From a virus, in the IMG/VR virus record IMGVR_UViG_3300023112_000063, positions 1 to 32,114 of that record: 32,114 bases of DNA; one strand, 5' to 3'. The notes under the pieces were generated by a model that made no database searches, had not been told where the DNA came from, and saw only the letters and a list, made by a program, of their open reading frames with translations. Shown here one piece after another: positions 1-32,114 of this stretch. Both the position numbers and the translations under genes were made by a program. The first letter of the stretch is position 1. The number at the start of each line of letters is the position of its first letter.

Positions 1-27
1 ATGGTATTGTGGAGTAATTCAATATAA
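1..27 (+). CDS. Possible 3' end of a gene cut by the window edge
   Basis: The frame starting at base 1 reads eight sense codons and then the tandem stop TAA-TGA. The sequence around this stop (TAATGACAAGGCTAT, 25-39) recurs on the - strand at the stop of the Cys-rich gene ending at 31160. TAATGACAAG also recurs at the stop of the partial gene ending at 32051. That shared gene-end motif is the only reason to believe a gene ends here. Nothing can be said about function. Confidence 0.3.
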   Translation: MVLWSNSI

Positions 28-82
28 TGACAAGGCTATGTTTCGTTGCCTTAAAACGAAGCTAATTATTAACTGAAATATT

Positions 83-280
83 ATGATCAATGAAAATATA
101 GCCAATGTTATGAATATAGACTCATACAATGATATTGTTGAGTTAATGAGTAAGCACGGGTTTAAACAGTATAAAGATGGTAGTATATCAAGACCTAGTA
201 CAGGTTGCTCATTCTCTTTTGAATGCTTGAATAGGTATGCTTCATTAATGGACTTTCAATTAGATTGGTCTTATTCATAA
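83..280 (+). CDS. Small hypothetical protein, 65 aa
   Basis: A 65-residue protein of unknown function with no recognised domain. It has an acidic, helix-prone N-terminus (residues 1-25) and a short region rich in Ser, Cys and aromatics near the C-terminus. The start ATG follows the AT-rich leader usual here. Its TAA stop is the first base triplet of the hairpin element at 278-325, so gene and hairpin look like one unit. It is the first complete gene of the + strand accessory array that also carries two methyltransferases. Confidence 0.55.
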   Translation: MINENIANVMNIDSYNDIVELMSKHGFKQYKDGSISRPSTGCSFSFECLNRYASLMDFQLDWSYS

Positions 281-325
281 CGGTTAGTATAAGGCGCGTT
301 TTAATGCACTTTATATGTTGTTAGC
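278..325 (+). repeat. Gene-end hairpin, family 1, copy 1 (attC-like)
   Basis: The element begins with the stop codon of the preceding gene (TAACGGTTA) and ends in TTGTTAGC. It folds into a 12-nt-arm stem, GTATAAGGCGCG (287-298) against TGCACTTTATAT (305-316), with loop TTTTAA and a few G-T wobbles. It is nearly the same sequence as copy 2 at 897-945. There is no T-run after the stem, so it is not a standard intrinsic terminator. The TAAC...GTTAGC ends outside an inner stem recall integron attC sites, but the ends depart from the attC core consensus. Confidence 0.7.
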
Positions 326-360
326 TACTGTAATCGGATTAATAAACTAAAATTTAAAAT

Positions 361-567
361 ATGACACCAAAAGAAAAAGCAGAGGAATTGTATAACATAT
401 TTGATATTATAATATACTCTGACCAAGACGAACACGACCAATGTAAAGGATGTGCTATAAGATGTGCAGAACAAGTTATAAATACATACGATTTGGAAGG
501 GTATGACGAAGAAGATAGCAAGATGGAATATTGGCAACAAGTAAAGCAAGAGATTAGCTTATTGTAG
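361..567 (+). CDS. Small acidic hypothetical protein, 68 aa
   Basis: A 68-residue acidic protein beginning MTPKEKAEELYN. It has one CxxC-like pair (CKGCAIRC, about residues 28-35) and is predicted mostly helical. Small proteins with this type of N-terminus are common in Bacteroidota phages, but I know of no assigned function. The start follows a leader (AATAAACTAAAATTTAAAAT) that resembles the leaders of the other genes in this array. The stop lies in TAGCTAATGACAAAAATAGAG, a linker also seen on the - strand between the genes at 28291 and 28271. It probably shares a transcript with the next gene 29 bases downstream. Confidence 0.7.
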   Translation: MTPKEKAEELYNIFDIIIYSDQDEHDQCKGCAIRCAEQVINTYDLEGYDEEDSKMEYWQQVKQEISLL

Positions 568-596
568 CTAATGACAAAAATAGAGGAAGTAAAATT

Positions 597-896
597 ATGA
601 GAGATAAATTAGAGGAATTGATACAAGAGGAATGGGTTGGTAAAAACTGTAAGGATGAATTGATTGAAATTTTATTGCCTTTATTTCCTGTTATCAAATG
701 GGTGGCGATTACAGAGAGAACTCCACCAAGACCCGATGAAGATTATAAGGTATGTGTAAGGAATAAAAATAAAGAGGGAGGAATACCAATCCAAGATATT
801 CAGCAATTCACAAGTGACGGGGTGTTTGTTGGTGGTAATCCAGATGTTTGGGAACAGGTTGTTTATTGGGCTGAAATTGATAAGCCACCTTTTTGA
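597..896 (+). CDS. DUF551-like small protein with a shared helical N-terminal module, 99 aa
   Basis: Residues 1-32 form an acidic helical module that resembles the N-termini of the proteins starting at 2417, 28271 and 28539. From about residue 33 (KWVAITERTPP) onward the sequence looks like the small phage DUF551 family. That family typically has a WI(S/A)V..RLP start and a W-x-P/E end, here VVYWAEI. The role of DUF551 proteins is unknown. The junction of the two parts falls at GTTATC (690-695), where the related genes have GTTAGC. The stop TGA is followed at once by the hairpin at 897-945. DUF551 assignment is by eye. Confidence 0.65.
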   Translation: MRDKLEELIQEEWVGKNCKDELIEILLPLFPVIKWVAITERTPPRPDEDYKVCVRNKNKEGGIPIQDIQQFTSDGVFVGGNPDVWEQVVYWAEIDKPPF

Positions 897-945
897 TAAC
901 GTACTTGTATAAGGTGCGTTTTAATGCACTTTATACGTTGTTAGC
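897..945 (+). repeat. Gene-end hairpin, family 1, copy 2 (attC-like)
   Basis: The stem is GTATAAGGTGCG (907-918) and TGCACTTTATAC (925-936), twelve pairs including two G-T wobbles, closed by loop TTTTAA. The element starts TAACGTACTT and ends CGTTGTTAGC, and differs from copy 1 (278-325) at only a few positions. No T-tract follows. The next gene starts about 40 bases after GTTAGC, behind an AT-rich leader like the one after copy 1. Confidence 0.75.
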
Positions 946-985
946 ATTAGTACGGATTTAGAATTATAAACTTAAAAATAAAATT

Positions 986-1603
986 ATGAGAATATTAGTA
1001 GCTTGTGAAGAAAGCCAGGCAGTAACAAAAGAATTAAGAAAGTTAGGACACCAAGCCTATAGTTGTGACATATTAGACCAAAGCGGAGGACACCCCGAAT
1101 GGCACATTAAAGGAGATGCAGTAAAAGAAGCGTATAGTGGTAAGTATGATATGATGATTTGCTTTACACCTTGCACACATTTAGCAGTAAGTGGAGCGAG
1201 ACACTTTAAAGAAAAAATTGCGGATGGTAGACAGCAACAGGGTATTGATTTATTTATGAGCTTTGTAAATGCACCGATTGAAAAAATAGCGATTGAAAAC
1301 CCTATTGGAATTATGAGTACAAGATACAGAAAGCCAAACCAAATAATACAGCCATGGCAGTTTGGAGATAAAGCACAAAAAAGCACTTGCTTGTGGTTGA
1401 AAAACTTACCAGAATTAACACCTACCGACATAGTGGAAAAAGGAGAGTTTTTTGAATTTACAAGTAAAAAAGGAGTAAAAAAGAAAATGGCAATGTGGTA
1501 CTATAAGGCTTTGCAAGATGCTAAAACACCAGCAGAAAGAAGCACTTTAAGAAGTAAAACATTTGGAGGTATTGCAAAAGCTATGGCAGAGCAGTGGACT
1601 TAG
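986..1603 (+). CDS. Cytosine DNA methyltransferase-like protein, 205 aa
   Basis: Likely a compact, phage-type relative of C5-cytosine DNA methyltransferases. The N-terminus MRILVACEESQAVTKELR is in the place of the SAM-binding motif I. FTPCTHLAVSG (about residues 60-70) holds the Pro-Cys of motif IV, with C63 the candidate nucleophile. IAIENPIGIM (101-110) holds the ENP of motif VI. At 205 residues it is shorter than full C5 enzymes and lacks an obvious separate target-recognition domain. Enzymatic activity is therefore inferred, not certain. No restriction enzyme lies beside it, so protection of phage DNA from host restriction is the probable role. It is flanked by family 1 hairpins on both sides. 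Confidence 0.75.
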   Translation: MRILVACEESQAVTKELRKLGHQAYSCDILDQSGGHPEWHIKGDAVKEAYSGKYDMMICFTPCTHLAVSGARHFKEKIADGRQQQGIDLFMSFVNAPIEKIAIENPIGIMSTRYRKPNQIIQPWQFGDKAQKSTCLWLKNLPELTPTDIVEKGEFFEFTSKKGVKKKMAMWYYKALQDAKTPAERSTLRSKTFGGIAKAMAEQWT

Positions 1604-1610
1604 TATTAAT

Positions 1611-1663
1611 GCTAACGGTTAGTATATGAGCCGTTTTTTCTATGGCTTATATACATTGTTAGC
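1611..1663 (+). repeat. Gene-end hairpin, family 1, copy 3 (attC-like)
   Basis: Outer arms GCTAAC (1611-1616) and GTTAGC (1658-1663) are exact complements. The inner stem GTATATGAGCC (1622-1632) pairs with GGCTTATATAC (1644-1654), eleven pairs with one wobble, around an 11-nt loop. Unequal unpaired spacers (5 and 3 nt) separate outer and inner stems. This layout of short conserved outer arms, spacer and variable inner stem is how attC sites are built. It sits between two methyltransferase genes. Confidence 0.8.
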
Positions 1664-1697
1664 CACAGTACTATTAACAAACTAAAATAAATAGATT

Positions 1698-2393
1698 ATG
1701 AAATACATGGGGAGTAAAAACACAATAGGAAAACAAATTTTACCTATAATGTTAGAAAACAGAAACAGCAGGACTTGGGTAGAGCCATTTGTTGGCGGTG
1801 CAAATATGATTGATAAAGTAGATGGTAAAAGAATTGGCGCTGACTATAATAAACAATTAATTAGAATGTGGAGTGCTTTACAAGAAGGTTGGAATATGCC
1901 TGAGTTTGTAAGCGAAGAAGAGTATAAAGATTTAAGAATTAACCAAAACGAAAGACCTGCAGAGCTTGTTTCTTTTGTTGGATTTAATACAAGTTTTGGA
2001 GGTAAATGGTTTGGCGGTTATGCAAGAGGTAAAAACAGTAAGGGAGAACCAAGAAACTACACTGCAGAAGGTAAAAGAAATATATTAAAACAATTACCAA
2101 AGATACAAGATGTTAAATTCATACATAGCAGTTATCAAGATTTAGAAATACCTGATAATAGTTTGATTTATTGCGACCCACCTTATGAAGGGACTACTGG
2201 GTATAAAGATAAGTTTAGCCATTTAGAATTTTGGGAATGGTGCAGACAAAAAACAAAAGAAGGGCATTTAGTTTACGTAAGTGAATACAATGCACCTGCA
2301 GACTTTAAATGTGTTTGGAGTAAAACAATTAACTGTGATTTAGCAAAGACAAATAAAGATAGAACAGAGAAGCTATTTGTGTATTGTGGCTAA
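1698..2393 (+). CDS. Dam-type (D12 class) adenine-N6 DNA methyltransferase, 231 aa
   Basis: Transfers a methyl group from SAM to adenine N6 in DNA. Visible motifs are KYMGSK at the N-terminus, the motif I equivalent EPFVGGANM (29-37, FVGG), and the catalytic DPPY at 160-163 in YCDPPYEGT. The order (motif X, I, then IV) is that of the alpha or D12 group, to which Dam belongs. The length is slightly shorter than E. coli Dam (278 aa). There is no adjacent restriction gene, so this is an orphan enzyme, perhaps for anti-restriction or regulation. It is flanked upstream by the third hairpin element. Its stop TAATGA leads directly into the following small gene. Confidence 0.92.
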   Translation: MKYMGSKNTIGKQILPIMLENRNSRTWVEPFVGGANMIDKVDGKRIGADYNKQLIRMWSALQEGWNMPEFVSEEEYKDLRINQNERPAELVSFVGFNTSFGGKWFGGYARGKNSKGEPRNYTAEGKRNILKQLPKIQDVKFIHSSYQDLEIPDNSLIYCDPPYEGTTGYKDKFSHLEFWEWCRQKTKEGHLVYVSEYNAPADFKCVWSKTINCDLAKTNKDRTEKLFVYCG

Positions 2394-2416
2394 TGATAAA
2401 TATAAAACTTGAAGCG

Positions 2417-2686
2417 ATGGAAAAGAAAATAAAAGAATTATTATATGATACTGACTTAAAGACTGATGAGATTGAATCCCTCACAAAAGAGCTTTTGGGT
2501 TTATATAATGTTAGCAAACGTAATATTGCTATCGGTGATTATGTGTGGTACAATGAGCGAATAAACAAAGTGACAAATGTAAGGTTTAACGACCATTTTT
2601 GGATAAACAAAGAAATTCAATTATTTGATATTGAAGCGAGGTTAACAACGGATGTAAGTACAAAGAATTTGCGTTATGTTTGCTAA
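2417..2686 (+). CDS. Small protein with shared helical N-terminal module, 89 aa
   Basis: The ATG at 2417 is preferred to upstream ATGs because TTGAAGCGAT before it also precedes the related - strand gene starting at 28539. Residues 1-35 (ending LGLYNVSK) are an acidic helical module shared with the proteins starting at 597, 28271 and 28539. The rest (RNIAIGDYVWYNERINKV onward) is a different, beta-rich part of unknown function. The codons for Val-Ser at the junction read GTTAGC (2510-2515). The stop codon lies inside the GCTAAC that starts the long repeat at 2681. Function unknown. Confidence 0.65.
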   Translation: MEKKIKELLYDTDLKTDEIESLTKELLGLYNVSKRNIAIGDYVWYNERINKVTNVRFNDHFWINKEIQLFDIEARLTTDVSTKNLRYVC

Positions 2687-2764
2687 CACATCGCTAGACG
2701 TAACAAAAGATACCAAATATGCATTTAAATCAATTAAAGATAGTGTATTATGGTATCTTTTGTT
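2681..2764 (+). repeat. Long repeat copy A with 13-bp hairpin (family 2)
   Basis: Bases 2681-2717 (starting TGCTAACACATCGCTAG, ending AGATACCAAA) recur almost exactly at 27994-28030 and 30170-30205, both on the - strand. Each copy begins at the stop codon of a gene or just beyond it. Here AACAAAAGATACC (2702-2714) pairs perfectly with GGTATCTTTTGTT (2752-2764), a 13-bp stem with a 37-nt loop. It closes the + strand array, just before the converging lysis operon. The right arm contains a T-rich segment, so a role in termination is possible. Confidence 0.75.
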
Positions 2765-2819
2765 TGTCTATTTACTTCTTTTAAATATTCTTGATTTTGC
2801 TTATACGTTCAATACGCTA

Positions 2820-3314
2820 TCACTTAATAAAATCCTTCATCTTACTACCTGCGCTACTTCCTCTGTGAAATTGCACTATAGCTGAAAACTGACCAGTAAC
2901 TGCTGCGTATATACCCAATACTCCAGTAAAATCAACATTTACATTATCAACTAATTTGAAATACTTAGCAACTATAAAAATAGTCATTGCTCCCCAAATA
3001 ATGCCTATGAATAAATCTAAAATAAAAGGAACGTTCTTTGCCATCCAACTGGAAAATTGAGATTTTTGTATCTCAGTATTATTAGACCTAGCATTACTTA
3101 AATCTTCACGGTCTAATTGAAGTAATGAAATCGCTTCTTGTTTATTCTGATCACTAATCTCTGTAGAGGTAGTAATCATATCACTTATAGTATTTAGTGC
3201 CTTAAATCCCGTAGCATTACCTACAGCAGTCAGTATTGGGTCGCCAATGTCTCCAAGGTCTTTTAGGAATGTCCCTATTCTTGTTTTACCGTTATCGTCT
3301 TTAAATTTTCCCAT
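2820..3314 (-). CDS. Holin-like membrane protein, 164 aa
   Basis: Last gene of the - strand lysis block. The N-terminal ~75 residues are soluble and mixed in charge. Two hydrophobic stretches follow: about 93-113 (VPFILDLFIGIIWGAMTIFIV) and about 127-147 (VDFTGVLGIYAAVTGQFSAIV). The C-terminus, FHRGSSAGSKMKDFIK, is basic. That plan, and the RGSSxGSK ending, fits phage holin-like or 3TM-holin-related proteins that make membrane lesions for endolysin release. Placement next to the endolysin supports a lysis role. Family assignment is inferred from the membrane layout and context, so it could also be another lysis-related membrane protein. Confidence 0.65.
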   Translation of the reverse strand: MGKFKDDNGKTRIGTFLKDLGDIGDPILTAVGNATGFKALNTISDMITTSTEISDQNKQEAISLLQLDREDLSNARSNNTEIQKSQFSSWMAKNVPFILDLFIGIIWGAMTIFIVAKYFKLVDNVNVDFTGVLGIYAAVTGQFSAIVQFHRGSSAGSKMKDFIK

Positions 3315-3318
3315 AATT

Positions 3319-3741
3319 TTATTTGATTAATTGATATTGCTCTCCAAATACCCTGCTTAATATATCTCCCCCAGAGTATGGTTTCTCTAAGAAATCAGTA
3401 ACCCCTGTTTTCTTCTTGAAATCAGATATCATCGAACTTGTTATGTATGCTGATAGAACTGTGCTTTTTATGTTTGGGAATAAATATTTTATCTCTTTTA
3501 GTATTTCATCACCATTATGATTAGGCATTCTGTAATCGCAAAAAATGTGATCTATTTTATTACTATTTACTACGTTTATAGCCTCATTTTTGTTAGACGC
3601 TATAAATATGTTGGCGTCTCTTCTGAACTGTCCTTTAAAGGCTGATAGGTTTTCTTTCTGGTCATCTATCATTAATATATTTAAACGATAAGATAATACA
3701 TCCTTAAATATTTTTATATATTCCCTATTTTCTTTGTTCAT
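3319..3741 (-). CDS. Stand-alone response-regulator receiver (REC) domain protein, 140 aa
   Basis: A single CheY-like receiver domain with no output domain. NILMIDDQKEN supplies the acidic pair D26-D27. HIFCDYRMPNHNG contains the phospho-acceptor D69. VLSAY gives the switch Ser at 97, and DFLEKPY gives the conserved Lys-Pro (K120-P121). All residues needed for phosphorylation and Mg2+ binding are present, so it looks functional. It lies between the holin-like gene and the small TM gene of the lysis block, overlapping the latter by 17 bases. No histidine kinase is visible in the window. It could take phosphate from host kinases, or serve as a lysis-timing input. That role is inference; the domain is clear. 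Confidence 0.9.
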   Translation of the reverse strand: MNKENREYIKIFKDVLSYRLNILMIDDQKENLSAFKGQFRRDANIFIASNKNEAINVVNSNKIDHIFCDYRMPNHNGDEILKEIKYLFPNIKSTVLSAYITSSMISDFKKKTGVTDFLEKPYSGGDILSRVFGEQYQLIK

Positions 3742-3976
3742 TTATTATGATGTCTTTTAATGAAGTCATAATCTCCTTAATTTCCCTATCAAGAATATTC
3801 CTTTCCCTAGTCAATTCATTACTTTCCGCTATAACTGTAATCGCTCCCTTAAGTGTATTTGAGAAATCTTTTTGATCCTCTCTATTTATACTTACCTGTT
3901 TAAGTAGTTGATGCCATAGTATCCCAATTCCCCCCAGAAGTGCAGCAAAAATTGTCTCTATTTTGTAATCTTCCAT
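3725..3976 (-). CDS. Small membrane protein of the lysis block, 83 aa
   Basis: The ATG at 3976 (MEDYKIETIFAALLGG) is preferred because AATT-ATG is the usual context here. A longer frame would overlap the endolysin gene. Residues about 6-24 form one hydrophobic helix. The remainder is a charged, coiled-coil-like helix rich in Glu, Arg and Lys. One TM segment followed by a coiled coil, next to an endolysin, suggests a second holin, antiholin or spanin-like protein. No lipobox is seen. It overlaps the receiver-domain gene, consistent with translational coupling. Confidence 0.65.
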   Translation of the reverse strand: MEDYKIETIFAALLGGIGILWHQLLKQVSINREDQKDFSNTLKGAITVIAESNELTRERNILDREIKEIMTSLKDIIINEQRK

Positions 3977-4001
3977 AATTATAAACCCATAGCTAGTGTG
4001 T

Positions 4002-4397
4002 TTAATTAATTTGAAAGTGAGCGCCATCTTTTCCCCATAATTCTTGTCCCCATTGCAATTCCACACAATACAAGTCCATTGCCACTTTCTGTAAATGCTT
4101 TGCTATAGGCTCTAAATACTTTAAATCCCAGCTTGCCTTACCATCTACATAAGCGAATAAATCAAAAGCTTTTCCAGTTTTATGGTAACTGTTTAAAGTC
4201 CACGTTACAGGACTTCTATGTAACTCAGTAGTTCTACCTATAGCATACATTTTTATTTGATCTTCTTCTGTTCTTAAGCCCCCAAATTTTGGGATGCCAA
4301 AGTCGTAAGGACTTGTCTTTATGCCGTCTAATAATATATCAATTAGAACGGGTTCAATACCCTCCAATCTGTTAAGGCTTATTTTACTTAAGTTCAT
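4002..4397 (-). CDS. Endolysin, M15 family L-alanyl-D-glutamate / D-Ala-D-Ala peptidase-like, 131 aa
   Basis: Predicted peptidoglycan peptidase for lysis at the end of infection. It shows the M15 signatures GGLRTEEDQ (39-47), SYHKTGKAFDL (70-80) with zinc ligands H72 and D79, and WGKDGAHFQ (121-129) with the third ligand H127. The length (131 aa) is close to the single-domain T5 endolysin (137 aa). There is no signal peptide or cell-wall-binding domain, as expected for a phage of Gram-negative hosts. It follows the tail spike gene by two bases and precedes the membrane lysis genes. Confidence 0.9.
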   Translation of the reverse strand: MNLSKISLNRLEGIEPVLIDILLDGIKTSPYDFGIPKFGGLRTEEDQIKMYAIGRTTELHRSPVTWTLNSYHKTGKAFDLFAYVDGKASWDLKYLEPIAKHLQKVAMDLYCVELQWGQELWGKDGAHFQIN

Positions 4398-4399
4398 AA

Positions 4400-6502
4400 T
4401 TAATAAAATCCACTATTATCTCTGGCTAAATCTAATAATATAACCTCTGAAGCAGGTAGTGTTGTGTTATTAGCCACTGTAGACAGTCCGCTTGTTTGAT
4501 CAGAGAATGCCCCGTCAGAAACATTATACTCTATAAATGCATTATATCTTGGCTCAAGTCCTGTCGCTCTACCTAACCTAACAGCTGTTGAAAATCCTAT
4601 TATAGTATTATGCCTAACAATCACCCCGTTTAATTCAGTGTTTTTAGTTACATCTGTAGGATATGCAAAGATTGCATATGTAGCATTAGAGTTTCCAATG
4701 AGAGTGTTATTCTCTACAACCATACCGGGTGTCACTTCTAGTGAAATGTTAGAATCAGAATCCTTTCTCTGTGTAATAATGTTGTTTTTAATATTGACTC
4801 CAATATAAGATGACCGCCCTTTTGTTCCGGCTCCTACATTCGTGTTTTGTCTGAATCCGTTACTATATCCAGACACTGTGTTGCCTGATATGTTAAAGTT
4901 ACGTCCTCCGTAGAAATAATCAGTATTAGTTGAACCGTCTGATTTCAAGTATGTCGTTGCCGCTAAGTCTAACATCATCCAGTTAGTCAGGTCTATGCTT
5001 TGAGACACAGCTTGATTCACAAAAGTGTTATCTTTTAACGATACACCCACACATAAGTTAAACGCAATATGATTAGCATAATCAAGATTACTTATGGGAA
5101 TAGATGTAGCCAAAGGGACATAACCATCTTCGTTTATGAAGTTATTATCGCTCACTAATAAGTTAGAACAGCTTTCGAATAAACATCTACCATTTAAGAA
5201 TGTATTACCTTTTATTATTATATCATCAAATCCGCCACCTTTAGGTAACGTAAAGAGAGTTAATGTAGTAAAGTGTATATAATCGTAGTTTTCAAAGTAG
5301 TTGTCTGTTATTTTATACCCTTTCAATATACCTGATTCTGCAACAAGACCTTTACATACTCCTGATATATTAGTTGCCATATTGTTACTAACAGTTGCAA
5401 CTGAATCATTCTCAGTAGGACCATTGCTCATGATACCAAAAAAGGATCCTCCGCATGTCTCAACTGAGTTATTAGTTATGAATACATTCTTTGATCTCGC
5501 TGAATATGTAAAAGCTGCTTCATTGTGACCTGAGATACTAAGAGGTGTCTTACATACATCAACTAAGTTATTATTATCTATTTTGTTAAACCCTTCGTTA
5601 CCTGGCTCAGACTCCTTACTTATGTGTGTAAATGAACCATTCAGATTACTAGCACTATTCCCGTGAATAAGGCAGTGATCATCTAAGAATAAGTTCTCGT
5701 TAGGGATGTCTTTAAAGTGGCAGTTGTATACAACAGTGTTGCTCCCTAAGTTATCTATACTGCTGTTGTGGTTCCACCCTAAGTACTCAGTATTGTTTGA
5801 CTTATTACCATCAATATTTAATCCCGAAATGTTAATCTGCTTATTAAATGCACCTATGAATGTAAGGAGAGGGTAAACCTTTAATACCTTTGTTCCTGTT
5901 GGATAGCTTGTTGATAAATTACCATTTGTAGGCAGATTGAATGCTCCATCAACCGTTATTGTATTACCTGATATCCCTGTAATCATTTGTCTTATAGCCG
6001 ATTCCTCTTGATAAGCTGTTCCAAGGTTAGGACTTGTTACATCCAATAAGATAATATCTTCTCCTATGTTAAAGAGAGAGGCATTTGCTACATTAAAAGT
6101 AGTGTCAGATGTCCCAACGACAGTCGTGGTTGTTGTCACTTTAGCCTCTTGTCGCTTAAATGTTGCTCCTTTACCAATAAATGTTTGACGACTTAATCCT
6201 ACTAACCTGCTTGTTAATAAGTAAGTAGCTGTTGATTTAAAATCTATAACTCCTCCTTCGCCAGCTGCCGTAATTGCACTTTGTACTGCAACTGTATCAT
6301 CTGTAACACCATCGCCTATAGCTCCGTACTGTTCTGGGGTTATAGCCTCAGAAGCTACTTCACGAAACTCTAAAGCATCCTCTGCGTTATTAACAAATAC
6401 CGTCTTACCTGCTTGATCTGTATAAGTACTAGGTGTATCACTTAACTCTATAAAACTTTTAACTGCCATAACCTTACATCCCAAATCTACCGTTACTGCC
6501 AT
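4400..6502 (-). CDS. Tail spike with right-handed beta-helix (pectate-lyase-like), 700 aa
   Basis: Residues 13-50 (MAVKSFIELSDTPSTYTDQAG...) resemble the virion-attachment N-termini of Bacteroidota phage tail proteins. ITPEQYGAIGDGVTDDTVAV (54-73) is the classic start of a pectate_lyase_3 beta-helix. The long middle has many short repeats rich in Asn, Ile and Gly (NNxxxxN patterns), as in beta-helix coils. Such spikes bind, and often cleave, surface polysaccharide. The catalytic residues cannot be named from sequence alone. The ATG at 6502 overlaps the upstream stop (TAATG). The in-frame ATG at 6469 is an alternative start and fits the conserved N-terminus better. Confidence 0.85.
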   Translation of the reverse strand: MAVTVDLGCKVMAVKSFIELSDTPSTYTDQAGKTVFVNNAEDALEFREVASEAITPEQYGAIGDGVTDDTVAVQSAITAAGEGGVIDFKSTATYLLTSRLVGLSRQTFIGKGATFKRQEAKVTTTTTVVGTSDTTFNVANASLFNIGEDIILLDVTSPNLGTAYQEESAIRQMITGISGNTITVDGAFNLPTNGNLSTSYPTGTKVLKVYPLLTFIGAFNKQINISGLNIDGNKSNNTEYLGWNHNSSIDNLGSNTVVYNCHFKDIPNENLFLDDHCLIHGNSASNLNGSFTHISKESEPGNEGFNKIDNNNLVDVCKTPLSISGHNEAAFTYSARSKNVFITNNSVETCGGSFFGIMSNGPTENDSVATVSNNMATNISGVCKGLVAESGILKGYKITDNYFENYDYIHFTTLTLFTLPKGGGFDDIIIKGNTFLNGRCLFESCSNLLVSDNNFINEDGYVPLATSIPISNLDYANHIAFNLCVGVSLKDNTFVNQAVSQSIDLTNWMMLDLAATTYLKSDGSTNTDYFYGGRNFNISGNTVSGYSNGFRQNTNVGAGTKGRSSYIGVNIKNNIITQRKDSDSNISLEVTPGMVVENNTLIGNSNATYAIFAYPTDVTKNTELNGVIVRHNTIIGFSTAVRLGRATGLEPRYNAFIEYNVSDGAFSDQTSGLSTVANNTTLPASEVILLDLARDNSGFY

Positions 6503-6861
6503 TAGTTTTTAACTTTAAATTTTCCTTCAAACAACGTTCCTATTATTGCGCTATCTGTTTTATTTATTAATTTTAGCTGATAATAGTAATCAGACACTTT
6601 AAGCGATAAATCTGGCTTATTAAAAGTAATAACATTCCCATTAAAAATCATTTCACCAGTAGAGGTGCTTATAGTAGATAACACTTCAGAGGTAGGGGTG
6701 TATTTAATAATTAAATTACCATCATAAAGGTCTAAATCCATACCCTCTTCACACGCCTCAGATAACCACACGATTATTTCATTATTAAGAAATGTAAATG
6801 TGTCGTTCTGAACCCAATTCATATCTAGATTAGATGGTATAACGTCATTAAAAACTTCCAT
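6502..6861 (-). CDS. Small virion-associated protein, beta-sandwich-like, 119 aa
   Basis: Unknown function. The sequence alternates hydrophobic and polar residues, with Tyr and Ile strands near the C-terminus (YYYQLKLINKTDSAIIGTLFEGKFKV). This recalls the small beta-sandwich proteins that sit between baseplate and receptor-binding proteins. It lies between the connector-like gene and the tail spike, touching both by one-base overlaps. That makes a structural or spike-attachment role likely but unproven. Confidence 0.6.
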   Translation of the reverse strand: MEVFNDVIPSNLDMNWVQNDTFTFLNNEIIVWLSEACEEGMDLDLYDGNLIIKYTPTSEVLSTISTSTGEMIFNGNVITFNKPDLSLKVSDYYYQLKLINKTDSAIIGTLFEGKFKVKN

Positions 6862-7403
6862 TACCTATAGTATTTATCTTTGTTGTACTTATCATATCTA
6901 TCGTATTTATTCCTGCTATTAGATATTGCAGTTATATTAAACCCTGCCTTTTGTGTCTTGCAACAATCTTTAAATAAGGGATATATATCTGTATTACATT
7001 CTAAGAAATCAGATAAAGCATTTTGATAGTAAGCCCTCTTCTCTTTATTCTCGGAAATCATATCCTTTAACTCCTCTCTACTAATTTGCTCTGTATTAGT
7101 GCCTACTAATTTTACTATCCCAGTGTCTGTAGATCTTTTACCTGCCGTGCTAAGATAGTTGACATAACTAGCGAACACCAAAAAAGGCTTTACATAATCA
7201 TCAAATAGTAATTTATTATCTACAGTTAATGAATCTGCTAGAAATTCGCTATAAACCTCTTCATATAAATTAGAACACATAGTACCCTTAAGGACTCTTA
7301 CTTGAGCGTCCAATATATGTGGGTTAAGCTGCTCTTGCTCTATCTGTTTAGACAAGTCTACCCAATAAACAAAATCGTCTTTACTTATTAATAACTGCCT
7401 CAT
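6861..7403 (-). CDS. Head-tail connector-like protein (DUF6712-like), 180 aa
   Basis: A mostly helical 180-residue protein with a Tyr-, Lys- and Arg-rich tail (residues 165-180). It follows the portal gene with a 23-base overlap. Proteins of this size and make-up beside Bacteroidota phage portals are usually annotated DUF6712 or head-tail adaptor. Position rather than a motif supports the call. The adaptor role, joining the portal ring to the tail, is inferred. Confidence 0.55.
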   Translation of the reverse strand: MRQLLISKDDFVYWVDLSKQIEQEQLNPHILDAQVRVLKGTMCSNLYEEVYSEFLADSLTVDNKLLFDDYVKPFLVFASYVNYLSTAGKRSTDTGIVKLVGTNTEQISREELKDMISENKEKRAYYQNALSDFLECNTDIYPLFKDCCKTQKAGFNITAISNSRNKYDRYDKYNKDKYYR

Positions 7404-8682
7404 CTTTATCTTCTATTACTTCTTCAATAATTTCCTCTTTACCAAATTCTAACAAATCAAATTTAAAAGGATCTATCTTAACAGGATCAACTACATCAGC
7501 CCATATACTATTAGCAAATATCATATCGTAGGCTCTCTCTAATTTATTTTGACGCTTCTTTATTTTACCGTGCTGTAATGCAACAGCATTTAATATCTCT
7601 TGCGAAGCACCTAATTTACCACTAACCTGCACATTAGCCAATAAAGGAACTGTATTACAGGCTATAATAATATTATCTACAGCTAAGTTTTGTAAGGTAA
7701 TAAACAAGGCATCATTTGCGTTTGTTGGGAACGCTTCAATTTCAGGGAACTCTCCTTTAGTGTCAGACCAAGTAACAAGAGTCACACCCCCTTTACTGCT
7801 GCCAGACATCTTATCCTCCATTACTTCATTAAAGGCTTCACCTACTGTCTTTGTGGTATACTCTTCACCATCCTTATTTAAAGCTGTACTAAATGCCTCA
7901 TTAGGATCTCCCACCATTTTTATTAGACCACCTAAAAAGAAGTTATTATCTAAATTTGAATTATGGAACTCACCGACCTTTCTCTCTACATCAAACCATC
8001 TAAATCCACTCCAGTAAAAAGGTATTGGATAGAATTTATTTTGAGGTCTATTCTCTTTAACAAATAAAACCTGCCCTTTATACGACTTAACCTCCTCACT
8101 ACCTTCTTCTAACTCATCATTAAAATCGTTAATCTCTTTAATCTCAAATAGGGCTGAATTAGGATTATATACAGGGAAAATAGTGGTTTCACTCTCCTTA
8201 TAATCACCAGTTCCAAAGTAAGGATTGTAATAAATATGGTGAACTTTACTAGTTTCGGGGTTTGGTATTGATAACCTACAGGAATCGTAGGGTAATTTGC
8301 TTATATAATTTATTTCACCTAGAGGATTATACCTAACGTTTATATAAAAACCTTCAAAATAACCTTCATCTTGGCTAACTCCATTGTGTACATCTGTAAA
8401 AGTATCTTTATCGTTTACCTTTAATGTATTAAGAGACTCTTGGTTAAATCCGTCCCCCTCTATAAATGAAATTATTGTTTCTAGACAACTAGAAGCAGTG
8501 TGAGACCCATCAACAGTATCAAGAACGAAGTTAGGAAAACTATCTTTAGCCCCAAACTCAATATATCCTAACGAATCATTAATAGAAACCCTAGTGTTAA
8601 CCCCATCAGAAGGATCATAGTTGTATAATTTACTTTCTTCAACCTTTTCTGATTTCTGAAAAACCTGCATTCCTTTAATCAT
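7381..8682 (-). CDS. Portal protein, Bacteroidota phage type, 433 aa
   Basis: Forms the dodecameric DNA channel at one capsid vertex. I use the ATG at 8682 (MIKGMQVFQKSEKV). A longer upstream frame would cross the divergent dyad at 8704-8739 and has no supporting context. Landmarks are the WSGFRWFDVERKVGEFHNSN segment and the later NTVPLLANVQVSGKLGASQE. The latter resembles the P-x-L...G..GGS/GAS-x-E region before the long C-terminal helices of portal proteins. The acidic C-terminal tail is EEIIEEVIEDKDEA. Unusually, it lies far downstream of the terminase and after the capsid genes. Confidence 0.8.
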   Translation of the reverse strand: MIKGMQVFQKSEKVEESKLYNYDPSDGVNTRVSINDSLGYIEFGAKDSFPNFVLDTVDGSHTASSCLETIISFIEGDGFNQESLNTLKVNDKDTFTDVHNGVSQDEGYFEGFYINVRYNPLGEINYISKLPYDSCRLSIPNPETSKVHHIYYNPYFGTGDYKESETTIFPVYNPNSALFEIKEINDFNDELEEGSEEVKSYKGQVLFVKENRPQNKFYPIPFYWSGFRWFDVERKVGEFHNSNLDNNFFLGGLIKMVGDPNEAFSTALNKDGEEYTTKTVGEAFNEVMEDKMSGSSKGGVTLVTWSDTKGEFPEIEAFPTNANDALFITLQNLAVDNIIIACNTVPLLANVQVSGKLGASQEILNAVALQHGKIKKRQNKLERAYDMIFANSIWADVVDPVKIDPFKFDLLEFGKEEIIEEVIEDKDEAVINK

Positions 8683-8703
8683 ATTATAAATATAGTGTTT
8701 TTT

Positions 8704-8739
8704 TTGTATATTTGTATAAACGGTTAGACAAATATACAA
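8704..8739. promoter_or_regulatory. Perfect 12-bp inverted repeat in a divergent promoter region
   Basis: TTGTATATTTGT (8704-8715) and ACAAATATACAA (8728-8739) are exact inverted repeats separated by 12 bases. Each arm contains TATATTTG, matching the Bacteroidota sigma -7 element TAnnTTTG, one on each strand. The two start codons are at 8682 (-) and 8739 (+), and the right arm reaches the A of the + strand ATG. It is likely both a pair of face-to-face promoters and an operator. No clear -33 TTTG was found for either promoter. Confidence 0.6.
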
Positions 8740-9236
8740 TGAGAAACGCAAAAGAATTTATCGATAAGGTAACTAAGAAGATGCAATACAGCCCATCTGA
8801 ATACACAGTTATAGATGACAGTAATGTCTACGAAGAGTTAAAAGAAGACATTATTAATGCTTTAGATATTGGGATGGTATTTATTGAGGGTACTTGTATC
8901 CCTGACAGCCCAGCTAATCAATTAGCAAAAGAATACAACTCCATCACTTGGGATAATGGCAATGGCATTAGTATCATAGTCTCATCTAATCATAATTTAA
9001 CTGAAGGGGTTAATATCCAACCACTAGGTGTAATTAATACTTTCTTAAATGAATTAATTAAATTAAAGGTGGAGCCTATTTTATTGCAAGATACTATTAA
9101 TGAGGAGGATGAAGAGACTAAAGAACATATCTCACTAAAAGATTATTACAGATTAAACCTACCAGAGAATAGGATAGGGAGGAAATCATATAAGACACTA
9201 ATAAAAGAATTGGAAGAAGCTGGGTTTGGAGTATAA
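8739..9236 (+). CDS. Hypothetical protein of the + strand island, 165 aa
   Basis: Unknown function. The ATG at 8739 (MRNAKEFIDKV) is chosen because it follows the TATATTTG box by a normal short leader. An earlier frame start would lie in the promoter. The protein is acidic with no signal peptide or TM segment. The last ~45 residues (LKDYYRLNLPENRIGRKSYKTLIKELEEAGF) are basic and helical and could be a small DNA-binding or partner-binding tail. It is transcribed opposite to the surrounding virion genes and followed by its own terminator at 9298-9328. It therefore looks like an independently expressed accessory (moron-like) gene. Confidence 0.65.
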   Translation: MRNAKEFIDKVTKKMQYSPSEYTVIDDSNVYEELKEDIINALDIGMVFIEGTCIPDSPANQLAKEYNSITWDNGNGISIIVSSNHNLTEGVNIQPLGVINTFLNELIKLKVEPILLQDTINEEDEETKEHISLKDYYRLNLPENRIGRKSYKTLIKELEEAGFGV

Positions 9237-9297
9237 GTTTCACTATACTTGTATTGAACAACTACTAAGTGCTTGTTTACTTCTGAAAGAAATTATA

Positions 9298-9328
9298 ACC
9301 CGATGTCTACCAACGTCGGGTTTTTTTT
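9298..9328 (+). terminator. Intrinsic terminator
   Basis: A GC-rich stem, CCCGATGT against ACGTCGGG (one G-T wobble), closes a short loop (CTACCA) and is followed directly by eight T residues. This is a textbook Rho-independent terminator on the + strand, about 60 bases after the stop at 9236. It separates the first island gene from the large structural gene that starts at 9393. Confidence 0.9.
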
Positions 9329-9392
9329 GGTCTATACTTTTTTACATACAATATTTTTATTAGTAATCAAAATTTATTAGTATCTTTATAAT

Positions 9393-10862
9393 ATGGCTGT
9401 ATACGAGATAATAAACAATCCAAATTCTTTTATAATAAAGAAGGGTGACAACACTAGTCCTTTCTCAAGGAATGATTTAAGCGTCACTTTTAGTGATGAT
9501 AATAACCAGATTTTAAAAATCTATGATAAATCAGTAAATAAGTATTTATTACACGAAATAAACCTTTTAAATGATACCGTAGACGTAGACGGAGTTACGT
9601 CTTTTGCAGACGCTCAAGCTTTGTATGACTCAATAGAGGCTATTTTTTTTTTCAATAAATTCAATTTAGATAACTTAATAATAGTAAACCAATTTAACGT
9701 AGAAACAACTTTAGGAGGGGTTATTGATTCTACAAAGGAGTACTTTATAGATGGTGTAATAGATCTTGGTCTTATACAAATAGTAGTACCTGATACAGGT
9801 ATGACGTTGAGAGGGTACAGTTTTGATTTAAGTGGACTTACTTCTAGTGAGGATAATTATACTATGTTTATTAGTGAATCTATAGCTATAGGATCTGGTA
9901 ACATATTGGGGTTTGATTACTTTGTAAGCGTTACAGGAATATCATCTAAAGTGTATGAGATTTATGACGCAAACGGGTTTAATGCTTTTGAGTTCAGTAG
10001 GGTTAATTATATTGATTGTACATCATTAGGTGACATATACGACTATAGACAAGGACTAGAATTTGGTACTGGTAGATTTGGGGGAAGTCCTTCTATTACT
10101 TTGCATGGGTTGTGGCGTGGAGGGTATCGTGTCACCACGTCAATAGTTAGAAGTATGAGCGACTCAACAATAGAACCACTATTCAAGGCAGGAACTTTGT
10201 TCCAAATGGATAGTAGATTTTTAACCGACATAAACGTAGATTTAGGTACCTTACAACCTTTTTTAGATTTTAGCGACACTAACTTCCCTAACCCGTCCAC
10301 ATTACAATTTAGAGATGTTCTACTTACTAGGAATGGAATTACATCGCCAAACGATCCTAATATTACCCCAAATATAACATCTTCAAATTTATCCTGTAGC
10401 TGGAAAGGTAACAATGGAGTGTCGAACACTTTTGTGGGTGGCACTGCTACTGTATCGACAGAAGTATTAACTAATATTTCATTTAATGTACCAACTTTAT
10501 TAAATGGTACTATTACAACTTCTGACTTACAACATTTTGATTCCCCTGCTAATGGTCAATTAAGGCATTTAGGCAATAATCCTAGAGAGTTTAAAATCAA
10601 CTTTGATTTTGTTTTAGAAGGTGGGCCTAATGATGATTATAAAATAGAGCTTGTAAAAAATAATGGCGTTGATATAATATCATTCCAACAAACTAGAGTT
10701 ATAAATAATTTATCTGGAGGAAGGGATGTCGCTTATTTTACAGGGTTGACTAATGTAGTATTAAATAAAAATGAATACATATTTTGGCAAGTAACAAACC
10801 TAAGTGATTCATCAAATTGCACCTTGGAGTTAGATAGTTCTTGGAGCGCTGAAGAAAGATAA
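9393..10862 (+). CDS. Probable receptor-binding or tail fiber protein, 489 aa
   Basis: A large protein rich in Asn, Ser, Thr, Ile and Asp with few charged clusters, typical of secreted or virion beta-structured proteins. The N-terminal ~60 residues (SFIIKKGDNTSPFSRNDLSVTFSDDNNQ) look like a small beta domain that could attach to the tail. The middle has beta-helix-like runs (LDNLIIVNQF, GLIQIVVPDTG). The last ~120 residues (NIPFNVP/ISFNVPTLLNG to WSAEER) look like a TNF/C1q-like or jelly-roll head domain. No catalytic motif is seen. It is encoded on the + strand inside the - strand virion operon, so it may be a host-range module acquired separately. Assignment by composition and fold pattern only. 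Confidence 0.6.
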   Translation: MAVYEIINNPNSFIIKKGDNTSPFSRNDLSVTFSDDNNQILKIYDKSVNKYLLHEINLLNDTVDVDGVTSFADAQALYDSIEAIFFFNKFNLDNLIIVNQFNVETTLGGVIDSTKEYFIDGVIDLGLIQIVVPDTGMTLRGYSFDLSGLTSSEDNYTMFISESIAIGSGNILGFDYFVSVTGISSKVYEIYDANGFNAFEFSRVNYIDCTSLGDIYDYRQGLEFGTGRFGGSPSITLHGLWRGGYRVTTSIVRSMSDSTIEPLFKAGTLFQMDSRFLTDINVDLGTLQPFLDFSDTNFPNPSTLQFRDVLLTRNGITSPNDPNITPNITSSNLSCSWKGNNGVSNTFVGGTATVSTEVLTNISFNVPTLLNGTITTSDLQHFDSPANGQLRHLGNNPREFKINFDFVLEGGPNDDYKIELVKNNGVDIISFQQTRVINNLSGGRDVAYFTGLTNVVLNKNEYIFWQVTNLSDSSNCTLELDSSWSAEER

Positions 10863-10866
10863 TAAT

Positions 10867-11079
10867 ATGAACGTATCAAATATACTAATGAAAAAAGAGA
10901 TTGAATATTTACAACGAAAAATAAAGGATCAAGATAAAGAAATAGATAACATTAATTCTATTAAAGATTCATTTAAAAACAAAGTCTCCTCTATTAAGGA
11001 AGCTTTGAATGATAAGGTTACTTTATTAAATTACTCAGATAAAGTGAAAATCATTAGGGCTATTCTAATTGATAAGTAA
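10867..11079 (+). CDS. Small coiled-coil protein, 70 aa
   Basis: Starts five bases after the upstream stop, so it is co-transcribed with the probable fiber gene. Residues about 9-50 show heptad spacing of Ile and Leu between charged residues (EIEYLQRKIKDQDKEIDNI), indicating a coiled coil. The C-terminus (SDKVKIIRAILIDK) is a short amphipathic helix. A fiber-assembly chaperone or accessory role is possible from position. Its last 15 bases overlap the end of the convergent - strand gene. Confidence 0.65.
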   Translation: MNVSNILMKKEIEYLQRKIKDQDKEIDNINSIKDSFKNKVSSIKEALNDKVTLLNYSDKVKIIRAILIDK

Positions 11080-11274
11080 CCCCTCTTTAATATAGTAAGC
11101 TTTAAGCTTATTCATTACAGCTTTAGTAGTACAGTTGCATTTCTGCTTATGATATGCAACTGTACTTATCTGTACTTTATACATTAACTTTTTATCATTA
11201 GATGTATAAGCTAATAACCAATCATCAAAATTATCTTTTAATAACTTATCTCTTGTTTCTATTGTTAGTTTCAT
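11065..11274 (-). CDS. Small hypothetical protein, 69 aa
   Basis: Begins at ATG 11274 (MKLTIETRDKLLKDNF); a TTG two codons upstream is less likely. A basic, mostly helical protein with two close cysteines (KCNC) and a possible C-terminal helix-turn-helix-like stretch (TTKAVMNKLKAYYIKEG). No family recognised. It is separated from the structural gene upstream of it by the terminator at 11287-11326 and converges with the + strand island. Confidence 0.55.
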   Translation of the reverse strand: MKLTIETRDKLLKDNFDDWLLAYTSNDKKLMYKVQISTVAYHKQKCNCTTKAVMNKLKAYYIKEGLLIN

Positions 11275-11286
11275 AAACAAATATAC

Positions 11287-11326
11287 ATAAAAAAAGGTGC
11301 TACTTTTTACAGTAACACCTTTTAAA
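11287..11326 (-). terminator. Intrinsic terminator after the capsid operon
   Basis: On the - strand GGTGTTACT pairs with AGTAGCACC (one T-G wobble) around a short loop, followed by a run of seven T. It sits just past the stop of the structural gene at 11349 and would end transcription of the - strand capsid and tail operon before the + strand island. Confidence 0.85.
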
Positions 11327-11348
11327 ACTAAACAACAACTACAAGTCT

Positions 11349-11903
11349 TTATACCGCTGGAGTTTCATATCCAACTAACAATGCTAACGTAGTAGCATAA
11401 TCAGTTACAAAGAATCTCTTAGGCTTTAATTTCTCACCACCTGTTAACGTTAATGAATCAGTCGTATCACTAGCATCTTCTGCTCCACTATTCTGAGTAC
11501 CTTCAGTAGTTTTTAAACCATTGTTAATACCATAAATAAGGAACTCTTGATTTTGAGTTTCTACAATAAGAGTAGTCTTAGCTACTAGTAATTCCTCTAT
11601 AATTAAATCATCTGCTGGAGTAGTAGATATTAATTTGATTGCTCCTGTATGATTAAAGAACTTGTTACCACCATCTGCACTTACCGCCTCCCAGCCTGCA
11701 CTGCAAGAGTTATCAGGACTATCAAAAGTAAATGTATTTGTTCCTGTATTAAACGTCAAAGCCTCTACATATCCAGTAAGACCCTCTGTTATAACGGATA
11801 CATCGCTAGGGGGATACATCCAGTATCTAGTATTTAATCCTCCTAACCTTCTTTTATCTTCACAGGTTAAGTCAATGCCTCCTGTGATTTTACAATTTGC
11901 CAT
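11349..11903 (-). CDS. Virion structural protein downstream of the capsid gene, 184 aa
   Basis: The start at 11903 (MANCKITGGIDLTCEDKRRLGG) fits the family-like N-terminus I associate with Bacteroidota phage structural proteins. The upstream in-frame ATG lacks this. The protein is rich in Thr, Gly and Asn with beta-strand character (LTGYVEALTFNTGTNTFTFDS). It directly follows the major capsid gene. A tail tube subunit or a head-decoration protein are both possible. No motif decides between them. Confidence 0.6.
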   Translation of the reverse strand: MANCKITGGIDLTCEDKRRLGGLNTRYWMYPPSDVSVITEGLTGYVEALTFNTGTNTFTFDSPDNSCSAGWEAVSADGGNKFFNHTGAIKLISTTPADDLIIEELLVAKTTLIVETQNQEFLIYGINNGLKTTEGTQNSGAEDASDTTDSLTLTGGEKLKPKRFFVTDYATTLALLVGYETPAV

Positions 11904-11958
11904 ATTTACAAATTTAATTTTGTTAAACAAAAGGGAGGGTTTAAGCCTCCCTATTTAA

Positions 11959-12957
11959 TTATATTGATGGAGATTGTGCTATTACAGTGAATCCAGCCGC
12001 TCTATATTGGTAACCCATTCTGTACTTAACAGAAGTTTTAACATTATCATGATCATTAGAGTACCAAACTTTCGCATTAGTTTCGTCTCCTGCTTTCTCA
12101 ATACCTACTACATGATTTGTAGGAGTAGTATAAAGAAGTTTGTGAGTAGACAATAAAGAGAAAGAAGCTAAAGCAGCATCCCATTGAGATAACTTAACAA
12201 CCTCAACGCCTCTATATCTTACTTGGATGATACCATCAATTTGATATCCTACTTGTAAATCAGATCCTGTAGATACAGACTCATAAGAAGAAACTAAATT
12301 ATCATATACTGAACGAGTAACATAAAACTTTCTATCTGCCTCTGGAAGTTGATCTAAAGTAATTGGAGCGGACTCATAAGCTAACTTCATTTTCGCTAAA
12401 GCTTCACCAGCAATTAAAACAGCATTAAAATCAGCAACTTCATCAACATCATTAGCAATCACACCAGCCTCTAGTCTAGTCCAAAGACCATCTAGCATAT
12501 TAATATCAGTATCAATACTAGCAGTATTTCCAAAAGAAAGGATATTGAAGGCATCTCTACCAGCAGCTTCAGCTACTAGAGTATTCATTAACTTTTCAGC
12601 TGCGGTACCTGTTAAGTCGTTAACGTCATTCCCAGCCTTTAGCCACTCCTCGTAAATAGTGTTAGCAAAATCATCACCACATTGTTCCAAGAATATTTTC
12701 AAAGGAGAAACCTCTAAAGTTCTGTTAAGAATTTCTACACCTGTACCAGTAGTAGTACGACCGCAAGACAAGTCGTCTGCTTTAGTGATTTTTGCCATTT
12801 GGTTAGTATAACCAAGTTGCATTTTAGATTTGATTCCGTTAAGAACTGTGAACAAATCTGTAATGCCAGGGTGCTTTACTCCTGGAGTGATAAATACATC
12901 TAAAGTCTCTTGACCGTTGTATGTATAATTTAAATTTACGCCTATTGCATTCGCCAT
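11959..12957 (-). CDS. Major capsid protein, 332 aa
   Basis: Forms the capsid shell. The call rests on context: it directly follows the ClpP-like prohead protease. Composition and size also fit, with 332 aa, balanced alpha/beta sequence and a Tyr-Arg-rich end KYRMGYQYRAAGFTVIA. The region around 255-300 (YRGVEVVKLSQWD ... HKLLYTTPTNHVVGIE) resembles the last strands of HK97-fold capsid proteins in Bacteroidota phages. There is no separate scaffold gene, and the long C-terminal coiled coil of the upstream protease may do that job. Confidence 0.8.
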   Translation of the reverse strand: MANAIGVNLNYTYNGQETLDVFITPGVKHPGITDLFTVLNGIKSKMQLGYTNQMAKITKADDLSCGRTTTGTGVEILNRTLEVSPLKIFLEQCGDDFANTIYEEWLKAGNDVNDLTGTAAEKLMNTLVAEAAGRDAFNILSFGNTASIDTDINMLDGLWTRLEAGVIANDVDEVADFNAVLIAGEALAKMKLAYESAPITLDQLPEADRKFYVTRSVYDNLVSSYESVSTGSDLQVGYQIDGIIQVRYRGVEVVKLSQWDAALASFSLLSTHKLLYTTPTNHVVGIEKAGDETNAKVWYSNDHDNVKTSVKYRMGYQYRAAGFTVIAQSPSI

Positions 12958-12977
12958 AATTTCTATATTTTAATTTT

Positions 12978-14093
12978 TTATTTATCCAATTTTAAAAACC
13001 CAGCTAATCCACTAGCTAATCCACTTACTTCTTTTTTTACTTTTGGAGTTTTGACCGCTGCTTTCACTTCTGATCTCCCTCCTACTGTCATTGATGCCAT
13101 TACTTTATTCTCTTTCATCAAAGCGTTAACAGTTTCATTGATACCATCAATTGACTCTTTCATTTCAGCATTAGCCTTACTTGCTTCATCTAAAGCACTA
13201 GCACTTTCAATTTGAGCTGCCTTCATACCTTCAATTTCAGCTTTCAAAGATTCATTTTCACTCTTTAAAGCTTCTACATCCTCTGGCTCTTCCGCTTCCA
13301 TAACCTCAGAGATTATCCCCTCAACTACAGTCAACTTTCTACCGTCTTCTAAGTCGTATGTACCATCTTCTAATGAAGAGCCATCTGCTAGAGTAATTGA
13401 TTTACCTACAAACTCCCCATCTTCTGAGTCAACCATAACTATTGTCCCATCTGCTAACGTCATCTCAGCCGCTTGAGGAACATCCTCTCCTTTAATAAGC
13501 CTAGAAAGTTTAGCTTGTATGTCTCTTAAGACACCTTCTTTTTTATCCATATCTTTATCATTTAATTTAACACTCGCTACTGCTCTATATTCAATTGAAT
13601 TAGCATTAATGAATCCTATAGATTTAGAATGATTAATATCAAGTCTAGTCTCTACTTTCATTAAGTCTTTAATCTCATTTACATCTGCTTGCAATTTGCT
13701 TGCGTAGAAGTCCGCCAACTTATTTTCTTCTTCTCTAAGGTACACAGCCGCCTCCTCGTAATCTTTAGCCTCCATAGGCTGATTTGATTCCATCCAAGGG
13801 TTGTGAATCATTAAAGAAGAGTGTGGGGTTCTTGTTCTCTTTTGTCCTGCTAAAAATGGGACAGTAGTAATAGACGCACAAACGCCTACTATATTAGTAT
13901 TTACTATTAAGCCTGATTTTTTTAGATCATCAAAATAATCATAAATTGCATAGCCTACATTAACATCACCTCCTCCACTATTAAAGTCAACGTTCAAAAC
14001 AGTTAACTCCCCTAGTGACATAACCTGTTTTTGTACAGATTCTAAAGTAATGCCTTCACCAAATTTACCGTCAATGTAGATTTTACCTTCCAT
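12978..14093 (-). CDS. Head maturation protease, ClpP-like, with C-terminal scaffold-like region, 371 aa
   Basis: The N-terminal ~185 residues have the ClpP/crotonase-like fold signatures. These are FNSGGGDVNVGYAIYDYF (37-54, oxyanion loop and helix), VGVCASITT with the candidate nucleophile S74, and SLMIHNPW with H97. The rest contains an acidic beta segment with repeated TLADGT..TLADGSSLEDGTYDLEDG turns (about 206-255). A long coiled coil (about 275-340) follows, then a basic tail. A protease fused to scaffold-like coiled coil is a common arrangement in head assembly. It processes capsid precursors during maturation and is followed by the major capsid gene. Confidence 0.87.
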   Translation of the reverse strand: MEGKIYIDGKFGEGITLESVQKQVMSLGELTVLNVDFNSGGGDVNVGYAIYDYFDDLKKSGLIVNTNIVGVCASITTVPFLAGQKRTRTPHSSLMIHNPWMESNQPMEAKDYEEAAVYLREEENKLADFYASKLQADVNEIKDLMKVETRLDINHSKSIGFINANSIEYRAVASVKLNDKDMDKKEGVLRDIQAKLSRLIKGEDVPQAAEMTLADGTIVMVDSEDGEFVGKSITLADGSSLEDGTYDLEDGRKLTVVEGIISEVMEAEEPEDVEALKSENESLKAEIEGMKAAQIESASALDEASKANAEMKESIDGINETVNALMKENKVMASMTVGGRSEVKAAVKTPKVKKEVSGLASGLAGFLKLDK

Positions 14094-14151
14094 ATCAAGT
14101 AAAGAAAAACATTATTCTGTTAAATAGGAAATATGCAGTATATTATTTGGT

Positions 14152-14403
14152 TCAAATATCCTTGAACCTCTTTCTTATATTGTATAAAGTAACTTTGCCA
14201 ATAGAAAATTTTGTTAGTGTATTCTGTTTTGCCTCGTATGAATCACAAAAAGCTAACTGCTCTTTATAGTATTCAAATATGATGTGATGATTATATAATG
14301 TTTTGGACACAAACCCCTCAGCCTCTAAGAACTCCACCACTTTAGTGAAGTGGCTTAGAGAAACGTCCTCGTATTTCTTTAGCTTATTATGGTAATATAT
14401 CAT
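14152..14403 (-). CDS. Small protein with helix-turn-helix-like C-terminus, 83 aa
   Basis: Its ATG overlaps the tape measure stop (ATGA), so the two are translationally coupled. The C-terminal NTLTKFSIGKVTLYNIRKRFKD (about 61-82) looks like a helix-turn-helix. The N-terminal ~55 residues are helical and aromatic-rich. No family is recognised. A DNA-binding-like small gene between tape measure and prohead protease is unusual; it may equally be an assembly factor. Confidence 0.6.
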   Translation of the reverse strand: MIYYHNKLKKYEDVSLSHFTKVVEFLEAEGFVSKTLYNHHIIFEYYKEQLAFCDSYEAKQNTLTKFSIGKVTLYNIRKRFKDI

Positions 14404-16694
14404 ATGCTTGATCTAACTTGTTTTACTGAAACGTTTGATTGAGTTCTATTAATATCGGTAACTGCTACCTGTACTGGTACTTGATTAGACAACTGATTAG
14501 CGACACTATTTTCTCCAAATATCGCAGAATCAATTGAGGATGTACTTGACGCTGCTAAAGGGATTCCCCCATTCGCAAACTTCTTACCACCTCCTGCTAC
14601 ATTCATAGCACTCAACTGAGGCTTGAACATTGATGTAGCTCTCTTTGATATTATAGCCTCTCCTCCTTCAGCCTCATTTATCTTTCCTCCTACCGAGAAC
14701 TTAACTCCACCATTAGCGTGACTAGCTCCCTCGAATACACCCCCATCCATTAGCCCACCGTTAGCAAACTTAGTGATACCACCATCCTCAAATATACCTG
14801 CAATATTAGCGACTTGAGCAAAACCCAAAGCCCCTGTAAGAGCAGCAGACGCAATGTTAAATGGAGCTGGAACATTAGCTAAAGAGTTTGTTATTGCTTG
14901 GTAAGTGTTTACTGTAGCTTGACCTATAGCTGCTGCTTTCGCTGCGACACTACCTTCTTCAGCAAACTGACTTACAGCGGCAAAAGATTGACTAGCTAAA
15001 TCTACTCTTGCTACAGCTTTATCTTTATCTAACTCTTTGGCTTTATCGACCTCCTCTTCATTTTTATTAGACGCTTCTTTTCTTATTTCCCCCTCAGCTT
15101 GAAGTCCTTCCTCTATTATTACATTCCTCTCAGCTTCTTCAAGCTTCTTGTTTTCTAATAACCTAGCTGTCTTAAGTCTCTCTATTTCTATTAACTTATC
15201 AGCCTTCTCTTGAGCGTCTTCTACTTCTGCTGCCGCTGCCGTCTTTTTAAGAAGCATCAACTCGAACTCTGCATCTGAGATAGTTTTAATTCTATCTAGC
15301 TCTATTTTCTCACTTAGCTTTACGGCTGCATCTCTTTTCTTTATATTGGTCTGAATCTCACTCTCAACTTTTCTTCTAGAGTTAGCACGACTTTCTTCAA
15401 GCCTAATTAAGTTAGCCTCTAATTGCGCCTCTTCTAATTTATCCTCTTTATTAGATTTACCTTGAGCATTTTCTCTTTGCTTAATCTCTAATCTTAACTT
15501 AGCATTACCTATCTCATTATTGGCAAATTGATCTTCTAACCTTTGAGCTTCTTTTAAGAATGCGATTCTTTGCTCGGCCGTGAACTCATCCTCTTTCTTA
15601 GCGGCTAATCTATTTTTAGCAATCTCAACATCTAAGTTTGCGTTTTCTACTAAGACCCTTCTCTCTTCTTTAGCTAAAAGTATTTGCCTGTTTGAGATCT
15701 CGGTAGCACGCTTAAAGTTATCCTCTGTCTTTTGAGCTACCTCATCAAAGAATTTCCCTGTGCTGTCTATCAGCTCCTCAGTCTCACCTATAACGTCCTC
15801 TACACCAGTTACGTATTGTAATGATGCCTCACCTAATTCTTTAAACCCTTCCTTTACTTCTCCACTAAAGATTTTAACGATAGCCTTACCTGCTAATCCA
15901 AAAGCTTTAATCCTGTTTATTACTTGATCTTGTATAATGTTCCCTAATTCTATTAGAGTTTCTTTGGGGCTAGTTATAGCTTCAAATATAGCTTTACCAG
16001 CACCCTGTATTACGTCAGACACAACACCGAAAGCTGCACTTAGTTTATTGGTGATTTTTAGCAACTCATTTTGCCCCTCTTCGCTACCTTGAAAGTATTC
16101 CGTTAAAGCTCCTATAGCCAAACCTAATGCTGCTATAATCGCTCCTATAGGTGTTGCTATAAAGGCTAAAGCTCCTTTAGTCATAGCTTGGAAACCACTA
16201 ACAGCTCCCCCCATAGCAGGGTTAACGCTAGATAAAGCCCCCCCGTAATCTCCTACACTTCTAGTAAAAGTGCCTTGCGCTTCTTCTGCCTTTTTTAAAG
16301 ACTTAGTTTGCTTGACTATCTCCTTTTCAAGCGAGGCGTAATCCTTTTTACCTTGCTTTGTAGCAGTGTTTACGTCACCGATAGCCCTCTTATTTGCTGC
16401 AAGTGCTGCCTTTTGAGCATTTAAAGAGTTGTTAGTGGACTTTATTTGTTGTGCTGAAGCCTTTTGAGCCTGTTTTTGCTTATTTAGTTCAACATTATTC
16501 TGAGCTATTTGAGCATTATTCCTATTTATCTCATTAGAATTGGCTTTATAATCTTTATTTAACTCTTTATTAACCGCTAATATCTCTTTATTTGCGTTCT
16601 TTAAATCATCTACAGCCTTAGTTTGCGCAGTTAACGCCTTCCTTGCTGCTGAATTATCAACTACTACTTCAATTATTATCTGTTCGTCTGCCAT
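14400..16694 (-). CDS. Tail tape measure protein, 764 aa
   Basis: Sets tail length and helps DNA ejection. Residues about 20-145 are a long Ala-, Asn-, Lys- and Gln-rich coiled coil. A strongly hydrophobic stretch lies at about 174-198 (GALAFIATPIGAIIAALGLAIGAL). A second long Glu/Lys/Arg-rich helical region runs to about 575. The C-terminus is a Gly-rich segment with repeated GG(I/V/L) turns (FEDGGITKFANGGLMDGGVFEG). This is the usual plan of tape measure proteins. If tail length scales at about 1.5 Angstrom per residue, a tail near 110 nm is expected (inference). Confidence 0.92.
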   Translation of the reverse strand: MADEQIIIEVVVDNSAARKALTAQTKAVDDLKNANKEILAVNKELNKDYKANSNEINRNNAQIAQNNVELNKQKQAQKASAQQIKSTNNSLNAQKAALAANKRAIGDVNTATKQGKKDYASLEKEIVKQTKSLKKAEEAQGTFTRSVGDYGGALSSVNPAMGGAVSGFQAMTKGALAFIATPIGAIIAALGLAIGALTEYFQGSEEGQNELLKITNKLSAAFGVVSDVIQGAGKAIFEAITSPKETLIELGNIIQDQVINRIKAFGLAGKAIVKIFSGEVKEGFKELGEASLQYVTGVEDVIGETEELIDSTGKFFDEVAQKTEDNFKRATEISNRQILLAKEERRVLVENANLDVEIAKNRLAAKKEDEFTAEQRIAFLKEAQRLEDQFANNEIGNAKLRLEIKQRENAQGKSNKEDKLEEAQLEANLIRLEESRANSRRKVESEIQTNIKKRDAAVKLSEKIELDRIKTISDAEFELMLLKKTAAAAEVEDAQEKADKLIEIERLKTARLLENKKLEEAERNVIIEEGLQAEGEIRKEASNKNEEEVDKAKELDKDKAVARVDLASQSFAAVSQFAEEGSVAAKAAAIGQATVNTYQAITNSLANVPAPFNIASAALTGALGFAQVANIAGIFEDGGITKFANGGLMDGGVFEGASHANGGVKFSVGGKINEAEGGEAIISKRATSMFKPQLSAMNVAGGGKKFANGGIPLAASSTSSIDSAIFGENSVANQLSNQVPVQVAVTDINRTQSNVSVKQVRSSI

Positions 16695-16695
16695 T

Positions 16696-18660
16696 TTATG
16701 CTATTAATACCAATTCAACTTTAGTTACACCCCCAGAATTAGGGCGGTAATCACTTATTTTATTTATGTAGAAGTAGTTGTTTAGTGATCCTCCTAAATA
16801 AACAGGAGTAAAGAAGTCTAGGTTATTTATATCTCTCTCATTTAGTAAGAAATAAGCTGTTAACCTTCTAGGAGAGTTTAGTATCCTAACGAAATCCTCA
16901 TAATAAGTTGTTATTAAATTCTTGTGTTGAACAGGGAATATAGTATCCCCAAAAGATAGGTTCTGATTAACGCTATCTATATCATCTATACCTGTAGTTC
17001 CAAGATTAAAGTAAGTAAATGGAACGGATGTAACATTCGTAGTACTCAAGAACCCGAATATATTAATGCTAGTAACTAACCCGTTGAATATATCAGACAC
17101 AGAGATGTCTCTTATACATATAGAGCATCTAGGTAATGGATCTACATCTGGTTCTAGATTATCAACAGCAGTCGAGGAGTACCGAGGAACATACATTAAC
17201 GTGGCGCTATCTAAGAAAGATCTTACGTTCCCACTAGCAATAAACTCACTATCAAATATTTCTTCTTGGTTACTTATGAAATCATTATCTATATTAAAAG
17301 ATCCATTACCTAAAAATGGAGGTATGTTTGGAAGTATAATATTCTTTCCAGAGTCTTGATTCTCCTTATAAACAAGTAGATTAACTTTACCGTAATCACT
17401 GACTAGCTCTGTGTAGTCTATTTCTAGTTCTTTAGACTTGTCAATCTTGTCAGTCCAATCTATAGCTTTGTTTACATTATTCTTTACATCCTCAAACCTA
17501 TTTAAGTAAACTGTCTTACTTATATTATCTGCTGTGAATATAATACCAAATTGATTAAATATAGTTTGTATAAATCCTTCTTGACTTATATCAGGCATAG
17601 TAGACTTTATGTCTATCTCCATACCTTCAACAATATTATCCTGTGCTGTTATTGAAAACTGAGTGTTCTGAGAGTTATTGATTCCTGTACCTATCTTAAC
17701 AACATCTACAGTATCACTTGTATTTAATACTGTTGTGTAGTTAAGTAGATTGTCACCAGTAAGACTACTAGCAACAACGACACCGTTAATCCTTATGCTG
17801 AATATATCCGTAACTCCCCCTGCTGCATTTACCGCTGCTGCTATAGTCGCTGGGAATATCTCACTAGCAGTGTACACACCTGTAGCACTATTGTAATTTC
17901 CGTATAAATTACTTTCACCATTAACTATATCAAACTGTATAGGCACTCCGTTTACGTAAGGATAAGACAAACTAAGGTTAGCCTTAGAAGATAACCCGTT
18001 CAAAACCTCATCACCTAATGATATGTTCTTTATACTAAAAGGTAGTATATGACTTAAGAATATAGGATCCATAAATATACTTCCATCTACCTTCCAACCT
18101 ATGTCACTAAACATAGACCTTATTAAGGTGTGGGAATACATCGCTGGCATCCAATTAAATATGTTAGAGTTAGGTGGTGGGACGTCTACAGATCTACCGT
18201 ACTCGATCATAGGATAGATGTAACCCTCGGTATTAGTAAAGCTAGCAGCAATGTTAGTAGTATTCCATATATGGTTATATTTCTCTAAGTTAAGATCACT
18301 TAAATTCCCTGATCCTATTAAGTCAATCCATTCAGTGTTACCACTAAAGAAACTAACACTAAAACTAGAATCCTCTTCATTATAATCTTCTACCTGAATT
18401 ACACCATACTCAACATCTAGCCCAGATATTGCTATCCTAGCATCACTAGATTTAGTAGGCTTAAACTCAGATATAAAATTAATCTCATTAGCGTAGCCAA
18501 ATATCTTATTATTAGTAGCCGTGCTAGGCACTTTGAATTTATTCGAATAGTTTCCCTCACGACCCTCAATACTAGCCATATCATTAACCGCAAGTACTAG
18601 ACTTACAACCTCGTTAGGGTACAGGTCTAAAGGTTGACCATTTACTATTAACTCTACCAT
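16696..18660 (-). CDS. Large tail protein, Bacteroidota phage type, 654 aa
   Basis: The N-terminus MVELIVNGQPLDLYPNEVVSL, followed by ND...REGNYSNKFKVPSTATNN, is a pattern I recognise from structural proteins beside the tape measure gene in Bacteroidota phages. The rest is beta-rich and polar, with no catalytic motif. It follows the tape measure position in order and may be the distal tail or baseplate hub protein. A separate function such as cell-wall penetration cannot be judged. It overlaps the end of the small Cys-rich gene at 18654-18660. Confidence 0.65.
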   Translation of the reverse strand: MVELIVNGQPLDLYPNEVVSLVLAVNDMASIEGREGNYSNKFKVPSTATNNKIFGYANEINFISEFKPTKSSDARIAISGLDVEYGVIQVEDYNEEDSSFSVSFFSGNTEWIDLIGSGNLSDLNLEKYNHIWNTTNIAASFTNTEGYIYPMIEYGRSVDVPPPNSNIFNWMPAMYSHTLIRSMFSDIGWKVDGSIFMDPIFLSHILPFSIKNISLGDEVLNGLSSKANLSLSYPYVNGVPIQFDIVNGESNLYGNYNSATGVYTASEIFPATIAAAVNAAGGVTDIFSIRINGVVVASSLTGDNLLNYTTVLNTSDTVDVVKIGTGINNSQNTQFSITAQDNIVEGMEIDIKSTMPDISQEGFIQTIFNQFGIIFTADNISKTVYLNRFEDVKNNVNKAIDWTDKIDKSKELEIDYTELVSDYGKVNLLVYKENQDSGKNIILPNIPPFLGNGSFNIDNDFISNQEEIFDSEFIASGNVRSFLDSATLMYVPRYSSTAVDNLEPDVDPLPRCSICIRDISVSDIFNGLVTSINIFGFLSTTNVTSVPFTYFNLGTTGIDDIDSVNQNLSFGDTIFPVQHKNLITTYYEDFVRILNSPRRLTAYFLLNERDINNLDFFTPVYLGGSLNNYFYINKISDYRPNSGGVTKVELVLIA

Positions 18661-18896
18661 TTATTTATAGGACAATTTTCATCTTCAACTCTTAACTTCA
18701 TTTGCTTAAAGCACCCACACTCTAAACAAGTTAACTTACCACTACTTTCACACGCTAAACATTCTTTATTCCTAGAACTATACAGCTTTTGATTATGCCT
18801 AAATATAAAGAAGCATAAACCCTTAATAATACTACTGGCTTTGGATCTGAATATTTGGATACCTAATGTTAAATCTAATAGTGTGTAACGTTTCAT
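18654..18896 (-). CDS. Small cysteine-rich, probable zinc-binding protein (DUF6171-like), 80 aa
   Basis: The start at 18896 lies inside the end of the 838-aa tail gene, giving a 65-base overlap. Translation probably depends on that gene. The C-terminal half has cysteines in a CxxC-x7-CxxCxC-x12-CP pattern ending in NKW, as in small DUF6171-type metal-binding proteins. The N-terminal part is hydrophobic and basic (KASSIIKGLCFFIFRHNQK). The role is unknown. Position between two large tail genes suggests an assembly factor or an adaptor of the tail tip. Confidence 0.7.
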   Translation of the reverse strand: MKRYTLLDLTLGIQIFRSKASSIIKGLCFFIFRHNQKLYSSRNKECLACESSGKLTCLECGCFKQMKLRVEDENCPINKW

Positions 18897-21348
18897 CGTC
18901 TCCATCGTTAAATAATAATATACTGTCACTGTCTACAATTACTGTTGTCTTTTTTAACCCATCTATAACTTGCACTTTAGGGCTGTACTTTATAGTGCTA
19001 ATTGCTAAGACCTCATCCTCGTTTAGGTACTGGCTAAAAACCCCCACCTCACTATAAGCACTAGAGTTTATTACATCCATCTCAGTATCACCATTAATGA
19101 AGTTATTATCCCAATCATTAAAGATGTTCCTCTTTATAGTTTCTTTAGATTCTATATTAAGATTATAGTCTTTTTCCGCTGTAAATTTCCAGTAATCCCA
19201 CCCTCCTAACTCGTTAAGCCAAGTTAAGTATATTCCTTGATTTGAGCACGAACTATCTACGTTAATAGTCTTAGTCTCAGATAAATTACATTGTGTTACC
19301 CCCGTAAGATTGTATTCTATTTTACTCGTTAAATCATTAGATACATCAACACTCATTCTATACAGACCATCATCCTTATAATCTACATACCCGTTAGCTA
19401 CATCAAGCTCATTGCCAAGTGAATCAAACTCAGTCTTCTGGAATCCTATTAGACTTGAATCATAAGTATCATACTTAACGCCTAAGTAGGCTTCTATCTG
19501 CCAATTTAAACATTTTTCTATTGGGTTATTCATCGCTATAAATTCAGATATAACACCATCGAACCCTGCGAAGCCTAAGAACCCTCCCATATCTAAAGGA
19601 ACGCCTATCAAAGATCCAGACCACACTAATTCGTTATTAAATAATACACTAGAATCTGATCCATTAGATACTATCTTTATCACATAATCTTGATCTAAAG
19701 TTATAGGTATAAAAATAACATCATTACCATACTGTATTACTATATCCGAAGGGTCTGAAGGGTCTAATGGGTTTAGTAAAAACATACTCAATCCATTAAG
19801 CTGGAATATAAGGTAACTCCCTACTGTGTATTCCATCCTAAGTACCAAATATAGAGTATATAGTTCCCCAACTAAGAACGGACTTGTAACCAATCTCTGA
19901 CTTATGCCGTCGTATATAGCAGACTTATTATTATTAACACCGAAAGACGTTACAGTAGGCTCATTCCCTACAGCCCCTGTTCCCATAACATTACCCGTCC
20001 TGTCATCCCAAGATAAAATAGGTGTGCCATTAGCCCCCAAGTCTTCCCCGTTAAACCATACAGCAGCTTGATTCGCTAACTCTGATTCATCTAATAAGTT
20101 ATTATTTAAAATCATAGATAAAGAAAAATAATCTCCTTTAAATAACGTAGGAGTGTTGAAGTTTGTCATAAACTTACTGTCAGCTCTACCTGATATGTAA
20201 TCATACATATTACCACCTCTACTGTTCTGAAATTGCAATGAGCTATTTGAAGCCCAGAATGTATATTCGCAAACGCTAGGTAAAATTATTATATTGTTAA
20301 CTGTAACATCACTTACAACAACGCTATTTCTATAGAAGTGAAACCCAACATATTTGTAATTACTAGAAGGGACAACTAACCCCGATACAGTTAAACTATC
20401 TATGCTAGAGTCAGATAGTAATATATTATAATTTAATAAGTCATTAGTTCCATAGACTACAAAATTGGAATACTTATCATTGGATCTAGTTATATCTACA
20501 CTTACACTATATTCTATGTTAGCGACTAGGTTTAACTCCTGATATATAACTGTTGACTTTCTGAGTGTACCTAAATTACTCTTAGCTAAACCAGCGTCCC
20601 AGATAAAAGGCTCACTAGGTATAGCATCATCTACCTGAGTCCAATTTGCTAAGTCCGTTACAAAGTCTCCGTTTATAACTTTATCTTGACCGCAGTCATC
20701 AACCTCATCTATTTCATAGTCGGTGTAGAATGTTTCTATGTTTCCTGATACATTTTGATCATACCCCTCTCTCCATTCTACATAAAAACCAGTAAAGAAA
20801 TTTAGGTCTATCCCTTCAGCTAATGAGTTTTCAGCACTAACGTCTGCTTTAATGACTCCACTAAACGATGCTATTATATTATTATCAGGGTCTGGAACAG
20901 ATCTTAAAGTACCTACATTTGAGATTGGTTTAGTTAAATTCTCTTTATGCCATAATGGTAAACCGCTATAAACCCTCACTTCAGTAAAGTAGTTATTATA
21001 ATACTTCTGCATATCCACTGTAACTAACGCAGAGTCATAAGACACAAATAACACGTAAGAAGTATCGCTAATCTTCTCTTTAATTCGCCAGACTCCATTA
21101 AACGATTCTATATTACAGTCAGTTAGATTAACGGTCTCATCACCAAGTATATTAGTAATAGGGTTTAATATGTCTAGCTGTAAGAACCCCCTATTATTAA
21201 TTGGCGTTGCTGCCTCTATAGCATCCACAGTGTTAGTAGGGAATAAATCACTACTGAACTTGTATTGAATAGGAAGGTTTACGGCATTCCACGTACTGGT
21301 AATGCTATCTATATCCTTTGATGGTCTACTTGTTACCGTTAATGCCAT
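18832..21348 (-). CDS. Large tail protein with inserted lectin-like domains, 838 aa
   Basis: A modular beta-rich protein. Residues about 1-220 look like a conserved tail-protein start. Residues about 225-370 (VINGDFVTDLANWTQ ... YQELNLVANIEYSVSVDI) resemble a carbohydrate-binding jelly-roll. Residues about 425-635 show the concanavalin/LamG pattern (AVWFNGEDLG, YDGISQRLVTSPFLVGELYTLYLVLR, then NWQIEAYLGVKYD at the end). The C-terminal ~180 residues return to the tail-protein style. It is likely a tail-tip or baseplate component carrying sugar-binding domains that touch the host surface. No hydrolase motif was found. It overlaps the gp10-like gene upstream by 23 bases. Confidence 0.7.
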   Translation of the reverse strand: MALTVTSRPSKDIDSITSTWNAVNLPIQYKFSSDLFPTNTVDAIEAATPINNRGFLQLDILNPITNILGDETVNLTDCNIESFNGVWRIKEKISDTSYVLFVSYDSALVTVDMQKYYNNYFTEVRVYSGLPLWHKENLTKPISNVGTLRSVPDPDNNIIASFSGVIKADVSAENSLAEGIDLNFFTGFYVEWREGYDQNVSGNIETFYTDYEIDEVDDCGQDKVINGDFVTDLANWTQVDDAIPSEPFIWDAGLAKSNLGTLRKSTVIYQELNLVANIEYSVSVDITRSNDKYSNFVVYGTNDLLNYNILLSDSSIDSLTVSGLVVPSSNYKYVGFHFYRNSVVVSDVTVNNIIILPSVCEYTFWASNSSLQFQNSRGGNMYDYISGRADSKFMTNFNTPTLFKGDYFSLSMILNNNLLDESELANQAAVWFNGEDLGANGTPILSWDDRTGNVMGTGAVGNEPTVTSFGVNNNKSAIYDGISQRLVTSPFLVGELYTLYLVLRMEYTVGSYLIFQLNGLSMFLLNPLDPSDPSDIVIQYGNDVIFIPITLDQDYVIKIVSNGSDSSVLFNNELVWSGSLIGVPLDMGGFLGFAGFDGVISEFIAMNNPIEKCLNWQIEAYLGVKYDTYDSSLIGFQKTEFDSLGNELDVANGYVDYKDDGLYRMSVDVSNDLTSKIEYNLTGVTQCNLSETKTINVDSSCSNQGIYLTWLNELGGWDYWKFTAEKDYNLNIESKETIKRNIFNDWDNNFINGDTEMDVINSSAYSEVGVFSQYLNEDEVLAISTIKYSPKVQVIDGLKKTTVIVDSDSILLFNDGDDETLHTIRFNIRYPNIQIQSQ

Positions 21349-21775
21349 TATTCCTAATATCTTTTATTATTATTATACTCAACTCTTTAGCTAGACTATC
21401 CGTTAATACATTTATAGGATCAGTAACAAGCCCCTTAGTCCCTTTGTACCCATCCCTATTAATCTTTCTCCATATAGGATAGAATGCACTCTGATCAATT
21501 CCTCTTATCCTCATCCAATCCCTCAAATCCTTCTCCCAAGATCTAGTAGATCCAGCGTTCTTAGTCTTACCCCTACCGAACTCTAGCGACTCTAAAACAC
21601 TAGAACCGTACATAGTACCAGTAACCCTATCTGATTCAACTTTAGATGTAATCCTTATAGATTTAGAAGTCTTGCCGCTCGCATTTCTTCCACTAGAAGC
21701 TAAGTTGCTTTGTATTGACTTCTTAGCTAACTCTAAAGCTTTAGTTATTGCGACAGATATATCTTTGTTATCCAC
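21326..21775 (-). CDS. Tail completion / neck protein, HK97 gp10-like, 149 aa
   Basis: The GTG at 21775 is chosen (it gives MDNKDISVAITKALELAKKS). It overlaps the stop of the 34-aa gene as GTGGATAA. A TTG nine codons upstream is the alternative. The protein is basic, with RNASGKTSKSIR, an LEFGRG motif and ...FYPIWRKINRDGYKGTK, a pattern typical of HK97_gp10-like tail completion proteins. It probably sits at the head-tail or tail-terminator joint. Confidence 0.72.
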   Translation of the reverse strand: MDNKDISVAITKALELAKKSIQSNLASSGRNASGKTSKSIRITSKVESDRVTGTMYGSSVLESLEFGRGKTKNAGSTRSWEKDLRDWMRIRGIDQSAFYPIWRKINRDGYKGTKGLVTDPINVLTDSLAKELSIIIIKDIRNNGINGNK

Positions 21776-21872
21776 GATAATTAGGAGGTTTAGGAGGATC
21801 AACTCCCTCCCTAATAACTCTTTGGGGTGGTGGCGTTGGCTTCTTTAATTTATTCTTATTTTTTGTGCCCAT
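21768..21872 (-). CDS. Proline-rich mini-protein, 34 aa
   Basis: A short frame starting MGTKNKNKLKKPTPPPQRV with a second Pro-rich stretch DPPKPPNYRG. Similar very small Lys/Pro-rich proteins occur beside tail genes in Bacteroidota phages. It starts 17 bases inside the previous small gene and overlaps the next by eight bases. That precise tiling is the main reason to accept it. Function unknown. Confidence 0.6.
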   Translation of the reverse strand: MGTKNKNKLKKPTPPPQRVIREGVDPPKPPNYRG

Positions 21873-21975
21873 AATATTTATTATTACTACTCTTATTATA
21901 CCACTTTATTCCATCACAAGATTTCTCTAATGACTCTAGATGTTTATATAATATCAACTTTGTTAAACTCCCCAT
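21856..21975 (-). CDS. Small hypothetical protein, 39 aa
   Basis: A 39-residue frame, beginning MGSLTKLILYKHLESLEKSC and ending with a Lys-rich tail. It overlaps the proline-rich mini-gene by 17 bases. No domain recognised. It is accepted because small frames here run end to end with no room for anything else, but it is weakly supported on its own. Confidence 0.45.
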   Translation of the reverse strand: MGSLTKLILYKHLESLEKSCDGIKWYNKSSNNKYYGHKK

Positions 21976-22042
21976 ATCTAAATAATTCCTTTTAAATCGA
22001 CTTTATTATTTTGGATATTATTCATATAATAAAACTACCCCA

Positions 22043-22168
22043 TTAAGAAAGCTCCTTATACAAAACATTGAGTCTATCAAAGTCAACCTTATTCCCCTCA
22101 TAGGTTCTGTCATTTGATAACGCAATCCTATTTATAATTTCTTTTACCTCAGTTATCTTATCCTCCAT
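22043..22168 (-). CDS. Small hypothetical protein, 41 aa
   Basis: A 41-residue acidic helical protein (MEDKITEVKEIINRIALSND...), starting just after the stop of the gene at 22172. Close spacing and sensible amino acid composition support it. No function is recognised. Between it and the next small gene (21976-22042) only a 15-codon frame is present, which I do not count. Confidence 0.5.
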   Translation of the reverse strand: MEDKITEVKEIINRIALSNDRTYEGNKVDFDRLNVLYKELS

Positions 22169-22171
22169 ATC

Positions 22172-22657
22172 TTAACAATCTACACAGTAATCAATATTAT
22201 CGGGGCTTACTATACTCATAGATATACCAACCCCTACTAATCCGTTTGCTGTTTGGTTAATATTAGTAGTGCTATCTGCTGCACTAACTGTAAGCGTCCC
22301 CCTACTAGGCTTAACGTCTTGCATAGCCGTTATAAACGTAGCTCCTAACTCATCTAATGTATAATGGTTGTTGTTCTTATCCTTCAATGAATCATCTATA
22401 TCAGACTTAACCCAAATCATATACCCAGCAGATATAGTGCTTATAGTCATACTAGACATAGGAACTTTAACGGTACTCTTAATAGTTTGTACGTCGTCTC
22501 TAATCCACCAAATCAAAGGAAGTGGTGGTTGTTTATTTATAAGATAAAGATTCATCTCTGAGGTTGTGCCAGTCTCATAAGAGAATTGAGCGTCAAACCT
22601 AGAGTTAAAGCTCTTAGCTATCTCTCTGTTAATATAATCTAATTCTTTTAGTAACAT
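22172..22657 (-). CDS. Putative tail terminator or tail completion protein, 161 aa
   Basis: A mixed alpha/beta protein of a size usual for tail terminators. It starts MLLKELDYINREIAKSF and has a PPLPLIWWIRDD strand-turn near residue 45, like the PxxWIR or PLIWL segment of such proteins. The end is Cys- and Asp-rich (DNIDYCVDC). Position among tail assembly genes supports a tail role. No motif proves it. Confidence 0.5.
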   Translation of the reverse strand: MLLKELDYINREIAKSFNSRFDAQFSYETGTTSEMNLYLINKQPPLPLIWWIRDDVQTIKSTVKVPMSSMTISTISAGYMIWVKSDIDDSLKDKNNNHYTLDELGATFITAMQDVKPSRGTLTVSAADSTTNINQTANGLVGVGISMSIVSPDNIDYCVDC

Positions 22658-22744
22658 ACTTTATATCTAAAGGCGTTCGTCTACGTACACGATTGGGTCT
22701 AATTATTTTTACCTATGCACAGGTTTAGACTTACTGTATGACCT
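22658..22744. other. Short intergenic stretch, no supported gene
   Basis: Eighty-seven bases between the chaperone extension and the next tail gene. The - strand has an open frame of about 27 codons rich in Arg (RPNRVRRRTPLDIK), bounded upstream by a stop and with no ATG, GTG or TTG start. I do not call it. No hairpin with a T-run is seen. Confidence 0.4.
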
Positions 22745-22945
22745 CTATTTCTTTTGTTTACTCCTTACTATCTCTTCGTAATCCTTAGTACACTTACTAA
22801 CCCAACTCCTTAACTGCAACTCATTATAAACTTCATAAACAGATAAACCTAATATTTCTTTTTCTTTAATCAAATCTCCCCCACTTAATTGAGATGATAT
22901 GGTTTTAAACCCAAATATTTCTGGAATCCTATCGAACCCAGCCAT
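22745..22945 (-). CDS. Tail assembly chaperone C-terminal part (GT-like extension), 66 aa as a separate frame
   Basis: The frame MAGFDRIPEIFGFKTISSQL... has its own ATG at 22945. More likely it is the C-terminal part of a frameshifted fusion with the gene at 22981-23529. The -1 frame stays open with no stop from the T9 run at 23018-23026 through this ATG to the stop at 22745. The fusion would be 261 residues. G/GT type chaperones hold the tape measure protein during tail assembly, and the short and fused forms are both needed. Independent translation from the internal ATG cannot be excluded. Confidence 0.7.
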   Translation of the reverse strand: MAGFDRIPEIFGFKTISSQLSGGDLIKEKEILGLSVYEVYNELQLRSWVSKCTKDYEEIVRSKQKK

Positions 22946-22980
22946 CTTTTGATCGTTAGTGTAATTAGAATTTTTAGATC

Positions 22981-23529
22981 TTAGTACGTTCCATTTCTCA
23001 ATTCGTTCAATCTCTTCAAAAAAAAACCAGCTGCCTGATATACTTTAGTGCAAGGCTGTTCATTAAACACCTTGGCTAACTCCATCGCTTTAGTGTAATC
23101 ATAATCACCGTCTGTAATAGTCTGATAGTAACTAGCGCAGATCAAAGGGTAAATACTATACACGTCATCATTGTTATCTTGAGCTTCCTTCTGAAGGTCT
23201 TTATATAATCCTATACTAAGAACCCCTATATCTTCAGGGAAATTAAACACACCCTTATCACCCATTATGAAATTAACACTACTACTGCTAGTCTCATCCC
23301 AATTAGTTGACCAGGATAGTTTATTCTCTACCCACACATAGAAGTCTGCCAATTCAGGATACTTGTTAAACATCTCGTAAGGTATGTTAGTGAGTATTGA
23401 TATCCTCTTTAATACATCCTCCTCTTTACTTATAAGATGGAACTGATTAAACGTTACATCCTCCCAAGATTCAGGCACTTCAACATCTAAGTCTTGCTGT
23501 TCTGTTATTTTTACATTAAGGGATATCAT
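22981..23529 (-). CDS. Tail assembly chaperone (G-like), 182 aa, with -1 frameshift to a longer product
   Basis: Residues 15-45 (DVEVPESWEDVTFNQFHLISKEEDVLKRI) and the later IPYEMF..YPELADFYVWVENKL follow the 'PESW..VT..QF' pattern I associate with Bacteroidota phage tail assembly chaperones. The ATG overlaps the stop of the upstream small membrane gene (TAATG). Near the 3' end the codons GGT-TTT-TTT-TTG form a T9 slippery run. A -1 slip gives the long form through 22745. Without slippage the protein ends twelve codons later at TAC-TAA. Confidence 0.7.
   Translation of the reverse strand: MISLNVKITEQQDLDVEVPESWEDVTFNQFHLISKEEDVLKRISILTNIPYEMFNKYPELADFYVWVENKLSWSTNWDETSSSSVNFIMGDKGVFNFPEDIGVLSIGLYKDLQKEAQDNNDDVYSIYPLICASYYQTITDGDYDYTKAMELAKVFNEQPCTKVYQAAGFFLKRLNELRNGTY
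23018..23026 (-). other. Programmed -1 frameshift site (T9 slippery run)
   Basis: On the - strand nine T residues fall in the codons GGT-TTT-TTT-TTG, which contain the heptamer T-TTT-TTT. After a one-base backward slip the reading continues TTT-GAA-GAG-ATT and is open to 22745. Zero-frame and -1-frame phases were checked from the codon coordinates. The gene context (tail chaperone followed by an overlapping -1 frame) is where lambda-type phages carry the G/GT frameshift. Confidence 0.75.
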
Positions 23530-23672
23530 TAGAAATACCCTAAAGTAAACTTATACCCACTACAAACTAATCCTATTAACGCACCTATAGTCCAGCATAA
23601 GAATAAGGACAACCCTAATAGAGTAATCCCATACAATCCTTTCTTTAACAATTCTTTAATTTTATTTACCAT
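23529..23672 (-). CDS. Small membrane protein, 47 aa
   Basis: Starts MVNKIKELLKKGLYGITLLG. Basic residues at the N-terminus precede one hydrophobic helix of about 22 residues (LYGITLLGLSLFLCWTIGALIGL), and the C-terminus is short. Its stop shares bases with the start of the chaperone gene (TAATG). A membrane mini-protein between terminase and tail chaperone is unexplained; inner-membrane exclusion or a lysis-related role are possible. Confidence 0.6.
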   Translation of the reverse strand: MVNKIKELLKKGLYGITLLGLSLFLCWTIGALIGLVCSGYKFTLGYF

Positions 23673-23697
23673 CTTGTTGTTGTTTTGCTTATTTTAA

Positions 23698-23728
23698 TAG
23701 TTAAAGATACAAAATATTTTGAACTATA
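23698..23728. promoter_or_regulatory. Palindrome upstream of the small membrane gene
   Basis: CAAAATATTTTG (23710-23721) is a perfect 12-base palindrome, with ATAGTT and AACTAT outside it. It lies right after the large terminase stop and before the gene starting at 23672. It could be an operator or part of a promoter, but AT-rich palindromes arise easily by chance here. Confidence 0.3.
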
Positions 23729-25204
23729 CTACCACCTTGTTGTAGATTTCCCTATTTCAAAAAACTCCAATTCCATAAAAGCATCCATTACATCTGGTGA
23801 TTCCCCGTTAAGGTATGTTTTCTGATCTGATTTATCGTTTATCCGTAGCTTACCATCGTGATCTGCCTTAGCCTTTTTAATCGCCTTCCTCTCAAACAAC
23901 AACCTTTCTCTTAAGGTGTGCTTATCATCATACTTCTTATTAGCAGCACTTGGATGTATATAGTAATCTCCATTTAAAACAGAATCTCCTGACCTATAGT
24001 AGCACTGTGTTTTGAGATTAGGATAATTCTGATCCTTACCCTTTACCTTTAAAGCCTTACTCCCGTTCTTAAACTCTTTAGCGTTAGGAATAAACCCATC
24101 AATAAATCCACCTACACCATCATTATCAAACACTATATTACTATTTGATGCCTTATGTTTTTTAGCTAAATCTTTTATTGCATCCACAACCTGCTTGCCA
24201 TTAGACTTATTCATTACTATGAAGTCTATTAGTATTTTACCGTCCCAAACAAAAACTATAAACTTATCACTTCCTTTGAGCGCTATATCAGCAGTGATTC
24301 GCTTAACCCCTCCTTTAACGTGTTCATTAGTGAACATATCCTTAAATGAATCATAATCATAAATATCAATATCGTTGGCTGATACTTTCCAATTACCCTT
24401 AAGCAATTGCTTTTTTACTTCTTCTGGTTGCGCGTTTAGATTACCTAAGTATGCGGGGTTAACTTTTAATAATTCTTGGTTGTCATATATGCTCCCCCCT
24501 ATAAATTCAATCGACTTTATAAACTCTTTAGGGTCTATGTTTGATTTTTCCACAAGAGGCTTGAGCACGTGCATCCCTTTATTAATTACCTCCTCTTTAG
24601 TGCTACCCCAAATATAATTATCGTTATCAACCATAAAATAACGCTTAACCCCCTGTCTCTCTGGTATAGGATACCCGTCCTCGCCTATCCACCAATCTAT
24701 TAAGTCAGCTACCCAACTATCAGGATCAGGATTACAAGTAGCTCTTATATAAGGCTTAACTCCAGAAGTAGATCTATTACGAGTTAGCATATAAAAAAAC
24801 ATCTTCTTAGTAAAATGTGTTAACTCATCAAATACAATTAATGGTATTTCTGATCCCTGCCAATCGTATATATTTTTTTCGTGTTCTAGGTGAGAAAATT
24901 TAATCTTAGCACCACTATTAAACTTCCATTCGAGTATTGAGCTCTTTGGCTCTGCACCATCTATCAAAGTATACAACTTCTGTGAAGCATCCCAAAGACC
25001 TCCCTCGGCCCTAATCATTGGAGATGTTCTTCTAAAAAATACAGCCCCAAAATCCTTTTTATCTATATGTCTTATCGGCTCTAGTAATAAACAAAAAGTC
25101 TTACCCACTCCAGCAGCCCCTCCGCCTATAACTATGTCGGCACTTGATCCTAAAGCATTTAATTGATACCCTTCTTGAGGTTCAACAACTTTATTCTCTA
25201 TCAT
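23729..25204 (-). CDS. terL: Large terminase subunit (TerL), 491 aa
   Basis: The DNA-packaging motor and headful or cos nuclease. Walker A is GGGAAGVGKT (27-36), and Walker B with the catalytic Glu is PLIVFDE (D126-E127). The coupling motif is ATCNPDPDSW near 155-164. The C-terminal RNase H-like nuclease has acidic residues at D306 (RITADIALKGSDK), D360 (NIVFDNDGVGG) and D471/D474 (SPDVMDAFME). The length is normal. It overlaps the end of the small terminase gene by 14 bases. The gene order after TerL (tail genes, not portal) is unusual. Confidence 0.95.
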   Translation of the reverse strand: MIENKVVEPQEGYQLNALGSSADIVIGGGAAGVGKTFCLLLEPIRHIDKKDFGAVFFRRTSPMIRAEGGLWDASQKLYTLIDGAEPKSSILEWKFNSGAKIKFSHLEHEKNIYDWQGSEIPLIVFDELTHFTKKMFFYMLTRNRSTSGVKPYIRATCNPDPDSWVADLIDWWIGEDGYPIPERQGVKRYFMVDNDNYIWGSTKEEVINKGMHVLKPLVEKSNIDPKEFIKSIEFIGGSIYDNQELLKVNPAYLGNLNAQPEEVKKQLLKGNWKVSANDIDIYDYDSFKDMFTNEHVKGGVKRITADIALKGSDKFIVFVWDGKILIDFIVMNKSNGKQVVDAIKDLAKKHKASNSNIVFDNDGVGGFIDGFIPNAKEFKNGSKALKVKGKDQNYPNLKTQCYYRSGDSVLNGDYYIHPSAANKKYDDKHTLRERLLFERKAIKKAKADHDGKLRINDKSDQKTYLNGESPDVMDAFMELEFFEIGKSTTRW

Positions 25205-25499
25205 TTTTAGGGATCTTAAACTCAGTAACTATACTCAAAGGCTTCTTATCATCACCTATTAGCTCAGTCCTAGCAAGCTTAGGTCTAAAAAACTCTATGA
25301 TCGCATTGAACTTATCCATAGCCTTAAGTTTAATGTCTTCGTTCTCTGATCCCATTAGAGATCTTAAATTTGCTTTGTATAGCTCGATACCCTCACCAGT
25401 TACCCACTCACCAATTTCGTTCCAAGCTGCTGTTTTCTTATTTACAGACCCCTCAACTCTACCTTTAGGATTACCACTTTTACCTTTTACGAATGCCAT
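25191..25499 (-). CDS. Small terminase subunit-like protein, 102 aa
   Basis: FVKGKSGNPKGRVEGSVNKKT (residues 3-23) is the basic Gly/Pro motif (DUF5681-like) often found at the N-terminus of small terminase or DNA-packaging proteins. The remainder is helical (IKLKAMDKFNAIIEFFRPKLART). The position directly before TerL, with overlap, supports the call. It would recognise the packaging site and hand DNA to TerL. Confidence 0.75.
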   Translation of the reverse strand: MAFVKGKSGNPKGRVEGSVNKKTAAWNEIGEWVTGEGIELYKANLRSLMGSENEDIKLKAMDKFNAIIEFFRPKLARTELIGDDKKPLSIVTEFKIPKNDRE

Positions 25500-25546
25500 T
25501 GTTGATTATTGTTGTTTGCAATAAATATACTTAATTATTATTTAAC

Positions 25547-25720
25547 CTATATTACGGAACAAGAAACAGTAGTCTCAGTCTCTCTACAACGGTGAAGATC
25601 TACATATACTAAATGCTGTCCAATCCCTTTAAACTCTTTCCCATCATTATACTTGTTGCAAAGTATATCAATAAACTGAGCCTCACCAGAAGCATTAATT
25701 TTATTAAGCTCCTTCCTCAT
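25547..25720 (-). CDS. Small hypothetical protein, 57 aa
   Basis: Start at 25720 (MRKELNKINASGEAQFID) is chosen. Upstream in-frame ATGs at 25747 and 25726 would add a short hydrophobic Ile-rich extension, and the former would sit close to the previous stop. The C-terminus has several Cys, Thr and Glu residues (CRETETTVSCSVI). Unknown function. Confidence 0.5.
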   Translation of the reverse strand: MRKELNKINASGEAQFIDILCNKYNDGKEFKGIGQHLVYVDLHRCRETETTVSCSVI

Positions 25721-25752
25721 TATCATTCTTATTATGTATCTTATCATAACCC

Positions 25753-25893
25753 TTAACTACTTAATTCCTCTAATTTCTTTACTTCTTCATCTGTAAATAA
25801 TACATTCTCAGGATCTATATTACATCTATCAATAAAATCAATCCCTTCATAGTATATTACGTGTGCTATATACTTCCTCAATAATTCTTCCAT
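25753..25893 (-). CDS. Small acidic protein, 46 aa
   Basis: An acidic helical protein (MEELLRKYIAHVIYYEGIDF...) with AATT-ATG at its start and a stop just before the next small gene. No family recognised. Spacing and composition make it credible. Confidence 0.55.
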   Translation of the reverse strand: MEELLRKYIAHVIYYEGIDFIDRCNIDPENVLFTDEEVKKLEELSS

Positions 25894-25903
25894 AATTATA
25901 TTT

Positions 25904-26179
25904 TTAAGCTAAATTTATTATATCATCTACTGTTAACTCTATTAACCTTTGTTCTATCTCTGTGTTAGTAGAACCTAAATTTGGGTGTATTAAAGTAGGA
26001 GGATAATCCTTTTCATATAGCCCTATTACTATTTCTTTATCACCTCTCAGTAATCTAATATCAATCATACCTCCAACACAAGATGAGAAGTAACCATTAT
26101 TAGTATACTTCTTGTATTCGCTCCCTATCTTTCTAAATGGCTCAAATCCCTTACTTATTAAGTCTTCTATTAATTTCAT
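25904..26179 (-). CDS. Hypothetical protein, 91 aa
   Basis: Begins MKLIEDLISKGFEPFRKIGSEYKKYTNNGYF, an N-terminal 'label' pattern common in small Bacteroidota phage proteins. A beta-rich core (MIDIRLLRGDKEIVIGLYEKDYPPTLIHP) follows. No catalytic motif. Likely an early or middle accessory protein, judging from neighbours. Confidence 0.6.
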   Translation of the reverse strand: MKLIEDLISKGFEPFRKIGSEYKKYTNNGYFSSCVGGMIDIRLLRGDKEIVIGLYEKDYPPTLIHPNLGSTNTEIEQRLIELTVDDIINLA

Positions 26180-26189
26180 AATTATCTAT

Positions 26190-26420
26190 CTATTCTATTA
26201 TTTCGATTGTCGCCTCAAATACATAATCTTCTGTTTGTTCATCATACCCAAACACCTTACACTTTTGATCAATATCATTAGTAGCCATAGCTCTGTAGCT
26301 TATACCGTTACCATAATCTAATGTTTCTATTTTGATTGGGGAATCAACAGTAACTAGATAACCATTAAATAATTGATTAACTCTCTCCCCTCCTTTTAAG
26401 TCCTTAATATGAATTTTCAT
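26190..26420 (-). CDS. Hypothetical protein, 76 aa
   Basis: Begins MKIHIKDLKGGERVNQLFNG and is predicted largely beta-strand with a small barrel-like pattern. Starts after a short gap from the HigA-like gene and is probably co-transcribed. No family recognised. Confidence 0.55.
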   Translation of the reverse strand: MKIHIKDLKGGERVNQLFNGYLVTVDSPIKIETLDYGNGISYRAMATNDIDQKCKVFGYDEQTEDYVFEATIEIIE

Positions 26421-26427
26421 AATCTAT

Positions 26428-26694
26428 TTATATATATAAAGGATTTTTACACTTACACTCAGGATTAGACTTAAATTCAACTTGTTTTAAACCCAAGTCT
26501 TCCATTCTAATTTTAATCGCAGCAATTGGGTCAGGTGCCTCTATTGGATAGTGCTTTTTTTCATAGTCCTCAATTAATAAGGATAAAAGCTCTCCTTCGT
26601 CGTATTCAGGAGTTCCAACTTTAGCAAAAAATATTTCATCGATTCTGTTAAGAGCCAAGTCATATTCCTGTTCCGTTGTGATTATAGTATTCAT
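26428..26694 (-). CDS. HigA-like antitoxin N-terminal domain lacking the HTH, 88 aa
   Basis: Residues 1-71 (TTEQEYDLALNRIDEIF ... GTPEYDEGELLSLLIEDYEKKHYPI ... DPIAAIKIRMEDLGLKQ) match the HTH-type antitoxin family of HigBA systems (COG5499-like), by pattern. In those proteins this region leads into an XRE-type helix-turn-helix. Here it runs instead into EFKSNPECKCKNPLYI and stops. No toxin gene lies next to it. It may be a free antitoxin domain that neutralises a host toxin, a dominant-negative form, or a broken remnant. Upstream is an AAAC microsatellite. Confidence 0.75.
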   Translation of the reverse strand: MNTIITTEQEYDLALNRIDEIFFAKVGTPEYDEGELLSLLIEDYEKKHYPIEAPDPIAAIKIRMEDLGLKQVEFKSNPECKCKNPLYI

Positions 26695-26708
26695 TTTTTC
26701 TCTCTTTG

Positions 26709-26731
26709 CGTTGTTTGTTTGTTTGTTTGTT
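26709..26731. repeat. TTTG/AAAC microsatellite
   Basis: About five tandem TTTG units (AAAC on the - strand) lie 15-37 bases upstream of the HigA-like start. In Bacteroidota the -33 promoter element contains TTTG, and short tandem repeats of this kind can change in number by slippage. It is too short to prove regulation. Confidence 0.5.
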
Positions 26732-26744
26732 TTAGGTTGATGGT

Positions 26745-26873
26745 TTAGTTCATAGGCTTTATGTGTTCGATAGCATCACTAATCAAATCGAAGCATTCGT
26801 CACAACTTAAAGCCGTTCCAACTTCCTCCTTTAATTTACCTGCGTGTAATTGTATTATCTTTTCTACGCTCAT
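26745..26873 (-). CDS. Small hypothetical protein, 42 aa
   Basis: A 42-residue acidic helical protein starting MSVEKIIQLHAGKLKEEV and containing CDECFD near the middle. It starts 12 bases after the lipoprotein stop. No family recognised; accepted on spacing, start context (AATTATGAG) and composition. Confidence 0.55.
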   Translation of the reverse strand: MSVEKIIQLHAGKLKEEVGTALSCDECFDLISDAIEHIKPMN

Positions 26874-26884
26874 AATTTTACTAA

Positions 26885-27259
26885 TTATAATGTACTATCT
26901 AAATATTCTATAACACAATCACCAGAACAAACAGCTTTTACATTAGAAGACCCTATTATTTCTAGATACCCATCACTACAATCATTTACAGGTATCATAC
27001 TAACTAAATTACTTTCTAAGTTACAAAGGTAGTAAGGATCATTATCTCTTACAGATCTGTTTAATATCTTATATTGATAATTGTCACCATAGTGTATTAC
27101 TATAGAATCTAATGCTATTACAGAATTAACAGTTATCTTAATGTGATTAGTCTTATGAGCTACAAAAACTGGAGCTGTTACATCATAAGGTTTAACCTCT
27201 TCTTTTTTACAGCTCAACACACCTAGTGCGAATAAACCTATTATTATTACATTTCTCAT
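26885..27259 (-). CDS. Lipoprotein with possible surface-export signal, 124 aa
   Basis: Residues 1-16 form a short signal peptide (MRNVIIIGLFALGVLS) with the lipobox VLSC and the lipidated Cys at 17. The residues after it, KKEEVK, fit the X-K-(D/E)2 pattern described as the lipoprotein surface-export signal in Capnocytophaga. The mature part is beta-rich with a Cys-containing end (NDCSDGYLEII, VCSGDCVIEYL). It belongs to a phage operon. A role in altering the host surface, such as superinfection exclusion, is plausible. That is inference from location and signal. Confidence 0.75.
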   Translation of the reverse strand: MRNVIIIGLFALGVLSCKKEEVKPYDVTAPVFVAHKTNHIKITVNSVIALDSIVIHYGDNYQYKILNRSVRDNDPYYLCNLESNLVSMIPVNDCSDGYLEIIGSSNVKAVCSGDCVIEYLDSTL

Positions 27260-27266
27260 AACTTTA

Positions 27267-27548
27267 TTATTTATTTAATTTCCAACAATAATTCATTGTA
27301 CCATACATACCCATCCTCTGGGTTTTTGTTTTTACTAGCTTACCTCTATTTGTAAGGTTTGTAATACCTCTCCTTATACTTGTCATAGGATAAACTTTAT
27401 CTAAAGCAAAATATACATCCGCAGGAGATAGGTAAATATCTAGAGCTATCTGAAATACTGCTAATACTTTTAACTCCTGCTTCTTAACCTTCTTTAACCT
27501 TTCAATAAGTAAGTCTTTAGGTAAGTGTATAGTGTTATAAAATGACAT
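27267..27548 (-). CDS. Winged helix-turn-helix protein, 93 aa
   Basis: Residues about 37-90 fit a winged HTH: YLSPADVYFALDKV, then the recognition helix TSIRRGITNLTNRGKL, then a Gly-Met-Tyr wing ending in NYCWKL. The N-terminal part is a basic helix (LIERLKKVKKQELK). Probably a phage regulator or replication-related DNA-binding protein. The 150-base leader upstream carries two strong hairpins. Confidence 0.7.
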   Translation of the reverse strand: MSFYNTIHLPKDLLIERLKKVKKQELKVLAVFQIALDIYLSPADVYFALDKVYPMTSIRRGITNLTNRGKLVKTKTQRMGMYGTMNYCWKLNK

Positions 27549-27698
27549 AATTTCTTGTTTTGTAATAAGGGGCAGCTTCTCAATTCTACCCCTTCATACT
27601 TCTCTGTGACGACCAAGTGGAGTGAGTGCCCCACTTGGAATGAAATAGCCTAACTATGGTGGGTTAGAATTACTACTTCGACTTTTATCTTTAATGTT
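27549..27698 (-). promoter_or_regulatory. Structured leader with two hairpins
   Basis: No gene fits here. On the - strand CCAAGTGG (27631-27638) pairs exactly with CCACTTGG's complement (27613-27620). Nearer the start codon AAGGGGTAG/CTGCCCCTT (27567-27594) forms a 9-bp stem with one wobble. Neither stem is followed by a T-run, so a terminator is unlikely. A structured 5' leader, protein-binding site or small RNA ahead of the winged-helix gene are the main options. Confidence 0.5.
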
Positions 27699-27956
27699 TT
27701 AAAATGGGGTGTCTTGGGGTAATATTATTGGGTTCTCATCCTCAATTAACTTATTACTCAATTGCGTTTTACTGTACCACTCTTCTTTATGTGAATAAGT
27801 GTTGTACATCCTCCATCTATTAGGGTATTGTATTTTAATTAATCTAAACCCGTAATTTCTTTTATTCCTATTAAATGGCATCTTATACAATTCTCCCTCT
27901 TTATTGAATCGGTAATCTTCTAATCCTTTTATACCTATTATCCACTTTGTAATCAT
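27699..27956 (-). CDS. Small protein, NUMOD4-like fragment, 85 aa
   Basis: The start at 27956 (MITKWIIGIKGLEDYRF) is preferred; an upstream in-frame ATG would run into the family 2 repeat. GIKGLEDYRFNKEGELYKM followed by GFRLIKIQYPNRW resembles the NUMOD4 module that precedes HNH nuclease domains. No HNH residues follow. It could be a stand-alone DNA-binding module or a broken homing-type nuclease. Confidence 0.5.
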   Translation of the reverse strand: MITKWIIGIKGLEDYRFNKEGELYKMPFNRNKRNYGFRLIKIQYPNRWRMYNTYSHKEEWYSKTQLSNKLIEDENPIILPQDTPF

Positions 27957-27993
27957 ACCACAATGTACCACCTTTATATTTAACAAACAACGT

Positions 27994-28030
27994 TTTGGTA
28001 TCTTTTGTTACGTCTAGCGATGTGTTAGCA
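27994..28030 (-). repeat. Long repeat copy B (family 2)
   Basis: Exact or near-exact copy, in reverse orientation, of the 37-base repeat at 2681-2717 and 30170-30205. It begins five bases after the stop codon of the gene at 28035. A shorter, imperfect hairpin forms with the right side (TGGTAT with ATACCA near 27955-27960). The next gene starts about 38 bases beyond, so the repeat sits exactly between two small genes. Confidence 0.75.
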
Positions 28031-28034
28031 AACA

Positions 28035-28271
28035 TTACTTCTTTACAAGTTTTGTACACCACCCCTTCTCTTTTTCGTTGTAGTAAGTTTCTACTATACC
28101 TACATCAATTTCACTTCTACATTCACACTTTTTATCTGACATTAAGCAATTACCACAAATCAACGGTTTGCTAACACCAAATAAAGATAATATTCTTTCT
28201 TCGAGTTTTTTAGCATCACCTTTACTTGTGGTGAAATCGTAAGCTATTTGTTTTATCTCTTCTCTATCCAT
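28035..28271 (-). CDS. Small protein with shared helical module and zinc-ribbon-like part, 78 aa
   Basis: Residues 1-34 (ending LSLFGVSK) are the acidic helical N-terminal module also seen at 597, 2417 and 28539. After the junction, PLICGNCLMSDKKCEC supplies CxxC and CxC pairs that suggest metal binding. GTTAGC (GCTAAC at 28170-28175 on + coordinates) encodes Val-Ser at the junction. The rest of the C-terminal half has no known family. It is followed by the family 2 repeat at 27994. Confidence 0.65.
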   Translation of the reverse strand: MDREEIKQIAYDFTTSKGDAKKLEERILSLFGVSKPLICGNCLMSDKKCECRSEIDVGIVETYYNEKEKGWCTKLVKK

Positions 28272-28290
28272 ACTATCTCTATTTTAGTCA

Positions 28291-28539
28291 TTAGCAATCA
28301 TACAGTAATGTAAAATCGTAATCACAATAGTCATCATCAAACTTTTCAGAGTTCAATTTGTATATTTGCTCAACCTTAGATGATACACTCATTCTCCCCT
28401 GTTTTCTGTACATCTTTATATCTTTTGCAGATGTACCATTGCTAACACTGTTTAAAAACAAAAGCTCTTCTTTTGCCCTGTCTATATCTATATCACCATC
28501 TATTAAGTCTAGTAATATATCTTCCATATCTCTTTTCAT
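28291..28539 (-). CDS. Small acidic protein with shared helical module, 82 aa
   Basis: Residues 1-33 (ending LLFLNSVSN) match the helical module of the proteins at 2417 and 28271. The rest (GTSAKDIKMYRKQGRMSVSSKVEQ...) is different from theirs. GTTAGC at the junction lies at 28441-28446. The start is preceded by TTGAAGCGAT, as at 2417. The end GCTAATGACTAAAATAGAG matches the linker after the gene at 567. Function unknown. Confidence 0.65.
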   Translation of the reverse strand: MKRDMEDILLDLIDGDIDIDRAKEELLFLNSVSNGTSAKDIKMYRKQGRMSVSSKVEQIYKLNSEKFDDDYCDYDFTLLYDC

Positions 28540-28574
28540 ATCGCTTCAATTTTTACACTTAACATTGTAGGGCA

Positions 28575-28796
28575 TTAAGAGATTTCTGTTATCTCACTTT
28601 CCCAATCACAAGCATCTCGCTCCCTTATATTGTTACATAACCAATCCGATGCCTCTGGATAAATTAAGTCGCCTCCTTGTATTGTGTAGCCATCTTCAGC
28701 AGCTTCTACAATTTGTTTGTATACGTTTTCAGGCATCTCTACATCACCAAACCCTACTTCATACGTCACTTTTACTCCTAAGTCTTTTACTATCAT
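28575..28796 (-). CDS. Hypothetical acidic protein, 73 aa
   Basis: Begins MIVKDLGVKVTYEVGFGDVEM and has acidic residues throughout. The pattern DxxVxxP..YxxIxxA..DGYxI is typical of small phage proteins of unknown function. It follows the hairpin at 28801-28897, which separates it from the preceding small gene. Confidence 0.6.
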   Translation of the reverse strand: MIVKDLGVKVTYEVGFGDVEMPENVYKQIVEAAEDGYTIQGGDLIYPEASDWLCNNIRERDACDWESEITEIS

Positions 28797-28800
28797 AATT

Positions 28801-28897
28801 TAACGCCCTACAACAACGGCTATAAAACCATATCAGTAAGGACTTTTTTAATTTGAAATTTATTTTATTTAATACAGTTTATAGCCTAAGCGTTAGC
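28801..28897 (-). repeat. Gene-end hairpin, family 1-related (variant)
   Basis: GGCTATAAA (28818-28826) pairs with TTTATAGCC (28878-28886), a 9-bp stem with a 51-base loop. On the - strand it begins GAGCTAACGCTTA, in which the stop codon of the 51-aa gene lies, and ends GTTGTTGTAGGGCGTTA. It is a longer, less regular relative of the family 1 hairpins, and its ends differ, so I grade it lower. Confidence 0.5.
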
Positions 28898-29048
28898 TCA
28901 ATAAACTATTTATCTCTCGTATACACAAAATCTCTAAATTGGATAGTATACCTAATTTACATTGTAAATCAAACTCACTTAAACTTTCATTAATTAACTT
29001 TAATTTTAACTTAGAAAATGTTATTTGTATTTCTTTAATCTCTTCCAT
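28893..29048 (-). CDS. Small hypothetical protein, 51 aa
   Basis: A 51-residue frame (MEEIKEIQITFSKLKLKLIN...), Leu/Ile-rich and helical. Its stop codon TAA lies inside the GCTAAC of the following hairpin, as with other genes of this type. A TACTTTTG box upstream (29078-29085) gives a plausible promoter. No family recognised. Confidence 0.5.
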   Translation of the reverse strand: MEEIKEIQITFSKLKLKLINESLSEFDLQCKLGILSNLEILCIREINSLLS

Positions 29049-29077
29049 ACACAATGATAGTGAATTAATTTAATAAA

Positions 29078-29085
29078 CAAAAGTA
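29078..29085 (-). promoter_or_regulatory. Candidate Bacteroidota promoter -7 box
   Basis: TACTTTTG on the - strand matches TAnnTTTG and lies about 30 bases before the start codon at 29048. No clear -33 TTTG is seen. Confidence 0.35.
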
Positions 29086-29100
29086 TTTACTTAAAAAACA

Positions 29101-29514
29101 TTACAGATATAACTTATTTCTAATTATCTCTTTATCTATATTGATCTTGTTGGCTATATACTCTTCAGATGTAGGTATGTAAATACCATATAAACCAGCT
29201 TTAGTTCTAACAAAATCTATAAAATCAGTCATTAGTTCAGTGTCTAAGTTTGCGCAGCTTATTAAGAATATAGAACCATTCTTTTCGTACCTCATCCAAG
29301 GGCATATCCTTTTAAGTTCAGTCTTCTGTTCCTCTCTAGTGTAACCTGACTCAATAGCGTATAAGTCTATGCACACGTGTAAGTATTTAAGTTGTGGCAC
29401 TGTTTTACTTTTTCTCTTTTCAGTAAGCTCAATAACCTTATCATTCTTTATTAGCTGATCTAATTTATATGATGCTTTGTTTTTATCTATTTGATTACTT
29501 AAATCATATATCAT
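29101..29514 (-). CDS. NinB-like recombination protein, 137 aa
   Basis: KTVPQLKYLHVCIDLYAIESGYTREE (about 37-62), followed by ICPW and later NLDTELMTDFIDFVRTKAGLYGIYIPTSEEYI, resembles the NinB family of phage recombination proteins in Bacteroidota, by pattern only. It overlaps the RusA gene by 11 bases. NinB, RusA and HNH genes together suggest a recombination and DNA-repair block. Confidence 0.6.
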   Translation of the reverse strand: MIYDLSNQIDKNKASYKLDQLIKNDKVIELTEKRKSKTVPQLKYLHVCIDLYAIESGYTREEQKTELKRICPWMRYEKNGSIFLISCANLDTELMTDFIDFVRTKAGLYGIYIPTSEEYIANKINIDKEIIRNKLYL

Positions 29515-29830
29515 AACTCTCTATTTTATATTCTATAAACTCATCTCCTTTTTTAACGTCCACCTTTTCAATTATAGCTTTATAAACCCATCGATCGTTG
29601 AAGGTGTGCTTCAATTGTAGTATGTCTTGAAACGGCTTAATAGGGTTGTCCCAATCTGCATTCTTAGAACTTAAGCCCCAAGTTACTGTAAGCATTAATT
29701 TACCTTTAGGAATATCTACCTTACTAAGCTTACTCATTAATAGTATTATGTAAGCTTTGTATTTATCGGTCTTAAATCTTCTACCCTTCCAACACTCATT
29801 AACTGATAGAGGTTTTATATGTACTATCAT
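29504..29830 (-). CDS. rusA: RusA-like Holliday junction resolvase, 108 aa
   Basis: Cleaves four-way junctions in recombination or packaging. The active-site pattern is seen in NADWDNPIKPFQDILQ, with acidic residues D59, D61 and D69, and again in HTFNDRWV (D79). The length (108 aa) is close to E. coli RusA (120 aa). Its end overlaps the start of the NinB-like gene. It lies directly after the HNH gene. Confidence 0.9.
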   Translation of the reverse strand: MIVHIKPLSVNECWKGRRFKTDKYKAYIILLMSKLSKVDIPKGKLMLTVTWGLSSKNADWDNPIKPFQDILQLKHTFNDRWVYKAIIEKVDVKKGDEFIEYKIESYDI

Positions 29831-30114
29831 TAGTATAATTTATCTTTTAATTGATGACATCGACGGCATAGTAGCGTTATATTCTTCACATTATAACATT
29901 GCTGAGATTGACCTGTTTCCTTGGCTTTCTTTACGCTAATGTCGTGACTGCAATCTATACGAGTATTAGACGAATTAACTCCACACTCCTCACAGAATAC
30001 ATAACCGTGTTCATCTATAAACCCGTTAATTTTTTCTTCCTTAGCCTTCCTAACTTTAGACTCTATTTGAGAGGTAGTAAACCTTTCTCCATTATCTGTA
30101 CTATATGTATTCAT
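29830..30114 (-). CDS. HNH endonuclease, 94 aa
   Basis: CEECG (41-45) and CRRCHQ (83-88) provide two zinc-binding CxxC pairs. DCSHDIS (54-60) and NVKNITLLC (75-83) supply the HNH core (His 57, Asn 75/78, His 87). It is short with no target-recognition domain. Phage HNH proteins of this size can aid packaging or DNA processing. The family 2 hairpin and repeat lie just upstream. Confidence 0.85.
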   Translation of the reverse strand: MNTYSTDNGERFTTSQIESKVRKAKEEKINGFIDEHGYVFCEECGVNSSNTRIDCSHDISVKKAKETGQSQQCYNVKNITLLCRRCHQLKDKLY

Positions 30115-30126
30115 AATTACTTATTT

Positions 30127-30205
30127 AAAGATACCACAACAAACCACTCTCAACAACCTAAAACCTTTGTTTGGTATCTTTTGTTACGTCTAGCGATGTG
30201 TTAGC
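30127..30205 (-). repeat. Long repeat copy C with hairpin (family 2)
   Basis: Bases 30170-30205 copy the repeat at 2681-2717 in reverse orientation. It begins inside the stop region of the methyltransferase gene (TAG-CTAAC). AAAGATACC (30127-30135) pairs exactly with GGTATCTTT (within 30173-30181), with a second 6-bp AACAAA/TTTGTT stem inside. It is bounded by the methyltransferase stop on one side and the HNH start on the other. Confidence 0.75.
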
Positions 30206-30867
30206 TACAACACTACTTTAGTGCTTTTAAGTATCTCTTCACACAATTGCTGTGGTATTTTAGATCGGTTGTAACTTCCTTTTTTACCCTGTGTTCCTGT
30301 CTTTGCTCCACGCCTTGCACTTTCGTGGTGGCAATGCCTGTCTATTATCTCTCCAGTTTCTTTATTGTACTTAAAGTTTTTACACATTGGTCTTGGATTC
30401 CAAGTTTTAGAGTTAGTCCAAATATCAGTTGGCTTTGCTCTATCATCTCCATATTTACAATACCATACTGTATGTCTTTTAAACTCTTGCATCCATTCCA
30501 TATGCCTTAACATCCCTCTTGGGTTCTCAATAAAAAAAACTAAGTTAGGGTTAATCAATAACCACTCTTTAATTAATCCAATCCAATGTTGGTTTACCGT
30601 ATCGCATTTAATAGCGTATTCGCTTTTAGGTTCTTTCGTGTTGGTTCGGTGTGTACTACAAGCTGCTATGCTATAAGTAGTGCAATCTGGAGAAGCCCAA
30701 ATTACATCAGGCGCAAATGGAACATCTTCTTTTTTTAGTTCTCCAATATCAATAGTTAAATCTATTTTATCGTATTCAGTCCAATCTACGCTAAATACTT
30801 CAAATCCTTGTTTCTCAGCTTCATTTCCTACACTTCTTGATCCTGCGAATAATTCTAATAATTTCAT
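30205..30867 (-). CDS. Cytosine DNA methyltransferase-like protein, 220 aa
   Basis: A second, different C5-methyltransferase-like protein. ELFAGSRSVGNEAEK (5-19) is the SAM-binding motif I. WASPDCTTYS (57-66) gives the motif IV Cys at 62, with an extra Asp between Pro and Cys. FFIENPRGMLRHM (111-123) contains the motif VI ENP. The remaining motifs are less clear, and the C-terminus (CKNFKYNKETGEIIDRHCHHESARRGAK) is basic and Cys/His-rich. No restriction gene is adjacent. Upstream is a family 1 hairpin; downstream is the family 2 repeat. It is probably an anti-restriction enzyme. Activity is inferred. Confidence 0.82.
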   Translation of the reverse strand: MKLLELFAGSRSVGNEAEKQGFEVFSVDWTEYDKIDLTIDIGELKKEDVPFAPDVIWASPDCTTYSIAACSTHRTNTKEPKSEYAIKCDTVNQHWIGLIKEWLLINPNLVFFIENPRGMLRHMEWMQEFKRHTVWYCKYGDDRAKPTDIWTNSKTWNPRPMCKNFKYNKETGEIIDRHCHHESARRGAKTGTQGKKGSYNRSKIPQQLCEEILKSTKVVL

Positions 30868-31159
30868 AATTTCGTTTTAATAATACCGTGCAGTAGCTAA
30901 CACGATATAAAATTCATTGTTTCGTTGCACTACACAACGCATCTTATACTAACCGTTGTATATAAGTGGCTGAGTAAGGCTTGCTTTTAAGCGAATTTAA
31001 GATTTTCTCCACCTTAATCTACATTATTGTATTGCCACCAACATACAACATTACCTATAAGTAATGCCTATATAATCTCTTCTGATCCAAAATTAATCAA
31101 CATAATTTCTGCTATTTATATGGTTACGTAGTTTACAGGCACTACTTATAGCCTTGTCA
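30868..31159 (-). other. Intergenic region with two hairpin elements
   Basis: About 290 bases without a supported gene. It contains a family 1 element (see 30896-30960) and a 15-arm hairpin: CTATAAGTAATGCCT (31055-31069) with AGGCACTACTTATAG (31137-31151), one wobble on the - strand and a 67-base loop. The hairpin lies directly after the stop of the Cys-rich gene at 31160. No T-run follows either stem. Confidence 0.6.
30896..30960 (-). repeat. Gene-end hairpin, family 1, - strand copy
   Basis: Read on the - strand it starts ACGGTTAGTATAAG, like copy 1 at 278, and ends TTTTATAT-CGTGTTAGCTACTG. The flank after GTTAGC is again TACTG..CGG and an AT-rich leader before the methyltransferase start at 30867. 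The inner stem is more degenerate than in copies 1 to 3. Confidence 0.6.
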
Positions 31160-31396
31160 TTATCTGCAATTGCTAATGTGTTCTATTAAATCTTCTTTAG
31201 CTTCCGTCAGGCTGTCACATTCACCCCATTCGCTCCACTCGTATTCTTCACCACATTTACAGTCAGCAATCCCTTCATAATATTCTTCGCCTTCCTCATT
31301 ACATCGGTTACTGTAGTCAATTTCTTCATCAGGTATATTCAATCCACAAGAGCAGATAACACAACCTAAATTTAATTCTTCATTCGTTTCACTCAT
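31160..31396 (-). CDS. Cys-rich acidic small protein, 78 aa
   Basis: Four cysteine-containing segments (CVICSCG, RC, CKCG, C), many Glu, and the C-terminus HISNCR suggest metal binding. No known family. The stop is TAATGA, followed by CAAGGCTAT as at 25-39. The start lies beside an inverted partial copy of the family 1 right end (TTTATACATTGGCAGTAATAC, 31414-31434). Confidence 0.6.
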   Translation of the reverse strand: MSETNEELNLGCVICSCGLNIPDEEIDYSNRCNEEGEEYYEGIADCKCGEEYEWSEWGECDSLTEAKEDLIEHISNCR

Positions 31397-31433
31397 TTCT
31401 AACTAATTTTAGCTTTATACATTGGCAGTAATA

Positions 31434-31694
31434 CTATTTCACAGACTCAAAGTTATCCTCAAAGTATGCTTTTGCTACTAGCCATTGGTCGTGATGATTC
31501 TTAGGGTTTCTAGCTATCATGTCACCAATCTTTGGACTACCTGCTATTCTGTCCTCTTGCGATACCGAAACAACATTATAACTATTCCCTATCTCAAATG
31601 TAATCCTACCATTATCTAAGGTATCTAAATCTTTTTGTGTTACATTTCTTAGTTCAGCTTTTTGAACTCTATCGTACTCTTTAAATTCACTCAT
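31434..31694 (-). CDS. Hypothetical protein, 86 aa
   Basis: Begins MSEFKEYDRVQKAELRNVTQ. A short core (GRITFEIGNSYNVVSVSQEDRIAGSPKIGDMIARNPKNHHDQWLVAKAYFEDNF) is a small beta-rich pattern seen in phage proteins of unknown function. It starts three bases after the stop of the next upstream gene. No catalytic residues are visible. Confidence 0.6.
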   Translation of the reverse strand: MSEFKEYDRVQKAELRNVTQKDLDTLDNGRITFEIGNSYNVVSVSQEDRIAGSPKIGDMIARNPKNHHDQWLVAKAYFEDNFESVK

Positions 31695-31696
31695 AT

Positions 31697-31897
31697 TTAT
31701 TTTATCTTTAAAGTTTCAATTAATACTTTTATTCTAGCTTTTGATACATGCCAAAGAACGCTTCTATAACAATATACACTACTCCCAGCCTTTTCTAGCT
31801 TATCCCATCCTACTCGATTATAATAACTCTTAATTAAGTTTTTACCTTGTCTAAGATGACGTAATTCGTCATTCAAACTCCCTTTAGTTCTACTCAT
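31697..31897 (-). CDS. Basic small protein, 66 aa
   Basis: Start at 31897 (MSRTKGSLNDELRHLRQG), just after the hairpin element; an earlier in-frame ATG is possible. It is a basic helical protein (pattern LRHLRQGKNLIKSYYNRVGWDKL) that could bind nucleic acid. No family is recognised. Confidence 0.5.
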   Translation of the reverse strand: MSRTKGSLNDELRHLRQGKNLIKSYYNRVGWDKLEKAGSSVYCYRSVLWHVSKARIKVLIETLKIK

Positions 31898-31906
31898 AAC
31901 ATTCAA

Positions 31907-32050
31907 TGTTTAATCAACCGTACTACTGCCAACAATGTATATAAAAAAAGTGGGGCTGTTGTGCCTACACTTAAGGTAGTTAATAGTTTAAGTTTGCAAC
32001 CTTGCCCTAAAACCGTTAGCCAATTTCCCCACCATTTAATATACTTGTCA
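31907..32050 (-). repeat. Gene-end element, family 1, right-end copy
   Basis: On the - strand, GGCTAACGGTTTTAGGGC and, about 90 bases later, TTTATATACATTGTTGGCAGTAGTACGG give the two ends of a family 1 element, with GTTGGC where other copies have GTTAGC. The inner part is long and contains short inverted repeats (ACTTAA/TTAAGT). It separates the partial gene at the right edge from the basic small gene. Confidence 0.5.
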
Positions 32051-32114
32051 TTATATGGCAATGAAATATTTTTCCCATTCACCAAAACCGTGTTCCTCTA
32101 ATTCATCGTCATAA
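32051..32114 (-). CDS. 3' end of a gene cut by the window edge
   Basis: On the - strand the last 20 sense codons of a frame end DDELEEHGFGEWEKYFIAI and the tandem stop TAA-TGA, followed by CAAG as in the other gene-end motifs. It is acidic; no family can be named from so little. Confidence 0.55.
   Translation of the reverse strand, partial: YDDELEEHGFGEWEKYFIAI

Follow-up and report, generated by a model that had tools for sequence, protein, structure and literature searches.

A stand-alone CheY-like receiver in the lysis block of a metagenomic phage and its possible link to lysis timing

Why should a phage carry a two-component receiver domain, stripped of any output domain, among the genes that end the infection? 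Holin clocks are usually attributed to holin build-up and membrane energisation, and a receiver would represent a different kind of input. The locus that raises the question lies in a virus record from IMG/VR, 32,114 bases long, which is called the window throughout. A Bacteroidota host is likely for this phage, because the full-length nearest relatives of its terminase are terminases of Bacteroides phages and because it encodes a DUF6712 protein. Three other records recur below, namely L002 and L005, which carry related receivers, and L007, which carries a different signalling domain.

The receiver and its neighbours

On the minus strand of the window, the gene order is tail spike, M15 endolysin, a small membrane/coiled-coil protein, receiver and holin-like protein. 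The features are as follows.

4400..6502, minus strand: tail-spike-like protein (PHROG tail spike matches), the upstream flank of the lysis block
4002..4397, minus strand: M15-type endolysin, 131 aa (phrog_465 lysis/endolysin, E=3e-31), just upstream of the small gene and the receiver
3725..3976, minus strand: small protein, 83 aa, with an N-terminal borderline transmembrane segment and then a coiled-coil-like helix (homologues and hydropathy); presumed partner of the receiver
3725..3741, minus strand: 17-nt overlap of the 3' end of the membrane/coiled-coil gene with the receiver start (junction sequences)
3319..3741, minus strand: single-domain receiver (CheY-like response regulator), 140 aa, without output domain (PF00072, AlphaFold2 model, orthologues in L002 and L005)
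3661..3666, minus strand: codons of the acidic pair D26-D27, Mg2+ site (translation; invariant in 3/3 phage receivers)
3535..3537, minus strand: codon of D69, predicted phospho-acceptor (translation; invariant in 3/3)
3451..3453, minus strand: codon of S97, the switch Ser/Thr, which is Thr in L002 and L005 (translation and alignment)
3382..3384, minus strand: codon of K120, the conserved Lys, followed by Pro-Tyr (invariant in 3/3)
2820..3314, minus strand: holin-like membrane protein, 164 aa (L007 homologue, hydrophobic stretch)

The receiver frame opens with ATG, and its only Pfam match is Response_reg (PF00072), which spans the entire profile over residues 22-131 with 61.4 bits (cut-off 30.2; E = 1.1e-16) and takes up nearly the whole protein, with no output domain. 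The active site is conventional, and the acidic pair, phospho-Asp, Ser/Thr and Lys are all present in the window, L002 and L005. The original prediction of an intact CheY-like receiver (D26-D27, D69, S97, K120) lacking an output domain is thus confirmed by translation and Pfam, and the structure prediction that it proposed agrees: AlphaFold2, given a three-row alignment, returned a five-stranded CheY fold (model pLDDT 78, core mostly >80), and the nearest solved structures are themselves receivers (PorX, Z 17.9; CheY4, Z 17.6, 1.6 A over 115 residues). Identity as a NosR-type response regulator (NF053512) was rejected, as that model matched with 55.4 bits against a cut-off of 400, through its receiver part only and without the c-di-GMP phosphodiesterase part. 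The GC and GC3 of the gene (0.30/0.29, against a window GC of 0.34) are phage-like and therefore unlike those of a freshly inserted host fragment. Host contamination or misassembly was rejected in view of the phage genes to either side of the receiver, the independent synteny seen in L002 and this phage-like composition.

The placement had been described as lying between a holin-like and a small transmembrane gene and overlapping the latter. The overlap was found as predicted, while the transmembrane span is borderline, with a maximum hydropathy of 1.40 against a cut of 1.5 in the window and 1.54 in the L002 homologue. The membrane/coiled-coil gene is 61% identical between the window and L002, has a distant counterpart in L005 and overlaps the receiver gene in all three phages (by 17 nt in the window, 4 nt in L002 and 8 nt in L005); translational coupling is expected at the 17-nt junction. 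The endolysin is 73-74% identical to that of L002, and its match to Pfam Peptidase_M15_4 is below cut-off. On the other side, the holin-like gene starts 4 nt beyond the end of the receiver gene. Its product has a strong hydrophobic stretch at residues 94-122 and is 38% identical over 128 aa to an L007 protein that matches phrog_3427 holin (E=9e-14), and through this homologue it may be called holin-like. Used as bait, it retrieved no IMG/VR match and one weak match in INPHARED.

Elsewhere in the window, a TAACG...GTTAGC element of roughly 50 nt, with palindromes inside it, occurs in three intergenic copies (281-330, 898-950 and 1606-1665, plus strand), which separate small plus-strand ORFs and the gene of a D12-class adenine methyltransferase (1698-2393). 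Two copies fold well above shuffled sequences. These elements recall attC sites of gene cassettes, with a core that does not fit GTTRRRY, and they might be terminators or another mobile repeat.

Distribution, position and origin of the receiver

A pattern search of IMG/VR with the single receiver sequence retrieved no close relatives. L002 (contig IMGVR_UViG_3300008470_000436, also numbered L010) was reached via the endolysin neighbour and L005 then via a two-row receiver alignment, and with the window these make up the three known members, all metagenomic. The L002 receiver is 42% identical to that of the window, and it sits in the order endolysin, membrane/coiled-coil protein, receiver, GTA-type holin (PF11351, 29.9 bits; phrog_3427 holin, E=1e-15). 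The downstream holin-like genes of L002 and the window have no detected similarity, and the receiver has therefore stayed while its downstream neighbour differs. The L002 holin itself is split over two overlapping frames (L002:7069-7472, as 7069-7350 and 7251-7472), through either a sequencing error or a real frameshift. L005 belongs to a much more distant phage, with a receiver 33% identical to that of the window, and has the order 92-aa membrane/coiled-coil protein, receiver, 2-TM-like protein. An M15 endolysin was not found in the scanned part of L005, its small membrane genes gave no convincing lysis-family match, and these genes are the sole basis on which the region is assigned to a lysis block. 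The proposed search in lysis blocks of related phages thus found the gene at the equivalent place in both L002 and L005, where it adjoins and overlaps the membrane/coiled-coil gene and keeps its active site, rather than at random positions or with active-site residues lost.

The receiver is missing from L007, a phage with a portal 73% identical to that of the window. The gene directly after its endolysin encodes a stand-alone PAS protein of 131 aa (43 bits to PAS_9; cut-off 27), for which INPHARED gave no match. The stop of this gene overlaps the start of the next, whose 69-aa product is coiled-coil-like at the N-terminus and carries a hydrophobic segment at the C-terminus. Beyond it follow an exonuclease-like gene and then the homologue of the window's holin-like protein. 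The endolysin neighbour of the slot is found in the window, L002 and L007. From this one case, we infer that one signalling domain was swapped for another in a single functional slot. The arrangement in L002 is shared with the window by descent. More independent evidence comes from L005 and L007. The first was retrieved by receiver similarity and the second by its portal, and gene position played no part in choosing either.

Two further observations concern these records. The exonuclease-like protein of L007 (L007:5745-6671, RNase_H_2 family) is encoded within the lysis block, where its gene stands between those of the membrane/coiled-coil protein and the holin. A separate 6.4-kb record, L006 (IMGVR_UViG_3300024062_000776), is 100% identical to the window portal over 350 residues, and the same phage may therefore have been recovered more than once.

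Both domains are rare in such phages. Whole-record searches covered 90 viral records (50 + 40) related through endolysin, portal or receiver, among which PF00072 occurred only in L002, in L005 and in a 227-aa frame that lies at one end of a 41.8-kb contig and probably belongs to a receiver of the ordinary DNA-binding kind from the edge of a prophage. The search for PAS_9 covered the first 50 records and found it only in L007. Each occurrence of the receiver clade or of the PAS protein adjoins a membrane/coiled-coil gene. Neither domain is present in most of the phages that have a related endolysin, and lysis can therefore do without it. The portal as bait retrieved five close records, as well as six distant ones lacking a receiver. 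INPHARED phages contain receivers that are only about 30% identical and ordinary-looking, and those of the five records examined were rejected as family members since they fall outside the phage clade. No HATPase_c histidine kinase was found in the window record or the three relatives L002, L005 and L007 (G000, G002, G003 and G004).

The search extended to 395 genomes from the class to which a Flammeovirga genome belongs (Bacteroidota), with the ten best candidates per genome scored. The best matches reached at most 97 bits, against at least 228 for the phage receivers, and were host-type receivers, which excludes them as prophage copies. These host proteins, whose receiver part is related to NosR NF053512, are the closest cellular relatives by profile and carry an FKAxFRR...DQRMP signature in 154-aa single-domain or longer forms. 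They share the FKxxFRR motif and the receiver active site with the phage proteins, but mostly have DQRMP and a C-terminal helix or second region, whereas the phage receivers have FCDYxMP, are tail-less and form their own clade. In trees with host and other receivers, the three phage proteins are one clade at 99-100% bootstrap, with support of 99/91, or 100/98 without long outgroups. Its sister relationship to the Bacteroidota host family is tentative, given the long branches of the phage sequences and a choice of host proteins that was guided by their similarity to the phage profile. A single ancient capture from a Bacteroidota host, with later evolution specific to the phages, is the simplest interpretation. 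The phage receiver may derive from the uncharacterised host family with 154-aa and ~365-aa forms. In L108, L111, L116 and other Bacteroidota host genomes, the 154-aa single-domain receiver often lies about 5 kb from its ~365-aa relative, and several of these host genes appear to stand beside a ThiF/HesA-like gene.

Among the three phage receivers, 32 of the 140 positions are invariant and all active-site positions are kept. At that rate, four strictly invariant active-site residues would arise by chance in about 0.3% of cases. Between the window and L002, the receiver also ranks below every neighbour compared, with 42% identity against 61-73%. Such faster change is as expected of a protein tracking changing partners, and a decoy or arms-race gene would show the same.

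Possible roles in lysis

The non-random receiver positions, the kept active sites and the PAS domain in the L007 slot speak for a signalling role connected with the lysis block. To this extent the interpretation put forward in the original prediction is partly supported. The protein might read a host phosphorelay to time lysis, titrate a host kinase or do something else at lysis time; phosphorylation, the partner and the effect on lysis are what we infer. Our tentative preference is for a phage-adapted single-domain response regulator of the late lysis block, which would use host phosphodonors and act on the membrane/coiled-coil protein or the holin to shift lysis time. In this mechanism, the receiver would take phosphate from host histidine kinases or from small phosphodonors such as acetyl phosphate and, phosphorylated or not, would bind either the holin next to it or the membrane/coiled-coil protein with which it is co-translated. 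Binding would advance or delay hole formation, and lysis time would be made dependent on the host signalling or energy state. In L007, the PAS domain would fill the corresponding role, paired with a membrane/coiled-coil protein whose gene overlaps its own. Both the receiver-bearing phages and the PAS-bearing L007 may accordingly read the host signalling state to time bursting. A broader form is somewhat unlikely, namely that Bacteroidota phages use an exchangeable cytoplasmic cartridge (receiver or PAS) with a co-translated membrane/coiled-coil protein by the holin, through which host phosphorelay, redox or ligand signals gate the holin post-translationally.

Two other explanations take the lysis block as incidental, and we regard each as unlikely. 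The receiver could be a decoy that, late in infection, drains phosphoryl groups or keeps a host kinase occupied and so silences a stress or envelope response of the host, with the lysis operon providing only late, high expression. A stand-alone receiver without output domain or phage kinase, of the same lineage as a common Bacteroidota host family and diverging faster than its neighbours, would suit this purpose, but a decoy leaves the fixed place overlapping a membrane/coiled-coil gene in distant phages unaccounted for, as it does the PAS domain in the L007 slot, since PAS alone is no phosphate sink. Alternatively, the region from the tail spike to the replication genes could be a hot spot for small genes, with the receiver and PAS genes as host-derived morons unrelated to lysis. 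The block is indeed variable, with the extra exonuclease-like gene in L007 and various small genes or none in relatives, and the receiver distribution is patchy. Accessory cargo of this kind sits less easily with a single receiver clade in place of repeated host captures, with gene overlaps and an upstream neighbour of one type, and with a slot that holds two types of signalling domain. It is very improbable that the receiver fold is kept as a constitutive, phosphorylation-independent binder or chaperone of the membrane protein, for although receivers are able to work without phosphorylation and position 97 alternates between Ser and Thr, all five active-site positions are kept where only 32 of 140 positions are invariant.

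If the lysis-timing regulator is the true reading, a receiver or PAS domain in the lysis block would connect host signal transduction directly with the timing of lysis, and the receiver, membrane/coiled-coil protein, holin and endolysin would form a compact, testable set for how a phage times its burst.

Comparison with known systems

Phage receivers as such are already known, and what is new here is a known domain in a new, conserved setting; we found no description of a receiver or stand-alone PAS domain in a lysis block in the open-access literature. Stand-alone receivers are annotated in Alteromonas phage vB_AmeM_PT11-V22 (149 aa) and among uncultured Caudovirales proteins (BFVD), and they share the short phage-encoded CheY fold, yet are 14-18% identical to the window receiver. 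In lysis inhibition by T4 RI and its antiholin action, a periplasmic domain senses superinfection. Environmental information thereby gates the holin, as is proposed here, but the signal is superinfection and not phosphorylation. VqmA, which contains a PAS domain, is a transcription factor controlling lytic entry; it is not a receiver and does not act post-translationally. Through VqmA, vibriophage VP882 uses a captured host signal-receptor lineage to launch its lytic programme at the transcriptional level (PMC8284805). The cREC receivers of jumbo phages are reported to be divergent, to be tied to NAD+/ADP-ribose enzymes and never to have been found in two-component systems (PMC7824862); they resemble the window gene as a phage-encoded receiver fold of unrelated role, while the window gene instead has a conventional active site and lies in a lysis block. 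EpsW of Myxococcus xanthus is a single-domain response regulator proposed to act post-translationally on the membrane enzyme EpsZ by direct contact (PMC12802240). Although the EpsW-EpsZ pair is cellular, serves exopolysaccharide synthesis and has no phage or lysis role, it offers a precedent for the action on a membrane protein that is proposed for the phage receiver.
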